A stretch of DNA of 64,000 nucleotides from Myxococcota bacterium (GTDB taxonomy: Bacteria > Myxococcota > JAJVIH01), in assembly GCA_022072125.1 (NCBI GenBank), contig JAJVIH010000029.1, positions 1-64,000 on the forward strand. The letters are read 5' to 3'. Of this stretch, positions 1 to 64,000 are shown in pieces. The notes below the pieces were generated by a model, which saw only the letters and a list, made by a program, of their open reading frames with translations, searched no databases and had not been told where the DNA came from. Each line of letters opens with the position of its first letter. The first letter of the stretch is position 1. Made by a program: the position numbers and the translations under genes.

Positions 1-1
1 T

Positions 2-3000
2 CCGGACGGAACAGTGATCCGCAACCAGGCGCTGGTGCGCGGCGTGGAAAGCCAGGCCAGAACCGACAATCCGCTGACTCCCGCGATCAAGGGCGATGCG
101 ACGGTGGTGGTGGTGGGCCGCGGCGCCGATCTGTCGGCGGCGGTGAAAAGGGTATTCCTGGCGCGCGATTCGGGCGTCACCGGCGTGGCCGAAATTGGTG
201 ATGTGGCGCGCTACCAGATTCAGGTGGTGAACGGCGGCAATGTGGCGGCGCGGCGGGTCAAGCTGCTGGACCCAATCCCCGATGCGGGCCGTTATTTGAC
301 AGGCAGTTGCGTGGTGGATGGCCGGCGCGCCACCGATCAGAACGACGCGCCCGCGGATGGCGTGCAGTTCCTCTCCCGCGAGGGGTTGCGCGGAACCATC
401 GAGTGGCTGGTGGGCGATTTGGCGCCGGGTCAGAGCCGCGAACTGCTGTTTGACGCCGAGATCCTGCAGGAGCCCGTGATCTCGAACCAAGGCGTGGTTT
501 CCGCCGAAGGACTGCCGGAAGAACCGACCGACGCCGACGGCAATGACAGCAACGGCGATCAGCCGACGGTGCTCAGCGTGGGGCGCAACTCCATCGCTGG
601 TTTGCAGGTGATCAAGTCCGCCGAGGATCTGAATGGCGGCGTGGTGGAGTCCCTTGATGACATCCGCTTTGTGTTGACCTTGGCCAACAACAGCGGCGAG
701 CGCCTTGCCGGAGTGGAACTGCTGGACTCCATCCCCGCGCGCATGACCTTCCGCACGGGCAGCGCGCTGGCTCCCGCCGGCGTCAGTGTGGATTTCGCAC
801 CGCCGCCGCGCGGAGACAACCAGCGCGGCCTGATGCGCTTCGCCAATATCACGCTGGAGCCAGGCCAGTCGCTGGAATTCGCTTTCACTGCGCGGGTGGA
901 TGTGGACGTGAAAACCGGAGACGCCCTTGTCAACCGCGCCGCCGCCATCTGGAATACGCAGCGTGTGGAATCCAACCCCGTCACGTTGACGGCGGGCGCT
1001 GCGGTGGGCTCCGCCGGCGTGGGCGGCGTGTTGTATATCGAAACCGGCGGCGCATCCTCGGGTTACAACGGCGCGCCGCTGGCGGAAGGCGGAGATTTGC
1101 CCCTGCCGGGTTTCCAGGTGGTGCTGGAACGGGTTAACGCGGGCTCCCCCACCGGGGCCACAAGCCCGTTGCGCAAGGGTGTTTCAACGGACGCCGCCGG
1201 ACGCTTTCTGATCGGCAACGCGCCGCCGGGAAATTACGTATTGCATTATTATTCCAGCGGCGGCGCGCGTTTTGGAACCGTGTTGCTGGACGAACTCAAG
1301 GCGGGAGAGACGCGCACGCTCGATATCGCCGCGAACACCACGGGCCGCCTGTACAATGTGCGCACTGGCCAACCCATTGCGGGAGCGCGCCTGACCCTGA
1401 TTTACGATCGCGATGATCCGCGCAAGCCGGGGGAGCCCGTCGCCGCGAGCGATCTTCCCGTGGGCCAGCAGGGACAGATGACGGATTTCACAGGCTTCTA
1501 CCGCTTTGATCTGGAGCCCGGCCGCCGCTACGCGGTCCAGGTTGATCCGCCCTCGTCCGGGTTGATCTTCCCATCGTCCATCAGGCCGCCCCGCGCCGCC
1601 GCCTTCAACCCCGGCGGCGACGCCGGGGTGGATTCGCGCGCGATTCCCAGCGCTGAGGCGGACTCGCCCTATGTCATCCGTTTTCAGCTTGACACAGGCG
1701 ACGCGCAGCCCACCCGCAACCACATCCCGCTGGATCCGCTGCGCGAGTTGGTGCGCATTGAAAAGAAGGCCAACAAGCAGGAGATCACCCTGGGCGATAT
1801 CGTCACCTACGTGATCCGGCTGGACAACAAGGCGTCGTCGGACATCACGATTGATCCGTCGAGCGGACGCGGCGGCGTCTCAATCGTGGATGCGATTCCG
1901 CGCGGCTTCAAATACGTCAAGGGCAGCGCGCAATACGCCAGCGGGCTGGGGCCGCAGCGCGTGATCCTCTCCAGCGGCGATCCGGAAGGCGCGGAACTGT
2001 TGCGGTTTGGTCCCTATGTCCTGCCCGCTTCCTCCAGCGTGACCCTGCGTTACCAGCTTGTGGCGGGATCCGGCGTCAAGCCCGGCGAATACGTGAACCG
2101 CGCCATCGTGCAGGGCGATGGCGGAGCCGTCTATTCGAACGAGGCGCGCGCGACGGTTCGCGTCATCCAGGACCCCGTCTTCGATCAGAACATGATCACC
2201 GGCAAGGTCTTTTGCGACGATGATGGCGACGGTTTCCAGGATGACGGCGAGCCAGGAATTGGCGGCGCGCGCATCTACAGCGAGGAGGGAGATGAGTTGA
2301 TCACCGATGTGGCGGGCCGCTACCACATCAGCGCGCTCAACCCCGGCTACCACCTGATCAAGATTGACGCCAATTCACTGCCGCCGGGTGCGGAAATGAT
2401 CTCGGAAACCGCGTTTGGCATGAATTTCACCCGTGGCTTGAACTTCAAGGTCAACTTCGCGGCGCGTTGCCAGTGGGATCGCCTCAAGCCCCAGCGGGTG
2501 TTGCCCAGAGGGGCTTCCAGTTTTGATCCGCGCGCGGTGGTGGAGGTGTGGAAGGACCCCGCCAGCGCAGTGATTCGCGGCGAGCCGGCGGCGTTTCCAG
2601 CCGCGGAGGTGGTGGTGCGGCAAGCCGGAGAATCGCGTTCGTTCGACGACACGCGCGGGCGGCGTTTTGTCGCGCCCGCAGGCGGAAAGACTCCTCCCAT
2701 CGTCGCATACACCCGCGCCCCCGCGAAGAAACATCCGGTGAGCCGCTGGGAGTTGCTGATCGAAACACCATCGGGAGAAACCGTCTGGCGCACGGCGGGC
2801 GATGGCGCGCCGCCGGCGGAAATTCCGCTGGATGGCGCCGCGTTGCGCGCCCGCGTGACCGCTCACGGCGCGGTGTTTCTGGCGCGCTTGCGCAACCACC
2901 ATGCCCATGGCGTGACGGCGGAATCGGCGCCCGCGGCGTTCGCGCTCTACGAGGAGGGCGAACTGGAACTCTACCGCGCCAACTGGTCCCAGGGCGCTTT

Positions 3001-6000
3001 TGGCGAAGACATGACTTCGCTGGCCCCCAGCGCGGCGGCCGAATTGAGCGGATTGTCCGCCATCCTGCGCAAGGAAAATCCCGCGAATGTCTTCGCGGTG
3101 CTGGAGGCCCATACCGATTCCGCCAGCGGCGCGGACGCGGCGAAAATCCGCACGGGCAAACAACTCGAAACGGTGGCGTCGCAACTGCGGATGCTGGGCG
3201 TTCCCGCCGCCAACATCACCCTGCGCAACCTGGGCGCGGATCAACCCGTCGCGGATGACACGAATGTGCGCGGGAGGATCGCCAACCGCCGGTTCGGCAT
3301 TCGCATTCATTCATCCAGGATGGCCGGCGCGGCCCCCAGTCCGCCCCGGCCCCCGCCCGCGCTGGCGATCATCAACGGCGAAAATATCGGCATGGACGGC
3401 GCCGCATCCGCATCCCGCACGTTGGAACTGCAGCCGGGCGCCACGTTGCTGGTGAAACTGCATGACGGGGCCGGACGCGCCTGGACCCTGGCCCGCAGGC
3501 GGACCACCGGCGGCGGTTTCCAGATTGAAGAACCAGCCGCCCTCGCCCCGCGCGATGTGGTCTCCGTGGATTTACGCGGGAAGGAGATCGCCTGGGGAGC
3601 CTCGCGCGTGTCTCTGCCGCCGCGGAATCATGAATGCACGGTGTCCGGTCTGGATGTTTTTGGACGAGCCCGCCTGGAGGATGGAAAGTTGTCCGCGCCG
3701 CTGGAGATCGCCATCGCGGACGTCCCGGATGGCGCGGCGTCGTGGAGCGTGCGCATCGAGCCCGATGGCAAACCGGTTTTTTCCCGGAGCGGGACGGAAA
3801 CGCCCGCGAAGGTGATTTGGCGGGGGGAAGGATTGAACCAGGTTTCCCGGCCTGATGACACAGTGTTCCGGGCGGTATGCGAGGTTTCGCATGGCGGCGG
3901 CGTCCGGGTCAGCGTTCCTTCCGCGCCCTTTGGATTGCGTCCGCCGGAGGAAGAGGAACAGCGCGAATGGATGATTTCAGCGGATGAATTTGACGAAGGC
4001 GGCAGCGCCGTCCGCGCGCGGCTGAAATTCCGCCTGCGGGAAGCGAAAAAGATCATGGACCGTTTCCCGGCGGAGCCCTTCATCATCGAGGTTCATCACG
4101 ACGACAGCCTGCCGCCGGACAAGGCGCTGGAGTTGACCGCGGCGAGGGCGGCCGCGGTGAAAGAGACGCTGGCTGGCATGGGCGCCGCCGCGGACCGGAT
4201 GACCGCAATGGGAAAGGGCATGGAGAATCCGGTCACCGCCAACCGCGACGGCATCAGCAGGCAGGTCAACCGGCGCATTGTGATCCGAGCCGCCCGCGGC
4301 GCCGATGAAGCGCTCAAGCCCCTTCCATCGCTCGCCGCCACGCCCACGGTGACCATCGGCGATCTGCGCGCAAGCGCCGCCACGGCCCCGGTGATCGCCA
4401 TGCCCGTGCAGGCGGCGGAAGGCGCCACCATCACCGTGCGGATGGTGGACAGCCGCGGCGTCGAAACCATTGCATCCATCGCGCCGCCGGCTGATCCGGC
4501 GGGCGCCGCCGCCCGGCGCATGGAAGAACAGTTGCGCAAATCCACGGCGGCCAGTCTGGAAGTCGAATTGCCGCCCGCCGGCGTGGTGAAGTCGGATACG
4601 GTGTTCATCCGCGGCTTCACCGATCCAGCCAACCAGTTGCTGATCAACGGCCAGAAGGCGGAGATTGACGAAGATGGTTTCTTTGCGGCGGAGGTCCCGC
4701 TCCCCAAAAACACCGGCAAGCTGACCATCGCCAGCGTGGACAAGGATGGCAACGAAGCCGTGGTCGAACGCGAATACCTGGTGGAGCGGGATCGCTGGTT
4801 CCTGCTGGCGCTGGGCGATGGCCTGCTGGCGGGTTCCGGAACCCGCCTCGACGGCTTGAGCAAGGCGACCACAGCGCGCCTGGCCAACGACAGCATGCTG
4901 CTGCATGGGCGCCTGGTGCTGTATCTGCGCGGGCAGTGGGAAAGCGAGGGATTGATCAGGAAAGGCGGGCTGACGGCGCATCTCGACACCGCCAAGCAGC
5001 GGGAACGGGAGTTTTTTCAGCTTGTGGATGATCCCGACCGCTACTACCCCATCTACGGCGACTGGGCGCGGGAGCGGCGCGATGTCAACGCCCGCGACAA
5101 ACTGTACCTGCGGTTTGACGCCAACAACTCGATGGCGCTGGTGGGCAACTACCAGACCGAGTGGAATGACGCGGATCTGATGCGTTTCGAGCGCTCGTAC
5201 TACGGCGCCAAATTCGACTTCAACGAGACGCTTGCGGAACACTACAAAACCCGGGTTCGCGGTTTCGGCGCGATGGGCGATCGCGCGGTCCAGCACCGGC
5301 GTTCGGAACTCGCCTCGACCGGCGGAACGGTTTATTTCCTGCGCGATCGCTTCCTGATGGAAGGTTCGGAAGTATTGACGGCCGTGGTGCGCGACCGCGA
5401 CACCGGCATGAAGTTGTACTCCCGCCAACTGGAGCGGCAGACCGATTATGTAATTGATTACATGGAAGGCCGGGTGATTCTGAAGCAGCCGATCAATTAC
5501 GCGCTGGCCGGTGATCGCGCATTCAACGCCGCGGGCCCCCGCAATCTCGCCGGACATCCGGTGTTCATCGGCGTCGAGTATGATTTTGTATCGCCCGCAG
5601 GCAGCGATCGGGCGTCGTTCGGCCTGCACCTGCGCGAAACCTTCTTCGATACCTTGACCGTGGGCGGCGGGTATATCCGCGAGGGAAGGGGCGCGGGCGA
5701 CGACTATCACCTGATTGGCGGCGAACTGGGCCTGCAGTTCTTCAAAAAGACGCGGGTGCGCGCGGAATTCGCCCACAGCATTTCGCAGGACGCCCAGTCC
5801 TGGTACTCGGCGGATGGCGGTCTTACCTACGCGCCGATGATCGGTAACGAGGACATCAACCTGTTGTCCGCCGCCGGGCTCGACAATGGCAACGCCTTCA
5901 AGCTGACTGGCGAGGGCGAAGTGGGCGAATACATCGGCCGGTCTGGTGACTACCTGAAGTACCGCGGCTATTTCCAGAAGGTGGACCCCGGATTTTTCGC

Positions 6001-7645
6001 TGGTGCGATGCGCATCGAACAGGGGTTCCTCAAGTTCGGCGGCGAAGGTCAATACAGCATCACGGACGCGGACAGCATCGCCCTGCGCCATGACTCGTTG
6101 TGGGCGAACCGCCCTGCGGTGGGCAATGCGGCCGCGGCCGATTCATCGCGCCATATGTCGTCGGCCATATACCGGCGTAAGCAGGGCGCCTGGAACTTCG
6201 CTGGAGAGTTCGCGCATACGTACTGGAGCGATCCGGTCATCAACGGCGGCGTTCATGGCGACGCCATCGCCGGCGGCGTGGGCTACCGTTTCAACCCCAC
6301 CTGGTATGTATTCGGCGAGCAGGAAGTGGTTCTGCACGGCGATGAGTTCCGTTACCCCTCCATCGCCGATCAGTTCACCACCACGGCGGGAGTCAATGTT
6401 CAGATCACCCAGTGGCTGCAGGGCGAACTTGCGGAAAGCCTTCGTCCCTCCGGCGACAACGCCACGTCCGCCGGCCTGAAAATGAAATGGTCCGACAAGA
6501 TGGATGTCTACGCGCGCGAGCGGTTCTCGCAGCGATCCGGCCAGTTCATCAGCACCACCATTTTCGGGGCCAGCGACGAACCGGCGAAGGGCTCCCGCAC
6601 ATACGGCGAATACCAGATTGACGCCACCGGCAAGGGCAATGTGGATCGCGCCGTGCTGGGCATGAACAACCGCTGGGAGTTGTCCAGGGGCTGGTTTTTG
6701 TCGGCCAATTACGAGCGGCAGCAGGTGGTGGGCAACTACGCCGCGCTGCTCAACCCCGGCGGTCCGGAGGGGCGCGGCCTGGCCGGCGGACAATCTCCCC
6801 AGAACCTGCTGAATCCGGGACCGGCGCTGGATGGCGTGGCGACCGATCCGCTCTCCCGGTCATTCGGCCAGGCCATCCCATTGGGATTTGCTCAGGGAGA
6901 TTCCTCGCGTGATGTGCTCAGCACCGGCGTGGAGTTTCTCAAACCAAAGCTGTTGCAGACCTCGGCGCGGCTGGAGTTCCGTTACGACAATGGCGATGAG
7001 CGCTTCGGCGGATCGGATCGCTTCCAGTTTGTCACCGCCAATGGAATCCAGGCGTTTCTGAACCGCGATTTCTCGGTTTTCACCCGGCTCAACTACGTCC
7101 ACACCCACAACCTCACGCTCAGCCAGATTGAGGCGCGGGTGATGGAATTGACCACCGGCTTCGCCTTGCGTCCGGTCCGCCACGACTGGGTGCAGTTCGT
7201 GGTCAAATACACCCGGTTGATTGAAGAGGCGCCGCTGGCCCGGAATGACTTCACACCGGATTCCGCCGTGTCGGATGTCTTCAGCATCTCCCCCCTGTTT
7301 GAAACCCCGTTCCGGCTGCAGATCGCGGAGAAAGTGGCCATCAAGCACATGAAGGAAAGCCTGGACGGAACCTCCGTCAGCCCGAGCGTGACCCTGTTGT
7401 GGATCAACCGCGTCAACCTGCACCTGTGGCTGCGCAAGATTGATTTGGGCGGCGAATACCGGATGCTGACCAACTTCCTGGCGAACGACCGGGAAAGCGG
7501 CTTCCTCGCGGATATCTCCTGGCTGCCGGTCCAGTATGCCCGTGTCGCATTTGGGTATAACTGGACGCGCTTCACCGACAACGAATATTCGCGCCATGAT
7601 TTCGACGCCAGCGGGTTCTTCCTGCGGGTGAGCGGGCAATACTGA
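2..7645 (+). CDS. Giant DUF11/SdrD-like/OmpA-like outer-membrane protein (5' end cut)
   Basis: The reading frame is open to the window edge, so the start lies upstream; the GTG at 14 sits inside a DUF11-like repeat. About 2,547 codons are visible. Numbering from the GTG: DUF11-like repeats near 50-100, 200-250 and 580-650; carboxypeptidase-regulatory-like beta domains near 335-470; an SdrD B-like repeat with a Ca-loop (DDDGDGFQDDGE) near 735; two diverged OmpA_C-like segments near 1027-1095 and 1355-1430 (the second keeps an N-x-x-x-R-R-I ending); an Ig-like segment near 1525-1590; and a C-terminal 950 residues rich in alternating aromatic/polar strands ending in a terminal Tyr, as in outer-membrane barrels. 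I infer an outer-membrane-anchored surface protein whose OmpA-like parts may touch peptidoglycan. The ligand is unknown. Confidence 0.8.
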   Translation, partial: PDGTVIRNQALVRGVESQARTDNPLTPAIKGDATVVVVGRGADLSAAVKRVFLARDSGVTGVAEIGDVARYQIQVVNGGNVAARRVKLLDPIPDAGRYLTGSCVVDGRRATDQNDAPADGVQFLSREGLRGTIEWLVGDLAPGQSRELLFDAEILQEPVISNQGVVSAEGLPEEPTDADGNDSNGDQPTVLSVGRNSIAGLQVIKSAEDLNGGVVESLDDIRFVLTLANNSGERLAGVELLDSIPARMTFRTGSALAPAGVSVDFAPPPRGDNQRGLMRFANITLEPGQSLEFAFTARVDVDVKTGDALVNRAAAIWNTQRVESNPVTLTAGAAVGSAGVGGVLYIETGGASSGYNGAPLAEGGDLPLPGFQVVLERVNAGSPTGATSPLRKGVSTDAAGRFLIGNAPPGNYVLHYYSSGGARFGTVLLDELKAGETRTLDIAANTTGRLYNVRTGQPIAGARLTLIYDRDDPRKPGEPVAASDLPVGQQGQMTDFTGFYRFDLEPGRRYAVQVDPPSSGLIFPSSIRPPRAAAFNPGGDAGVDSRAIPSAEADSPYVIRFQLDTGDAQPTRNHIPLDPLRELVRIEKKANKQEITLGDIVTYVIRLDNKASSDITIDPSSGRGGVSIVDAIPRGFKYVKGSAQYASGLGPQRVILSSGDPEGAELLRFGPYVLPASSSVTLRYQLVAGSGVKPGEYVNRAIVQGDGGAVYSNEARATVRVIQDPVFDQNMITGKVFCDDDGDGFQDDGEPGIGGARIYSEEGDELITDVAGRYHISALNPGYHLIKIDANSLPPGAEMISETAFGMNFTRGLNFKVNFAARCQWDRLKPQRVLPRGASSFDPRAVVEVWKDPASAVIRGEPAAFPAAEVVVRQAGESRSFDDTRGRRFVAPAGGKTPPIVAYTRAPAKKHPVSRWELLIETPSGETVWRTAGDGAPPAEIPLDGAALRARVTAHGAVFLARLRNHHAHGVTAESAPAAFALYEEGELELYRANWSQGAFGEDMTSLAPSAAAELSGLSAILRKENPANVFAVLEAHTDSASGADAAKIRTGKQLETVASQLRMLGVPAANITLRNLGADQPVADDTNVRGRIANRRFGIRIHSSRMAGAAPSPPRPPPALAIINGENIGMDGAASASRTLELQPGATLLVKLHDGAGRAWTLARRRTTGGGFQIEEPAALAPRDVVSVDLRGKEIAWGASRVSLPPRNHECTVSGLDVFGRARLEDGKLSAPLEIAIADVPDGAASWSVRIEPDGKPVFSRSGTETPAKVIWRGEGLNQVSRPDDTVFRAVCEVSHGGGVRVSVPSAPFGLRPPEEEEQREWMISADEFDEGGSAVRARLKFRLREAKKIMDRFPAEPFIIEVHHDDSLPPDKALELTAARAAAVKETLAGMGAAADRMTAMGKGMENPVTANRDGISRQVNRRIVIRAARGADEALKPLPSLAATPTVTIGDLRASAATAPVIAMPVQAAEGATITVRMVDSRGVETIASIAPPADPAGAAARRMEEQLRKSTAASLEVELPPAGVVKSDTVFIRGFTDPANQLLINGQKAEIDEDGFFAAEVPLPKNTGKLTIASVDKDGNEAVVEREYLVERDRWFLLALGDGLLAGSGTRLDGLSKATTARLANDSMLLHGRLVLYLRGQWESEGLIRKGGLTAHLDTAKQREREFFQLVDDPDRYYPIYGDWARERRDVNARDKLYLRFDANNSMALVGNYQTEWNDADLMRFERSYYGAKFDFNETLAEHYKTRVRGFGAMGDRAVQHRRSELASTGGTVYFLRDRFLMEGSEVLTAVVRDRDTGMKLYSRQLERQTDYVIDYMEGRVILKQPINYALAGDRAFNAAGPRNLAGHPVFIGVEYDFVSPAGSDRASFGLHLRETFFDTLTVGGGYIREGRGAGDDYHLIGGELGLQFFKKTRVRAEFAHSISQDAQSWYSADGGLTYAPMIGNEDINLLSAAGLDNGNAFKLTGEGEVGEYIGRSGDYLKYRGYFQKVDPGFFAGAMRIEQGFLKFGGEGQYSITDADSIALRHDSLWANRPAVGNAAAADSSRHMSSAIYRRKQGAWNFAGEFAHTYWSDPVINGGVHGDAIAGGVGYRFNPTWYVFGEQEVVLHGDEFRYPSIADQFTTTAGVNVQITQWLQGELAESLRPSGDNATSAGLKMKWSDKMDVYARERFSQRSGQFISTTIFGASDEPAKGSRTYGEYQIDATGKGNVDRAVLGMNNRWELSRGWFLSANYERQQVVGNYAALLNPGGPEGRGLAGGQSPQNLLNPGPALDGVATDPLSRSFGQAIPLGFAQGDSSRDVLSTGVEFLKPKLLQTSARLEFRYDNGDERFGGSDRFQFVTANGIQAFLNRDFSVFTRLNYVHTHNLTLSQIEARVMELTTGFALRPVRHDWVQFVVKYTRLIEEAPLARNDFTPDSAVSDVFSISPLFETPFRLQIAEKVAIKHMKESLDGTSVSPSVTLLWINRVNLHLWLRKIDLGGEYRMLTNFLANDRESGFLADISWLPVQYARVAFGYNWTRFTDNEYSRHDFDASGFFLRVSGQY

Positions 7646-7746
7646 TACAGACGCCTCTTGCGCGGGCGCGAACCGCCTGCATGTGATTGCTTTGGCTTTC
7701 ATCCAGGGGTATTCTTTTACGCAGGCCCATGCAGGATAGGTATATC

Positions 7747-9234
7747 ATGGCGGAACCAGCGGAAGTCCGGAATATCAAGGTACTGGTCGTGGATGACGAG
7801 GCGATGATCCGCGAGATTCTCACTGATTTCCTGGAAGTCGAGGGATACGTGGTTCACGCCGCCGGCAATGGCCGGGAAGCCATCGAGGCCCTGGATCGCG
7901 AGCCTTACGACCTGGTGCTGTCCGACCTGAAAATGCCGGAACTCGACGGCCTCGCCCTGCTGTCCCATATCCATGAGCGCGAACTGGACCCGGTGGTGGT
8001 GATGATGACCGGCTTCGGCACGGTGGAGACCGCCATCGAGGCGATGAAAAAGGGCGCCTTCGATTATATCCTCAAGCCGTTCAAGGTGGAGGAAGTGATC
8101 CAGGTGATGGAGCGCGGCCTCGAACGCAAGCGCCTGATCCGCGAGAATATCCAGCTCAAGGAAGCGGTCACCCTGTACAAACTCACCGAGGCGATTGGCT
8201 CCACGCTGTCGCTGAACCGCGTCCTCGATCTGGCGATGAAGGTGGTGGAAGACGAGCTTTCGCCGGATTTCACCGCGTTGTGCTACCGGGACAAGCCATC
8301 CCGGCCCATCGAACTCCGCCTCACCCGGACGCCGAAGAGCGGCGGACTCAAACTGACCTTGGGCGAGGAGCATTTCGGCCGCCTGCAACAATTCGTGGAC
8401 GCGGACGCGCCGATTCTGCTGAACAACGAACATGTGGGTATCGTGCTGGAAGGCGCGGGCGAGGATGTGGCCCGTGCGCGGTCCTTCATGGCCGTTCCCC
8501 TGCGCATGGACGGCAAACTCAGCGGCTACCTGTGCGTGGGCAGCGCCAACCCCAACCGCCGCTACAACGAGGGGCAGCGCCGCCTGCTGGCGATTATCGG
8601 CTCCAAGGCGGGCATCGCCATTGACAACGCCCGTTTGTACGAAGACCTCAAGCGCATGTTCCGCGAGACCATCCAGGGGCTCGCCATGGCGCTGGAGGCC
8701 AAGGATGATTACACCCGCGGCCATTCCGACCGGGTGACCGAGTATAGCCGCATGATCGCCATCGGCATGAAGCTGCCCCAGCGCGACGTGGAAATCATCA
8801 CCAATTCGGGCCTGATGCACGACATTGGCAAAATGGGCATCGCGCCGGAGGAGTTGCACAAACCGGGCAAGCTCACCGACGACGAATACGAGCGCCTGAA
8901 GAAACACCCGGAAATGGGCGCGCGCATCCTGGGCCCGGTGTCCTTCCTGGAAGAAGTGGTGCCCGGAGTGATTCACCACCATGAACGCTGGGATGGCCAG
9001 GGTTACCCCGCCGGCCTGAAGGGAGAGGAAATCCCCCTCCCCGCCCGGGTGCTGGCGGTCGCGGACGCCTACGACGCCATGACTTCTGACCGCTCCTACC
9101 GCAAGGCGCTGGGACACGACATGGCGGTCTCCGAACTGCGCAAACATTCCGGCACGCAGTTTGATCCGCGGATCGTCGAGGTCTTCATTCACGAAATCGA
9201 GCGGCTGCGGCTCGGCATGACACAGGCGGCCTGA
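7747..9234 (+). CDS. Response regulator with REC, GAF and HD-GYP domains
   Basis: Predicted c-di-GMP phosphodiesterase response regulator, 495 aa. The receiver domain (about 10-125) has D16/D17, phospho-acceptor D60, T88 and K110. A GAF domain covers about 150-305, and HD-GYP about 310-480 with the HD pair at H358-D359 (HDIGK) and the H-H-H-E-x-x-D-G-x-G-Y-P motif from 410. The essential metal and GYP residues are intact, so hydrolysis of c-di-GMP is expected from the family. The start is set by AGGATAGG six bases before the ATG; earlier in-frame ATGs at 7687 and 7729 lack such a site. It lies 4 bp before the MCP gene and heads the chemosensory operon, so CheA may phosphorylate it (inference). 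Confidence 0.9.
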
Positions 9235-9238
9235 AAGC

Positions 9239-10480
9239 ATGCAAAAAGGAATATTCATCAGCAACATGGCGGTAGCGCTGGTATCCGCCATCCTCATGAT
9301 GTTTTTCGCGGAGAAGGGGGGGGGATGGGCGGTCATGGGCGTGGTGCTGGCGGTGCTCCTCGCCGCATTCGTCTCCTCCATGGTGTCTTCATACGCCAAC
9401 CGCAAGATGGAAATGCTGGCGGATATCGCCGCGCGGATAGGCCAGGGCGACCTGACCGCGCGGGTGGATACCCTTCAGGGGCTCAATTCAAAGGACGAAT
9501 TCGGGAAGCTGGCCAGCAGCATCCAGTCCATGCTCGACAAACTGCGCACCCTGGTGGCGCAGATTTCCGACACCTCCGAGGAGTTGGGACAAAGCTCCCG
9601 CCAGCTTGAGCCGCGGGTCGCCGAAGTCAAAAAAGGCAACGAAACCGTCGGCGCGCTGATGAAGGAAATCGAGGAAGCGGCGGTGCAGCAGCGGAATATG
9701 ATCCGCGATATTTCGCAGACGCTCAGCCGCATGGCCCGTTCCATCGGCGATGCGGCGCTGTCCGCCAACGACGGCGCGCGGCAGGGCATCAGCGCTTCGG
9801 AGGCGGTGCAGGGCGGCACCCACGACGCCCGGCAGACCGTCGCCACCATTCAGGCGGTGTTCCAGCGCGTGGAACAGTCGGTCTCGCGCGTGGAACAGTT
9901 CAACCAGAAGAGCACCGAGATCAACAAGTTCAGCATGTTGATCACTCACGTCGCCCAGCAGACCAACCTGCTGGCGCTCAACGCCTCTATTGAAGCGGCG
10001 CGCGCGGGCGAAAACGGCCGTGGTTTCGCGGTGGTCGCCGAGGAAATCCGCAAGCTGGCGGCCAATACCTCGAAATCGGCGGAACAGATCAACCGCGTGG
10101 TGGAAGAACTGAAGGCGGAGAGCGACGGCGCGCTCAAGGCCCTGCGCGAAGGTCAGGCGGAACTGGCCAAGGGGCGCGCCGAAATGGAGCGCCTGATCGC
10201 CAATCTGGAGCACGTCGTCCAGAAGGTCCGCGACACCGCCAAGGTCATCGAACCCATCTCCATCAACGCCCAGGAACAGCTTCGCGACGCGGAAAAGATC
10301 GTGACTTCCATGGAGGAGGTCAGCACCTTTGTCAGCGGCAATGAACGGGCGACCCGCATTGTGTTGACCAATACCGGCGACCAGACCGCCAGCATCGAAG
10401 ATATCGCCGAAATGGCGCATGCCCTCAATCAGCTCGCCCGCAAGCTGGAGGACGGGGTCAGCCGGTTCGCCATCCGATGA
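9239..10480 (+). CDS. Methyl-accepting chemotaxis protein with almost no periplasmic domain
   Basis: A 413-aa chemoreceptor. Two hydrophobic segments (about 8-24 and 29-48) are separated by only a few residues including GGG, so there is practically no periplasmic sensor. A HAMP domain follows (about 50-105), then a long coiled-coil signalling domain whose hairpin tip is recognisable near 239-270 ([18 protein letters not shown], then [10 protein letters not shown]). It should form a ternary complex with the CheW and CheA encoded just downstream. The stop overlaps the CheW start by 4 bp (ATGA). The input is probably membrane state, cytoplasmic, or from a partner protein. Whether methylation sites exist cannot be told from sequence alone, and no CheR or CheB gene is present in the window. 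Confidence 0.92.
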
Positions 10481-10974
10481 ATGACGCGCCCAAGATTGTC
10501 GTGGCCATTGGCGGCTCCACCTATTTTGTGGATGTCAACCAGGTGGAGAGGGTGATCATCCTGGAAAAGGTGTCGCCGGCGCCGCTGGCGCCCGCGGCGG
10601 TGGCGGGCATCGCCGTGGATCGCGGCAATGTGGTGACGCTGTTTGATCTGGACGCCTGGGTGAAAAAAAGCGCTCCTGCTTCTCCGCCGCGGATGGCCAT
10701 GGTGCTCCGGCGCGGCGACCGCAACCTGGCGATTGTCATCAACGAAGTGCTCGGCACGGCGGGATTCGAGAGTTTACGCGAGGGCGTGCAGTCCCCAGCG
10801 GCGGAACTGCTGGGCGAAAGTCTGGTCAATCTGGGGGAGGTGCGGGAACGTCCCATGACCGATTGGGGCGGAGCGCTGGAACTTGATGTGAACCGGGTGA
10901 TGGATGATATTGTCATCAAGATAGCGAGCATTGTGGATGCACGCGTCCGCTGGCGCAATCCGGGGGCGAACTGA
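10477..10974 (+). CDS. cheW: CheW-like coupling protein
   Basis: A 165-aa single CheW domain. The early [20 protein letters not shown] strand pattern, the middle V-T-L-F-D-L-D segment and the late LVNLGEV segment fit the double beta-barrel fold that links receptor tips to CheA. It starts in the last codons of the MCP gene (ATGA overlap) and ends 6 bp before the CheY-like gene. It is slightly diverged from flagellar CheW, as is common in accessory chemosensory systems. The role is assigned from fold and context. Confidence 0.85.
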
Positions 10975-10980
10975 GGGAAT

Positions 10981-11358
10981 ATGGCCAAGCGAATACTCAT
11001 CGTGGATGACGCGCAGTTCATGCGGGAGATGATCCGGGATATTCTGGAAGGAGACGGCTACGAAATCTGCGGCGAGGCGGAAAACGGCGAGCAGGCCATC
11101 GAAATGTGGCAAAAGCTCAAGCCCCATCTCACCACCATGGATATCGTCATGCCGAAGATGAGCGGCATCGAGGCGACCCGGCGCATCCATGAACTGGATG
11201 GTGATTCGAAAATCGTGGTGTGCAGCGCGCTGGGGCAGGAGAGCATGGTGATCGAGGCCATTGAGTCGGGCGCCTGCGAATTCATCGTCAAGCCGTTCTC
11301 CGGCCCTGAACTGCTCAAGGTGGTGCGCAGCATCATTGGCCCATCGCAGGAGGGATAA
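10981..11358 (+). CDS. cheY: CheY-like single-domain response regulator
   Basis: A 125-aa stand-alone receiver. The acidic pair D9/D10, phospho-acceptor D54 (TTMDIVMPKMSG), S82 in place of the usual Thr/Ser switch residue and K104 (VKPF) are all present. It most resembles CheY of the Bacillus/Thermotoga type (RILIVDDAQFMREM). It lies between cheW and cheA with 6-7 bp gaps, so it should be the soluble phospho-carrier of this CheA. Its target (flagellar motor, phosphate sink or other) cannot be seen here, because no flagellar or pilus genes are nearby. Confidence 0.9.
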   Translation: MAKRILIVDDAQFMREMIRDILEGDGYEICGEAENGEQAIEMWQKLKPHLTTMDIVMPKMSGIEATRRIHELDGDSKIVVCSALGQESMVIEAIESGACEFIVKPFSGPELLKVVRSIIGPSQEG

Positions 11359-11365
11359 CCCTCCC

Positions 11366-13348
11366 ATGGATCTGTCCCGGTACAAGAAGCTCTTCATCTC
11401 CGAGTGCCGGACCAGCATCTCGAATACCTATAATCTGATAGACACGCTTTCGCAGGGATCGGGCGGGTCGCAGGATGTTCATGAACTGTTCCGGCATATG
11501 CACTCCATCAAGGGCATGTCGGCGACCATGAGCTATGAGCCCCTGGTCACCCTCGCCCACGCGATGGAAGCCGCCTGCGATCCCTACCGCCGCAACGACA
11601 AGATACCCACCAAGCCGTTTCTGCGTCTGTTGATCGAGGCCATGGCCATCGTGGAACGCACGGTGGACGCCATCGAACAGCAGGGAACCTGCCCGACCCT
11701 GTACAACAAGGAAACCCTGGACGCCCTGCAGAAGCACGCCATCAACGCCGAACGGCAGTGGACGGTGACTCCCTTGCCCGATATCGGTCCGGCGGAAGAT
11801 GCGCCGCTCGTGGAAGACGGATGGATTCTCACCATCCGTCTGAGCGAAACCTGCAAGGCGCCTTCCCTGCGGGCGTTCCTGATCCTGCGGGCGTTCATCG
11901 CCCTGGATGCGGGTTGCGTGTCGGTTCCCCCCGAGGAAGACCTGCGCAAGAACAAACTCACCACGGATTCATTCATCATCCGGATTCCGGGCAAGGTGGC
12001 CGAGCAGGAGATCCAGCGCGTCATCGCCAACATGCCCGATGTGAAGGAAAGCTCCCTGGATCGCCGGGGGCGCACCACGCCCAAATCATCCGACAGGCCG
12101 GTTTCGCGTCCCGAAACCCCCCGGGCGATTGAGCCGCCGTCGCCTCCGCGTCCGGAAGGTGAAGCGCGCCAAGTTCTGCCGCGTGAGATGCGCGTGGACG
12201 CCGAACGGCTGGACCATATTCTCGAAATGGTGTCGGCGCTGATGATCTACAAATCACGCCTGGAGACCATTCTCGGCGAGGAGGCTTCCAACGAAGCGCG
12301 CCAGGAACTCGACAGCATCCATCGCGAACTCCAGAATCTTTACGACGGCGTGCTTGTGATCCGGCTTGTCTCCATGGGCGCCTTGACCGAACGGTTGCCC
12401 TCGGTGGCTTCAGACCTGGCGCGCAAACTCCACAAGCAGGTCAACCTGGAGGTGCGGGGCGAATCCATCGAGGTGGACCGTTCCGTGGTGGAAATGCTGG
12501 CGGCGCCCATCATGCACCTGCTGCGCAACGCCATTGATCACGGAATTGAAAGCCCGGAAGAGCGCAAGGCGGCGGGCAAACCATCCACGGGGACCATCCG
12601 TTTCGAGGCCCAGCGCGTGGATGGGAATCTCGTGCTGCGCATTGACGATGATGGGCGTGGGCTGGACACGCGGGCCATTGTGGAGCGGGCCATCCAGAAG
12701 GGGGTCATCAACGCCCAGCAGGCGGCCGTGCTGACCGAACAGCAGGCGTTTGATTTGATCTGCCACCCGGGGCTGTCCACCCGGTCGGAGGTGACCACCA
12801 TCAGCGGCCGCGGAGTGGGGATGGATGTCGTCAAGGCCACCGCCGAACGCCTGCGCGGGCGTTTGTCCATCCACAGCAAACACGGAAAAGGGACCGTAAT
12901 CACCATCGAGATTCCGACCACGGTGGCCATCGTGCCGGCGCTTCTGGTCGAGGTGGGGGCGCAACAGATTGCGGCGACCATCTCGCGTATTGTCACCACC
13001 TGGCAAACCCCCGCCAGTGAGATGCAGGACCGGGCGTTCGTGGATATCGTGCCCTTGGGCGTGGTGATTCCGCGGCTTTCGCTGGCCTCGATGCTGGGGT
13101 TGCCGGAACCGGCGCCCAATGGAACGGATATCCATTCCTTTATTGTGGTGGATGGCCCAGGCGGACAGGTGGCGATTGAGGTGGACCGCCTGATCCGGCA
13201 GATTGACCTTGTCGCCAAACCACCAGATGAAATCCTGCGCCGCATCCCCGGCATGTCCGGATCGGCGATTCTGGGCAGCGGCGAACCGGTGATGATCTTC
13301 GACCTGTTCCGGTTGCTGGAATATGGCGCGGCGGCGCCGGTGAACTGA
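11366..13348 (+). CDS. cheA: Chemotaxis histidine kinase CheA
   Basis: A 660-aa kinase with standard CheA order. The P1/Hpt domain carries the phosphorylatable H46 (MHSIKGMSATM). A P2-like response-regulator docking domain lies near 140-235. P3 dimerisation follows near 275-345. The P4 ATPase has its N-box at about 385 (LLRNAIDHG), G1 DDDGRGLD near 426 and G2 ISGRGVGMDVVK near 480. The P5 CheW-like domain is about 525-655. An in-frame open stretch runs upstream into cheY, but ATG 11366 directly precedes the conserved P1 start. It is the last signalling gene of the operon; pyrD begins 19 bp downstream. Confidence 0.95.
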   Translation: MDLSRYKKLFISECRTSISNTYNLIDTLSQGSGGSQDVHELFRHMHSIKGMSATMSYEPLVTLAHAMEAACDPYRRNDKIPTKPFLRLLIEAMAIVERTVDAIEQQGTCPTLYNKETLDALQKHAINAERQWTVTPLPDIGPAEDAPLVEDGWILTIRLSETCKAPSLRAFLILRAFIALDAGCVSVPPEEDLRKNKLTTDSFIIRIPGKVAEQEIQRVIANMPDVKESSLDRRGRTTPKSSDRPVSRPETPRAIEPPSPPRPEGEARQVLPREMRVDAERLDHILEMVSALMIYKSRLETILGEEASNEARQELDSIHRELQNLYDGVLVIRLVSMGALTERLPSVASDLARKLHKQVNLEVRGESIEVDRSVVEMLAAPIMHLLRNAIDHGIESPEERKAAGKPSTGTIRFEAQRVDGNLVLRIDDDGRGLDTRAIVERAIQKGVINAQQAAVLTEQQAFDLICHPGLSTRSEVTTISGRGVGMDVVKATAERLRGRLSIHSKHGKGTVITIEIPTTVAIVPALLVEVGAQQIAATISRIVTTWQTPASEMQDRAFVDIVPLGVVIPRLSLASMLGLPEPAPNGTDIHSFIVVDGPGGQVAIEVDRLIRQIDLVAKPPDEILRRIPGMSGSAILGSGEPVMIFDLFRLLEYGAAAPVN

Positions 13349-13367
13349 ACCCTGGCTGCTTTTCTCC

Positions 13368-14456
13368 ATGTACAAATCCGTTATCCGCCCGTGCCTGTTC
13401 ATGCTGGAAGCGGAGCAGGCTCATGAACTGACCCTGCGCGCGGTCGAATGGACGCAGCGGTTGCCTCCCGCCTTGTGGCTGCTGGGACTGGGCGCTCGCG
13501 CGCCGGAGGTTCTTTCGGCGGAAGTGATGGGGCTGAAATTCCGCTCGCCCGTGGGCGTGGCGGCGGGACTGGACAAAAACGGCGTTGGGGTTCCGTTCTG
13601 GCGGACCCTCGGGTTTGGATTCTCCGAACTGGGCACCGTCACCCCGCGTGCGCAAAAAGGGAACGAGCGCCCGCGGCTGTTCCGGGTGGTGGAGGAACAG
13701 GCGGTGGTGAACCGCCTGGGTTTCAACAACGAAGGCGTGGAAAAACTGGTCCAGCGGCTGCAACGGCTTCATGCGCGATGGCGCCAGAATTTTCCCGTGG
13801 GGGTGAATATTGGCAAGAACCGGGACGTTCCGGTGGAAAAAGCGGTGAATGACTACCTGCACGGGTTGAGGCTGGCAGCGGAACATGGAGATTATATCAC
13901 CGTCAATATCAGTTCTCCCAATACCCCGGGCCTGCGCAACCTGCAGCAGGGCGGCCTGCTCGACGAACTGCTGGCGGGGGTGTCGGAAGAGCGCAAACGG
14001 CAGGAAACCCGCCTGGGGCGCGCCGTGCCGGTGGCGCTCAAGGTTGCGCCCGATCTCGACGAAAAAGAAGTGGATCGCGTGGCGGCCAGCGCGCTGGAAC
14101 ATGGTGTTTCTGCACTGATCTGCACCAATACCACCACCTCGCGCACTCCCCTGTCGGAGAAATACGCCGATGGCGGGCTGTCTGGCAGGCCGTTGTTCCC
14201 CTTGTCCACCCGGGTGTTGCGCGGCTTCCACCAGCGGTTGCGGGGCAGGATTCCCCTGATTGGCGTGGGGGGGGTGTCTTCCGGAGCGCAGGCCTACGCC
14301 AAAATCAGGGCGGGCGCCTCGCTGGTCCAGATCTATACCGGCATGATCTACGAAGGCCCGTTTCTGGCCCGGCGCATCAACCAGGACCTCGCGGCCCTGC
14401 TTCAAAAGGATGGTTTGAAGTCCATCGGCGAGGCGGTGGGGGCGGACGTGGCCTGA
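13368..14456 (+). CDS. pyrD: Dihydroorotate dehydrogenase, quinone-type (class 2)
   Basis: A 362-aa FMN enzyme oxidising dihydroorotate to orotate, the fourth step of pyrimidine synthesis, with electrons passed to membrane quinone. The N-terminal amphipathic/hydrophobic segment (VIRPCLFMLEAEQAHEL) is typical of class 2. Visible motifs are AAGLDKNG (FMN contact), ELGTVTP, NRLGFNNEG, the catalytic-Ser region NISSPNTPGLRNLQ, the Lys of KVAPDLD, TNTT and the late GVGGVSSG. The length is typical. It follows cheA by 19 bp and could be read through from the chemosensory operon; palindromes follow its stop. Confidence 0.96.
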   Translation: MYKSVIRPCLFMLEAEQAHELTLRAVEWTQRLPPALWLLGLGARAPEVLSAEVMGLKFRSPVGVAAGLDKNGVGVPFWRTLGFGFSELGTVTPRAQKGNERPRLFRVVEEQAVVNRLGFNNEGVEKLVQRLQRLHARWRQNFPVGVNIGKNRDVPVEKAVNDYLHGLRLAAEHGDYITVNISSPNTPGLRNLQQGGLLDELLAGVSEERKRQETRLGRAVPVALKVAPDLDEKEVDRVAASALEHGVSALICTNTTTSRTPLSEKYADGGLSGRPLFPLSTRVLRGFHQRLRGRIPLIGVGGVSSGAQAYAKIRAGASLVQIYTGMIYEGPFLARRINQDLAALLQKDGLKSIGEAVGADVA

Positions 14457-14461
14457 ATCCC

Positions 14462-14562
14462 GGGAGTTCCCACCGGGAATGAGAGAAAACTCTCAACATC
14501 ACGTCCCTTTTCCGGGCTAAAAAGAGCATTCCCGCGCGGGAATGACAGGCAGGACCTGCCCT
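14462..14562. repeat. Cluster of short palindromes after pyrD
   Basis: Four inverted repeats lie within 100 bp: TTCCC-ACC-GGGAA (14467-14479), GAGAG-AAAA-CTCTC (14481-14494), the perfect 18-bp palindrome CATTCCCGCGCGGGAATG (14527-14544), and GGCAG-GAC-CTGCC (14548-14560). The first and third share the TTCCC/GGGAA arms, as in REP-like elements. No U-run follows, so they are not canonical intrinsic terminators. They separate the pyrD end from the ferredoxin promoter. Confidence 0.5.
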
Positions 14563-14572
14563 GTGGAATTGC

Positions 14573-14601
14573 TTGCATCATCCTGCGTTCGCACATATAA
14601 C
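14573..14601 (+). promoter_or_regulatory. Candidate sigma70-type promoter for the ferredoxin gene
   Basis: TTGCAT (14573-14578) and TATAAC (14596-14601) are separated by exactly 17 bp. The -10 matches the consensus at 5 of 6 positions and the -35 at 4 of 6. The expected start would leave a leader of about 47 nt before the ATG, which has a strong GGAGGAG site. Confidence 0.5.
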
Positions 14602-14654
14602 ACGCGCCGTTTCCGGCCTGCCCCGGAGTCAAGCATCTTCGCTGGAGGAGTCCC

Positions 14655-14927
14655 ATGGCATTTGTGATCGCGGAACCCTGCATTGGCGTGAAAGACAAGG
14701 CTTGTGTGCTGGTTTGCCCGGTGGACTGCATTTACGAGTCTGACGACCAGCTCGTGATCAATCCCAATGAATGTATTGACTGCGGGGCCTGCGAACCCGA
14801 GTGCCCGGTGGACGCCATCTTTGATGAGGTGGAACTGCCGGATCAGTGGAAAGACTTCACCGAGAAGAACGCCAAGTGGTTTGACGCGCACCCCGACGCC
14901 CAGCCCTGTACTTCGCGTCCGGAGTAA
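14655..14927 (+). CDS. 7Fe-type ferredoxin, [3Fe-4S][4Fe-4S]
   Basis: A 90-aa soluble electron carrier. The first cluster motif is spaced C-x7-C-x3-CP (C at 9, 17 and 21), and the second is C-x2-C-x2-C-x3-CP (CIDCGACEPECP), the FdxA/Azotobacter FdI-like arrangement. The C-terminal tail (DQWKDFTEKNAKWF) is also typical of these ferredoxins. GGAGGAG lies 5 bp before the ATG. A good promoter lies upstream and an intrinsic terminator downstream, so it appears to be a monocistronic gene. Its redox partner is not evident here. Confidence 0.94.
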   Translation: MAFVIAEPCIGVKDKACVLVCPVDCIYESDDQLVINPNECIDCGACEPECPVDAIFDEVELPDQWKDFTEKNAKWFDAHPDAQPCTSRPE

Positions 14928-14943
14928 GCGGTTCGCGCATGAC

Positions 14944-14982
14944 ATCCCCCGGCGGCCGCCGCGCCTCCGGGGGATTGTTTTT
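14944..14982 (+). terminator. Intrinsic terminator after the ferredoxin gene
   Basis: A 9-bp perfect stem, ATCCCCCGG (14944-14952) pairing with CCGGGGGAT (14967-14975), has a GC-rich loop and is followed by TGTTTTT. It lies 17 bp after the ferredoxin stop. Confidence 0.85.
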
Positions 14983-15110
14983 ACCACCCTGTCCATTCCT
15001 GGTTCCTCCCGCCGCGCGCGGAAGGCGATGGAACATGCTGGTTTGATTCATCGTCCCAATCCGGTTTAATCTGCGCCGCTATTCTTGGGGTGCGAACGAG
15101 GTCGAAAGGC

Positions 15111-17144
15111 ATGAACATCCGGTTGGACCAGTTCATTGATATGCGGCGCGCGGCGGTGTTGGCGTGGGTGGTGTTTGCAACCGCCTGCGGAGGCAACCAG
15201 TCTCTTCCCAGCGATGGCGGCGGGGGATTTATTCCTCCGGCCAGTGATAGCGGCGGGGGCGGCGGCGGGAATACGGTCCGCTCCTGTGAAACCGACAAGC
15301 AGTGCGTCGAATTCAATCAGGTGTGCGGTCCCAGAAAACTCTGCGTGGATTGTGTGACGGTCAAGGATTGCAAGGAAGGCCAGGAATGTCTGGGCGGCCG
15401 GTGCCAGACCCTCGTCAAATGCCAGTCCTCCAAGGATTGCGCCGCGTCCAAACAGGTTTGTGACACCTCGCGCACCTATTGCGTGGACTGCATGACCGCC
15501 GCGGATTGCGCCCCGAACCAGCTTTGTGAAGACACCATCTGCGTCAATATCCCGGCGCCGGCCGATGGCGGCCAGCCAGCCGATGGAGCAATTCCCGATA
15601 ACAATACTCCAGATGTCAGCCAGCCCTGCCAGTCCGACCGGGACTGTCCGGTGCCGCTGGTCTGCAATATCAACGCTGGAATGTGCGAGTCCAAACGCGG
15701 CCCGCCCTGCGCCAGCGACCGCGACTGCGCGCCCGGCGTGAAGTGCCTTCCCACCGGATTCTGCGACGGCGCGGGCGCCAACGAGGGCAAAAAATGTTCC
15801 TCGGACAAGGAATGTGAAAACAACCAGTACTGCGGCGCGCGCGGCACCTGCTCTCCGCAGGTGTGTATTCCACGCACCACCCGGTGCGAAGGCAACACCA
15901 AGGTCACCTGCAACGACAATGGCGCCGGAGAAGTCCGCCTGGATTGCCTGCCCACGGAAAGTTGCCTTGGCGACCGGTGTGTTTCCAACCAATGTACTCC
16001 AACGGCGGTGATCTGTGATGGAACCCTGATCAAGCGTTGCCGCTCCAGCGGCGCCGGGTTTGAGACCATTCAGGACTGCGCTCCCAATGGAATCTGCCAG
16101 AACGGCCAATGCATACCGCGGGTTTGCTCCCCTGGCGCCGAACGTTGCGATGGCAAGATCATCTTCAAATGCCTGCCCGATGGCAGTGGGGAGTCCATCG
16201 TGCGCACCTGCTCCGCCACCGAAAATTGCGAGGCGGGGCGCTGCGTACCGGCGGGTTGCACCCCCCAGTGTTCCGGCCGTCAATGCGGACCCGATGGCTG
16301 CGGTGGATCCTGTGGAACCTGCACGGGAGGGAAGACCTGCAATGGATCGGGCGTGTGCGTCAATCCTCCATCCAGTTGTGGAACCTGCGCCGCGAAAACC
16401 GTGTGCATGGATAACCAGTGTTCCAGTTCTTCCTGCGTTCCCTCCTGCAAGGACAAAACCTGCGGGCATGACGGTTGCGGCGGAACCTGCGGAGGCTGTT
16501 CATCGCAATTGGTTTGCGACGGATCCAAATGCGTGCAGCCAACCACCTGCGTGGATGACGCCGGATGCTCTAGCAGCGCGGTTTCCACCAAATGCAAGGG
16601 CGGTTTCTGCCGCTCGTGCGCCGTTGATACGGATTGTTCCAGCGGCCGGTGTGCTTCTGGGCGGTGTATACCCAATGACGCATGCGGCGGGTGCCCGGGC
16701 CTCATGACCTGCAATTCCGCCACCCGCCGGTGTGTGGGCGACCCTTGCGGCGGCTGCCCCTCCGGACAATTCTGCGGCATCACCAAAGTGGGGGGGATTT
16801 TTGGTCTGGCGGAGTCCTACGGTTGCATGTCGGAACGTCAGGGCTGCACCCGCACCTCATGCATCAGCGATACGGATTGCGCGTCCGTGAGCGGATCCAA
16901 CAAATGTTACGCCGGTTATTGCTGCGCTCCGGGCTCTGATGGCGCTGCCTGCACGGATCAATCCCAGTGCGGCATTGGAATGCATTGCACCGGCCTTGGG
17001 CCGCTCACCGGCCAGGGGTTGTGCCGCAGCGTATGCACCACCCTTGGAGCGTCCTGTTCCAACGGCGGCAAATGCTGTGAAACCGGTCTGTTCCAGAAAA
17101 AGCTGGTTTGCGGGCTGGAAGGCGGATTGCTCGGTTGCGAATAA
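15111..17144 (+). CDS. Large cysteine-rich lipoprotein
   Basis: A 677-aa secreted protein of unknown function. A short signal segment ends in a lipobox-like VFATAC, followed by a Gly/Ser-rich linker. The rest is a string of short Cys-rich modules, such as C-x-S-x-x-D-C-x-x-x-x-x-C, GGxCGTC and SNQCTP-type units, with roughly one Cys every 10-12 residues. They resemble the disulfide-rich modules of myxobacterial surface lipoproteins. GAGG lies 9 bp before the chosen ATG; a shorter start at 15141 would still leave the signal. The stop overlaps the next start (TAATG), giving translational coupling with the envelope genes that follow. It probably sits in the outer membrane and needs periplasmic disulfide formation (inference). 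Confidence 0.8.
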   Translation: MNIRLDQFIDMRRAAVLAWVVFATACGGNQSLPSDGGGGFIPPASDSGGGGGGNTVRSCETDKQCVEFNQVCGPRKLCVDCVTVKDCKEGQECLGGRCQTLVKCQSSKDCAASKQVCDTSRTYCVDCMTAADCAPNQLCEDTICVNIPAPADGGQPADGAIPDNNTPDVSQPCQSDRDCPVPLVCNINAGMCESKRGPPCASDRDCAPGVKCLPTGFCDGAGANEGKKCSSDKECENNQYCGARGTCSPQVCIPRTTRCEGNTKVTCNDNGAGEVRLDCLPTESCLGDRCVSNQCTPTAVICDGTLIKRCRSSGAGFETIQDCAPNGICQNGQCIPRVCSPGAERCDGKIIFKCLPDGSGESIVRTCSATENCEAGRCVPAGCTPQCSGRQCGPDGCGGSCGTCTGGKTCNGSGVCVNPPSSCGTCAAKTVCMDNQCSSSSCVPSCKDKTCGHDGCGGTCGGCSSQLVCDGSKCVQPTTCVDDAGCSSSAVSTKCKGGFCRSCAVDTDCSSGRCASGRCIPNDACGGCPGLMTCNSATRRCVGDPCGGCPSGQFCGITKVGGIFGLAESYGCMSERQGCTRTSCISDTDCASVSGSNKCYAGYCCAPGSDGAACTDQSQCGIGMHCTGLGPLTGQGLCRSVCTTLGASCSNGGKCCETGLFQKKLVCGLEGGLLGCE

Positions 17145-18286
17145 TGATGAAGCCTGGAGCCGTTCGCATTTTCACGGGGCTGGGTCTGGCGCTGGCGATG
17201 CTGCTGACGCCGTCCGCCTGGGCCCAGTTGACGCCGGACGCCGGTTTTCTCAAGCCTCTGACCATCACCCCGCCTTCCCGGCGGCATTATGGCAAGGCTG
17301 ATCGTGAGACCGCCGCCCAGATCAAAATTGAGTTTTCTTGGAGTTTCACCACCTGCGCCCGCGGCCAGTACACCATCGGGGTGGACGACAGCAATTTCAC
17401 CACCACCAAAAATCTGGTTTCCCAAGCCACGTTCAACGGCAACACCAAGGGGGAATCCCATACCCTGGGGCGAGTGATTGACGTGATCGGCAAGGACGCA
17501 AGCAATCTTTCGGGCGAGCACAAAATCTACGTCACCGTGCGTCCGGACAATGTGTTGTGCTCCGGGGGATTCGGCGGTACAGCCCAGGATCAGAGCAGCG
17601 ACCCCTTCAGTCTTTATATTGACCTGGATTCTCCCGCCACGCCCACCGGCGTGACGGTGGAGTCTGGAGAGGGAAGCCTGAACGTCAACTGGAACGCCGC
17701 CACGGACAATATCACCAGCGCCGAGAACATGGTCTACAACGTGGAGTATTCGGCGGATAACGGGGCCAATTGGACAAGCGCCGGCGACACCAAGGGAAGC
17801 AACAAACTGCGCATCGAGAAACTGGAGAACAACGTGATGTACCTGGTGCGGGTGCGTGCGGTGGATGAAGCCGGCAACACCAGCGGCAATTCGGAAATCA
17901 CCGATCGGAGCCGTGGCGCTCCCGCTCCGGTTCTGGATTATTATGAGTACTACCGGCAAACCGGGGGCAAGGAGGACGGCGGCTTCTGTTTTATCGCCAC
18001 CGCCGCTTATGGAGATGGAAACCACCCCTTGGTGCGCGTGCTCAAAAGCTTCCGCGATGAGCGGATGAGGCCATTTGAAACCGGAAGGGCGCTGATCGCC
18101 GCTTATTACCAGTGGAGCCCGCCTTTCGCGGACTGGATCCGCGAAACTCCGGGGGCGCGCGCGGCGGCGCAGGTGCTCTTGGCGCCTGTGGCGGGACTGG
18201 CCTGGATGCTGCTGAACCCGCTCTCGCTGCTCGCGGGCGCGGCGGGAATCTGGCTGTGGCGCGCGCGCCAGAAAGGCCAGCGATGA
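17144..18286 (+). CDS. Secreted FN3-domain protein with CFI-box C-terminal domain
   Basis: A 380-aa protein with a clear signal peptide cleaved after about PSAWA. An N-terminal beta-rich region leads to a fibronectin type III domain (about 165-265, PATPTGVTVES to GNTSGNSEI). The CFI-box follows: C282-FIATAAYG, then HPLVRVLKSFRDERMRP, GRALIAAYYQWSPP and a hydrophobic C-terminal helix ending in basic WRARQKGQR. That layout (conserved Cys motif, transmembrane stretch, basic tail) looks like a C-terminal anchoring or sorting domain, but its function is not established to my knowledge. ATG 17147 is an equally possible start. It is coupled to both neighbours by overlapping start/stop codons. Confidence 0.82.
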   Translation: MMKPGAVRIFTGLGLALAMLLTPSAWAQLTPDAGFLKPLTITPPSRRHYGKADRETAAQIKIEFSWSFTTCARGQYTIGVDDSNFTTTKNLVSQATFNGNTKGESHTLGRVIDVIGKDASNLSGEHKIYVTVRPDNVLCSGGFGGTAQDQSSDPFSLYIDLDSPATPTGVTVESGEGSLNVNWNAATDNITSAENMVYNVEYSADNGANWTSAGDTKGSNKLRIEKLENNVMYLVRVRAVDEAGNTSGNSEITDRSRGAPAPVLDYYEYYRQTGGKEDGGFCFIATAAYGDGNHPLVRVLKSFRDERMRPFETGRALIAAYYQWSPPFADWIRETPGARAAAQVLLAPVAGLAWMLLNPLSLLAGAAGIWLWRARQKGQR

Positions 18287-19002
18287 AAACAGGTTTTCTC
18301 GCCGCCGCCGTGCTGCTGTTGCTGGGCGCCCTGGCGCCCTCTCCGGCGCTTGCCTTGCGCAAGGGGGAATCCTCGCGGGATTTCGCCCTGGACCTGCGTT
18401 TTGGCTTGTGGAAGCCTTCGTCCATTGACTCCGGGCTGGGCGCCAAGCCATACGAAAAAATCTTTGGAACCAACGCCGGGCTGATGCCCGAGTTGGGCGC
18501 CGAATGGATCCCGTGGGATGGATATGGCGTCTTTTCAATCGGCGGGTCCGCTGGTTTTACCTGGCGCAGCGGCAACGCCCTCACCACTGCCCTGACCCCT
18601 TCACAGGACACCACGGAGTTGATGGCCGTGCCGTTGTCGCTGTACCTGTCCTACCGCTGGGATTATCTGATGGAACAGTGGAATATCCCGCTGGTTCCCT
18701 ATGTCCGCGGCGGGTTTTCCTACTGGATATGGTGGGTTTTCGATCAGAAGAACTCCATCGCCGAATGGACGGACGGCAGCAACGCCATCGGCGGAAAGCC
18801 CGGACTTCATGTGCGTCCGGGCGTCGCCTTCCTGCTGGATTTCATTGACACCGGCGCCGCCAACGATTTTGACAGCAGCATCGGCGTCAACAACAGCTAC
18901 CTGTATTTTGAGGGCAATTTCGCCTGGGTGAACGGATTCGGCGCCGGCGGCCTCGATTTTTCCTCCAACTCATTTTCAGCCGGCCTGCTTTTTGAATTCT
19001 GA
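18283..19002 (+). CDS. Outer-membrane beta-barrel protein, MXAN_2562-like
   Basis: A 239-aa protein with a signal peptide (cleavage near PALA) and a mature start SSRDFALDLRFGLWKPSSID followed by KPYEKIFG. This pattern recalls the MXAN_2562 family of myxobacterial beta-barrels. Alternating strands follow, and the protein ends in LLFEF, a C-terminal aromatic residue as needed for BAM recognition. The ATGA overlap with the CFI-box gene before it and the TGATG overlap with the lipoprotein gene after it suggest co-translation. It likely provides the outer-membrane element of this four-gene envelope unit (inference). Confidence 0.82.
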   Translation: MKTGFLAAAVLLLLGALAPSPALALRKGESSRDFALDLRFGLWKPSSIDSGLGAKPYEKIFGTNAGLMPELGAEWIPWDGYGVFSIGGSAGFTWRSGNALTTALTPSQDTTELMAVPLSLYLSYRWDYLMEQWNIPLVPYVRGGFSYWIWWVFDQKNSIAEWTDGSNAIGGKPGLHVRPGVAFLLDFIDTGAANDFDSSIGVNNSYLYFEGNFAWVNGFGAGGLDFSSNSFSAGLLFEF

Positions 19003-20111
19003 TGCGCGCTTCCTTCTTCCATCATTTCCCGCACGGTCTGGCCGCCCTGCTCGCGGCGGCCGGTCTGTGTCTCGCCATGGCTTCCTGCAGCAAATCAAAG
19101 GAAGAGGCGAAGGAAGCCAGGGACAAGGCTTTCAGTGGTCAGTCCGCCGCCGAGCCCGGACAGGCCGGCGGAGGTTTCCGTCCCCTGGAGGCGGATAAAT
19201 TTCTTTCCGACCCCGCCATGCGGCGGCGCATCCTGAAAATTCCCCACGATGGAATCACGCGCCGCCTGGGCGCCCATATCTACGTCAGCATGGGCAAGTC
19301 CGAGATGAATGTGGGCGGGCAACTCTACCAGCGCATCACGGAAAAGGTGGAGTTGCGGATGAACAGCAACGGCGATTTCCTGATGAAATTCGGCCCCGCC
19401 GAGGAACAGAACCTGCGGGTGTGGGAAAAAGTGGATGTTGTCGAGGCGATCAAAACCGGGAAAAACTTTTATTCCCGTTACGCCGCCAATCCCATGATCC
19501 TGCGCAAGGGAGATGAGGATGGCGCGCGCCGTGAACTCAATCTGCGCACCCAGACATTGTCCAATTACATGAGTTTCTTCGAGCCTGCGGCGAAGTTTGA
19601 ACTGGTGGGTCCGGAGACCATTGAAGGCCGTCCCGCCAAAACCTACAAGGCGGCGCTGGACGCTTCCTTCAAACCGCCTCCCGAGGCGACAGACGCCTCC
19701 GGCACCGCGGCCATTCTGAACAAGCCCGGGCTGGGCGCCTGGCAATCCGCCTGTATCCCCACGCTGATTGACGGCTTGGTCAAGGTGGATGATCAGACCG
19801 GCGTGATCCTGGACGCCAAACTGGATGGCAAATGCGTGTTCAGGCGGGCGAAAAACCCCGTGGAATTTGTGTTGCACGTGGAGACCATGGTCAACAAGAT
19901 CGGCGCCGCCCATGACATTCAGCCGCCTGAACTGGAGCCGATCCCGCGTGAACCCGCCCCGCTCAGCAAGCCGCTGGATTTTTTTCCCAAGGCGAAAGAA
20001 TACATGACGGATGATCAGCGCAAGATCGCCGAGGCCGAGGAAGCCGAGGAAAAACGGGGCCAACCCGCCACTCCCGCGCCATCCTCTGCTCCGCGGCCGG
20101 AGGGCGAGTAG
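19002..20111 (+). CDS. Lipoprotein of unknown function
   Basis: A 369-aa protein with signal and lipobox (LCLAMASC followed by SKSKEE, a charged linker with no Asp at +2). The mature part is mixed alpha/beta with a repeated YxRITEKVEL-type pattern and a Pro/Glu-rich tail after about 320. No catalytic motif is visible and I do not recognise the family. It is the fourth gene of the coupled envelope operon (TGATG overlap upstream), and the proB start lies 5 bp after its stop. Confidence 0.75.
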   Translation: MRASFFHHFPHGLAALLAAAGLCLAMASCSKSKEEAKEARDKAFSGQSAAEPGQAGGGFRPLEADKFLSDPAMRRRILKIPHDGITRRLGAHIYVSMGKSEMNVGGQLYQRITEKVELRMNSNGDFLMKFGPAEEQNLRVWEKVDVVEAIKTGKNFYSRYAANPMILRKGDEDGARRELNLRTQTLSNYMSFFEPAAKFELVGPETIEGRPAKTYKAALDASFKPPPEATDASGTAAILNKPGLGAWQSACIPTLIDGLVKVDDQTGVILDAKLDGKCVFRRAKNPVEFVLHVETMVNKIGAAHDIQPPELEPIPREPAPLSKPLDFFPKAKEYMTDDQRKIAEAEEAEEKRGQPATPAPSSAPRPEGE

Positions 20112-20116
20112 CCGCC

Positions 20117-21277
20117 GTGGACCAGGGGTGGCGGGAGTATCCCGCATCATTTGACCGCGCGGCCTTTCTGCGCCAGGTCCGCCGGGTCGTCATCAAGATT
20201 GGCAGCGCCGTGCTCACCACTCCGGAAAGCGGGGTGGACCGGCATGTGTTTGCCGGTATCGCTTCGGGTGTGGCGGCGTTGCACCGGGCGGGTATCCAGC
20301 CGGTTCTGGTCTCCAGCGGCGCCATCGCCATGGGCATGGAGCGCCTGGGGATGCGTGAGCGGCCCCCCGAACTGGCGGTGAAGCAGGCCCTGGCCGCCAT
20401 TGGACAATCGGCGTTGATGCAACTCTGGAATCAGGAATTCGGCGTCCATGGACTGGTGGCGGGACAGGTGCTGCTGACGCATGAGGATTTGCGCCAACGG
20501 GGGCGGTTTCTGAACGCCCGGCGTACGCTCCATGAACTGATCGCGCGCAAGGCGATTCCGGTCATCAATGAGAACGACACGGTTTCCGTGGATGAGATCA
20601 AACTCGGAGACAATGATCGTCTCTCCGCGCAGGTCTGCAACCTGGTTCAGGCCGATCTGCTGGTCATTCTGACCGAACTGGAAGGACTGTACTCCGCGGA
20701 TCCCCGGAGCCACCCGGACGCCCGGCTGATTTCGGTGGCGTACAAGGTGGATGCGCGGGTGCGCGCCATGGTCGGCGTCAGCCAGTCTAGCCGGGGGACC
20801 GGCGGCATGGCCACCAAGGTGGAAGCGGTCGCCGCCGTCAACCGCGCGGGGATTCCCGCCGTGGTGATTTCCGGCAAGCGCCCGGGCGGCATCGGCATGG
20901 CGGTGCGCGGCGAGGAGATTGGCACATTCTTCGTTCCATCCGGTGATCGCCCGCACAACAGCCGCAAGGGCTGGATCGCCTTTTCATTGAAACCATCCGG
21001 TTCGTTGACGGTGGACGCGGGCGCCGCCAGCGCCCTGACCACGCGCGGGAAAAGCCTGCTGCCGGGAGGGGTCGCCGCGGTCTATGGCCAGTTTCCGGCC
21101 GGCGCGCCCGTGGATGTGTTGAATCCGGAAGGAGAAGTCATCGCCCGCGGTCTGGTGCGTTATTCCGCGGATCAAATCCGCCGCATCATGGGACTGCCGT
21201 CTTCCCGGATCCGGCGGGTGCTGGGCGAGGAAGGGCCCGACGAAATCATTCACTGCAACGACATGGCGGTGTTATGA
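20117..21277 (+). CDS. proB: Glutamate 5-kinase with PUA domain
   Basis: A 386-aa enzyme making glutamyl-5-phosphate from glutamate and ATP, the first step of proline synthesis. The amino-acid kinase fold carries VVIKIGSAVLT, SSGAIAMGMERL, QALAAIGQ, INENDTVSVDEIKLGDND and GTGGMATKVEA. A PUA domain follows from about 295 (GSLTVDAGAASAL), as in E. coli ProB. GTG at 20117 is the only reasonable start, giving about 22 extra residues before the conserved core. It sits at the tail of an envelope operon with no proA nearby. Its last 6 bp overlap the convergent regulator gene. Confidence 0.95.
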   Translation: MDQGWREYPASFDRAAFLRQVRRVVIKIGSAVLTTPESGVDRHVFAGIASGVAALHRAGIQPVLVSSGAIAMGMERLGMRERPPELAVKQALAAIGQSALMQLWNQEFGVHGLVAGQVLLTHEDLRQRGRFLNARRTLHELIARKAIPVINENDTVSVDEIKLGDNDRLSAQVCNLVQADLLVILTELEGLYSADPRSHPDARLISVAYKVDARVRAMVGVSQSSRGTGGMATKVEAVAAVNRAGIPAVVISGKRPGGIGMAVRGEEIGTFFVPSGDRPHNSRKGWIAFSLKPSGSLTVDAGAASALTTRGKSLLPGGVAAVYGQFPAGAPVDVLNPEGEVIARGLVRYSADQIRRIMGLPSSRIRRVLGEEGPDEIIHCNDMAVL

Positions 21278-22546
21278 GCGGCCTGATTCCCGCGCGAACA
21301 GGGCGACCGCCTCCTCGCTGAGCGACACGCCGCGCAAGTCCTTGATGTCCAGGCCCAGTTCGCCCGCCTTGGCCTGCAATAGCCGGATCACGTCGTCCGC
21401 CGCCACGTAGCTGAGTTCGGAGAGAATCCACACCGCGCGGACCTCATGGCGATGGGCTTCCTTGAGCGTGTCGGGGCCATTGTCGGTGATGATGCTGTCC
21501 AGACCAAGTTCATCCAGGGTGCGGCGCAGCGGATAGGCCAACTCCCGCGGGTTGCATCCGATCACAATTGCGGGGTGCGGCGGGGCCTCTAAATCCGGAG
21601 AGGACAGGGAGGCGTCGGACAATACGCAGTTGCCGCCCCGCTGCTTGGCGATTTTCTTCAGTCCCGCCGCAAGCTGGGAAATCTGTTCGATGTCCCGCAC
21701 CGGCCTCGTGACAATGCCAATGCTGAGCCCGATCAATGGAAACTCCACCGTGCGTCCATCGCGGGTGACGCTGACAAAATATCCCTTGCGCACGTCTTCC
21801 TGCGGATGGAAGCGGCTGCGTTCCGCGCGGAAGCGGCGGACGATGTCGTTGGCCAGGGACTCCGCAATTTCCGGCGGGGACATGAACACAAAATCATCTC
21901 CGCCGATATGGCCGGTGAATACCGCTTCCCCGTGGGGATCGGCTTCCTTTGCGGCGTCACGGAGCATTTGTCCGGTGGATCGGATCACCTGATCGCCATA
22001 GACAAACCCATACCGGTCATTGAACGCCTTGAAATTGTCCAGGTCCACGTAACCCACGGCGAAGGGCTTGCCTTGCTGAATCAGCGAACGCAGTTTCTGC
22101 GAAATGCCGCCAGGCCCCGGCAATAGGGTGGTGGGATTGGCGTCCAGCCAGGCCCGGGAACTATGCACCAGACGATCAACCCGGGCGGTCAGTTCACGGA
22201 TGCTGAACGGTTTGTGCATGAAGTCATCGCCGCCGGCCATCAGCCCCCGCACCTTTTCTTCCTCGGAGGACTCGGCGGAAAGAAACAGGATGGGAATAAA
22301 GCGCGAGGAACCGCTGGCGCGCATGCGCTTGCAGACAGCGATGCCGTCTTCTCCCGGCATCATCAGGTCCAGGATGATGAGATCGGGTCCGAAGTCTTCC
22401 AGAATTTCGATGGCGCGCTGGCCAGACTCGGCCTCGCGGACAAGATATCCGGCGCGCTCCAGGGTTTCCCGCACCAGCAACCGGTTGTCCGGCAAATCAT
22501 CAACAATGAGAACGGAACTGGGTCTCAAAACAACATATCCAGCCAT
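21272..22546 (-). CDS. REC-GGDDF response regulator with C-terminal pseudo-receiver
   Basis: A 424-aa protein. The receiver (about 10-125) has D16/D17 and phospho-acceptor D60 (ILDLMMPGEDG). A GGDEF-type domain spans about 140-300: the metal region YVDLDNFKAFND is present, the active-site motif is GGDDF (near 215) and there is no RxxD I-site in the usual place. The last 100 residues (AIVIGCNPRELAYPLRRTL onward) look like a receiver-like alpha/beta domain without phospho-acceptor. GGDDF departs from GG(D/E)EF, so cyclase activity is uncertain; it may be a c-di-GMP/GTP-responsive or degenerate output. The start is consistent with a candidate promoter just upstream. Confidence 0.85.
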   Translation of the reverse strand: MAGYVVLRPSSVLIVDDLPDNRLLVRETLERAGYLVREAESGQRAIEILEDFGPDLIILDLMMPGEDGIAVCKRMRASGSSRFIPILFLSAESSEEEKVRGLMAGGDDFMHKPFSIRELTARVDRLVHSSRAWLDANPTTLLPGPGGISQKLRSLIQQGKPFAVGYVDLDNFKAFNDRYGFVYGDQVIRSTGQMLRDAAKEADPHGEAVFTGHIGGDDFVFMSPPEIAESLANDIVRRFRAERSRFHPQEDVRKGYFVSVTRDGRTVEFPLIGLSIGIVTRPVRDIEQISQLAAGLKKIAKQRGGNCVLSDASLSSPDLEAPPHPAIVIGCNPRELAYPLRRTLDELGLDSIITDNGPDTLKEAHRHEVRAVWILSELSYVAADDVIRLLQAKAGELGLDIKDLRGVSLSEEAVALFARESGRS

Positions 22547-22561
22547 TGTGACAGAAGGCTT

Positions 22562-22590
22562 ACTATAAGGTGCGGATTGACGGGGAGCAA
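22562..22590 (-). promoter_or_regulatory. Candidate promoter for the REC-GGDDF gene
   Basis: Read on the minus strand, TTGCTC (22590-22585) and TATAGT (22567-22562) are separated by 17 bp. The -10 matches 5 of 6 consensus bases and the -35 is weak. The leader to the ATG at 22546 would be only about 9 nt, and no ribosome site is visible. Confidence 0.4.
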
Positions 22591-22748
22591 TGAAATTTCA
22601 TTCAAATCCTTTCTTCATGAATGGATTGAAATTGACCATACCGCCTGATAGAAAGCGTGATCCAAAGGGGTAAATGGGCGCCGGATACAGGTGAATCAAC
22701 CGCGCCGCCGCGGATTTTTCCGGCCTGCCGGAGCCGAATCATCATAAC

Positions 22749-24647
22749 ATGTGCGGCATCGCAATATTGGTGCGCAAGCGCGCCGATCAACACCGGATAC
22801 ACTCATCGCATCTTGTCAGGATGGCCCGGTTGATCGCCCACCGGGGGCCTGACGACGAAGGTTTTGTCTATCTGGGCGAACGCAATGGCAGGTTGCAATC
22901 CATGCCGGAGAATGGCCCATGGGCAATCGGCTTGGCGCACCGGCGGCTTTCGATTCTGGATTTGTCTCCCGCCGGTCATCAACCCATGCAATACCGCGAC
23001 CGTTACTGGACGGTCTACAATGGCGAGGCCTACAACTATCTGGAGGTCCGGGCCGAACTGGAAAAATTGGGGCATCGTTTTCAGTCGGGCAGCGATACCG
23101 AAGTGCTGCTTGCCGCCTGCGCCCAATGGGGGCCGGATTTCATCCAGCGATTCCGCGGCATGTGGGCCCTGGCGATTGTGGATACGGTAGAGCAAAGTCT
23201 CCTGTTTACCCGCGATCGAACGGGCATCAAACCACTGTTTATCTGGGAGACAGGCGATTATCTGGCCGCCGCCTCCGAGATCAAAGCCTTCATGGAACTC
23301 CCTGGCTTTCTCCCCCGGTTGAATGCGGATATGGCGGTTTCCATGATTCAGATGGGCAACCACCCCAGCGGCACGAGTTTTTTTGAGGGGGTGCGGGTCT
23401 TTCCTCCCGGGCGTATACGGACCTTGAACCTCCGGAAAATGGCCTGGGAACAGGAGAAATCCTACTGGTTTCCGGAGAAGGTGGCGGTCAATCGCGGTTT
23501 TGATCACCAGTCGGCAGGGGAGGCGTTCAAAGCCAAACTGGCTGAAAGCATCTCCCTCCATTTGCGAAGCGATGTTCCCGTGGGCGCCGCCCTGAGCGGG
23601 GGCCTGGACTCCAGCACCCTGGCCGCGTGGATGGTCAATCAGCGCAAGCCCAACGATCCGCCCGTGCATACCTTCAGCACCATGCTGGGCGGGGATGATA
23701 TCCGGAGCGACAGACCGTACATCGAAACCATGAACCGGGTGCTCAAGGCCTCCCCGCATTTTGATGAACCGTCGTGGGAACAAGCGGAACAGGACCTGGA
23801 ACGTTTCATCTGGTCGCAGGATGAGCCCGTGCCCAATGCATCCATGTTGATGGGTTACAGCATCGCCCGCCTGGTCGCGCGTGCTCAGGTCGTGGTGGTG
23901 ATTAACGGCCAGGGGGCGGATGAACTGTTGGCCGGATACTGGCCCATGTACCTGTACTACCTGCAGAATGAGGCCAGGCAGGCCAATCTCAGACCTCTCG
24001 TCACTCATGCCCTGGCGGCCGCCAAAAAATCCGGGAACAGGCTGTTGCTGTCCGAGTTGTTCATCCGCGGAAAAATCTTTTTCCGGCGCAGCCGTGGAGG
24101 TATCCGGTTCGAGCCAAGAGGCCATTACCAGCGGGAGGTCGTTTACCGGACCAGGGAGATGCTCCGGCAAACCCAGGATCATTTCCGGCTCTTCGCGCTC
24201 CGCGAAAGTTCCTTGCCCAACCTCTTGCGTTACGAAGATCGGAATTCCATGGCCTTCTCGGTCGAGGGACGCTACCCCTACCTGGATCATGAACTGATTG
24301 AATTGTGTCTCTCCTTCCCGATGGAATTGTTGTTCAAGGATGGCTGGACAAAATACCCCTTGCGGTTGGCGGCGGAGGGGATGTTGCCCAAGGAAATCAC
24401 CTGGCGAAAAACCAAATACGGCTGGGAATCGCCCCAACACCGCTGGTTTCATCAGGAAGCACGTCCGATGCTGGAGGCCTGGCTGAATTCCATCCGGCCG
24501 GCGTGGGATATTGTCGAGCGGGAGAGCGCACGCAAAGTGGCGGAGAACGCCTGGAAAACCCGCGACCTCGCCACCGCTGAGTCCGTTTTTCAGCTTTACT
24601 TGTTTGATCGCTGGCTGGAACGGTTCAATGTGCGCACGGCTCAATGA
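22749..24647 (+). CDS. asnB: Asparagine synthase (glutamine-hydrolysing), AsnB type
   Basis: A 632-aa enzyme. The N-terminal class II amidotransferase domain begins with the catalytic Cys directly after Met (MCGIAILV) and contains AHRGPDDEG, LAHRRLSILDLSPAGHQPM, YNGEAYN and SGSDTEVLL. The C-terminal synthetase domain has the pyrophosphate loop GAALSGGLDSSTLA and the late GQGADELLAGY and YLDHELIELCLSFP segments. It converts aspartate, glutamine and ATP to asparagine, or amidates another substrate: AsnB paralogues also serve in surface-polymer and natural-product pathways. The stop overlaps the following amidotransferase gene (ATGA), a pairing that is not usual for plain asparagine synthesis. 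Confidence 0.93.
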   Translation: MCGIAILVRKRADQHRIHSSHLVRMARLIAHRGPDDEGFVYLGERNGRLQSMPENGPWAIGLAHRRLSILDLSPAGHQPMQYRDRYWTVYNGEAYNYLEVRAELEKLGHRFQSGSDTEVLLAACAQWGPDFIQRFRGMWALAIVDTVEQSLLFTRDRTGIKPLFIWETGDYLAAASEIKAFMELPGFLPRLNADMAVSMIQMGNHPSGTSFFEGVRVFPPGRIRTLNLRKMAWEQEKSYWFPEKVAVNRGFDHQSAGEAFKAKLAESISLHLRSDVPVGAALSGGLDSSTLAAWMVNQRKPNDPPVHTFSTMLGGDDIRSDRPYIETMNRVLKASPHFDEPSWEQAEQDLERFIWSQDEPVPNASMLMGYSIARLVARAQVVVVINGQGADELLAGYWPMYLYYLQNEARQANLRPLVTHALAAAKKSGNRLLLSELFIRGKIFFRRSRGGIRFEPRGHYQREVVYRTREMLRQTQDHFRLFALRESSLPNLLRYEDRNSMAFSVEGRYPYLDHELIELCLSFPMELLFKDGWTKYPLRLAAEGMLPKEITWRKTKYGWESPQHRWFHQEARPMLEAWLNSIRPAWDIVERESARKVAENAWKTRDLATAESVFQLYLFDRWLERFNVRTAQ

Positions 24648-25225
24648 TCGCGGTTCTGGATAACCTCGATTCTTTTACCTTCAACCTCGTCCAGCAAATT
24701 GGCGCGTTGGGATATGAGCCCCAGGTTTTCCGCTGCAATCAGACCCGGTTGGACGACATCGCCGCCAGGAGACCGCAAGGAGTTGTGGTCGGTCCCGGAC
24801 CTGGTCATCCTGCGGATGCCCGTCTGGCGCATGAAGTCATCGGGCGTTTCCGCGGGGTGATTCCCGTGTTGGGGGTATGTCTTGGACACCAGGTGCTGGC
24901 GATGCAACTTGGCGGGACCATTGTACGCGCCAGCCAGGTGATGCATGGAAAAACTTCCCCGGTGCGGCATCGGAATCGCGGGATATTCCGCGGGCTTCCC
25001 AATCCCTTCCCCGCCATGAGGTACCATTCCCTGCTGGTCCAGCATGGGTCTTTGTCCTCCTCCGCTCTGGTGACCGCGTCCACAGGGGATGGTGAAGTGA
25101 TGGGCGTTGAAGTCGAAGGCGAACGCACTTTTGGCGTTCAGTTCCATCCGGAATCCCTGCTGACTCCTGATGGAACCGCGTTGATGAAGAATTTTCTATC
25201 CCTCGTTCAGGGCCTCCGGTCATAA
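24644..25225 (+). CDS. Anthranilate/aminodeoxychorismate synthase glutamine amidotransferase subunit
   Basis: A 193-aa class I glutamine amidotransferase of the TrpG/PabA type. It has DNLDSFTFNLVQ at the start, GPGPGHPADA, catalytic C79 in GVCLGHQ, the MHGKTSP segment and the His-Glu pair in FHPES. It supplies ammonia from glutamine to a chorismate-using partner (TrpE or PabB). No such partner lies in the window, and the gene is translationally coupled to asnB instead. Sequence alone does not separate TrpG from PabA, and the genes may be shared. A role together with asnB is possible but unproven. Confidence 0.9.
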   Translation: MIAVLDNLDSFTFNLVQQIGALGYEPQVFRCNQTRLDDIAARRPQGVVVGPGPGHPADARLAHEVIGRFRGVIPVLGVCLGHQVLAMQLGGTIVRASQVMHGKTSPVRHRNRGIFRGLPNPFPAMRYHSLLVQHGSLSSSALVTASTGDGEVMGVEVEGERTFGVQFHPESLLTPDGTALMKNFLSLVQGLRS

Positions 25226-25299
25226 TTCATGGCGGCCTGTACCAAGCTGGGACTTTATTCCCGGTGTTATAGCCAGCCCGCCCCTGCATGATGATAATT

Positions 25300-25328
25300 T
25301 TGCCATCCCAATGGCCCCGGACTATGAC
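25300..25328 (+). promoter_or_regulatory. Candidate promoter for the SH3-repeat gene
   Basis: TTGCCA (25300-25305) and TATGAC (25323-25328) have a 17-bp spacer; the -35 matches 5 of 6 and the -10 4 of 6 consensus bases. The leader would be about 67 nt to the ATG at 25403. Confidence 0.45.
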
Positions 25329-25402
25329 TGTCGGTCTCAGGCAGGGAGCAGGTGTGTGGGGTTATTTCACCAATTGACAACGACATCGGGATGAGGATGG
25401 GC

Positions 25403-26803
25403 ATGCTCGGTAAACTCTGTATTCCGTTATTCTTGGGCGCGGCATTGTTGACGGCGCCGCTGTGTGTTTCCGCCCAGGACAAGGTTGATAAATCCATCAA
25501 GGCGGGTTCATCCGCCGTGATGTCCAAGGGGTATACGCTCAGGGATGTCCCGGAGAAGAAGTTCACCGCCGTAACGGATGCGGACAAGGGCAGCACCGTC
25601 AAGGTTGTTGAAATCCAGGACCGCTGGGCGAAGGTGGAACTGGATGGCAAGGCCGGGTGGATGCCGCTGCGTCTTCTGAAAAAGGCTGGCAAGGGCGAGG
25701 ATGATGGCGCGGTTGCGGATGCGGATGAAAAACCCGCCAAGAACAAGAAGAAAAAGAAGAAGGGCAAAAAGGGCGGTGATGACGATGCCGCCGCCGCGGA
25801 CAGCGGCCCGGCAATCGAGACCGGCAACGCAGTCCTGAAGAAGGCCTACAAGCTGCGCAGCACCACCACCAAGAAATATGAGGTGACCGGCAAGGCCAAA
25901 AAAGGCGAATCCGTGACTCTTGTCTCCACCGAAGGCAAATGGGCCAAGGTGCGCCGATCAAACGGCGAAGAGGGATACCTGCCTGCCCGCCTGGTGGAGC
26001 AGAAAGAAGGCGCTGGAGATCAGACGCCTGCCGCCTCTCCCGCCTTGGTCGAGGAGAAAAAGCCCGAACCCGCCGCGGCTTCCGCCGTGCTGGCGGAGGG
26101 AGGTCAGGCCCGGGTGAGATACCGCTTTGAACTTCGCTCCACGAACCAGAAGGATTTCAAGGTCACCGGCAACGCCAACGAAGGTGTTCTCGCCACCGTG
26201 GTGAAACTCGGGAAAAACTGGGCGCAGATTCGCACCCGCGATGGCGCGGAAGGCTGGATCCCACTGACCTATATCGAGGCCGCCGCCGGGGAGCCCGCGC
26301 CGCCGCCCGCCGCCTTCCAGGAAGAGTCCGCCACCGCGGCGGCTCCAAAAAGCGACGCCCCCAAGCCGGAGGCCGCCGTCAATATGGAAGAAACTCCCAG
26401 TGCGAAACCAACCTCCGATGATCTTTCCGCCTCCTCCGGATTTGAACGCGAAGGTGTGTCTGGGAGCGTGGGCAAGTCCCTGCGCGGCCCCGTGGACAAA
26501 CCGGTTTCCACCTGGGTGTGGGTGACTGGCGGCTTGGCCATCGCCGGCGCTGGCGTGGGTTCGGTTTTCGCTCTCAACAACGAACTCAAGAAAGTGGAAG
26601 GCAAGGACAATCCCAACAGCAGCCGCGACAACGCCATCGCCATGGGCGGATTCGCCGCCGCCGGCGTATTCGGCCTGACCTCCCTGGTGCTGTATTTGAC
26701 CGATCCGGGAGACAGCCGCGCTGAGTCCGCTTCCACTCCGCTCCAGGTCAGCCCGATGATCACGGGCAGCGGAGGCGGCATTGGGGTTGCGGGCGGGTTC
26801 TGA
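25403..26803 (+). CDS. Secreted/membrane protein with three SH3b repeats
   Basis: A 466-aa protein with a signal peptide (to about VSAQ). Three bacterial SH3 repeats follow, each of the pattern L-R-x4-K-x-(F/Y)-x-V-T-x-A-x-x-G and W-A-K/Q-(V/I)-R ending in G-(W/Y)-(M/L/I)-P, near 35-90, 140-200 and 230-290. A lysine-rich linker (about 112-125) separates the first two. After an acidic/Ala-Pro linker there are two hydrophobic helices (about 370-390 and 415-435), an arrangement often seen at the C-end of myxobacterial envelope proteins. SH3b repeats commonly bind cell-wall peptides, so a peptidoglycan-contact role is inferred. GAGG lies 6 bp before ATG 25403, which decides the start over 25391 and 25397. 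Confidence 0.75.
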   Translation: MLGKLCIPLFLGAALLTAPLCVSAQDKVDKSIKAGSSAVMSKGYTLRDVPEKKFTAVTDADKGSTVKVVEIQDRWAKVELDGKAGWMPLRLLKKAGKGEDDGAVADADEKPAKNKKKKKKGKKGGDDDAAAADSGPAIETGNAVLKKAYKLRSTTTKKYEVTGKAKKGESVTLVSTEGKWAKVRRSNGEEGYLPARLVEQKEGAGDQTPAASPALVEEKKPEPAAASAVLAEGGQARVRYRFELRSTNQKDFKVTGNANEGVLATVVKLGKNWAQIRTRDGAEGWIPLTYIEAAAGEPAPPPAAFQEESATAAAPKSDAPKPEAAVNMEETPSAKPTSDDLSASSGFEREGVSGSVGKSLRGPVDKPVSTWVWVTGGLAIAGAGVGSVFALNNELKKVEGKDNPNSSRDNAIAMGGFAAAGVFGLTSLVLYLTDPGDSRAESASTPLQVSPMITGSGGGIGVAGGF

Positions 26804-26827
26804 ACCAGACCGTCTTGTGGACAATCA

Positions 26828-26862
26828 AAACCGCCGCCTTTCCAGGCGGCGGTTTGTTTTTA
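26828..26862. terminator. Bidirectional intrinsic terminator
   Basis: A perfect 12-bp stem, AAACCGCCGCCT (26828-26839), loop TTCC, AGGCGGCGGTTT (26844-26855), is followed by GTTTTTAT on the plus side and by TTTTGATTGT when read on the minus strand. It lies between the convergent SH3-repeat gene and the small lipoprotein gene and can serve both. Confidence 0.92.
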
Positions 26863-27066
26863 TGGTTGGACGCGGTCTGACGATGTGGCGGCGCCGTCTG
26901 GCGGTCCGGCGCTGGCGTCCGCGGGCGCTTTCTTGACGCAGGAGCCAGAATCGTCTTCCTGAAAACCATCCAGGCAGCGGAAGGTTTTCGTGGGGCCACT
27001 GGTGTCGCACCCGCCAATCAGCATGGCGGTGATGGCGGGAACCAACAGGGAGATCATCCGCTTCAT
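26860..27066 (-). CDS. Small lipoprotein
   Basis: A 68-aa protein: signal peptide MKRMISLLVPAITAML, lipobox IGGC, then a short mature part with two further Cys (FRCLDGF and GSCVKK) and an Ala/Pro/Asp-rich tail. The function is unknown. It starts 5 bp after the stop of the REC-PATAN-DnaJ-TPR gene and ends at the bidirectional terminator, so it is the last gene of that operon. Its size makes it easy to miss; the clean signal and lipobox support it. Confidence 0.7.
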   Translation of the reverse strand: MKRMISLLVPAITAMLIGGCDTSGPTKTFRCLDGFQEDDSGSCVKKAPADASAGPPDGAATSSDRVQP

Positions 27067-27071
27067 GGCGT

Positions 27072-29147
27072 TTACCGTTTGCGAAAGATGTTGCTCTGGC
27101 GGCGGCGCTGTCCGGCGTCCAGTTTGAGTTCCAGCAGGGCTTCCACGCAATCGGGATTCGCCTGCAGGGCCTTTTCAAACTGCTGGTTGGCTTTTTCCGC
27201 CTCGCCGGTTTCCTTGTAAATGGAGCCCAGGAATACGTACGGTTTGTCCGAACGGGGATTCAGCGAAATCGCCTCGTTGATGGCCCGGATGGCTTCCGCG
27301 GTGGAGGCCTTTTCACCGGGATGGGATTTGTACAGGCTCCAGCCGTAGTAGGCGTGATAATCCCCCTCGTCGGCGTAGAGGTTCCGCGCCTCGTTGAAGC
27401 AATTGGCCGCCTTGGCGAATTCTTCGTTGCGCAGGTACATCTCGCCCTGCTGGAACTGGCCCTCGGCGGCCAGCATACGGCTGACATCCGAAGCCATGTC
27501 GCGCCGGATGCCGGAGTCCAGTTCCGCATCATACGCGGCGCGCGCTGCATGGTCCGACAGCGTTTCGTAGGCCTTGGTCACCAGCCCATAAATTTCCGCC
27601 GCCAGCGCCTTGATCTCGGAACTGACCGCGCTGGCGTAGCGATCGGGATGAAATTCCTTCGCTTGTTCGAAATAGGCCCGGCGAATTTCCGCCTCTCCAG
27701 CCTCCCGTTTGAGACCGAGAATCTGGTACAGGTTCTTGCGGCGCAGTTCCATGGCGCGCTGGGCCAGCCGTTCGCGCAGCACGCGCTCGCCAAGCGGCGG
27801 CGGCTGAGAGGAGGACTCCCGCTTGCGCAGCGGCGGCGGTCCCGCGGGCAGGGGCGGGGGTTCGGCGGCGGGGGAACTGGCTGTCATCAGGGGGCCGGGA
27901 TCGGTGATGGGATCAGCCGCCAAGGTAATAATGTCCGCGACCTTCAATGCGTGGATCAATTTCATCGCGCGGATTTCGTCCACGCCGGAGAATTTGATGA
28001 TCTGGGCGATGGTGCGTGATCCGTCAATCAACGGCAGCAGCTTCTCCTCGCCAAGGGTCTGGATGTCCTGGTAACGGTAGAGCGGGTCCCGGCTGGGCGC
28101 CGCGTAATACTTCATCAGCGGCGCCGCTTCCTTGCGGATGCGCGCGTCGTCGTAGGAGCGGCGAATGCCTTCCCAGATCAGTTGAGCGGGGCTGCCCTCG
28201 AACGTGGTGATGGCCTGCGGCAGGTTGGCGTTGGGATTGAACTGGTATTCGCCCTCCGGCCAGCCAAAGATGTCGAACAGTTTGGCCTCAAGCTGTTTTT
28301 CCAGCGCAAAGCCGAGGTTATGCGGACTGATGGCCCCCATCTCAATCAGGATGGTGCCCTGCTTGCGGTCGGAATGTTTCATCAGCCGCAGGGATTCCTC
28401 GCATTCCGCCTCACTGATCATGCCTTCCTTCACCAGCACGCGCCCCAGGCATTCGCTGGTCAGGTTGGATTTCACAAAAATCGGGCGTCCATCTTCAAAA
28501 AAGACGATCTTTTTGATCTTTCCCCACGAGACAAGCAGGGCTCCGGTCGCCTTGAGGCGGGATATCTGCGCCATGACCTCTGGAAACGGGGTCGCTCGCA
28601 GGTTGCCCTTGATCGCTTCGACCTTCATCACCATGCGGGATGCGGTCGTTTCAACCTCGGCCCGCTCATCCAGGGAGGATTGATCGGCGTAATCGTCCTC
28701 CGTCGGAGGCGGCGGGGGGGCTTCATCACCGGTGGGGGGCGGCGAAACCGCCGCGGGCCGGGGTTCGGGATAATCCTCGCCGAACAACTCCCGCAACGGG
28801 GCAAGCACATCCTCGGATTTGAAAGGCTTGTGGACATAGGCCACGCAGCCCCAGTCTTCCAGGGCTTCCCGCTTGTGTTCGGGGCCGCGGTAGACGCCGC
28901 TGATCATCATGATGGGAATGGTCTTTCCCTTGCTGGTCTGGCGGATGGACTCAACCACCTGGAAACCGTTCTGGCCGGGCAACAGCACATCCATGATGAC
29001 CAGGTCCACGTCCCGGTTCTCGAACGTGGAAAGGCCCCATTTGCCGTCCTTCTCCAGCAGAACGGTGAAGCCTTCCTCTTCCAGCATGTCCTTGAGCAGC
29101 TTCTGGACGCTTTTTTCGTCTTCGACAACCAGTATGGTCTTGGTCAC
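27072..29147 (-). CDS. REC - DUF4388 (PATAN) - DnaJ - TPR regulatory protein
   Basis: A 691-aa multi-domain protein. The receiver domain (about 1-120) has ILVVEDE and the phospho-acceptor in LVIMDVLLPGQNG. An acidic Pro-rich linker follows, then a DUF4388/PATAN-like region (about 170-400: phosphorylation-linked output found in deltaproteobacteria and cyanobacteria). A J domain lies near 470-540 with intact HPD (EFHPDRY), so DnaK could be recruited. TPR helices occupy about 555-680 and a basic tail ends the protein. The GTG start at 29147 is preceded by GAGGAG with an 8-bp gap; an open stretch further upstream overlaps glnE and lacks such support. It follows glnE by 5 bp. The output target is unknown. 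Confidence 0.87.
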   Translation of the reverse strand: MTKTILVVEDEKSVQKLLKDMLEEEGFTVLLEKDGKWGLSTFENRDVDLVIMDVLLPGQNGFQVVESIRQTSKGKTIPIMMISGVYRGPEHKREALEDWGCVAYVHKPFKSEDVLAPLRELFGEDYPEPRPAAVSPPPTGDEAPPPPPTEDDYADQSSLDERAEVETTASRMVMKVEAIKGNLRATPFPEVMAQISRLKATGALLVSWGKIKKIVFFEDGRPIFVKSNLTSECLGRVLVKEGMISEAECEESLRLMKHSDRKQGTILIEMGAISPHNLGFALEKQLEAKLFDIFGWPEGEYQFNPNANLPQAITTFEGSPAQLIWEGIRRSYDDARIRKEAAPLMKYYAAPSRDPLYRYQDIQTLGEEKLLPLIDGSRTIAQIIKFSGVDEIRAMKLIHALKVADIITLAADPITDPGPLMTASSPAAEPPPLPAGPPPLRKRESSSQPPPLGERVLRERLAQRAMELRRKNLYQILGLKREAGEAEIRRAYFEQAKEFHPDRYASAVSSEIKALAAEIYGLVTKAYETLSDHAARAAYDAELDSGIRRDMASDVSRMLAAEGQFQQGEMYLRNEEFAKAANCFNEARNLYADEGDYHAYYGWSLYKSHPGEKASTAEAIRAINEAISLNPRSDKPYVFLGSIYKETGEAEKANQQFEKALQANPDCVEALLELKLDAGQRRRQSNIFRKR

Positions 29148-29152
29148 GGCGA

Positions 29153-32100
29153 CTACTCCTCGAACAGTTTCCGCCACGCGCCCCGCACTTCCCGCATGAC
29201 GTCCTGCAGGGCGGCCCTGAGGCGCGCTCCGGGCGGGGCGCTCCCATCATCGCGGTAGCCCATGCGGCGCGCCAGTTTGGCGTACGCCGCGTCGCCGCTG
29301 GGCAACTCGCTCTCCAGTCCCTCGTAGACAATGCGCAGGCGGCTTTCGAGCGTTCTCAAAAATACGTAGGCATGATGCAGGGAGCGGCCCGTATCTTCCG
29401 GCAGGAATCCTCCGGAAGTCAATGCCCGCAGCGCTTCCGGCACGCTGGTGACCCGCGCGCCGGGAAAATCCGCGCCATGCAGGAGTTGCAGGTACTGGGC
29501 GATGTATTCGATGTCCATCAGGCCGCCCGGTCCGGTTTTCAGGTTCAAGGCCCCGCGCACCCCGCCGCGCTCCTTTTCCGCGCGCATGCGCAACTGAAAC
29601 ATGTCGGATTTCAGGCTGGCGGGCAGGGGGCCGCGGTAGACCAGGTTCTCCAGCGGGTCGCGCAGCGTTTCCCACAACCCCTGGTCTCCCGCGATGAAAC
29701 GCAGCCGCAGCAGGGCCTGGCGTTCCCATGCCTGGGCGCGCGTCCGGTGGTAATCCAGAAAGGACGAAGCGGACACCACGAGGGCTCCCTGGTTGCCGCT
29801 CGGTCGCAGCCGCGTATCCACATCGTACAACCGGCCTTCCCGGGTGGGAGTGGTCATCAGGTGGATGAACTTCTGGGCGAGCCGGGAGAAATATTCCCGG
29901 TTGGTGATGGAGGTCCGCTGCCCCCCGGCCGTGGCGCCTTCCGATGAATAAACAAACACCAGGTCCAGATCGGAAGCATAGGTCAGTTCGCGTCCCCCCA
30001 GCTTGCCCAGCCCGAAAATGCACATGGACGCCGGACCATCCGGTCCCGCCGGAGCCCCCCACGCGCGTTCCATTTCCCGGCAGGCGATGCGCCAGACGCC
30101 ATTGATGGCGGTGTCCGCGAGTTGGGAGAGTTCTTCCTGCGCCTCGATCAAGCCCAGCGCGCCCGAAAACTCATTCATGGCGATGCGCAACAATTCCTCG
30201 GCGCGAAAACGGCAGAGGATTTCCAGTTCGTGCTCCAGATCGGCCGCCTGTTCCAGCCGGGAGGACAGGTCTTCTTCCATGCTGGCGCGCTCGCGGCGGG
30301 CGGGGCCAAGGGTTTCAATCACGAAGGTTTCGGTCAGTTCCGGATGATTGACCACCATGCGGGTCAGGCGCGCTCCCGCGGCCAGCAGGTTCAACAGCTT
30401 GCGCACGGCCGCCGGCGAGGATTTGAGCAGGCGCGCCCACTGGGCCCGCGGCTTGAGGTGGCTGAACAGGGCGGGCAGGCAGGCCAGCGCGTCGCCTGGG
30501 TCGGGGCTGTCCAGCAACTCCTTCCAGAACAGGGAACTCAGGGAGCGATCAAACGCCGGGCTGCCGGGGGAAAGGAATAACCCCGGCCGCCGGAGCAACT
30601 CCATCAGCGCCGCGGCGGCGCTTTGCGGGCGTTCCATGCCCGCTTCGTGCGCCCAATGCTCCAGTTCTTCCAGACTGGAGCCCGGTTCGAGCAACAATTC
30701 CACCCGCATGTCTCCGGGGATTTCCTCCGGTGCGAGGTGCAGGGAGTTGAACAGCGCATGCACGCGCTCCTGATGTTGCGTCAGCCGCCGCAGCAGCAGC
30801 GCCGCCGGGCTTTCCCCGCCCGTGGGCTCGATGGCCATGCGGCGGGCCAACCGTTCCAACTCGCCCGGATCAGTGGGCAGAACATGGGTCTGGAGTTGAT
30901 CCATCATCTGCAGGCGGTGCTCCAGCCGGCGGTAGAACACATAGGCGTCAGTCAGGTCCCCGGCCTCGCGCGAGGAGATCAGCCCGGCGCGGAACAGCGC
31001 GCGCAACTGCCCCAGGGTGGAGTGTTCGCGCAGCGAGGGATTGCGTCCCGCGTTGAGCAGCACAAGGGCCTGACAAAAAAATTCCGCCTCGCGGATGCCG
31101 CCGCGGCCCAGCTTCACATTCCAGCCGGTTTCGTTCTTGCGGGCCTGCGCGCGGTCCACCTTGCGCTTCATCTCCGCGATTTCCTGGAGCAGGCCGTAGT
31201 CGAGGGAGCGGCGCAGCATGAAGGGCGACACCTCGCGCAGGAAACGGTGTCCGGTCTCCAGGTCGCCGGCGATGGGCGCCGCCTTCAGCAAGGCGACTTT
31301 TTCCCAGGTTTGCCCCCAGTTTTCGTAATAGGACAGCGCGGCGTCCACCGAGTTGGTGAGCGGTCCGCCGCGTCCTTCGGGGCGCAGGTCCAAATCCACG
31401 CGGAAGACAAAACCTTCAGGCGTGATGTCGGAGAGCAGGGGGCCGATGCGCCGCGCCAGCCGGTCAAACCAGGCGTGCAGCGACAACTCGTGGCCCGCGC
31501 CATCGACCACGCCATCATCGGTTTCATAGAGATAAAGCAGATCAATATCGCTGGAGAAATTCAGCTCCCTCCCCCCCAGCTTGCCCATGCCCAGCACGCA
31601 GAACCCGCACCGCCGGCCATCGCGGGTGATGGCGGCCCCGGCGGACTCCTCCAGCTTCGCCCGGGCATGGCGCACCGCGGCCTCGCAGGCCGCGATGGCC
31701 ACGAAGGATATCTCCCGCGTCACCACTTCCACCGGCGCCAGACCCGAGACATCGCGGATGGCGATGCGGGCCATTTCCCGGTGGGCCCAGCGGCGGATGC
31801 GGAATTTGAACTGCTCATCGCTTTCCGCCCGCGCGGTCGCACGGAAGGCGCTGGAAAGGTATTGCTCGCGGGTCTGCTCCGGCTGAAGACGGCGGAGGGA
31901 CAGCAACGGCGCCAGCGCCAGGGGCTGGCGGGCGAGCGCCCGGGGCAGGTAGCGCGAACAGGCGCACAGCCACACCAGCCGCCACAGGCGCAGCGGATCG
32001 CGCGCGAGAAAACCATTGTGCCGCCGGGTCGCCCGCGACAACTCCAGCAATCCCGCCAGCGCCAGATCGGGATCGGGCGAGCCGGCGCAGGCGGCGATCA

Positions 32101-32224
32101 GTCCGGCGGCGAGCGCGGGCGGCGCGCCGCGGCGCCGGAGTTCGATGATTCCATGATCCAGGCCGCGCTGATCCAGAAATGCGCGCCGATCAGGGTGGCT
32201 CAGTTCGAAGGCGGTGGCGTCCAT
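29153..32224 (-). CDS. glnE: Bifunctional glutamine synthetase adenylyltransferase/deadenylylase
   Basis: A 1,023-aa enzyme that attaches AMP to and removes it from a Tyr of glutamine synthetase in response to PII. Two nucleotidyltransferase domains are present: GMGKLGGRELNFSSDIDLLY (about 208-230, expected deadenylylase half) and GLGKLGGRELTYASDLDLVF (about 733-755, expected adenylylase half), each followed by its helical domain. Both D-x-D metal sites are intact. The length matches the family (about 950-1,050). It begins 13 bp after the MopE-motif lipoprotein gene and ends 5 bp before the REC-PATAN-DnaJ gene, an operon context unrelated to nitrogen genes. Confidence 0.95.
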   Translation of the reverse strand: MDATAFELSHPDRRAFLDQRGLDHGIIELRRRGAPPALAAGLIAACAGSPDPDLALAGLLELSRATRRHNGFLARDPLRLWRLVWLCACSRYLPRALARQPLALAPLLSLRRLQPEQTREQYLSSAFRATARAESDEQFKFRIRRWAHREMARIAIRDVSGLAPVEVVTREISFVAIAACEAAVRHARAKLEESAGAAITRDGRRCGFCVLGMGKLGGRELNFSSDIDLLYLYETDDGVVDGAGHELSLHAWFDRLARRIGPLLSDITPEGFVFRVDLDLRPEGRGGPLTNSVDAALSYYENWGQTWEKVALLKAAPIAGDLETGHRFLREVSPFMLRRSLDYGLLQEIAEMKRKVDRAQARKNETGWNVKLGRGGIREAEFFCQALVLLNAGRNPSLREHSTLGQLRALFRAGLISSREAGDLTDAYVFYRRLEHRLQMMDQLQTHVLPTDPGELERLARRMAIEPTGGESPAALLLRRLTQHQERVHALFNSLHLAPEEIPGDMRVELLLEPGSSLEELEHWAHEAGMERPQSAAAALMELLRRPGLFLSPGSPAFDRSLSSLFWKELLDSPDPGDALACLPALFSHLKPRAQWARLLKSSPAAVRKLLNLLAAGARLTRMVVNHPELTETFVIETLGPARRERASMEEDLSSRLEQAADLEHELEILCRFRAEELLRIAMNEFSGALGLIEAQEELSQLADTAINGVWRIACREMERAWGAPAGPDGPASMCIFGLGKLGGRELTYASDLDLVFVYSSEGATAGGQRTSITNREYFSRLAQKFIHLMTTPTREGRLYDVDTRLRPSGNQGALVVSASSFLDYHRTRAQAWERQALLRLRFIAGDQGLWETLRDPLENLVYRGPLPASLKSDMFQLRMRAEKERGGVRGALNLKTGPGGLMDIEYIAQYLQLLHGADFPGARVTSVPEALRALTSGGFLPEDTGRSLHHAYVFLRTLESRLRIVYEGLESELPSGDAAYAKLARRMGYRDDGSAPPGARLRAALQDVMREVRGAWRKLFEE

Positions 32225-32237
32225 CCGCGGATACAGC

Positions 32238-33746
32238 CTAGGGGCGGCACAAACCCGCCGTGCAATTCAGGCCCGGCGAGCAGTCCTGCACCCCTCCGCA
32301 TTTGCATTTCTTCGATCCGGAGATGACCGGACCGCCCCAGTCACAGGAGGATTTCGGGCGGCAGTTGACCCCCGCCCCCGATCCATTGCCGGAACAGGAC
32401 CCCGCCGTGCTGTAGCAGAAGCGGTGATCGGGATCGCAGCGCGAGTACTCCGATGGGCAATCGCTGTCATTCAGGCACTGGGTGGAAAAATCCTTCTTCC
32501 GGCAGAGGCCGTCCGGATGACACAGGAACGAGGCGTCTCCACATGCCTGGGAGGATTCGCACAGGCAGGCCGTTCCCGCGGCGTTGGGTTTCCAGAAGTT
32601 GTCGCAGACCACCCCGCATTTTCCTCCCTGACAGACGGGCGTTCCATGAGAGACCGCCGGACATGTCGTCCCGCATTTTCCACAGTTGTTGATGTCGCGG
32701 GAGAGGTCAAAACCTTCATCCACGCGGCCGTTGCAGTTGTTGTCGCGGCCGTCGCAGACTTCCGGCGCGCCTGTCACGCCGCAGGCCGATTCACATCCGT
32801 CCTGCGGCGACTTGTTGAGATCGGCGAAGCCTGGCTGGCAATCACCCATCTGGCATTTGCCATTCACGCAGAGGGCGGAGGCGTTGGCGAATTCGCATTT
32901 GAGGCACTGGGGGCCGCAGCTTCCCGCCAGGTTCTTGGCGATGCCTTCGTCCACCGCGCCATCGCAGTTGTTGTCCACGAGGTCGCAGATTTCCACGCCG
33001 TTGTTGGTGGGGATACAGGTTTTGGATTCGCAGCCGTCTTTCGGATCCTGATTGGCGTCCGAGAAACCCGGCTCACAGGCCAGCCCGCAATTGCCCGATC
33101 GGCAAACCGGAGAGGCGTTAGCCCCGCCGGGGCATTGGCGGCCGCATTTGCCGCAGTTTTGGGAGTCCGCGTTCAGGTTGAAGCCTTCGTCGGTCAGGCC
33201 GTTGCAGTTGTTGTCGGCGGTGTCGCAGACCTCGGCGACGCCGATCGTGCCGGCGCAGGCGTATTCGCAGCCGTTGGACGGGTTGAAATCAATGTCGAAG
33301 AAACCGGACTTGCATTCGATGATCACGCAACGGCCCTCGCTGCATTCGCTGAAGGAATTGGGCAGCGTGCATGGGCCGCCGCAGTTGGAGTCCGTATCGC
33401 CGGGGCCGGAGTTCTCCGGGCTGGCGGAGTCGGATGGGGCGGCGTCCGCGGCGTCGCCAGAGGATGCATCGCCCCGGACATCCTCTGAACCGCCATCCGG
33501 AGGCAGGGGCCCGTCCGGAAGGGATGCATCCGTGGCGGTGGATGGAACCGATGCATCCGCCGCGGTCGCGGGGCCATCCGGAGGCAGTTGGTCGTTGGAA
33601 ATGCAGCGGCGGGTGAAACAGCGGAACCCGGGAGCGCATTCGTTGTCAGTTTCGCAGGCGATGCTGCCGGATCCCAGTTCAGTGCTGGGGAAGCATGACG
33701 CCAGCGCCAGCGCGATACCGGGAATCAGAAGGATCGAAAAACGCAT
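32238..33746 (-). CDS. Lipoprotein with MopE-type metal-binding motifs
   Basis: A 502-aa protein with signal and good lipobox (ALALASC). The mature part starts with a Cys-rich pair (ACETDNECAPGFRCFTRRCI), followed by an Asp/Ala/Pro-rich linker. Then come three MopE-type units, (V/I)CDxxDNNC(N/D)GxxDEG, interleaved with Cys-rich CGKCG and GCES modules. The family is annotated as putative metal-binding, and the Asn/Asp clusters suggest Ca or another divalent ion. AAAGG lies 5 bp before the ATG. It heads the minus-strand operon with glnE, and a diguanylate cyclase gene is divergent upstream. The function is unknown; surface location is inferred. Confidence 0.82.
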   Translation of the reverse strand: MRFSILLIPGIALALASCFPSTELGSGSIACETDNECAPGFRCFTRRCISNDQLPPDGPATAADASVPSTATDASLPDGPLPPDGGSEDVRGDASSGDAADAAPSDSASPENSGPGDTDSNCGGPCTLPNSFSECSEGRCVIIECKSGFFDIDFNPSNGCEYACAGTIGVAEVCDTADNNCNGLTDEGFNLNADSQNCGKCGRQCPGGANASPVCRSGNCGLACEPGFSDANQDPKDGCESKTCIPTNNGVEICDLVDNNCDGAVDEGIAKNLAGSCGPQCLKCEFANASALCVNGKCQMGDCQPGFADLNKSPQDGCESACGVTGAPEVCDGRDNNCNGRVDEGFDLSRDINNCGKCGTTCPAVSHGTPVCQGGKCGVVCDNFWKPNAAGTACLCESSQACGDASFLCHPDGLCRKKDFSTQCLNDSDCPSEYSRCDPDHRFCYSTAGSCSGNGSGAGVNCRPKSSCDWGGPVISGSKKCKCGGVQDCSPGLNCTAGLCRP

Positions 33747-33860
33747 ACGGACCTTTGCGGCAATCGGTCAGGCCCCCTTTGGGATTCTTGTTCTTCGCGA
33801 GGGGATGCGCAAGTTCGCGGGCCCGGTTGTTTACATGGAATCGCATTTGCAGCAGCATCA

Positions 33861-33889
33861 TTGATCGGCGTCCCCGACCTGTCTATGGT
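33861..33889 (+). promoter_or_regulatory. Candidate promoter for the diguanylate cyclase gene
   Basis: TTGATC (33861-33866) and TATGGT (33884-33889) are 17 bp apart, each matching 4 of 6 consensus bases. It lies about 26 bp upstream of the ATG at 33915. Confidence 0.3.
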
Positions 33890-33914
33890 GTCCAGGTCCT
33901 TCCAATCAGGATGA

Positions 33915-34691
33915 ATGGTGAGAGACCTCTGGTACAAGGCGACCCACCTTCCCCGCACCCTGAGCCTGCCTGCCGTGGCGTTTTTGTTGGCGCAGGGATC
34001 ATGGGTGGGGTTGTTGGTGTTGCGGGCGATTCTGGAAGAGCGCTGGCCTTCGTGGGAGTTCATTCGCGGCCAGTTCGCCTACGACGCCACCACGTATGTG
34101 TACATGGTGGTCGGCTCCACCACCATTTTCACCGCATGGGCCTATCTGTTGGGGCGCCAGCAGGAAAACCTGACCCAGGTGGCCATCACCGATTCGCTGA
34201 CCGGACTGTATAACCGCCGGCACCTGGTGGATCGCATGGCCCACGAGCTTTCCCGGTCGGCCCGGTACAATTCCCCCATCACGCTGCTGTTGATAGATGT
34301 GGATAACCTCAAGAAAATCAATGATGAAGGGGGTCATCAGGCGGGGGATGAGGCGATCCGCATGGTGTCATCCAGCATCCGCAAGGCCTGCCGGGCGACG
34401 GATCTCGCCGCCCGTCTGGGCGGAGACGAATTCGCCGTGCTGGCGCCTTCTACGCGCGCCGCCGAGGCTCGGGTGATTGCGACACGGTTGCTGGCGATCC
34501 TTCAGGACCTGAGGGACGATGGCGAGAAGGCCCCAACGGTTTCCGTGGGCATTGCGGAATGTGATTCGCGCACTCCCGTGGGTGTTCACGATCTGATGGC
34601 CGCGGCGGACAGCGCCCTCTATCAGGCGAAATCCCAGGGGCGAAACCGCGCCATGCAGGCCTCCGCGATCATTCCCATGCTGGTGGAATAG
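33915..34691 (+). CDS. Membrane diguanylate cyclase (GGDEF)
   Basis: A 258-aa protein with two hydrophobic segments (about 18-40 and 60-80) and a C-terminal GGDEF domain. It has TDSLTGLYNRRHL, the metal region LLIDVDNLKKINDEGGHQAGDE, the product-inhibition I-site R160-ATD163 exactly five residues before GGDEF (169-173), and the late AADSALYQAKSQGRN. All cyclase residues are present, so synthesis of c-di-GMP with feedback control is expected. There is no sensor domain beyond the short membrane part. The start could also be GTG 33918, which is better spaced from AGGA at 33908. Next gene: esterase-like lipoprotein, 107 bp downstream. Confidence 0.92.
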   Translation: MVRDLWYKATHLPRTLSLPAVAFLLAQGSWVGLLVLRAILEERWPSWEFIRGQFAYDATTYVYMVVGSTTIFTAWAYLLGRQQENLTQVAITDSLTGLYNRRHLVDRMAHELSRSARYNSPITLLLIDVDNLKKINDEGGHQAGDEAIRMVSSSIRKACRATDLAARLGGDEFAVLAPSTRAAEARVIATRLLAILQDLRDDGEKAPTVSVGIAECDSRTPVGVHDLMAAADSALYQAKSQGRNRAMQASAIIPMLVE

Positions 34692-34798
34692 ATGGCGCCG
34701 CCGCCTGGACGGCCTTTTCAGGCTTGAACCCGGTTCTGATTTCTGGGAACGTATTCCCGGGTGTGTTCCACGGACCTCAGCCTCGGGCGCCAATACAC

Positions 34799-36739
34799 AT
34801 GAACATAACGGTTTTTCGACCCTTCCTCTTCGCCGCGCTGGTGACAATCCTGCTTCAGGCCTGCGGCGGTGATGATCCAGCCGCCGGCAAGGACGCCTCT
34901 TCTCCCCCCACGGACGCCGGCGGCGGCGACGGCGCCTCCCCGGGCGAAGATGGCTCGGGAACAACGGATGGAGCCGAACCCGATGGATCCACGGGAAGCC
35001 CGGCGGTCAAGACCGTTCCCCGCCGCTACACCTTCCGCGCCATCGGCGGGTTCTCCATGGGCGGCATTTCCTCGTCGTTCATCGGACTGCGGCATCCGGA
35101 AAAATTCGACATCATCGGCCCCATGGGTTGCGCGGTGGATTTGCTGGATTTCATCTACACCCTGCGCAGCGAATTCTTCGGCGGGTTCTGCGCGCCGCCG
35201 CAATTGGGCAAGATGTGCCGCCAGCCCGGCAAGCCGCAGGATTTCGAGCATATCATCACCGGTTCGGGGCTGGGAAAAATCTCCCGCCGCACCCTGCAGA
35301 AGGATTTCAATGGCGCGTTCATCTCTTTCGGAAATCCGTTTTCATACAATCCAGCGCATCCCTATTTGGCGGCCGGATTCACCCGCGAATTTCTGACCAA
35401 GCCTGACGACGAACGCTGCAAGAATCCCGTTCGCGTCGAGAACCTGTTCGACGTTCAATACAACCCAGAAGGCAAATTCAAGGCCATCAGCTTCTGCGAC
35501 GGCGCCGATGTCAAGGATGAAGGTCTGTTCGATCCTTCCCGCGCGCGCAATCCGGTGGATTACGCCCTGGCGATTGACCTCAACGACAACGGCGTGCGCG
35601 ACAGCGGCGAGCCGGTGTTGTTCCAGTGGGCCGAGCCCTTCAGGGACTCCGGCAAGGACGGCAAGGCGGACAAGGACGAACCAGGCTTTGATGCGGCGTC
35701 CAATCCGGATCCCTCGAAGGACAATTATGATCCGCTCAACAATCCCTATGGCAGCGAGGGGAACAACTGGTACGACGAAGGCGAACCTTACGATGACTTT
35801 GGCCTGGACGGCGTAAAGGACACGAAGGATCGCAACAAATGGGACTTCGGCGAAGGCAACGGCAAATTTGATTTCAATCCCAACTTCGCCCGCTTCTTCG
35901 ACTACGATCCCATCGCCCGCCTGCCCAAGGTGGATTTGTCCCGCCTGGATTTCTACATGGACGTGGGCATTCGCGACGAGTTCCGTTTCGCGCCCAACAT
36001 GGTCAAGGCGGTGTCGGTGCTCAAGGCCAACAACGTGGAGATCCAGACCTTTGAAGGTTTCGACGCCCTTTCCCCCGACGCCCGCGATCAGTCGCAAACC
36101 CGCATTGACTGGGCGTCGAAGTCCCGCAGCATCTTTGTGAAATACGGCAAAAAGGACGCCACGCCGAAAGAAATCGCCGACGGCGATGGCGGTCATGTGG
36201 GCACCGTGCCCCAGGTGGTGGATCGCCCGCTGACCTTTCTGTCGTTTGTCTCGGCCCATCTGCCGGGCGGAGATTACGACAAGGTCAATGAGATGTACGT
36301 GACCAAGGAGTTCAAGTTCTTTTCGCCGGCGGTCAACGGTGAAAAGAGCTTCTGGGCGATTTTGCCGCCCGGCTACAACCGTCCGGACAAGGTTTACCCT
36401 GTCGTCTATCTGCTGCACGGCATCGGCATGGACGCCCAGGACCTGCTTGCGGTGGGCGCTTTCCTGGGCGACTGGCAGAAACGCGGCCTGATCCAGAAGA
36501 TGATCATCATTCTGCCCAGCGGCGAATGCGCGCCCGGCGAATGCCCTTCATCGAATTTCTTCGCCAATCAGGTGGGATGGGCCAAGCCCGGCCGCAACAA
36601 CGAAGATTCCCTGGTCAACGACCTGATGAAGTATGTGGACGACAACTTCAAGGTGAAAAAAGAGGCCATTATCGAGGTTCCCGCCGAAGGTCCCAACAAG
36701 GGTTGGGTTCCCAGTTCGCGGCCTCGCGTGGGTCAGTGA
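34799..36739 (+). CDS. Esterase-like lipoprotein with apparently permuted alpha/beta-hydrolase core
   Basis: A 646-aa protein with signal and lipobox (ILLQAC) and an Asp/Gly/Ser-rich linker. The esterase D-type elements appear in unusual order. The nucleophile elbow GFSMGG (S86), which normally comes late, is at the N-terminus, followed by LRHPEKFDIIGPMG. A likely acid residue D393 (VGIRDEF) and likely His H466 (DGGH) follow. The part that normally comes first, LPPGY (from 522) and YPVVYLLHGIG, then LPSGEC and LVNDLMKYVDDNF, is at the C-terminus. Between S86 and D393 lies an insertion with Ca-loop motifs (DLNDNGVRDSGE). All triad candidates are present, so activity is plausible; the substrate is unknown. 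It precedes amrS by 3 bp. Confidence 0.8.
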   Translation: MNITVFRPFLFAALVTILLQACGGDDPAAGKDASSPPTDAGGGDGASPGEDGSGTTDGAEPDGSTGSPAVKTVPRRYTFRAIGGFSMGGISSSFIGLRHPEKFDIIGPMGCAVDLLDFIYTLRSEFFGGFCAPPQLGKMCRQPGKPQDFEHIITGSGLGKISRRTLQKDFNGAFISFGNPFSYNPAHPYLAAGFTREFLTKPDDERCKNPVRVENLFDVQYNPEGKFKAISFCDGADVKDEGLFDPSRARNPVDYALAIDLNDNGVRDSGEPVLFQWAEPFRDSGKDGKADKDEPGFDAASNPDPSKDNYDPLNNPYGSEGNNWYDEGEPYDDFGLDGVKDTKDRNKWDFGEGNGKFDFNPNFARFFDYDPIARLPKVDLSRLDFYMDVGIRDEFRFAPNMVKAVSVLKANNVEIQTFEGFDALSPDARDQSQTRIDWASKSRSIFVKYGKKDATPKEIADGDGGHVGTVPQVVDRPLTFLSFVSAHLPGGDYDKVNEMYVTKEFKFFSPAVNGEKSFWAILPPGYNRPDKVYPVVYLLHGIGMDAQDLLAVGAFLGDWQKRGLIQKMIIILPSGECAPGECPSSNFFANQVGWAKPGRNNEDSLVNDLMKYVDDNFKVKKEAIIEVPAEGPNKGWVPSSRPRVGQ

Positions 36740-36742
36740 TTC

Positions 36743-37783
36743 ATGTTTGCGGATTGCCTCCTGCACCGTCCGCTGAAAAAACAGCACGTCCAGTGCCGTG
36801 TGTGCGAGCACTGGTGCGCCATCGCCCCGGGCGAGGCGGGACGGTGCGGGGTGCGCCGCAATTACGATGGCCAACTCAAACTGGTGGTGTACGGCAAGGC
36901 GGCGGCGATCAACGTGGATCCGGTGGAGAAAAAGCCGCTGTTCCATTTCCTGCCAGGTGGAAATATCCTGTCGCTGGGCACGCTGGGATGCAACCTGCGC
37001 TGCCAGTTCTGCCAGAATGCAGGCATCTCGCAAGTGCGGGATTTTGATCCCCAGTCGGACTGGATTGGCCGCGACTGGTCTCCCGCCGCGCTTGTGGACG
37101 CATGCGGGGCGACGGGTTCGCGGATGATCGCCTTCACCTACAACGAGCCGGTCATCTTTCTGGAGTACGCCCTCGACACCATGAAGCTGGCCCGTCAGGC
37201 GAGGCTGAAAACCGTATTTGTCTCCAGCGGGTTTGAAACCATCGAGGCGATAGAGCTTCTGGCGCCATGGATGGACGCCATCAATATTGATCTCAAGGGA
37301 TTCACGGAAAAATTTTACCGGGATATTTGCGGCGCCCGTCTCGCGCCGGTGATGCGCAACATCGAACACATCCGCAAGCACACGGGCGTATGGGTCGAGG
37401 TCACCACGCTGCTGATCCCGGGTCTGAATGATTCCCCGGAAGAAGTGCGGGAGATGGCGCGTTTCCTGCGCGGCGTGGACCCGGACATGCCCTGGCATCT
37501 CTCCGCGTTTCATCCCGATCACAACATGTTGAATCGCCCCCGCACCCCGCGCGAGACGATCCTGCGCTCCCGCGACATCGGCCGTGAGGAAGGGCTCCGC
37601 TACGTGTACGCGGGCAATATCTCGCCGGAAATCAATGAAACACGGTGTCCGCGCTGTCAGACCGCGCTCCTGAGCCGCAGCGGATACATCACCCGCACGT
37701 TCTGGGAAACGCCCGGGCAATGCCATGGTTGCGGCGAATCCATCGCCGGGGTTTGGAACAACGGATGGGATTCCGGGAACTGA
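36743..37783 (+). CDS. amrS: AmmeMemoRadiSam system radical SAM enzyme
   Basis: A 346-aa protein resembling pyruvate formate-lyase-activating enzymes. The radical SAM [4Fe-4S] motif C-x3-C-x2-C is at C83, C87 and C90 (GCNLRCQFC). Additional Cys sets lie at the N-terminus (C18, C21, C25, C35) and in a C-terminal zinc-ribbon-like pair (CPRC and CHGC, with GVW near the end), the pattern of AmrS. The family partners AMMECR1 and Memo domains, whose reaction is not settled; neither partner gene lies in the window. The gene is packed between the esterase-like gene (3 bp gap) and holB (19-bp overlap). Confidence 0.9.
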   Translation: MFADCLLHRPLKKQHVQCRVCEHWCAIAPGEAGRCGVRRNYDGQLKLVVYGKAAAINVDPVEKKPLFHFLPGGNILSLGTLGCNLRCQFCQNAGISQVRDFDPQSDWIGRDWSPAALVDACGATGSRMIAFTYNEPVIFLEYALDTMKLARQARLKTVFVSSGFETIEAIELLAPWMDAINIDLKGFTEKFYRDICGARLAPVMRNIEHIRKHTGVWVEVTTLLIPGLNDSPEEVREMARFLRGVDPDMPWHLSAFHPDHNMLNRPRTPRETILRSRDIGREEGLRYVYAGNISPEINETRCPRCQTALLSRSGYITRTFWETPGQCHGCGESIAGVWNNGWDSGN

Positions 37784-38658
37784 TCGGTCAGGACGAGGCC
37801 CTGGGAGTCCTGCGCCGTACGCTGGATTCCGGACGTCTGGCCCACGCCTGGCTCTTCGCCGGGCCGCCCGGGGTTGGAAGGAAAACCGCGGCCAATGGCC
37901 TTGCCGCCACGTTGCTCTGCGAACGCCAGGTCTGGGATGGTTGCGGCGAATGCCGTTCCTGCCGCCGCCGGATGAATGGCAACCACACCGATCTGGAAAC
38001 CATCCGCCCGCGCGGCGTGAATATCCGCATCGAACAGATCCGCGAGGAGTTGATTCCTTCCGCGCAGCGGGGTCCGCTGGAAGCTCCGTACAAGGTGTTT
38101 ATCATCGAAAACGCGGAGGCCCTTCGCACCGAATCCGCCAACGCCCTGCTCAAGACGCTGGAAGAACCGCCGGCGTCCTGTGTGTTCATTCTGGCCGCGC
38201 CGGGGCCGCGCTCGGTGTTGCCCACCATTGTCTCCCGCTGCCGGACGCTGCGTTTCACGCCGGTTCCATCAAACCTGATCGCGGCATGGCTGGAGGACAA
38301 GCACGGCGCCGCCCCCGGAACGGCGGAGCGGCTGGCGCGGTATTGCGCGGGCCGCCCGGCGGAGGCGCTGGAGTTGCTGAAACATCCGGAGCGATTGGAC
38401 ATCCGGGCGCCGGCTAACCGGTGGGAGTTGATGACGCAGGCCGAAGGCTGGACTTCCAAACGGGAAGATGCGCTGGAAAATATCCGCGTGCTGCGCGCCC
38501 AGCTTCATCAGGAGTTGGTCCAGCCTTCCGGCGCCGCGGATCGCGCCGCCATGGCGGAAGCCATCTCCCGGCTCTACGCCGCCGAGCGTGCGGTGCTGGG
38601 CAATGTCCGCCCGCGCGTCACCCTGGAAAGCGCCTTGTTGCCCGCGCTGAAACAGTAA
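37765..38658 (+). CDS. holB: DNA polymerase III delta-prime subunit
   Basis: A 297-aa clamp-loader subunit. The AAA+ domain has GPPGVGRKT (33-41), a Cys-rich zinc module near C59-C74 (CERQVWDGCGECRSC), the IIENAEAL Walker B-like segment, LLKTLEEPP and VSRCRTLRF. The C-terminal collar is short. In the clamp loader it acts with the gamma/tau and delta subunits to open the beta clamp. The ATG at 37765 lies inside the 3' end of amrS; an earlier in-frame start at 37645 would add 40 residues unrelated to the family. No tmk gene is adjacent, unlike the common holB context. Confidence 0.93.
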   Translation: MGFRELIGQDEALGVLRRTLDSGRLAHAWLFAGPPGVGRKTAANGLAATLLCERQVWDGCGECRSCRRRMNGNHTDLETIRPRGVNIRIEQIREELIPSAQRGPLEAPYKVFIIENAEALRTESANALLKTLEEPPASCVFILAAPGPRSVLPTIVSRCRTLRFTPVPSNLIAAWLEDKHGAAPGTAERLARYCAGRPAEALELLKHPERLDIRAPANRWELMTQAEGWTSKREDALENIRVLRAQLHQELVQPSGAADRAAMAEAISRLYAAERAVLGNVRPRVTLESALLPALKQ

Positions 38659-38822
38659 TTTCTTCCCGGATACGCCAAACCGCCCCGGAAACCGCATTCC
38701 CGCCGGCGGAGTGTTCATTGTTTGCCGCGCCGCCCGGGCAGCGGCGCGCTCATCAACAATTCATGCATGGAAAAAGAAGATGGATGACGTTCCGGAGTTC
38801 GCGACCCGCCGGCTTCGCCGGG

Positions 38823-39926
38823 TCACACATTGAACCGGAAGTGGATGACATCGCCATCCTGCACCACGTATTCCTTGCCTTCCGAACGCAACAGGCCTTT
38901 ATCGCGGGCCTTGCTCTCCGATCCGCAGTCCAGCAAATCCTTCCACTGGATCACTTCCGCGCGGATAAATCCCCGTTCGAAATCGCTGTGAATCTTGCCG
39001 GCTGCCTGCGGGGCCAGCGTTCCCTTCTGGATGGTCCAGGCGCGGCATTCCTTTTCTCCCGCGGTCAGGAAGGTGATCAGACCCAGCAACTGGTAGCCTT
39101 CCAGAATCACACGCTCAAGTCCGGTGCGCTCAACCCCCATTTCACGCAGAAACTCCCGCTGCTCTTCAGGTTCCAGTTCGGAAAGCTCGGCCTCCATGCG
39201 CGCTGACACAGGAGCGACGGGTATCCCGCGCGCGGCGGCGTACTCGCGCACCCGGTCGAGGTGGGGAGACGCGGCCTTGCCGGCCAGTACGTCGTCGGTC
39301 ACGTTGGCGACGAACATCAATGGCTTGGACGTGAGCAGACCCAGTTCAGCAGCCAGCGGCGCGGTCTCTGGAGCGGTCTTCAGCGCCTCGCGGATGGTCA
39401 TGCCTCCCTGGGCGGCGGCGATGAGTTTGTCCAGCGATTCCAGTTCGGCCTTCGCCGCCTTGTCTCCGCTCTTGGCCACCTTGGCGGTGCGATCCTTCCG
39501 CTTCTCCAGGGTTTCCAGGTCCTTGAGCAGCAATTCCAGATCGATCACCTCGATGTCGCGGATGGGATCCACCGAGTTTTCCACATGAATGACATTGGGA
39601 TCGTCAAAACAGCGCACCACGTGGGCGATGGCGTCCACCTGCCGGATATGGCCGAGAAACTGGTTGCCAAGCCCTTCCCCCTTGCTGGCCCCCTTCACCA
39701 GCCCGGCGATATCCAGAAATTCCATCGTGGCGTACACGGTGCTTTTGGTGTTGTAGAGCTTGGCGAGCGCATCCAGGCGCGGGTCTGGAACCGGCACGAT
39801 GCCCACGTTGGGCTCGATGGTGCAGAAGGGGTAATTCGCGGCTTCCGCGCCCGCCTTGGACAGGGCGTTGAACAGGGTGGATTTGCCGACGTTGGGCAAT
39901 CCCACGATTCCGATGGACAGAGACAC
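38823..39926 (-). CDS. ychF: Redox-regulated ribosome-associated ATPase YchF
   Basis: A 367-aa OBG-family P-loop protein with G1 GLPNVGKST (8-16), the N-terminal switch region [13 protein letters not shown]3 [20 protein letters not shown] and, in place of the GTPase NKxD, the NVTD motif near 205 that gives YchF its preference for ATP. The C-terminal TGS domain ends with [11 protein letters not shown]. It is highly conserved and binds ribosomes. The gene is last in the rpsA-to-ychF minus-strand cluster, 29 bp after the HIT protein gene. Confidence 0.97.
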
Positions 39927-39955
39927 TGTAACCTCCAGAACCGGCGTGGGGCCGG

Positions 39956-40474
39956 TCAGTCTTTCACATCCGCGCGGCGTGCGGCGAAACCGGCCTTGCG
40001 GAAAAAGGATTCCAGATGGGCCCAGGTGTCTTCCAGCGACTGGTTGATCAACCGGGTGTCCGCGAACACCGGAATGAAGTTGGTGTCGCCGCGCCAGCGC
40101 GGAACGATATGATAATGCACGTGGGCGTCAATGCCCGCCCCCGCCGCCGCGCCGATATTCATGCCGATATTCATGCCATGACAGCCGTAGGCGTCCTGCA
40201 GCACGGCCTCCGCGCGCAACAGGGTGCGGTGCAGATCGTCCTGAGTCCCGGGCGGCAGGCTCCAGGGGGAGTCGCCATGCTGGTAGGGAATGACCATGAG
40301 ATGTCCGTTGGTGTACGGATACCGGTTCATGATCACGTAGGAATGGCGGCTGTATCCCAGGATCAGGTTCTCCTGGTCGCGATCCTGGCCGGGAAATTCA
40401 CAGAAGATGCATCCCCGCGGAGGCTCGCCCTTGATATAGGACATCCGCCAGGTCGCCCACAGGCGCTCAGTCAT
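39956..40474 (-). CDS. HIT-family hydrolase/phosphorylase
   Basis: A 172-aa histidine-triad protein. The N-terminal CIFCEF and NLILGYSRHSYVIMNRYPYTNGHLMVIP segments and the triad HVHYHIVPRW near 137 place it with Ap4A-phosphorylase-like HIT proteins. Members cleave nucleoside phosphates or dinucleoside polyphosphates; the true substrate is not visible. Its start overlaps the end of the IHF/HU gene by 8 bp, so the two are translationally coupled. A Met at 11 (MSYIKGEPP) could be an alternative start. Confidence 0.92.
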   Translation of the reverse strand: MTERLWATWRMSYIKGEPPRGCIFCEFPGQDRDQENLILGYSRHSYVIMNRYPYTNGHLMVIPYQHGDSPWSLPPGTQDDLHRTLLRAEAVLQDAYGCHGMNIGMNIGAAAGAGIDAHVHYHIVPRWRGDTNFIPVFADTRLINQSLEDTWAHLESFFRKAGFAARRADVKD

Positions 40475-40781
40475 TCGCGGGACCCTTCCGGGATTTTGCG
40501 CCGCCGTTGTCCACCCGGAGGCGCAGTTCCTTGCCGGCGGTGAAGAAGGGAGTGTCCTTGGAGCCGACCTTCACCATCTGTCCGGTTTTGGGGTTGCGGG
40601 CTTCCCGCGGTTCGCGGTGCTTGACGCTGAAGCTGCCGAACCCCCGGATTTCAATACGTTCCCGGTCTTTCAGGGCCTTGGCCATGCCGTCAAAAATGGC
40701 GTTGACCACTTCCTCCACATCGCGCCGGGAAAGGTTGGGAAATTGGGCCGATACCTTCGAGATCAGTTGGCTTTTGGTCAC
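40467..40781 (-). CDS. Integration host factor/HU-family DNA-binding protein
   Basis: A 104-aa DNA-bending protein. MTKSQLISKV, IEIRGFGSFSVKHREPREARNPKTG (the DNA-wrapping beta arm with the intercalating Pro in RNPKTG) and the late FTAGKELRLRV identify an IHF-type (beta-like) member. It probably works as a dimer with another IHF/HU chain, in nucleoid shaping and at promoters. The rpsA-ihfB proximity in gammaproteobacteria supports IHF-beta, although here sppA lies between. The start is 33 bp after the sppA stop. Confidence 0.93.
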   Translation of the reverse strand: MTKSQLISKVSAQFPNLSRRDVEEVVNAIFDGMAKALKDRERIEIRGFGSFSVKHREPREARNPKTGQMVKVGSKDTPFFTAGKELRLRVDNGGAKSRKGPAND

Positions 40782-40814
40782 GGCGTCTTCTCCCTGAAAA
40801 CAGAATATCCGGTT

Positions 40815-41717
40815 TCACCGCCCCGGCACGGCTTTCAGTTCCAGCGCCATTTCGGGACGCAGAGCGCTTACCACCTGCTTGATGGAGGATTCAAGCAACT
40901 CCCTGATCAGTTCTTCCCGGTTTTTTTCCGGGCGGATGATCTCCGGTTCGCCGCTCACGCCGCCCATGGTCCCCGCGATCCGCACCGCATCCTGGAAGGA
41001 GCCGAATTCGTCCACCAGTCTGGCCGCCTTGGCCTGACGCCCGGTCATCACCCGGCCGTCGGCGACCTTCCTGACTTCTTCCACGGGCAGGTTGCGTGAC
41101 TTGGCCACGTCGCTGACGAACTGATCATAGGCGTCATTGATCAGATCATTGAACATTTTATCGTCGGCCTCGGTGGTTTCGCGGAAGGGGGATCCGGAAT
41201 CCTTGAGCGCGCCGGTCTTGTAGGTGCGCACGTCGAATTTGAGCACTTCCTTGAGTTTGGTCAGGTCGGTGATCTGCGCGATCACGCCGATGCTGCCCGT
41301 GATGGTGCCTTCGCTGGCGATGATTTTCTCCCCGGCGGCGGCGATATAATACCCGCCCGAGGCCGCCACGGTTCCCATGGAGACCACGACCTTCTTCTTC
41401 TGCCGGGCCTTGAGGATTTCGTTGTAAATTTCCTGGGATGGGGCCACGGCCCCGCCGGGAGAATCCACACGCACCACGATGGCCTTGACGCGATCATCCT
41501 TGAGCAGATCGTGCAGGTCTTCCAGCACGCTCAAGCTGTCGGCGATGGGGCCTGTAATCTCCAGCACGCCGACGCCTTCGCTGGCTTCCTTTTCCCAGTT
41601 GCGGCCGCCCAGCAACAGCGCGGAAGCGAAGAGCAGAAACCCGGCGAAAAGCAGGAAGAAGCCCGCCAATATCGCGACCAGTATCCATGCCGTGCGGCTG
41701 GTTGATTCGTTGCTCAT
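40815..41717 (-). CDS. sppA: Signal peptide peptidase SppA, short form
   Basis: A 300-aa inner-membrane serine protease degrading cleaved signal peptides. One N-terminal membrane helix (about 11-37) anchors a single ClpP-like domain. RVDSPGG and MGTVAASGGYYIA give the nucleophile S120; the general base Lys is most likely K172 (GALKDSGSPF), from the 52-residue spacing known in Bacillus SppA. It is the half-size form that must oligomerise, unlike E. coli SppA. Located between rpsA (98 bp upstream) and the IHF gene. Confidence 0.94.
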   Translation of the reverse strand: MSNESTSRTAWILVAILAGFFLLFAGFLLFASALLLGGRNWEKEASEGVGVLEITGPIADSLSVLEDLHDLLKDDRVKAIVVRVDSPGGAVAPSQEIYNEILKARQKKKVVVSMGTVAASGGYYIAAAGEKIIASEGTITGSIGVIAQITDLTKLKEVLKFDVRTYKTGALKDSGSPFRETTEADDKMFNDLINDAYDQFVSDVAKSRNLPVEEVRKVADGRVMTGRQAKAARLVDEFGSFQDAVRIAGTMGGVSGEPEIIRPEKNREELIRELLESSIKQVVSALRPEMALELKAVPGR

Positions 41718-41815
41718 GGTGCGGCCCCAGGGAAAAACGGGGGAAGCATGCTTCCCCCGGCTCCATTCCTCGGATGGACAGGCGCTTCAGGCGCGAGAAG
41801 TCCGGAAGACCCGGA

Positions 41816-43603
<1,788 letters not shown>

Positions 43604-44010
43604 GAAGATAGGTTGTTGTTTCCCCGTGGTTATTGTGTTGGCCGCCGCCGGGGTGACAGCGTCCGGGCGCCGAAAGACGCACGCGAAAAATTCCGGGCGT
43701 TTAAGGGCGAAGGTGGATATCCGATGGGCCGGGTTTTGTCAAAGCCTGTCTCCGCAAAATGCTCAGGCCTCGGTCTTTCGTCCGGTATCCGGGGAAAGCC
43801 GGGTTTCCGGGGCGGGCCGCCGGCCGCAAGCGCGCGCCGCCTCCACCCCCTGCCTCAAACCCGGGACATTCTTCAACGCCATTCCTGCCGGTTGGTTTCC
43901 CGGGAGGTTCCGGGGATTCGCCGTCGCGCCGTCACTTGCACATGAAGTGTTCGCATGCTAAAGGCGCGCGCACTTTCTGAACGCAGTATCATCAACATCG
44001 GGAGTTCTCC
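43604..44010. other. 407-bp divergent intergenic region
   Basis: It lies between rpsA (minus) and a lipoprotein gene (plus). I see no open frame with coding character, no tRNA and no intrinsic terminator. A weak promoter-like pair for the plus gene is TTGCAC (43936-43941) and TAAAGG (43959-43964) with a 17-bp spacer and TG before the -10. The rpsA promoter should also be here, but I could not place it confidently. Several GC-rich short repeats (around 43795-43830) have no clear structure. Confidence 0.4.
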
Positions 44011-44652
44011 ATGAAGTTGCGCCTGCTCACCCTCTTCGCCGCCGGCGGACTCAGCCTGTTGACCGCTTGCAGCGGCAATGAATGCCGGGATTTCGTCAAG
44101 GACATCTGCGCCAACGACAAATACAAGAACGCCGAGGCGGATATTTCCGCCAAACTGCGCCGCGAATGGCAATGCAACTGCGTCAACGCTTCCAAGGGAG
44201 AGGTTGAATTTCAGGTCATGGCCTGCGATCAGGCCATGTTCTCGTTCGACAATTACCGGCCCGGCCAGTCGGACGATCACGCCGAATCACTGGCCGCCTG
44301 TTCGGTCGCCCACGCCATGTTCAAGACCCATGGCGACACCTACGTGGACAACTGCCTGAACGCCGGCCTGGATCGCGCCGGCGAGGACGACCGCACGGAA
44401 TGCCAGAAAAGCCTGTCGGAATGCCTGAAATCCTGTGCGGATAAAAAAGGCAATGACTTTGTGACCTGCCGGACCCAATGTGACATAGGGAATCCCTGCG
44501 CCGGCATGTGTACGGTTTCCTTGCCGGGCGGCGGCCTCGTTCCCGGAGGCGGCGGGGGCGGGGGCGGGGGCGGCGCCACCCCGAACCCGGGTGGTGGAAA
44601 TCCCACACCCGCCACTCCGCCGGCGGAAGCCCCCAGGGGCGGCGCTTCCTGA
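44011..44652 (+). CDS. Cysteine-rich lipoprotein with Gly-rich tail
   Basis: A 213-aa protein with signal and lipobox (LSLLTAC). The mature domain (about 25-160) has a dozen Cys, spaced as in CRDFVKDIC, CNC and CLKSCADKKG, suggesting a helical disulfide-bonded fold. A glycine run and a Pro/Asn-rich low-complexity tail follow. I do not recognise the family. A ribosome site GGGAG lies 7 bp before the ATG. It is followed by a strong terminator, so the gene is probably monocistronic. Confidence 0.78.
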   Translation: MKLRLLTLFAAGGLSLLTACSGNECRDFVKDICANDKYKNAEADISAKLRREWQCNCVNASKGEVEFQVMACDQAMFSFDNYRPGQSDDHAESLAACSVAHAMFKTHGDTYVDNCLNAGLDRAGEDDRTECQKSLSECLKSCADKKGNDFVTCRTQCDIGNPCAGMCTVSLPGGGLVPGGGGGGGGGGATPNPGGGNPTPATPPAEAPRGGAS

Positions 44653-44679
44653 TTCGCGCCACGGGATCGTCTCCATTGG

Positions 44680-44717
44680 AACAACAGGCGGGCTGTTTAG
44701 GCCCGCCTGTTGTTTTT
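44680..44717 (+). terminator. Intrinsic terminator
   Basis: A 14-bp perfect stem, AACAACAGGCGGGC (44680-44693) with GCCCGCCTGTTGTT (44701-44714), has a 7-nt loop and ends in a run of T. It lies 28 bp after the Gly-rich lipoprotein stop. The reverse side begins with AA only, so it serves mainly the plus strand. Confidence 0.9.
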
Positions 44718-44785
44718 CCGGTTCTGGAAAAAGCGCCTTCACATTTCCCTTGGCGCATGAACGGCTTCTGAATAGATTCTCCGCC

Positions 44786-46660
44786 ATGTTGATGGTTCGC
44801 GGCGTCATTCCGGCGATTTTCATGGCGGCGCTGTTGGCGCTGGTCTCCGGGGGGTTTCCATCCGTGGCGGGTTCCCAGACTCCCGCCGCAATACCGGACC
44901 CTTTGCCGGCGCCCGATGGGACGCCGCCGCTGAAATCCTTCAACCTTGGCGTTCAGTTGGGCAACGCCGGCCGCTGCAAGGAAGCGTTGCCGTTTTTCCT
45001 GCGCGCGCTGGCCGAATATCCCACTTGGAGCAAGCTGCGGGTGGAAATCATCCGTTGCCAGCTTGAAACCGGGGCGCAGGCTCCGGATATCCGCCCCCAC
45101 CTGGAGGCGGCCCGCAAGGATGAATCGGAAACCGCCCGCTTTTGTTATTATGATGGCCGCTATCAGGAGATGACGGAGAATTATCCGGCGGCGGTTCAAG
45201 CCTACCAGAAAGCCCTGAGCCTGCGTGCGGGTCTGTACGATGCTCCGGCGCGGCTCCGGGAAATTCCGGCGAAAGAGAAAGCCTTGGCGGAACGGCGCGC
45301 CCGCGAAACGTCCGCTCCGGCTCCCCAGGCGTCTGAAACTCCGCGCGTCTCCCCGCTGGCCAGCGCCCGGCCCGCGGGATCGCCGCCGCCGGTGGAACAA
45401 CCGGTTTCCGCATCTTCCATCGCCGCCATGCTTCCGCCGGAGCCCAAATTGATGGAGCCGGTTCCCTCCGGCGCATCGGGCAGGGAAAAAGAAGGCATGC
45501 TGGCGATGGAAAACGGACGCCGCGCCGCCATGGCCCGGGACTACGCCGCGGCGCGCAGGTATTTTCAAGAGGCGCTGGGAAAATTCCCCAATGAGGGGCT
45601 GGTCCGGCTGGAATTGGCGATTTGCCATTTCAACACCGACAACGACCTCAACGCCATCGAGAAGGAACTCGCGGCCGCCGCGGACAGCCAAGGCGCCAAT
45701 CCGCGTTTCCACTATTGGCTGGGCCGCATGTTTGAAAACCTTGGCGAATACGGGCGGGCCGCGGAGTCCTATGAGGAGGCGCTGAAACTGCGGCCCGGCG
45801 TGCATGACGCCCGCAAACGCTTGGCCGACGCACGGGAAGCGATGCGCGGCGCGGCGGATCCGTCCCCCGGGCCGTTGCCGGCGGGCGATGGATCGCGGGC
45901 GGCGGGAATTGGCCGCAAGGCCCCCAGCGTGATGGTGTTTCAGACCCGCATCCGCGACGCCCTGACCGCGCGCAACCACTTGATCGAGGGGCAAAAAGCC
46001 ATGCAGATGGGAGACTATCCCCGCGCGCTGGCGAGCCTGGAAAAGGCCGCCGCGCTGGCGCCCGCCTGGGCGGCCCCGCAACTGGAGTTGGGCGCGGCGC
46101 TGCTGGCCAGCGGCGGCGATCTGAACCGGACCGGCGCCGCCCTCGACATGGCCTTGCAACATGATCCCGCCAATGCACGTGTGTATGGAACGCTGGGCCA
46201 GTATTTCGAGCAGGTGCGCGAGGGCGCTCTCGCCGTGGAAATGTACCGGCGCGCGCTGGCGATTGACGAGGGTCTCACGGAGTTCCGGCTGCGGCTGGCC
46301 GAGGCGGAAGAACGGTTGGGCAATACCGCCGCGGCCCGTCAGGAATACGCCCGCGTGCTGGACGCCCAGCCGGGAAATCCGGCGGTGAGGCTGGCGCTGG
46401 CGCGAGTCTGCGAGAAGCTGGGGGATTCAGACTCTTCCGATCGGCAGTGGAGCGAACTGGTGTCGCGATTCCCCCGCAACGGCGCCTTTCTGTTGCGCTA
46501 CGCGGATTATCTCGAACGGCGGGGCCGCGCCGCCGAGGCGGAAGCCCAGCGCCTCAAGGCCACGGAGCTTGAATCCGCCGCGGGAAAAGGCGGCAGGGAA
46601 ATGCGCCCCCTGCTCCGCGAGGATGAACTCCGGAAGAAACGCAAGGAGAAAAAGCGGTGA
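44786..46660 (+). CDS. Secreted TPR-repeat protein
   Basis: A 624-aa protein with a signal-like segment (MLMVRGVIPAIFMAALLALVSGG, likely cleaved near VAGSQ). TPR arrays occupy about 50-150, 230-345 and 395-600 (for example AAAESYEEALKLRPGVHDAR and QYARVLDAQP-type helices), separated by an Ala/Pro/Ser-rich linker. Consecutive TPRs usually mediate protein assembly in the periplasm. The ATG at 44786 is chosen because the preceding in-frame stretch crosses the upstream terminator. Its stop overlaps the start of the next gene (GTGA). The partner is unknown. Confidence 0.8.
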   Translation: MLMVRGVIPAIFMAALLALVSGGFPSVAGSQTPAAIPDPLPAPDGTPPLKSFNLGVQLGNAGRCKEALPFFLRALAEYPTWSKLRVEIIRCQLETGAQAPDIRPHLEAARKDESETARFCYYDGRYQEMTENYPAAVQAYQKALSLRAGLYDAPARLREIPAKEKALAERRARETSAPAPQASETPRVSPLASARPAGSPPPVEQPVSASSIAAMLPPEPKLMEPVPSGASGREKEGMLAMENGRRAAMARDYAAARRYFQEALGKFPNEGLVRLELAICHFNTDNDLNAIEKELAAAADSQGANPRFHYWLGRMFENLGEYGRAAESYEEALKLRPGVHDARKRLADAREAMRGAADPSPGPLPAGDGSRAAGIGRKAPSVMVFQTRIRDALTARNHLIEGQKAMQMGDYPRALASLEKAAALAPAWAAPQLELGAALLASGGDLNRTGAALDMALQHDPANARVYGTLGQYFEQVREGALAVEMYRRALAIDEGLTEFRLRLAEAEERLGNTAAARQEYARVLDAQPGNPAVRLALARVCEKLGDSDSSDRQWSELVSRFPRNGAFLLRYADYLERRGRAAEAEAQRLKATELESAAGKGGREMRPLLREDELRKKRKEKKR

Positions 46661-47109
46661 TCGGGCGTCTCCATGCTTTTTGTCTGTTCGCCATGCTGGC
46701 GGCGCCGTCCTGCGGCGGAGAAACCGCCGCGCCGTCCGGCGTGGCGGTGGACAAGCGGTTTGATAACCTCGGAGACGCCGAACGGCAGGCCTTCTGCTCC
46801 GCCTACGCGGCCGCGCTGGAGTTCACCGGCAACCGATCCTGTGTCAGCGCCGCTTTGGATCAGAAAACCTGCGTCGCCGCACTTTCGCTGATTCCGGCCT
46901 GTCTGGTGGGCGCCGCTGAACGCTGCGCCGCCGGAAAATGGCCGGATTGCCAGCCGTCCCCTGCCTGCCGGGACTTTGTCGAATGCCTCGCCCGCGGGCG
47001 CACGGAGGAAATCGCCACTGGGACCAGCGGCGCCCAGCCAACCCCCGTCCTGTGCGCCATGTACCCTTGTGAGAATGGCCGCCCGCGCGGCGTTGTGGAT
47101 TTCGACTGA
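46657..47109 (+). CDS. Small cysteine-rich lipoprotein
   Basis: A 150-aa protein with a signal segment and lipobox-like LAAPSC followed by GGET. The mature part has about ten Cys in short helical units (CVSAAL, CVAALSLIPAC, CAAGKWPDC, CRDFVECLARG). The CRDFV element also occurs in the lipoprotein at 44011, hinting at distant kinship. The GTG start overlaps the TPR gene stop, and AAGGAG lies about 9 bp upstream. The function is unknown; it likely works with the TPR protein. Confidence 0.7.
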   Translation: MIGRLHAFCLFAMLAAPSCGGETAAPSGVAVDKRFDNLGDAERQAFCSAYAAALEFTGNRSCVSAALDQKTCVAALSLIPACLVGAAERCAAGKWPDCQPSPACRDFVECLARGRTEEIATGTSGAQPTPVLCAMYPCENGRPRGVVDFD

Positions 47110-47350
47110 ATACCGCCCGCGCCCGGCGGCGCTGGAAATCATCTGGCGTCTCATGAGTCTTCATTCGAATGCATGCATCATGCATATCCGCGCGCCAATG
47201 AAGAAAAAGCGGGGATGGGCAAGGATGCTTCCTGGACTGTCCGGGCTGCAATCCTTACATGGTTTCCCCGTCATGCCTGAATCCGTCCCATCCTTGCTTT
47301 CTTTCACTCAGAGCGGGGGAATGTTACAAACGGGCTGGAAACAAGCGAAT

Positions 47351-48442
47351 ATGCCTTTCGACCTTCATTCGATTCTGCAGCCTTGGATGGCCCAACTTGC
47401 CGCGTATCACGTGGATCAACCCACCGGCATGATCAAACTGGACGCCAATGAAAATTCCTGTCCGCATGATCCGGAATTCGTCGAGTCGCTGGGACCCCTG
47501 CTGAAGGAAGTGGCGCTGAACCGTTATCCGGATCCCGCCGCCACGCGGTTGACCGGGGAAATCAGCCGCGCCTGGGGCGTCCCCCGGGAATGCATCGTGC
47601 TGGGCAATGGCTCCGATGAATTTATTCCGCTGATGACGGCGGCCTTTGGCCGTCCGCGCAAGCCGGGGAAGGACCGCGGCTGCATGCTGTATCCCACCCC
47701 AACCTTCAGCATGTTCCGTATCGGAACCATCGGCTTTGGTTGCGAAGTGCTGGAGGTTCCACTGGATCGCCGCTGGCAGTTGGACGAAGCGGCCATCCAC
47801 GGCGCGCTGGATGAACACCAGCCGAATGTCTGCTATTTCGCCACGCCCAACAATCCCACTGGCGCGCTGTTTGACGAGCAAGTCATCACCCGGGTCATCG
47901 AACGCGGCGAGTCGCTGGTGGTGGTGGATGAGGCTTACGCCGATTTCTCTGGCGCGTCCTGGCTGGACAGGCTGGAGCGCTGGCCCAACCTGGTGGAGTT
48001 CCGCACTTTTTCAAAGATCGGCTTCGCCGCCCTGCGCTTGGGCGTGATGATGGCTCCGCCTGCCGTCGCCCATGAAATCCACAAGGTGCGCGGTCCCTAC
48101 AATATTGGCGGATTGACCCAGGCCATCGCACTGCACGCGCTGCGGCGTCCGGAAAGCTGGCGCAAGGGGATCGAACTCATCCGCCGTGAACGCCAGCGGC
48201 TGGATGCGGAACTGCGCCGCTTCTCGCAACTCGAAGTCTTTCCTTCCGACGCCAATTTCATCCTGTGCCGCGTGCGCACCGGCGGACCGGAGTTGTTTGA
48301 AGCCCTGAAATCCCGGCGCATTCTGATCCGCAACCTGCATTCTCCGGGGGTCATGGAAAATCTGGTGCGCATCACAGTGGGCGTGGAGTCCGAAAACACC
48401 CGGCTGCTGGAGGCGCTGGCGGAGATTTTGTCCGCCACGTGA
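47351..48442 (+). CDS. hisC: Histidinol-phosphate aminotransferase
   Basis: A 363-aa PLP enzyme of fold type I. KLDANENSCPHDP, LNRYPDP, LGNGSDEFI, FATPNNPTGALF, VVVDEAYADFSG and the PLP lysine K222 in TFSKIGFAALRLG are present, with R-x-x-x-N-L-x-x-P late in the sequence. It converts imidazole-acetol phosphate and glutamate to histidinol phosphate. The frame is open for 375 bp upstream, but the family-like start is ATG 47351, and the upstream part overlaps another gene. It is the first of three his genes; hisB follows within 9 bp. Confidence 0.94.
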   Translation: MPFDLHSILQPWMAQLAAYHVDQPTGMIKLDANENSCPHDPEFVESLGPLLKEVALNRYPDPAATRLTGEISRAWGVPRECIVLGNGSDEFIPLMTAAFGRPRKPGKDRGCMLYPTPTFSMFRIGTIGFGCEVLEVPLDRRWQLDEAAIHGALDEHQPNVCYFATPNNPTGALFDEQVITRVIERGESLVVVDEAYADFSGASWLDRLERWPNLVEFRTFSKIGFAALRLGVMMAPPAVAHEIHKVRGPYNIGGLTQAIALHALRRPESWRKGIELIRRERQRLDAELRRFSQLEVFPSDANFILCRVRTGGPELFEALKSRRILIRNLHSPGVMENLVRITVGVESENTRLLEALAEILSAT

Positions 48443-48450
48443 GGAAATAC

Positions 48451-49044
48451 ATGGGACGCAGCGCGATCATCACCCGCAAGACCAAAGAGACCGATATCCA
48501 TGTGGAGTTGAACCTCGACGGAACGGGGATTTCCTCCATCTCCACCGGCGCGCCGTTTTTTGATCACATGCTCGACGCCTTCTCCCGGCATGGCTTGTTT
48601 GATCTGACCATCCGCTGCGCCGGCGACACCCATATTGACGACCACCACACCGTGGAAGACGTGGGTCTGTGTCTCGGCAAGGCGTTTCTGCAGGCGCTGG
48701 GCGACAAGCGCGGCATCCGCCGGTTCGGACACGCCCACGTTCCGTTTGACGAAACCCTGGTGCGGGCGGCGGCGGACCTGTCCGGACGGCCCTATCTGGT
48801 TTTTCGCGCGGACGGCATGACCGGTCAGCTTGGCGCGTTCAACATCGAACTGGTGGAGGATTTCTTTCAGGGCTTTGTGAATACCGCGCAGTGCAACCTG
48901 CATGTCATCCTGGAGTATGGACGCAACCGCCACCATGTGGTCGAATCCATGTTCAAGGCGTCGGCGCGGGCCTTGCGGGAAGCGTCGGAAATTGATCCGC
49001 GCAATCCCCATGTGCCCAGCACCAAGGGATCATTGGAAAGCTGA
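48451..49044 (+). CDS. hisB: Imidazoleglycerol-phosphate dehydratase
   Basis: A 197-aa monofunctional enzyme of histidine synthesis, without the phosphatase half of E. coli HisB. The Mn-binding motif HHTVED and the paired HHVVESMFKA are intact, with FFDHMLDAFSRHG and GLCLGKAF. GAGG lies 6 bp before ATG 48451, which makes it preferable to GTG 48439 inside the hisC stop region. It sits between hisC and hisH, so the operon order is hisC-hisB-hisH. Confidence 0.96.
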   Translation: MGRSAIITRKTKETDIHVELNLDGTGISSISTGAPFFDHMLDAFSRHGLFDLTIRCAGDTHIDDHHTVEDVGLCLGKAFLQALGDKRGIRRFGHAHVPFDETLVRAAADLSGRPYLVFRADGMTGQLGAFNIELVEDFFQGFVNTAQCNLHVILEYGRNRHHVVESMFKASARALREASEIDPRNPHVPSTKGSLES

Positions 49045-49071
49045 AGACGCGCCCGCGGGGAAACGACGGCC

Positions 49072-49695
49072 ATGCTGCTGGTGATTGATTACGGACGCGG
49101 AAATCTGCGCTCGGTGGAGCAGGCGCTGCGGCGCCTTGGCGCGCCGCCCCGTATTTCCAGCGATCCCGCCGATGTGGCGATGGCCGGGCGCGTCATCCTG
49201 CCCGGGGTGGGGGCGTTTGGCGACTGCATGGACGCCCTGCGCGCGCGCGGGCTGATCGAGCCCATCCTGGATCATATCGCGGCAGGCAAGCCCTATCTGG
49301 GCATCTGCCTCGGCATGCAGATTCTCTTCAATGAGTCCGAGGAGTACGGACAGCACAAGGGACTGGGCGTATTGCCGGGCCGGGTCATCAGGTTCCGGCT
49401 GCCCGGGGGCGGTCCGCTCAAGATTCCGCATATGGGGTGGAACGGCGTGCATCATGCCGGCGGCGAAGAGGCCCGCCGCCTTTGGGAAGGGATTCCGGAC
49501 AACGAAGCCTTTTATTTTGTCCACAGCTACCATGTGATGGCGGGGCGCGATGGCGATGTGGCGGGCCTGACCAACCATGGCGGAGAATTTTGCGCCGCCG
49601 CCGCCCGCAACCATGTATATGGCGTGCAGTTTCACCCGGAAAAAAGCCAGAACGCCGGCCTTCGTCTGCTCCAGAATTTCATCCGCAACGGCTGA
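49072..49695 (+). CDS. hisH: Imidazole glycerol phosphate synthase, glutaminase subunit
   Basis: A 207-aa class I glutamine amidotransferase. The nucleophile is C79 in GICLGMQ; the His-Glu of the triad lie in FHPEKSQ, and the glycine loop is ILPGVGAFG. It feeds ammonia to HisF, which is not in the window; hisA, hisF and hisI must lie elsewhere. It is the last gene before a convergent lipoprotein gene; only a weak hairpin (GCGGG-CGTTCT-CCCGC, 49704-49719) lies between. Confidence 0.96.
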   Translation: MLLVIDYGRGNLRSVEQALRRLGAPPRISSDPADVAMAGRVILPGVGAFGDCMDALRARGLIEPILDHIAAGKPYLGICLGMQILFNESEEYGQHKGLGVLPGRVIRFRLPGGGPLKIPHMGWNGVHHAGGEEARRLWEGIPDNEAFYFVHSYHVMAGRDGDVAGLTNHGGEFCAAAARNHVYGVQFHPEKSQNAGLRLLQNFIRNG

Positions 49696-49728
49696 ACCGG
49701 AAAGCGGGCGTTCTCCCGCGCCGTTGCT

Positions 49729-51075
49729 TCAGTTCACTGATCCGCTGATGGGTTTGAGCTTCGCCGTGATGGATTCCGGAGAATAGAAATCGGAACTGGG
49801 CGCCGGGGTATACTGCACCTCCACCGCGATCGAGGCGTCCTCTTTCTGATCCTGCGACGAATCGCTGTCCTCAATGGTGATGGTGTACGAGCGGAACTTG
49901 TCGAATCCGCCAATCACCGCACCGGATTCGTCAAATTCGACTCCCAGTTCATTGGACAGGGCGATTTCGGTGGCGCCCTTGGTGCGGCCGCCGGATACAT
50001 CAATCTGCACCTGGTCGGAAGAGGGATCGTTGGCCGCCAGCGGATTGAGGTTCTGATCGGTCATGTGGATGGTGAAGGTTTGCGCCCCGCCATTCTTGAC
50101 CAGAATCGAGGTGGGTTCGATGCGCGAGGTTTCGACCGATTCGTTCAGCGCGCCGGTCCACAGGATGTTGGCTCGCACCCACATGTACCCTTCCGGATCG
50201 TGCCTGCCGTTGGGAGCATCCCATTTCCCGCTTTCATTGAAATCCACAAAAAATTCGCCCTTGTCCCATACTCCATTGTCGTTGCTGTCCACCAGCGGTT
50301 CGCCCTGATCTTCAAAGCGTTCATTGCGGTCGCGCACGCCATTGCCATTGGAGTCGTTATAAGCCTCGCCAAAGGGAAGCATGGCGATGATGGTCACCAG
50401 TCCGTCGCGGGGGTTCCGGGTCTGGCCTTTGGCGTCGCGGTAGGATGGTTCGCCCGCGATGGGATCCACGTCCGCCGGATCGCCGGTTTTGGGAGAGTAC
50501 AGATATACCGTTTCACCATCGTCGTTCTGGCGTTTCTCCATGGTCCCGGCCTCGGCCTTGAATTCCACCGGAGCGTTGCGGAGAAGACCGCCCTTGTTGT
50601 TTTTCACCAGGACATCGCATTTGACCAGGATTTCCCGGCCCTTTGGGACGTAGGCGCCGATATTCTTCGAGTCGCAACGGAATTCCATGGAGGTGATGAT
50701 GGGAGGAGGACGGATTTCAATCTGCACGGTTTTGGTGGTGGGCTGCTCTCCGGTGGGCGCCCACAACACGGATACGCTGGCTGTGCCGCCCTGCTTGCCC
50801 GCGAAGAGGCGGACGATGGCGCCGCCGTTGGCGTCCAGATCCACATCGGAGGTAGTCAGTTCCTCGCCCAGCTTGAAGGTTCCCAGATCGGTGGTGAAAC
50901 GCACCCTTCCCTTCATGGGTTGCCGGTCGCGGGAGACATAGGCCTCGATCTTCGCCGAGGTCTTGCCATCGGCGGGGATGCTGGAGGGCTCAGCCCGCAG
51001 GGAGATTTCGTAGGGAGCAGAGCCGCATCCCGCGGTGAGCAGGGCTGCGATCAAACAGAACAGCATACGCATCAT
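49729..51075 (-). CDS. Ig-like lipoprotein with calcium-loop motifs
   Basis: A 448-aa protein with signal and lipobox (ALLTAGC). N-terminal Ig-like beta domains (about 20-130; ISLRAEPSSIPADGKTSAKIEAYV) resemble invasin/Big-type domains. A middle segment (about 235-300) carries several D-x-N-x-(N/S)-G loops (DSNGNGVRDRNE, DSNDNGVWDKGE, DFNESGKWDAP) that look like Ca sites, followed by another Ig-like domain. Surface structural or adhesive use is inferred. No Shine-Dalgarno is evident; ATG 51075 or 51072 is the likely start, since upstream codons lack signal character. Confidence 0.75.
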   Translation of the reverse strand: MMRMLFCLIAALLTAGCGSAPYEISLRAEPSSIPADGKTSAKIEAYVSRDRQPMKGRVRFTTDLGTFKLGEELTTSDVDLDANGGAIVRLFAGKQGGTASVSVLWAPTGEQPTTKTVQIEIRPPPIITSMEFRCDSKNIGAYVPKGREILVKCDVLVKNNKGGLLRNAPVEFKAEAGTMEKRQNDDGETVYLYSPKTGDPADVDPIAGEPSYRDAKGQTRNPRDGLVTIIAMLPFGEAYNDSNGNGVRDRNERFEDQGEPLVDSNDNGVWDKGEFFVDFNESGKWDAPNGRHDPEGYMWVRANILWTGALNESVETSRIEPTSILVKNGGAQTFTIHMTDQNLNPLAANDPSSDQVQIDVSGGRTKGATEIALSNELGVEFDESGAVIGGFDKFRSYTITIEDSDSSQDQKEDASIAVEVQYTPAPSSDFYSPESITAKLKPISGSVN

Positions 51076-51194
51076 GGCAGGGGAAGTTTGATTCGCGTCT
51101 GGCGGGAAGTCAATTCGCGACAATCTGATTGCCGCCCTTGCGGTCCGCCATGCGAGGCCGGTATATCCATGGCAATCGCAGTTGATTTGCGCTC

Positions 51195-53408
51195 ATGGAC
51201 ATTCTGCTGATCAACGAATCCCAGGGCAATGATACGCTCGCGGCGAAGCTGCGAACGTGGGGGCATTCCGCGACGCAAATCCATCCGGCCAGGCTGATCC
51301 CGGGCGGCGGGGGGCCGCCGGTGTTGAAACCGGTCATCATTCTGGTGGCGGGTTCGGGCGCCAATTCCATTCTGGGGTGGGTGCATACCATCCGCTCCAT
51401 GCCCCAGGGAGAGCAGGCGTATATCGTTCTTGCCGCCTCCGTCGAAGCAGTGGAGTCCGTGAATCCCTCCATGCGGGAGAAGGTCAACGACTGGCTGCAA
51501 TGGCCCGCCCCGGAGGAAATGGTCAAATCCCAACTGGGCTGGATTCAGTTTCGCGCCGCCCGCGCCGGCGCGCCGGCGCCCAAGGGCCCTGACTCGCAGA
51601 AATTGCTTCAAGAACAGGAAGAGACCGCCGGTAAATTCGTCAAGACGGTGGAAGAACTGGTGCGCCGGGAGTCCACCGGTTTTTTGCAGGACCTGGCGAA
51701 CCTGCTGAAAACCATGTCCGGCGCCATGAATACCGCCCGGGTCAGTTTCTGGACGTTGCGGGAAGAACCCATGCGCATCGTCTGTGACATGCTCTACGAC
51801 CAGACGACCGGCAGCTTCTCCATGGGGCATCATCTGCTGGCCTCCCAGTATCCGCGATACTTCAAGGCGTTGCAGGAGCATGTGATCATTCCCGCCCATG
51901 ACGCGGCCACCGATCCGCGCACCAGCGAATTTACTGATTCCTACCTGCGGGTTTATCATATCAATTCAATGCTCGATATTCCCGTGCATGCGGACGGCTT
52001 GCTGTCCGGCGTGTTGTGCATTGAACATACAGGCCCCAAACGTATCTGGACCATCCACGAACAGCAGTTCGCGGTTTCCATCGGCCAACTCGTCGCCCGC
52101 CACGTGGAAAGCGAAGGCCGCCGCAAGACCCAGCAGGCGCTGATGGACAGCGAGGAAATGTTTCGCCTGCTGGTGGAGAGCGTGAACGACACGTCCATCA
52201 TCCTGATTGATACGGAAGGGCGGATCATCTCCTGGAACACCGGGGCGGAGCGCATCACCCACTACAGCGCGGCGGAGATGATCGGCAAACACTGGAGCAT
52301 TCTCCGCCCGGAAACCCCCGGCGCGCTGGATGAATGCCGCCGCCATCTGGATGAAGCCCTGCGCAACGGCCGGTTTGTCACCGAAGGCGTGCGCGTGCGC
52401 AAAGGCGGCATCCCGTTCCGGGCGTCCATCACCATCACGCCGCTGTTCAATCGCCAGAAACAACATCGCGGCTTCGCCAAAATCACCCGGGAAATCCAGA
52501 CCGGTCCACAGGCCGCTGTCTCCCCGGCGGAAGCCCCGCGTCCGGTCTCGCTGGTGGTTCCTTCCGCGGCGGCCGCCGCGGATGTGGGGACCGTCAAATA
52601 TCCCTACCGGGTGCTGCTGGTGGAGGACAATCTGATCAACCAGCGTGTGGTGCAGCTCATGCTGCAGAACCTGGGCTGCACGGTGGACACCGCTGCGGAC
52701 GGCATTTCGGCGGTGCAGGCGACCGAACGCGGCGAGTTCGATCTGGTGTTGATGGACGTTCACATGCCGGAGATGGATGGTTTGGAAGCGACCCGCTGCA
52801 TCCGCGCGTTGAGGTCCGATCCGGAAAAGCCGCTGATCGTCGGGCTTTCCGCCACCTCGCTGAAATCGGATGTGGATAGCTGCTTTACCGCCGGCATGAA
52901 TGATTTCATTGACAAGCCTGCGGACATGCGGAAGCTCCGCAACATGTTCGACAAATGGGGAGCCACGCTGCGGCCCAGGCCTGTTTCCGGCGTCTCGAAC
53001 GCAGAGCCAGTGAACGTCAAGGCCATGCAGGGAATCAGCGCGCTGCCTGAAATGGAAACCAACGACATGATCCGCGGCGTGTATGAGGCTTTTCTGAATC
53101 ATCTTCCCACCAAGTTCGCGCAAATCCGCGACTCCCTGGAGCGCGGCAACCTGCCACAGCTTCGTCAGGTGGCGCACAGCCTGAAGGGCGCCAGCGCCCA
53201 GTTGGGATGCGCCCCGCTTTCCGAGGTTTCCGCGCGCATCGAGCAGTGCGCCGCCGGCAACGATATCCAGGCGGTGCGCAAATTGATCCCGGAACTCGAG
53301 CGGGAAAGCGAGCGCGCCCGCCTGTTTGTCCAGGACAAACTCGCCAGCGCGCTGGAAGATATTTCCCCCGAGCGCCTTCTGGAAGAAGGTCCCAGCTCCG
53401 TGGTTTGA
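51195..53408 (+). CDS. Phosphorelay protein with GAF, PAS, REC and Hpt but no kinase core
   Basis: A 737-aa protein. The first 115 residues resemble a receiver without a phospho-acceptor (MDILLINESQGNDT). A GAF domain spans about 155-310, a PAS domain about 318-430, and a receiver about 470-590 with D521 (VLMDVHMPEMDG) and VLLVEDNLINQRVV. A C-terminal Hpt domain (about 625-725) carries H661 (AHSLKGASAQLG). No dimerisation/phosphoacceptor helix (H-box) and no HATPase domain occur anywhere. It must therefore receive phosphate from a separate kinase and pass it on, or act as a regulatory sink. It stands alone, with a divergent lipoprotein upstream. Confidence 0.86.
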   Translation: MDILLINESQGNDTLAAKLRTWGHSATQIHPARLIPGGGGPPVLKPVIILVAGSGANSILGWVHTIRSMPQGEQAYIVLAASVEAVESVNPSMREKVNDWLQWPAPEEMVKSQLGWIQFRAARAGAPAPKGPDSQKLLQEQEETAGKFVKTVEELVRRESTGFLQDLANLLKTMSGAMNTARVSFWTLREEPMRIVCDMLYDQTTGSFSMGHHLLASQYPRYFKALQEHVIIPAHDAATDPRTSEFTDSYLRVYHINSMLDIPVHADGLLSGVLCIEHTGPKRIWTIHEQQFAVSIGQLVARHVESEGRRKTQQALMDSEEMFRLLVESVNDTSIILIDTEGRIISWNTGAERITHYSAAEMIGKHWSILRPETPGALDECRRHLDEALRNGRFVTEGVRVRKGGIPFRASITITPLFNRQKQHRGFAKITREIQTGPQAAVSPAEAPRPVSLVVPSAAAAADVGTVKYPYRVLLVEDNLINQRVVQLMLQNLGCTVDTAADGISAVQATERGEFDLVLMDVHMPEMDGLEATRCIRALRSDPEKPLIVGLSATSLKSDVDSCFTAGMNDFIDKPADMRKLRNMFDKWGATLRPRPVSGVSNAEPVNVKAMQGISALPEMETNDMIRGVYEAFLNHLPTKFAQIRDSLERGNLPQLRQVAHSLKGASAQLGCAPLSEVSARIEQCAAGNDIQAVRKLIPELERESERARLFVQDKLASALEDISPERLLEEGPSSVV

Positions 53409-53559
53409 CCCGGCTGACGGATACACGTTCTCCGGTTTACAGGCGTCTTGTTTTTGGGAGCGCGAAGCTCCGGGGATAGCCCCGCCATCCTCCCCCCTTA
53501 GTCCGGGGAGCGGATCCTGCGCCTTTGATCATCTGGCGAGAGGTGAATAATCTGACCCC

Positions 53560-54897
53560 ATGGCCAGTTTCAAATTCATTCATGCGGCGGATTTGCATCT
53601 GGATACCTCCGCCCTGCGTACGACCTTCAATCTCGAAAACCACCGCGGCGATTTCCCCAAGGAGCCGGAACACCCCACCCGCGCCGCCTTTGACAAACTG
53701 ATTGATCTGGCCATCCGGGAGCGGGTCGCGTTTGTGTTGCTGGCGGGCGACCTGTTCGAGGGCTCCAGCCTCGGCCGGGACAACCGCACGGCGCTGTATT
53801 TCCGCCAGTGCATGAAACGGCTGGAGGAAAACAATATCCGCGGTTTCATCGTCTGGGGCAATCACGATTATGAAAGCGGCCTGACGCGGTTGCCGGACTG
53901 GCCCGCGAATGTGCATGTCTTTCCCGGCGACGAGCCCGGGATCGTCAAACTGGATCAACTGAATTGCGCCATTCACGGCCGCAGCTTTGGCGTGCGCCAT
54001 GTGGGTCAGGAATTTGCGGACTCCTATGAACGGGCGCTTTCCGGCCTGTTCAATATCGCTCTGCTGCACACTTCCCTTGATCCGGAACGGCGCGGCGGCC
54101 ACCAGGAATACGCTCCTTGCACGCCGGAGCAACTGGCCGCCAGGGGTCATCAGTACTGGGCGCTGGGCCATATCCACCAGCATCAAATCATCCCCGGGAA
54201 AAACTCCTGGCTGGTGTTTCCCGGCAATCTGCAGGGCCGCCACGCGCGGGAGACCGGCCCCAAGGGCTGCATGCTGGTGGAAGTGAGCAATGGCCGGATC
54301 AGCGAAGACACTATCCGCCATATCCCGCTAGATGTGGTTCGCTGGCATGAAGCAGAAGTGAATTTGAGCGGCGCCGGAACGGATGAAGACATATGCTCCG
54401 AGGTGAACAGCAAACTGAACGGGATCATTTCCAGCCCCGGCGCGGACAGCCGGGTGCATGCCGTGCGCATCCGCCTGACCGGAAATACCAGGGCGCCGCT
54501 CAAGGATTTCGTGAACCGGAAAGCCATTGAGAACTGGGCCGTGGCGCGGATGCAGGACACCCGGGGGATTTGGATTGAAGACGTGGCCGTGGAGGTTTCG
54601 CCGGCGGAATCCGCCATTCCGCTAGAGCCGGATCAAATTGCGCTGCTGCGCGGGATTGAGCAGGAGATGGCCGCGGCTAGCGGTGAAATCCGGCGGGTGC
54701 TTCTCGAGACCAGCCACTGCAAAGACCTGATCCGCCATCTGGAAATATCAACGTCGCATGAACTGTCCTCGCTCCCGGAAGAGTTGGGGTTGAAAAAGGC
54801 GAAGCCCGGCCAGGCGGACTCCTCCCTGCACAAGGCGCTTCTCGATGAAGCCGTGCGGCGCATTCTGGCGGAGATGGGAATGGAGAGCGGGACATGA
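53560..54897 (+). CDS. DNA-repair-type metallophosphoesterase (YhaO/SbcD-like)
   Basis: A 445-aa calcineurin-like phosphoesterase: FIHAADLHLD (D11, H13), LLAGDLFEG, GNHDYESG near 100, LLHTSL and GHIHQHQ near 205 form the two-metal site. The Mre11/SbcD-like C-terminal cap follows. The stop overlaps the ATPase gene by 4 bp (ATGA), the standard arrangement of nuclease and SMC-like partner. It should process DNA ends or hairpins with its partner. It is closer in pattern to Bacillus YhaO than to E. coli SbcD (inference by motif, not alignment). Confidence 0.92.
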   Translation: MASFKFIHAADLHLDTSALRTTFNLENHRGDFPKEPEHPTRAAFDKLIDLAIRERVAFVLLAGDLFEGSSLGRDNRTALYFRQCMKRLEENNIRGFIVWGNHDYESGLTRLPDWPANVHVFPGDEPGIVKLDQLNCAIHGRSFGVRHVGQEFADSYERALSGLFNIALLHTSLDPERRGGHQEYAPCTPEQLAARGHQYWALGHIHQHQIIPGKNSWLVFPGNLQGRHARETGPKGCMLVEVSNGRISEDTIRHIPLDVVRWHEAEVNLSGAGTDEDICSEVNSKLNGIISSPGADSRVHAVRIRLTGNTRAPLKDFVNRKAIENWAVARMQDTRGIWIEDVAVEVSPAESAIPLEPDQIALLRGIEQEMAAASGEIRRVLLETSHCKDLIRHLEISTSHELSSLPEELGLKKAKPGQADSSLHKALLDEAVRRILAEMGMESGT

Positions 54898-57800
54898 GGC
54901 TTCTGTCTGTCGCCCCGGCGAATTTTCTGGCGTGGCCCAGCGGCCAGAAGGTTTCCTTTGATCCGGACGCGCGGCTTCATGTCGTTTACGGACCCAATGA
55001 AGCGGGCAAATCCACCCTGCTGCGGGCGATTCTCGCGGGCCTGTTCGGGGTGAAAAACTCCAGCGTGGATACCGGAAGCGGCTGGAAAATTTCCATGAAA
55101 CTGCTCCTGCGGGAGAGAGGGGAGTTGGAGTTGTCATGCAATCCCAAACGCTTCTCCATCAACGATCAAAAGTGGAAGCGCGAGGAGTTTCTCTCCAATC
55201 TCAAGGGAGTGAATGAATCCTTCTACCGTCATTTTTTCGCCCTGGGGCATGAGGATTTCACCCGCCTGCATCAGTTGATGAAGGGTTCCAAGGACCAGAA
55301 ATACCAGGAATGGTTTTTTCAGGCCGCCCATGGATCCCGTTCTCTCGATGGCCTGATCAAGAGGTTGACGGAATCCCTGGACGAATTGGTGACCTCCCGG
55401 ATCGACAACGCCAGGGCCGCCATCAACAGGGATATCACCAGCCTCAAGGAGCAACTGAATCTGTTGGAGCAGAGCCGCGCCAAACCCGAGCGATATCCTG
55501 AACTGATCAGGAATAGGGAGGAAGGCGCCCGCCGGATTGAAGAACGTGAAAAAACAATCAAATCCCTGACCGGTGAAAAAACCGGGGTGGAAAACCGCAT
55601 CGAGGCCCATGATCTGGCGATACAGGCCGTTCAACTGGACCGGAAAATCCGCGATACACCGGCCGCCCGCATCCCCACGGAGGTTGAGAAGGAGTGGCGG
55701 CGGCTGCAACAGCAGAGCGAGAGCAAAACCAGATCAATCGAGGAGAAGACCGGGGAAATTCAAGGGTTGGAAAAGGAACTCGCCGGGCTGAAGGTGGATA
55801 AAAAAATTCTCGACGCGGCGGAATGCATTGAAGAACTCAACCGGAAAATCAGGGAGATCGAGAGCGCCTGTGAAGATATCCCCAAGCGGGAGAATGAACT
55901 CCATCCCCTGGAAGCAAAGGATGCGGAACTGCGCCGGGAACTCATCGGACTTGGGTTGACGAAGGAAAATTTCATCACGGAGTTGACCCAACATCATGTC
56001 AACCTTCTCCAGGATTGCGCCGATAAACTGGAACTGACCCGCAATCAACATGAACAGGCCAGGAGAGAGTTGGAAACGCGCGCCGAAACCCTGAAAAAGG
56101 CCGGGGAAACCGTTGCCATGGGGCGGGAGATCGAATTGACGGAAATGGGGGATCTGAAAGGGCGGGCTCAAGCGCTGACCGCTCGATGGGAAGAGAAAAG
56201 AACCTTCAAAGGCGCCATCACCCGGCATACACATGATCAGGAAAATCTGCTGCTAAGGATGGGTTGTGCGCCTGAGAAACTGGAAAGCGTTCAGACATGC
56301 ATTCCGCCGGATCCGGAAACAATCGAGGATTTCCGCCAGAAATTCGAAGACGCGGAAAACATCATCCGCGAAAGGAAGCTGAGGGTTGAGAAACTCGAAA
56401 CCAAGCTTGAAGAGACGCGAAACAATCTGAAATCCAGCCAGAAAAAACTTGCGGAAACCACTCCGGAAAGTCTTCATGCCGCGCGCAAGGAACGGGATGA
56501 ATTGCTGGACAGGTTCCTCCAGTCCCCCAACAAACCCAGCCATACGGCGTTGGTGCGGGCGGTGGACAAGGCGGATGAGATCGCTGACGCATTGATCAAC
56601 CTCGCGGATGACGTGGCCGGCCTGAAGAACTCGAAGGAGAAGGCCGCGGAGATCGAACAGGAACTGGCGGAGGTCCGGGCCGTGCTGGAGGAGGCCGGAA
56701 AATCCAAGGAATCGCTACAGACGGATTGGGAGAAACTATGGAGCGGCCTGCCTTTCCGACTGCGCCCCCCCGGAAAAATGTGGGATATTCCGGACGGGGT
56801 GGTGAAACTCCGTGAGTTGAGCAACAAGATTGATGAAGCCAGGAAAAAGCTGGATGACCTTGAAGAGGACAGGAACTCGATTGCCGCCAAGGCGCGGGCG
56901 CTGGCCGGCCAATACGGGTTTGAACCTCCGGGCGTTGACGAGGCGCCGGAAGACCTGAAAAGGTTGTTGACTCGCGAAATCGAGCGCCTGGAAGTGAATA
57001 ACCGGAATTTCCTGAGCGCCAAAACCCAACTAAACAGCGCCCGGGATGAAGAGGAAAACGCCCGGCAGGAACTGGATTCAAAGAAACGCGCTTACGAGTC
57101 CGCACTCAGCGCCTATGCCGGGCAACTCCAGAAGCTGAATTTTCCCGGGAATCTCAACGGTGGAGAGGCCAAAGCCGCCGCGAATTACCTGCTCGAATAC
57201 CAGAGGGTGCGAAAAGAGATGGGGGCCCTGAATGATCGCATCGGGAAAATGCGGCGGAATATCGAGGAATTTGAACGGGAGGTGGACAGGGCGGTGAAAG
57301 CCGCCGCGCCCGATCTCGCAATGCTGCCCCATCTGGATGCGGTGCAACAACTTGGCGAACGGCTGACCAAAAACAGAGAAGACAAAACCCGGCAAGAGGA
57401 AAAAACCAGCCGGCTTGAAAAGCTGCGCGGCGAACACCAGAAACTCCAGGACGAACAACAGGAAATCTCGAACAAGCTTTCGCGGTTGCTGGGTGACGCC
57501 GGGCTGACCAGTGAAGAGGCCCGCCAAGCGGTGGAACGGGCGGAAACCATCCGGAACAACCAGACAGAACTCGACCGCATGCTGGATCAGGTCGGATTGT
57601 TGCTCGGCTGTGAACGTGATTCCGCCCTGGAGAAGGCCCAATCCCTGGCCGGCGAGGATATCGCGGCGCTGCATGACAAGACCAAGACACTTGAGGAGGA
57701 AATCAGCAACCTGAAGAGTGAGCAGGAACAAGCACGGGAAGATCTTGGCGCGCTCAAAAGCGAGTTCAGCGCGCTGGAAAAAGACACCGCGCCGCCGGAC

Positions 57801-58358
57801 ATGGGAGAGATCGTCACCCTGCAAGCGCGCATCGAAGCCAACAGCCGCGAAGTGGTGGTTCAATCGCTGATGCTGGAGTTGGCCAAACGGTGGAAAGAAC
57901 GCCTCAACGAAAACTCAGGCTCCCCCATGCTGAAGAAGGCGGGAGAGTATCTGAGCGTTCTGACCGGCGGGCGCTATTTGGAAGTGCGGGGAGACGCGGA
58001 GATCCAGGATCAGGAAGGACATAAACTCTTCTCCATCGTGGATGGAGATGAGCAGGAGAAGGACATCAGCCAGCTTTCGGACGGCTCCCGAGACCAGTTG
58101 TTCCTTGCGCTCCGGCTTGCGGCGATTGATCAGCACAACAGGGCGTCCGGCCACGAACCGATGCCCGTGATTCTGGATGATGTGTTACAGGGTTTTGACG
58201 ATGAGCGCGCCGGGTACGGCCTGCGTCTGCTTGCGGAATTTTCACCGGTCACCCAGGTGATTTATTTCACTCACCATCGCCACCTGCTGAAACTGGCGGA
58301 AAAGCATGCCGCCGTGGAGGTGCTGGAAATTCAATCCATCCCCGCGCCGGGGGAATGA
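54894..58358 (+). CDS. SMC-like AAA ATPase (YhaN/SbcC-like)
   Basis: A 1,154-aa Rad50-like protein. Walker A is GPNEAGKST (33-41), and long antiparallel coiled coils fill about 180-1000. The ABC signature-like QLSDGSRDQLFLALRLA lies near 1060 and Walker B VILDDVLQGFDDER near 1090-1103, with a THHRHLL segment after it. The EAGKS loop and DGSRDQ signature match YhaN-type proteins rather than classical SbcC with its CxxC zinc hook; I see no central CxxC hook. It forms a complex with the phosphoesterase encoded upstream. Confidence 0.92.
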   Translation: MRLLSVAPANFLAWPSGQKVSFDPDARLHVVYGPNEAGKSTLLRAILAGLFGVKNSSVDTGSGWKISMKLLLRERGELELSCNPKRFSINDQKWKREEFLSNLKGVNESFYRHFFALGHEDFTRLHQLMKGSKDQKYQEWFFQAAHGSRSLDGLIKRLTESLDELVTSRIDNARAAINRDITSLKEQLNLLEQSRAKPERYPELIRNREEGARRIEEREKTIKSLTGEKTGVENRIEAHDLAIQAVQLDRKIRDTPAARIPTEVEKEWRRLQQQSESKTRSIEEKTGEIQGLEKELAGLKVDKKILDAAECIEELNRKIREIESACEDIPKRENELHPLEAKDAELRRELIGLGLTKENFITELTQHHVNLLQDCADKLELTRNQHEQARRELETRAETLKKAGETVAMGREIELTEMGDLKGRAQALTARWEEKRTFKGAITRHTHDQENLLLRMGCAPEKLESVQTCIPPDPETIEDFRQKFEDAENIIRERKLRVEKLETKLEETRNNLKSSQKKLAETTPESLHAARKERDELLDRFLQSPNKPSHTALVRAVDKADEIADALINLADDVAGLKNSKEKAAEIEQELAEVRAVLEEAGKSKESLQTDWEKLWSGLPFRLRPPGKMWDIPDGVVKLRELSNKIDEARKKLDDLEEDRNSIAAKARALAGQYGFEPPGVDEAPEDLKRLLTREIERLEVNNRNFLSAKTQLNSARDEEENARQELDSKKRAYESALSAYAGQLQKLNFPGNLNGGEAKAAANYLLEYQRVRKEMGALNDRIGKMRRNIEEFEREVDRAVKAAAPDLAMLPHLDAVQQLGERLTKNREDKTRQEEKTSRLEKLRGEHQKLQDEQQEISNKLSRLLGDAGLTSEEARQAVERAETIRNNQTELDRMLDQVGLLLGCERDSALEKAQSLAGEDIAALHDKTKTLEEEISNLKSEQEQAREDLGALKSEFSALEKDTAPPDMGEIVTLQARIEANSREVVVQSLMLELAKRWKERLNENSGSPMLKKAGEYLSVLTGGRYLEVRGDAEIQDQEGHKLFSIVDGDEQEKDISQLSDGSRDQLFLALRLAAIDQHNRASGHEPMPVILDDVLQGFDDERAGYGLRLLAEFSPVTQVIYFTHHRHLLKLAEKHAAVEVLEIQSIPAPGE

Positions 58359-58361
58359 CCG

Positions 58362-58378
58362 CCGGTTTCGCGAACCGG
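58362..58378. terminator. Convergent hairpin without U-run
   Basis: CCGGTT (58362-58367), TCGCG loop, AACCGG (58373-58378), located between two convergent genes. There is no T-run on either side, so termination here is only a suggestion. Confidence 0.3.
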
Positions 58379-58403
58379 GGCGCCTGGAATCCGCGCTGGA
58401 GAA

Positions 58404-60302
58404 TCATTCCTTCTCGATGATGAACGGACCCATGGCGAGGGCGTCCATGTGGGTGGAGACAAAACATTTCACAGCGTCCAGCGGGGTTTCGACGATGGGC
58501 TCGTTGTTCACGTTGAAACTGGTGTTGAGGATCACGGGAACCCCCGTCAACTCGAAGAAGCGCCGGATCAACCGGTGGTAAACGCCGTTGTCCGCCTCCG
58601 TCACCGACTGCATGCGTGCGGTGCCATCGGAATGGGTGACCGCGGGAATCACATCGGGCTTGAGGACCGGGGCTATCAGCAACATGAACGGCGAAGGACA
58701 ATCCAGATCAAAATACTCCGCCGCGTATTCAGCCAGCACCGAGGGCGCGAAGGGACGGAAGACCTCGCGGTGCTTGACCCGCAGGTTGAGGATATCCTTC
58801 ATTTCCGCGCGGCGAGGATCGGCCAGGATGCTGCGGTGTCCTAGCGCGCGCGGGCCGAACTCCGCGCCCTCCTGAAACCAGCCGGTGATCTGTCCGCCCG
58901 CCACCCGGCGCGCCACTTCATCCACGATGTCATCGCAGCGGCGGAATTTCAGCCGCGCCCCGGTGATCGAATAGCCCTGCCCCGGTTTGCTCTTGCGCCC
59001 GCGGTCTTCCAGCATTTCCGTTCCGTCCTCGCATAGCCAGCGAAAGCGGTAGGAAAACTCCTGGCCGGGCGCCGCCTTCAGCAGACCGCGAAAGGCGAAA
59101 GGCCCCGCCGGCGTCATGGATTGGCGTTCCACGGTCTGGAACCGATCGGTGGATGTCTCCAGCCAGACCTCGGCCACGGGAGAGCGGTCAGTGACGAAAT
59201 CCACCGGAATGGCGGAGGCCTGATAACCATCCAGCACGCGGCGGATTTCATCCTCTGAATAGGTGCGCCCATGGTAGGCGTGGTGGAGGATATTCTCCTT
59301 GCGGGCCGCCGCGTGCCCGTTTTCCGGCCGCTCCCACATGAATTCGCTCAACAGCGCCTGGCCCAGCGACAGGCCCTCGTCGCCAGCAGCCGGGACAATG
59401 TGCAGCCGTTTGACCAAACCCTTTTCGAGGATGCGGAAATTGGCCGCGCTGTTCAGGAAGATGCCGCCCGCAAGGCATAGGTTGTCGCTGGGGGTTTCGG
59501 CGAGGGCGCGGCGGACGGTTTCCAACACATGCTCTTCGAGGATGCGCTGGGCGGCCCAGGCCAGGTCGGCCGCCTTGAAAAAGCTGGATCGCCAGTCGAA
59601 ATCCTCCGGGCGGGCGCCCGTTTCCCGGATCAGGTGAAGCATCATGCAATGACCAATATGGCTTTCCAGTTCCCATTCCACTTCCGGGCGGGTCTTCACT
59701 TCGTTCATCCAATTGTTGACCTTATCGTCAATGAACCGCTCGTGCATGACGGGAAAGCCATCAGGTCCGGGAGAAAACCAGTCGCGCATCACCTCGTAAT
59801 ACATGCTGGCGCGGCCGTAAGGGGCCAGGCCCATGGTCTTGCCTTCGCCGTTGTCCCCCAGTCCCAGGGCGCCGGTGATGGTGCTGTAAAACACGCCCAG
59901 CGAATGGGGCATGGTCTGTTGTTTGAGTTCGTGGATGACCCCTTCCTCGCCGTGTGAAAGGGTCATGGTCGTATATTCCCACTCCTCGTTGTCATTCAGC
60001 GCCGGACCGCTGGCGTCCATGGTCAATATCAGTGCCGATTTGAACGGCGAGGTGTAAAACGCCGAGCAGGCGTGCAGATAGTGGTGACCGTAGCGGTGGG
60101 TTTGATCGGCCAGCACCCGCGCGGTCGGCTCGATTTGTTTGAGGTATTGGACGGCATACGGATACGGATACTTCCGGTCGTATTTGACCCGAGATAACCG
60201 GCTGTCGCTCATGAATCCGGCGAGTTTGCCATCCGCCATCAGCGTCGCGGAGGAATCGTGGGACGAACAGGAGACAATGTACGGACGGCGCGTGTCGCTC
60301 AT
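58404..60302 (-). CDS. Carbamoyltransferase (NodU/CmcH/TobZ type) with extra inserted domain
   Basis: A 632-aa enzyme that would transfer carbamoyl from carbamoyl phosphate, via carbamoyl-AMP, to a hydroxyl of a sugar or natural product. The Kae1-like N-domain shows CSSHDSSATLMADGKLAGF, RLSRVKYDRKYPYP, HHYLHACSAFY, LTMDASG and NLCLAGGIFLN. The YrdC-like C-domain shows GWFQEGAEFGPRALGHRSIL, FRPFAPSVL and NTSFNVNNEPIVETP, all intact. Between about 366 and 450 lies an insert absent from typical members, with a beta-sandwich look (AEVWLETSTDRFQ, GPFAFRGLLKAAPGQEFSYRF) recalling glycogen-binding CBM48/AMPK-type domains. No glycosyltransferase or other pathway gene is adjacent, so the substrate is unknown. 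Confidence 0.92.
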   Translation of the reverse strand: MSDTRRPYIVSCSSHDSSATLMADGKLAGFMSDSRLSRVKYDRKYPYPYAVQYLKQIEPTARVLADQTHRYGHHYLHACSAFYTSPFKSALILTMDASGPALNDNEEWEYTTMTLSHGEEGVIHELKQQTMPHSLGVFYSTITGALGLGDNGEGKTMGLAPYGRASMYYEVMRDWFSPGPDGFPVMHERFIDDKVNNWMNEVKTRPEVEWELESHIGHCMMLHLIRETGARPEDFDWRSSFFKAADLAWAAQRILEEHVLETVRRALAETPSDNLCLAGGIFLNSAANFRILEKGLVKRLHIVPAAGDEGLSLGQALLSEFMWERPENGHAAARKENILHHAYHGRTYSEDEIRRVLDGYQASAIPVDFVTDRSPVAEVWLETSTDRFQTVERQSMTPAGPFAFRGLLKAAPGQEFSYRFRWLCEDGTEMLEDRGRKSKPGQGYSITGARLKFRRCDDIVDEVARRVAGGQITGWFQEGAEFGPRALGHRSILADPRRAEMKDILNLRVKHREVFRPFAPSVLAEYAAEYFDLDCPSPFMLLIAPVLKPDVIPAVTHSDGTARMQSVTEADNGVYHRLIRRFFELTGVPVILNTSFNVNNEPIVETPLDAVKCFVSTHMDALAMGPFIIEKE

Positions 60303-60403
60303 GGGCGATAGAGTCCCGGTTGAAGCGGTTGCCTGGGGAGTCTAGCCAGCGGTCCCGTGAATTTCCACCCCGCCCGGGATGGTTCCTGCAATCTGGGCGC
60401 GGG

Positions 60404-60440
60404 AGAAAAAAATCAGGGCTCTGGTCTGGAGCCCTGATTT
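60404..60440 (-). terminator. Intrinsic terminator of the FecR-domain gene
   Basis: A perfect 12-bp stem AAATCAGGGCTC (60410-60421)/GAGCCCTGATTT (60429-60440) with a 7-nt loop; read on the minus strand it is followed by a T run. It lies about 30 bp after the FecR-domain gene stop and separates it from the carbamoyltransferase gene. Confidence 0.93.
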
Positions 60441-60472
60441 CATGAACGCCGGAGCCGCCCGGAAGCGGCTGG

Positions 60473-61372
60473 CTATTTGATGGTCGGCTGAATCTGCAGA
60501 CGGATATTGACCTTGGTGGTCTTGCGGGAAGTGTCCAGGTTCAGGTTGTTGCCGGAGGGGATGTTCCCCATACCGCCCAGCCCGCCCGTGGCGCCGCCCG
60601 AATTATTTCCGCCGCCGCCGCCCATGCTGGGAGGCAGGGAAAATCCGCCGCTGCCGCTGCCGCCGCCGGGGACGTCGAACAAATCCTTGGAGATGACCAC
60701 ATCCTGAATGTTGCTGTCGGTGACATCGGGGGTTTCGTTCACCTCGGCGCCGCCGGACAGATTCTGCATGTCAATATCGCTTTTGCTCGAAGGCGGGGAT
60801 GGCGCTTGTCCAGCACGAACCGTGGTGAACAAGCCGGGACCCAGGATGACCGAACCGCTGCCATCCGGTGATTGCACCTCCACCTCGCCGTCAATGGTCA
60901 GCACGTTGGTGAAGCCGGCTCCGGCTTCAATCACCAGGTGGGTGCCGCGCACGCCAGCCACCGCGGTATTGGTTTTCACCTTGAAGGAGGAGTTGGCGGA
61001 GAACGCCTTGCCAATCAGGGCCTTGAGTTGCCCGGTCGCAAGCTGGATGGTGCTGGTGCGGGTGTTTGTGCCGGCGTCGTACTTGAATTCCTGGAAGGTC
61101 ATTTTGCTCTTGCGGCCCAAGGCCACCACCGAGCCATCCTTCAAGAAAATCTTGACCATGCCGCGATCGCCGGTGCGCACGGTCTCGCCGGTGAAAACCT
61201 GATCCTTGAGTTTCAACTCGCGGGAGCCGCCGCCGTTGACATCGGCGTAGACCTCGCCGCGCATCGCCTGGACCTTGCCCGCCTCATCGGCGGCCCAGGC
61301 GATTCCTGGTGCGGAAACCAGGACAAGCATCGCCAGAGTCATGACTGGATTGCGAACGGTGAAACGGCTCAT
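60473..61372 (-). CDS. Secreted FecR-domain protein
   Basis: A 299-aa protein with a signal peptide (cleavage near AWAADE). The FecR domain (about 30-170) shows VFTGETVRTGDRGMVKIFLKDGS, LGRKSKMTFQEF, GQLKALIG and TNTAVAGVRGTHLVIE. The rest is Gly/Ser/Asn-rich and disordered-looking. Unlike iron-sensing FecR there is no N-terminal anti-sigma segment and no membrane helix, so a periplasmic scaffold or signalling role is more likely than sigma regulation. GGGAG lies 4 bp before ATG 61372. It has its own promoter and terminator; the TPR/barrel gene upstream reads the same way. Confidence 0.85.
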   Translation of the reverse strand: MSRFTVRNPVMTLAMLVLVSAPGIAWAADEAGKVQAMRGEVYADVNGGGSRELKLKDQVFTGETVRTGDRGMVKIFLKDGSVVALGRKSKMTFQEFKYDAGTNTRTSTIQLATGQLKALIGKAFSANSSFKVKTNTAVAGVRGTHLVIEAGAGFTNVLTIDGEVEVQSPDGSGSVILGPGLFTTVRAGQAPSPPSSKSDIDMQNLSGGAEVNETPDVTDSNIQDVVISKDLFDVPGGGSGSGGFSLPPSMGGGGGNNSGGATGGLGGMGNIPSGNNLNLDTSRKTTKVNIRLQIQPTIK

Positions 61373-61416
61373 GGGTCTCCCCCTCTCAGGATGAGAATCT
61401 ACACCCGCAACTTCTA

Positions 61417-61445
61417 ATATTAACACATGAGGTTCAGGACCTCAA
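61417..61445 (-). promoter_or_regulatory. Candidate promoter for the FecR-domain gene
   Basis: On the minus strand TTGAGG (61445-61440) and TAATAT (61422-61417) are 17 bp apart. The leader to the ATG would be about 38 nt. A short inverted repeat GAGGT-TCAGG-ACCTC (61430-61444) overlaps the -35 and spacer and could be an operator. Confidence 0.5.
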
Positions 61446-61496
61446 TCACTCCATCAGTTTGGGGCCGCGCAAGCCCGGGGGATGTGATCCCCGTCA

Positions 61497-63740
61497 TCAA
61501 TAACGTCCGATCAGGTTGACCTGGAAGTTCCAGCGGTCAAACGAGAAATTGGGCGGGGCGGGAAGATTGGCGTTCACGGACGCGAAGTTGCCCAGGTAAC
61601 TGACGCCGGTTTCGACGCCGAAATATTGCCACAGGTCCAGGCCCAGGCGGGCGGTGGCGTCAAAACGGAACTCCTGGCGGTCGAGAGCGTTTTCATAATA
61701 GTTAACGTATTCCAGACGGGTTTCCGGCCGGGCGTACAATTTCCAGACGATGGGAACGAACAACTGGGCGGCCAGCGAAGGGGCGAGAACCTTGTAATTG
61801 AATCCATCGGCGAGCTCCCAGCGGGTGCGGAACTCGCTGGTCAGGCGTCCGGAGCCCTTCATGAAGAACCAGTGCAGCATGGCGGTGAAACGCTGGCCGA
61901 AGTTGGATCGTTCGTCGGCGGCCGAACCGGTGGGGTTGGAAAACTCCGGTGCGAAATTTTCAAACAGAAAGTCGTAGTTGAGTTCGGTCTCCAGCGAGGG
62001 AGAGTGAACCAGCGAAAAACGTGGACCGAAGCGGTTGATGGTGGCGAAGCGGTTCAGGCGTCCGTTGAACCGATCAGGATTGCCCGAGATAAACGCCAAG
62101 TCGAGGTTGTATTCGCCGCCCAGCCGCCAGCTTTTGGCGCCGTAGACAAGGTCAGTGCCCACGGAAAAGCTGCTCACGTCAAACTGTTTGGAACGGCGGG
62201 TGTCGTGGAAGGACAGGAAGAACGAACCATCCAGTTGCCACATCCAGTTGCCGGTGAAGATGGGACGGGCCGCCAGCGCGCCAAAAAGCAGAAACCGGGT
62301 GGCCTGGTTGCCCGAAAGCTCCAGCGGACGCTGATTGCCGCTGGTGGGGTCGAGAAAGCTGTCCGGCGCCAGGCTGACGTTGCTGTCGGCCTGTACGCCG
62401 AACATCGCCAGGGCGTTGAGCCAGGGCACTTCCTTGCCGCCGCCCAACGCCCCCGAGGTCAGGTACTTCTGTGCGCTGACAAAATAGGGGGAACTGCCAT
62501 CCTCTTCCGCCAGGACTTTTTCAAACTCGGAGCGGGCCTGGTTTTTGTCGCCGCGCTTGAACAGCACCACGCCGCGAAAGTAGGACACCTCGCCGGTCAA
62601 ATCGGAATTGGCCTTTTCGGCGGCGTTGAGGTTTTCGAGCGCGGAATCCAGCAGGTTCTGCTGCAGGTCCAGTTGTCCGATCAGCAGATGGACGCGGCCG
62701 CGGTGGCCTTCATCGTTGGTGTTGAGCGCATTGGAATACTGCTCGCGGGCCCGGTCGTACTGCTTGAGCTTCATGAATGCGGTGCCCAGGGCGGTGCGGA
62801 TGAAGACATTCTGCGGTTCAATGGATATCGCGTTTTCCAGCGAAGCGATCGCCTGATCGTATTGCCCCAGTTTCATCAGGGTGAGGCCTTCGTACATGCG
62901 GGCGTTGGCCGAAACCACCTTGACGGCAGCCACGCTGCGGAATTTGGTCAGTGCTTCCTCATACTTGCCATCGTCGTAGGCGGCGACGCCCTGGGTATAG
63001 ACCAGTTCCGCGTGGGTTTCCGGGTTCACCTCGCCAGGCGCGAGGGATTTTTTGGGTGGGGCGCCGGGTTGTTGTTGCGCTGGAGCGGGGGGAGGAGCGG
63101 CCTTGCGCGTCTCCAGGATTTTGAGGAGTTCCCTGGCCTTGCCGGCGGCCACGGCGTCGGTTTTGTTGCGGGCGGCCCACGAAAGGTAACGTTCCGCTGG
63201 ACCAAAATCGCGTTTTTCCAGGTAGGCGGAGCCGAGCAGCAGGCCGTTGTCCGGGGTGGGTTCGAGTTTGTAGGCCTGGGCGGCCGCCAGCACCGCGGCG
63301 TCCAGATTGCCCAACATTAGGTTGGCCTGGGCGATGATCCGGTGCATGGGGCCCGGCTTGACGTCCTTTTCGGTTTCCAGGGCGGTGCGGGCCTGGGCGT
63401 CGGCGTCCCCCGGTTTGTTGGCCTTGAGGAGAACCCTGGCCAGCGAGGATCGAGCTCCCGGACAAGCCGGGTCAACGGAGAGGGCGTCGTTAAAGGACTG
63501 GGCGGAGACATCCAGCAGGTCCGCCTTCTCCGCTGCCGCGCCCAGTTTGAGGTAAATATCGGTGCGGTTGGGCTCGGCCGCACTGGCCTTCTTGTAGAGT
63601 TCGACGGCCTTGAAGGCGTCTCCGGCTTTTTCGGCGGCTTCCGCCTCCGCGAGCAATGGGGCAGCAGCTTGCGCCCATACTTCCCCCGCCGTCAAAAACA
63701 ACCCCAGAGCCCAGGCAACAATCATGTATTGTCGCGGCAT
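61497..63740 (-). CDS. TPR protein with C-terminal outer-membrane barrel
   Basis: A 747-aa protein with a signal peptide (MIVAWALGLFLTAGEVWAQ). TPR repeats fill about 25-420 with an Ala/Pro/Gln-rich break near 215-235. From about 430 onward alternating beta strands with many aromatic and Arg residues end in NLIGRY, a C-terminal aromatic as in BAM substrates. Periplasmic TPRs fused to a barrel suggest an outer-membrane assembly or export channel. It precedes the FecR-domain gene by 125 bp, and the pair probably functions together. ATG 63725 is an alternative start. Confidence 0.83.
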   Translation of the reverse strand: MPRQYMIVAWALGLFLTAGEVWAQAAAPLLAEAEAAEKAGDAFKAVELYKKASAAEPNRTDIYLKLGAAAEKADLLDVSAQSFNDALSVDPACPGARSSLARVLLKANKPGDADAQARTALETEKDVKPGPMHRIIAQANLMLGNLDAAVLAAAQAYKLEPTPDNGLLLGSAYLEKRDFGPAERYLSWAARNKTDAVAAGKARELLKILETRKAAPPPAPAQQQPGAPPKKSLAPGEVNPETHAELVYTQGVAAYDDGKYEEALTKFRSVAAVKVVSANARMYEGLTLMKLGQYDQAIASLENAISIEPQNVFIRTALGTAFMKLKQYDRAREQYSNALNTNDEGHRGRVHLLIGQLDLQQNLLDSALENLNAAEKANSDLTGEVSYFRGVVLFKRGDKNQARSEFEKVLAEEDGSSPYFVSAQKYLTSGALGGGKEVPWLNALAMFGVQADSNVSLAPDSFLDPTSGNQRPLELSGNQATRFLLFGALAARPIFTGNWMWQLDGSFFLSFHDTRRSKQFDVSSFSVGTDLVYGAKSWRLGGEYNLDLAFISGNPDRFNGRLNRFATINRFGPRFSLVHSPSLETELNYDFLFENFAPEFSNPTGSAADERSNFGQRFTAMLHWFFMKGSGRLTSEFRTRWELADGFNYKVLAPSLAAQLFVPIVWKLYARPETRLEYVNYYENALDRQEFRFDATARLGLDLWQYFGVETGVSYLGNFASVNANLPAPPNFSFDRWNFQVNLIGRY

Positions 63741-63763
63741 TCCCTATTCCCGTGCGAACAACA

Positions 63764-63778
63764 AATCCATCATGGATT
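63764..63778. promoter_or_regulatory. Inverted repeat upstream of the TPR/barrel gene
   Basis: AATCCAT-C-ATGGATT is a perfect 7-bp inverted repeat with a 1-bp centre, 24 bp before the start codon at 63740. Its symmetry and place suggest a regulator-binding site. No clear promoter could be set beside it. Confidence 0.3.
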
Positions 63779-63917
63779 CGTGACTTTGCTGAAGGTGTAA
63801 GCCAAAGCCCCATGGCCGGTCAATTTACGTTGGACCTGTTCTCATCCCGCTCCCTGGTTTTGGGATTGAATGGACGCCAAAAGGGCGGAAATCGTCTTCA
63901 ACCGGCCTTGCGGTCCC

Positions 63918-64000
63918 ATGGAAAGTGACTGGAAGCCATCTGTTCGAACGATCGCTGGCGCAGCCCGCGCGCAGGTGGATGACCGGGCGCTGCCGCACAG
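63918..64000 (+). CDS. Possible start of a gene cut by the window edge
   Basis: An ATG at 63918 opens a frame to the end of the window (27 codons, MESDWKPSVRTIAGAARAQV onward). No ribosome-binding site is evident and the piece is too short to recognise. It may be a real partial gene, divergent from the TPR/barrel gene, or chance. Confidence 0.25.
   Translation, partial: MESDWKPSVRTIAGAARAQVDDRALPH

What the first reader, a model, noticed from the sequence alone, without database searches (positions are those of the whole stretch)
34799..36739. Esterase-like lipoprotein with a circularly permuted hydrolase core and calcium-loop insert
In esterase D-type proteins the order is LPPGY, oxyanion/HG segment, LxxDL-YxD, then the GFSMGG nucleophile, acid and His. 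Here GFSMGG (S86), the acid candidate D393 and His candidate H466 come first, and LPPGY, YLLHG, LPSGE and LMKYVDDNF come last. The C-terminal end (YVDDNF, just before the stop) is the segment that in relatives runs directly into the region matching residues around FRAIGGFSMGG. The junction is thus at the expected place of a permutation, not an internal loss. A segment with DLNDNGVRDSGE-type loops sits between S86 and D393.
Basis: partly seen in the sequence, partly recalled or inferred. Interest (0 to 1): 0.75.

Follow-up and report, generated by a model that had tools for sequence, protein, structure and literature searches.

The report
Circularly permuted esterase lipoprotein family
This gene encodes a cell-envelope esterase whose back half was moved to the front while the catalytic residues stayed intact, a rearrangement now found fixed in well over a hundred bacterial genomes, which makes it a clear natural case of a circularly permuted enzyme.

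Summary
The 646-aa lipoprotein at 34799-36739 carries one complete PF00756/CE1-type esterase domain in rotated order: nucleophile strand, cap, acid, His, then LPPGY/oxyanion half. A profile of its family matches ferulic acid esterase 7xrt in adjacent pieces: our C-half to 24-143, our N-half to 145-179. Reordering the halves turns two split profile matches (123 + 70) into one (184). The same order occurs in 63 places in the window's phylum and about 95 in a second phylum-level group; no member has conventional order or two copies. Ser86, Asp393 and His466 are invariant in every aligned member that covers them. A roughly 250-residue cap with three EF-hand-like loops sits between nucleophile and acid. 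The members form one clade, so one ancient event is likely. The closest precedent is the type 2 PHA depolymerases, which have the same cyclic order, but no sequence link to them was found. So the single integrated fold and calcium binding are inferred. Verdict: a real, apparently undescribed, permuted variant of a common esterase family.

The parts
34799..34864 (+). Signal peptide with lipobox (LQA-C22)
   Evidence: Translation; Cys22 column C in 52 of 53 members
34865..35011 (+). Low-complexity Gly/Ser/Asp linker, variable in length among relatives
35021..35182 (+). Start of the permuted catalytic core: nucleophile strand and elbow RAIGGFSMGG and the following helix/strand (residues 75-128); Ser86 at 35054-35056
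   Evidence: Matches 7xrt 145-179; Ser86 invariant 53/53
35183..35929 (+). Large insert (residues 129-377) between nucleophile segment and acid strand, in the place where alpha/beta-hydrolase caps sit; four invariant Cys (131, 140, 207, 233)
   Evidence: Gap of only about 26 residues at this place in 7xrt; conserved in family
35576..35611 (+). EF-hand-like loop 1, DLNDNGVRDSGE (260-271)
   Evidence: Positions 1,3,5,6,9,12 match; D260 and E271 invariant
35645..35680 (+). EF-hand-like loop 2, DSGKDGKADKDE (283-294)
   Evidence: D283 invariant
35795..35830 (+). EF-hand-like loop 3, DFGLDGVKDTKD (333-344)
   Evidence: D333 and D337 invariant
35930..36259 (+). Acid and histidine segment (378-487): D393 at 35975-35977, H466 at 36194-36196
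   Evidence: Aligned with the acid strand of 7xrt 205-244 and of the conventional esterase profile; D393 and H466 invariant 52/52
36260..36664 (+). Relocated N-terminal half of the esterase domain (488-622): LPPGY, YLLHG oxyanion segment, LPSGE, helix ending YVDDNF; invariant C577 and C582
   Evidence: PF00756 1-115; 7xrt 24-143
36665..36739 (+). C-terminal tail and stop, variable and short in relatives
   Evidence: 2-18 residues in relatives after the YRT position, 27 here

Best explanation
The protein is a lipid-anchored serine esterase whose single alpha/beta-hydrolase domain of the PF00756 (CE1/feruloyl-esterase-like) type is a natural circular permutant. The ancestral C- and N-termini were joined, and new termini were opened in the loop between the helix that ends YVDDNF/YRT and the nucleophile strand RAIGGFSMGG. 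The lipid anchor and linker therefore lead directly into the nucleophile strand. Most likely one folded domain brings together Ser86, Asp393 and His466, with the HG segment at 540-541 supplying the oxyanion region as in conventional esterases. An inserted cap of about 250 residues, probably stabilised by disulfides and by calcium in three EF-hand-like loops, sits over the active site and would set substrate choice. Shown here: the order, its conservation, and the invariance of the catalytic residues. Inferred: the fold, the chemistry, calcium binding, and the substrate (perhaps feruloyl or acetyl esters of polysaccharides).
For: Adjacent, swapped matches to 7xrt: family-profile 477-604 to 24-143 (i-E 1.6e-20), 36-70 to 145-179 (i-E 6.8e-4) and, weakly, 337-373 to 205-244. 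Profile-profile: the native order gives two hits (123 on template 8-138, 70 on template 141-247); the reordered core gives one hit of 184 over template 8-247, E 6.6e-26. PF00756 score rises by 10 to 14 bits in four of four members when reordered. A rotation scan over 31 members peaks at 61 bits, against 35 in native order. All 31 members match PF00756. Same order in 63 places in 52 genomes of the window's phylum and about 95 more in a second phylum-level group. Of 73 sequence rows, 70 show both halves in swapped order and none in conventional order. S86 53/53, D393 and H466 52/52, six Cys invariant, lipobox Cys 52/53. Permuted members form one clade, SH-aLRT 92. Core length without the cap (about 300 aa) fits exactly one esterase domain.
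Against: The His-bearing stretch 415-487 is not aligned to conventional esterases by profile and contains an insertion, so H466 rests on invariance and position alone. No activity data. No Pfam family recognises the calcium-like loops. Gene neighbours are not conserved and give no substrate hint.
Confidence: 0.85

Rival explanations
1. The two halves do not complete each other within one chain: the swapped halves exchange between two protomers (domain-swapped dimer), so the active site forms at an interface.
For: A permutant with long inserts could swap; sequence data cannot tell cis from trans completion.
Against: No direct evidence for it. The link between the two halves is short (about 20 residues around 478-500) in the window protein and its nearest relatives.
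Confidence: 0.08
2. Two originally separate proteins or domains were fused in this order, and the C-terminal esterase half is a non-catalytic add-on to another hydrolase formed by residues 75-487 alone.
For: PF00756 is recognised mostly in the C-half; the His segment is not matched by profile.
Against: The N-part lacks everything before the nucleophile strand, and the C-part lacks everything after the following helix; together they tile one domain with no overlap and with a 1-residue gap on 7xrt. Both halves hold invariant functional residues.
Confidence: 0.04
3. A tandem duplication with loss of the outer halves left an inactive remnant (pseudoenzyme).
For: Duplication followed by trimming is the textbook route to permutants (general knowledge); tandem paralogous genes occur in two genomes (loci L103, L108).
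Against: Catalytic residues are invariant over more than 50 divergent members, so catalysis is under selection; no intermediate with a second copy was found.
Confidence: 0.03

Closest known systems
PF00756 esterases of the CE1/feruloyl esterase type (XynZ 1jjf, ferulic acid esterase 7xrt, AmCE1 5cxu)
   Same: Both halves match by sequence, with nucleophile elbow GxSMGG, LPPGY, HG segment and acid strand
   Different: Order of the halves is rotated; about 250-residue cap with EF-hand-like loops; lipoprotein anchor
Extracellular type 2 PHA depolymerases (Penicillium funiculosum PhaZ, PDB 2D80; Comamonas, Acidovorax TP4)
   Same: Same cyclic order: lipase box near the N-terminus, oxyanion hole C-terminal to the triad (PMC2666664, PMC11893044)
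   Different: No sequence match to 2D80 at E up to 10 and no type 2 depolymerase model listed among NCBIfam hits at E up to 1; different cap; hence probably an independent permutation. That the 2D80 paper calls its fold circularly permuted is my recollection
S-formylglutathione hydrolase / esterase D (TIGR02821)
   Same: Nucleophile segment FRAIGGFSMGG resembles it; 19 of 31 members match weakly
   Different: Far below the curated cut-off (12 against 281.7 bits in the window protein); order rotated
alpha/beta-hydrolases with permuted edge strands beta1/beta2 (SE_1780 3fle, 2z8x, 1lgy; PMC11878206)
   Same: Natural topology changes in the same superfamily
   Different: There only peripheral strands moved; here the whole first half, cut just before the nucleophile strand
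Engineered circular permutants of Candida antarctica lipase B
   Same: Shows that alpha/beta-hydrolases tolerate permutation (general knowledge)
   Different: Made in the laboratory; other branch of the fold

Membership tests
PF00756 putative esterase | Curated Pfam score above cut-off | tested here: met
   45.3 bits against 22; all 31 members match at E up to 0.1
PF00756 putative esterase | Profile matched in conventional order N to C | tested here: not met
   Profile 1-115 lies at 509-622, nucleophile segment at 78-113; 70 of 73 rows swapped, none conventional
PF00756 putative esterase | Ser-Asp-His triad with GxSxG | tested here: met
   S86 53/53, D393 and H466 52/52; roles inferred
CE1 feruloyl/acetylxylan esterase | Sequence similarity to characterised CE1 enzymes | tested here: met
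   7xrt 6.8e-27, 1jjf 1.7e-18
CE1 feruloyl/acetylxylan esterase | Activity on feruloyl or acetyl xylan | not testable with these tools
   No assay
Type 2 extracellular PHA depolymerase | Nucleophile near N-terminus, oxyanion segment C-terminal to the triad | tested here: met
   Order; definition from PMC2666664
Type 2 extracellular PHA depolymerase | Sequence homology to type 2 catalytic domains | tested here: not met
   No 2D80 match up to E 10; no type 2 model listed among NCBIfam hits
Type 2 extracellular PHA depolymerase | Linker plus substrate-binding domain at C-terminus | tested here: not met
   Protein ends 2-27 residues after the last core helix
S-formylglutathione hydrolase (esterase D) | NCBIfam TIGR02821 above cut-off | tested here: not met
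   12 bits against 281.7
Natural circular permutant of the alpha/beta-hydrolase fold | Reordering restores one co-linear match | tested here: met
Natural circular permutant of the alpha/beta-hydrolase fold | Single integrated fold in a structure | tested here: inconclusive
   AlphaFold2 with two sequences, pLDDT 31

The most novel reading that the evidence does not exclude
An independent, single, ancient circular permutation of a CE1-type esterase, cut immediately before the nucleophile strand and fixed across two phylum-level groups together with a calcium-loop cap, convergent with the type 2 PHA depolymerases. This would make the loop before the nucleophile strand a recurrent natural permutation site of alpha/beta-hydrolases.
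Probability: 0.6. Interest if true: 0.62.

Novelty: new variant of a known kind. Interest (0 to 1): 0.55.

Why it matters
Natural circular permutants of the large alpha/beta-hydrolase superfamily appear rare; a 2024 classification describes only moved edge strands. Here the order of the two halves of the catalytic core is swapped, the change is old and stably inherited, and the triad is untouched. It gives a well-populated natural set (about 150 loci) for asking how permutation affects folding, anchoring and cap evolution. It also warns that domain annotation reports these proteins as truncated esterases. If the type 2 PHA depolymerases are indeed unrelated, the same cut has been fixed at least twice.

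Tried and rejected
(1) Structure prediction: allowed inputs were the window and loci from the search for related loci/search_dna; only one such relative (L032) was found, and the two-row AlphaFold2 job gave pLDDT 30.7, pTM 0.23, so no fold search was run. (2) Viral contigs hold no relative found at that sensitivity; plasmids give only conventional esterases and isolated calcium-loop matches. (3) Tandem-copy hypothesis: the extra N-terminal sequence of long members (up to about 390 aa) has no Pfam match in the one tested, and in the members listed the conventional-esterase profile finds no extra esterase half there. (4) Conventional proteins with the same cap: calcium-loop matches outside the family lie in a ceramidase-like protein, another lipoprotein and a Nitrospirota hypothetical protein, not in esterases. 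(5) Operon context: window neighbours (GGDEF, radical SAM, pol III delta') are not next to the relatives; only one GGDEF match in L032. (6) Literature: no paper found on a permuted CE1 or myxobacterial esterase.

Full report
WHAT IS THERE. The ORF at 34799-36739 (+) encodes 646 aa: a lipoprotein signal (LQAC22), a Gly/Ser/Asp-rich linker, and a long domain beginning RRYTFRAIGGFSMGG (S86) and ending in YVDDNFKV plus a short tail. Pfam finds PF00756 positions 1-115 at 509-622 (E 1.2e-11). phmmer against the PDB matches XynZ feruloyl esterase 1jjf in two pieces: query 489-619 to chain 16-140 and query 78-113 to chain 145-180, the reverse order.

THE FAMILY. Searches in 58 related genomes found 29 further full relatives, and a genome-collection scan found one more in a Kofleriaceae MAG. 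All begin with a signal, most with a clear lipobox, and a linker of varied length, then go directly into the nucleophile strand, and all end within a few residues after the 'YRT' position of the helix that in conventional esterases runs into the nucleophile strand. A phylum-wide search gave 63 essentially full-length, co-linear places in 52 of 195 genomes, in 18 coded families (counted by me from the table). A search in the phylum-level group of the Kofleriaceae genome gave about 95 more places of at least 450 profile positions among 379 genomes (also counted by hand). The two genome sets share no handle, so I read them as two phylum-level groups of the held taxonomy; NCBI puts Kofleriaceae in Myxococcota. 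The name of the window's own phylum is not given by the tools.

EVIDENCE FOR PERMUTATION. (a) The family profile hits 7xrt as 477-604 to 24-143, 36-70 to 145-179 and 337-373 to 205-244 (the last not significant on its own): adjoining pieces of one domain, swapped, with the insert falling between 179 and 205. (b) Reordering four members (with the cap left out) raised PF00756 from 45.3, 43.9, 48.2 and 27.3 to 58.0, 57.9, 58.3 and 37.7 bits and made one stretch of it. (c) With a profile made from 15 conventional esterases of the same phylum, a rotation scan of 31 members gave a mean of 35 bits in native order and 61 bits when the start was placed between about 418 and 498. (d) hhalign: native core two hits, 123.3 on template 8-138 and 69.7 on template 141-247; reordered core one hit of 183.7 on template 8-247, E 6.6e-26. 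(e) Over 73 family rows (three are repeat fetches) the conventional profile saw both halves in swapped order in 70, in conventional order in none, and only one half in 3. (f) A tree on reordered columns puts all 52 permuted rows on one side of a branch (SH-aLRT 92; quick method, conventional rows have long branches), compatible with one event.

CATALYTIC AND CAP FEATURES. In 53 aligned members S86 is invariant; D393, H466 and G541 are invariant in the 52 that cover them, and H540 is His in 50 of 52; C131, C140, C207, C233, C577 and C582 are invariant. Spacing S86-D393 is 286-416 residues; D393-H466 is 73-90. Residues 129-377 form the insert. It carries DLNDNGVRDSGE, DSGKDGKADKDE and DFGLDGVKDTKD, which fit EF-hand loop spacing (1,3,5,6,9,12); the pattern used expects 0.016 per shuffled protein. 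Alpha/beta-hydrolase caps usually follow strand 6 (PMC11878206), which is where this insert lies by sequence. Calcium binding is an inference: no Pfam calcium family matches.

MECHANISM, WITH STATUS. Shown: domain order, conservation, lipobox, invariant triad candidates. Inferred from family knowledge: acyl-enzyme serine esterase chemistry with S86 as nucleophile, H466 as base and D393 as acid, and oxyanion stabilisation from the 540-541 region; disulfides in the envelope; a calcium-stiffened cap. Most likely substrate class by similarity: small acyl or feruloyl esters on polysaccharides, but this is a guess. How the permutation arose (duplication and trimming, or other) is not visible; no intermediate was found.

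COMPARISON WITH WHAT IS KNOWN. Type 2 extracellular PHA depolymerases have been defined by the oxyanion hole lying C-terminal to the triad (PMC2666664; PMC11893044), which is the same cyclic order. They are the nearest precedent, and they keep this finding from being categorically new. The family here is not recognisably homologous to them: no 2D80 match up to E 10 and no type 2 model listed among NCBIfam hits, while type 1 and feruloyl esterase models match. A 2024 survey of the superfamily mentions permutation only of edge strands beta1/beta2 (PMC11878206). Searches of the open-access library found no report on a permuted CE1 esterase or a myxobacterial one; subscription papers are not covered.

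LIMITS. No usable structural model was obtained. The His segment is assigned by invariance. Other phyla could not be surveyed.

Noticed in passing
L073 (G013:C244), L072 (G034:C54), L078 (CP114554.1): The calcium-loop module EPFxDxGxDGxxDxxEPGYDxxxNPDPxGDNYDPxxNPxGTEGN also occurs in a neutral ceramidase-like protein, another lipoprotein and a Nitrospirota plasmid protein, so it behaves as a mobile insert without a Pfam name.
   Followed up: partly
window 32238-33746 (-): Cysteine-rich lipoprotein with MopE-type metal-binding motifs (PF11617) in repeats of about 70-90 residues.
   Followed up: no
L077 (G029:C109:13825-14580): A shortened paralogue of the permuted esterase with an internal deletion joining the cap to the last helix, probably a decayed copy.
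   Followed up: no
L124, L126, L129, L136: Long members in the second phylum-level group have an extra N-terminal region of about 200-300 residues before the nucleophile strand (motif ALGPAVSF...PFxLPxxxALLP...GTYQAVV) with no Pfam match in the one tested; perhaps an Ig- or ZU5-like domain.
   Followed up: partly
L103 (G092:C62) and L108 (G093:C5): Two near-identical permuted esterase genes lie close together on the same contig.
   Followed up: no
window 36743-37783 (+): A radical SAM gene starts 3 bases after the esterase stop, suggesting co-transcription here, but it is not beside the esterase in the relatives.
   Followed up: partly
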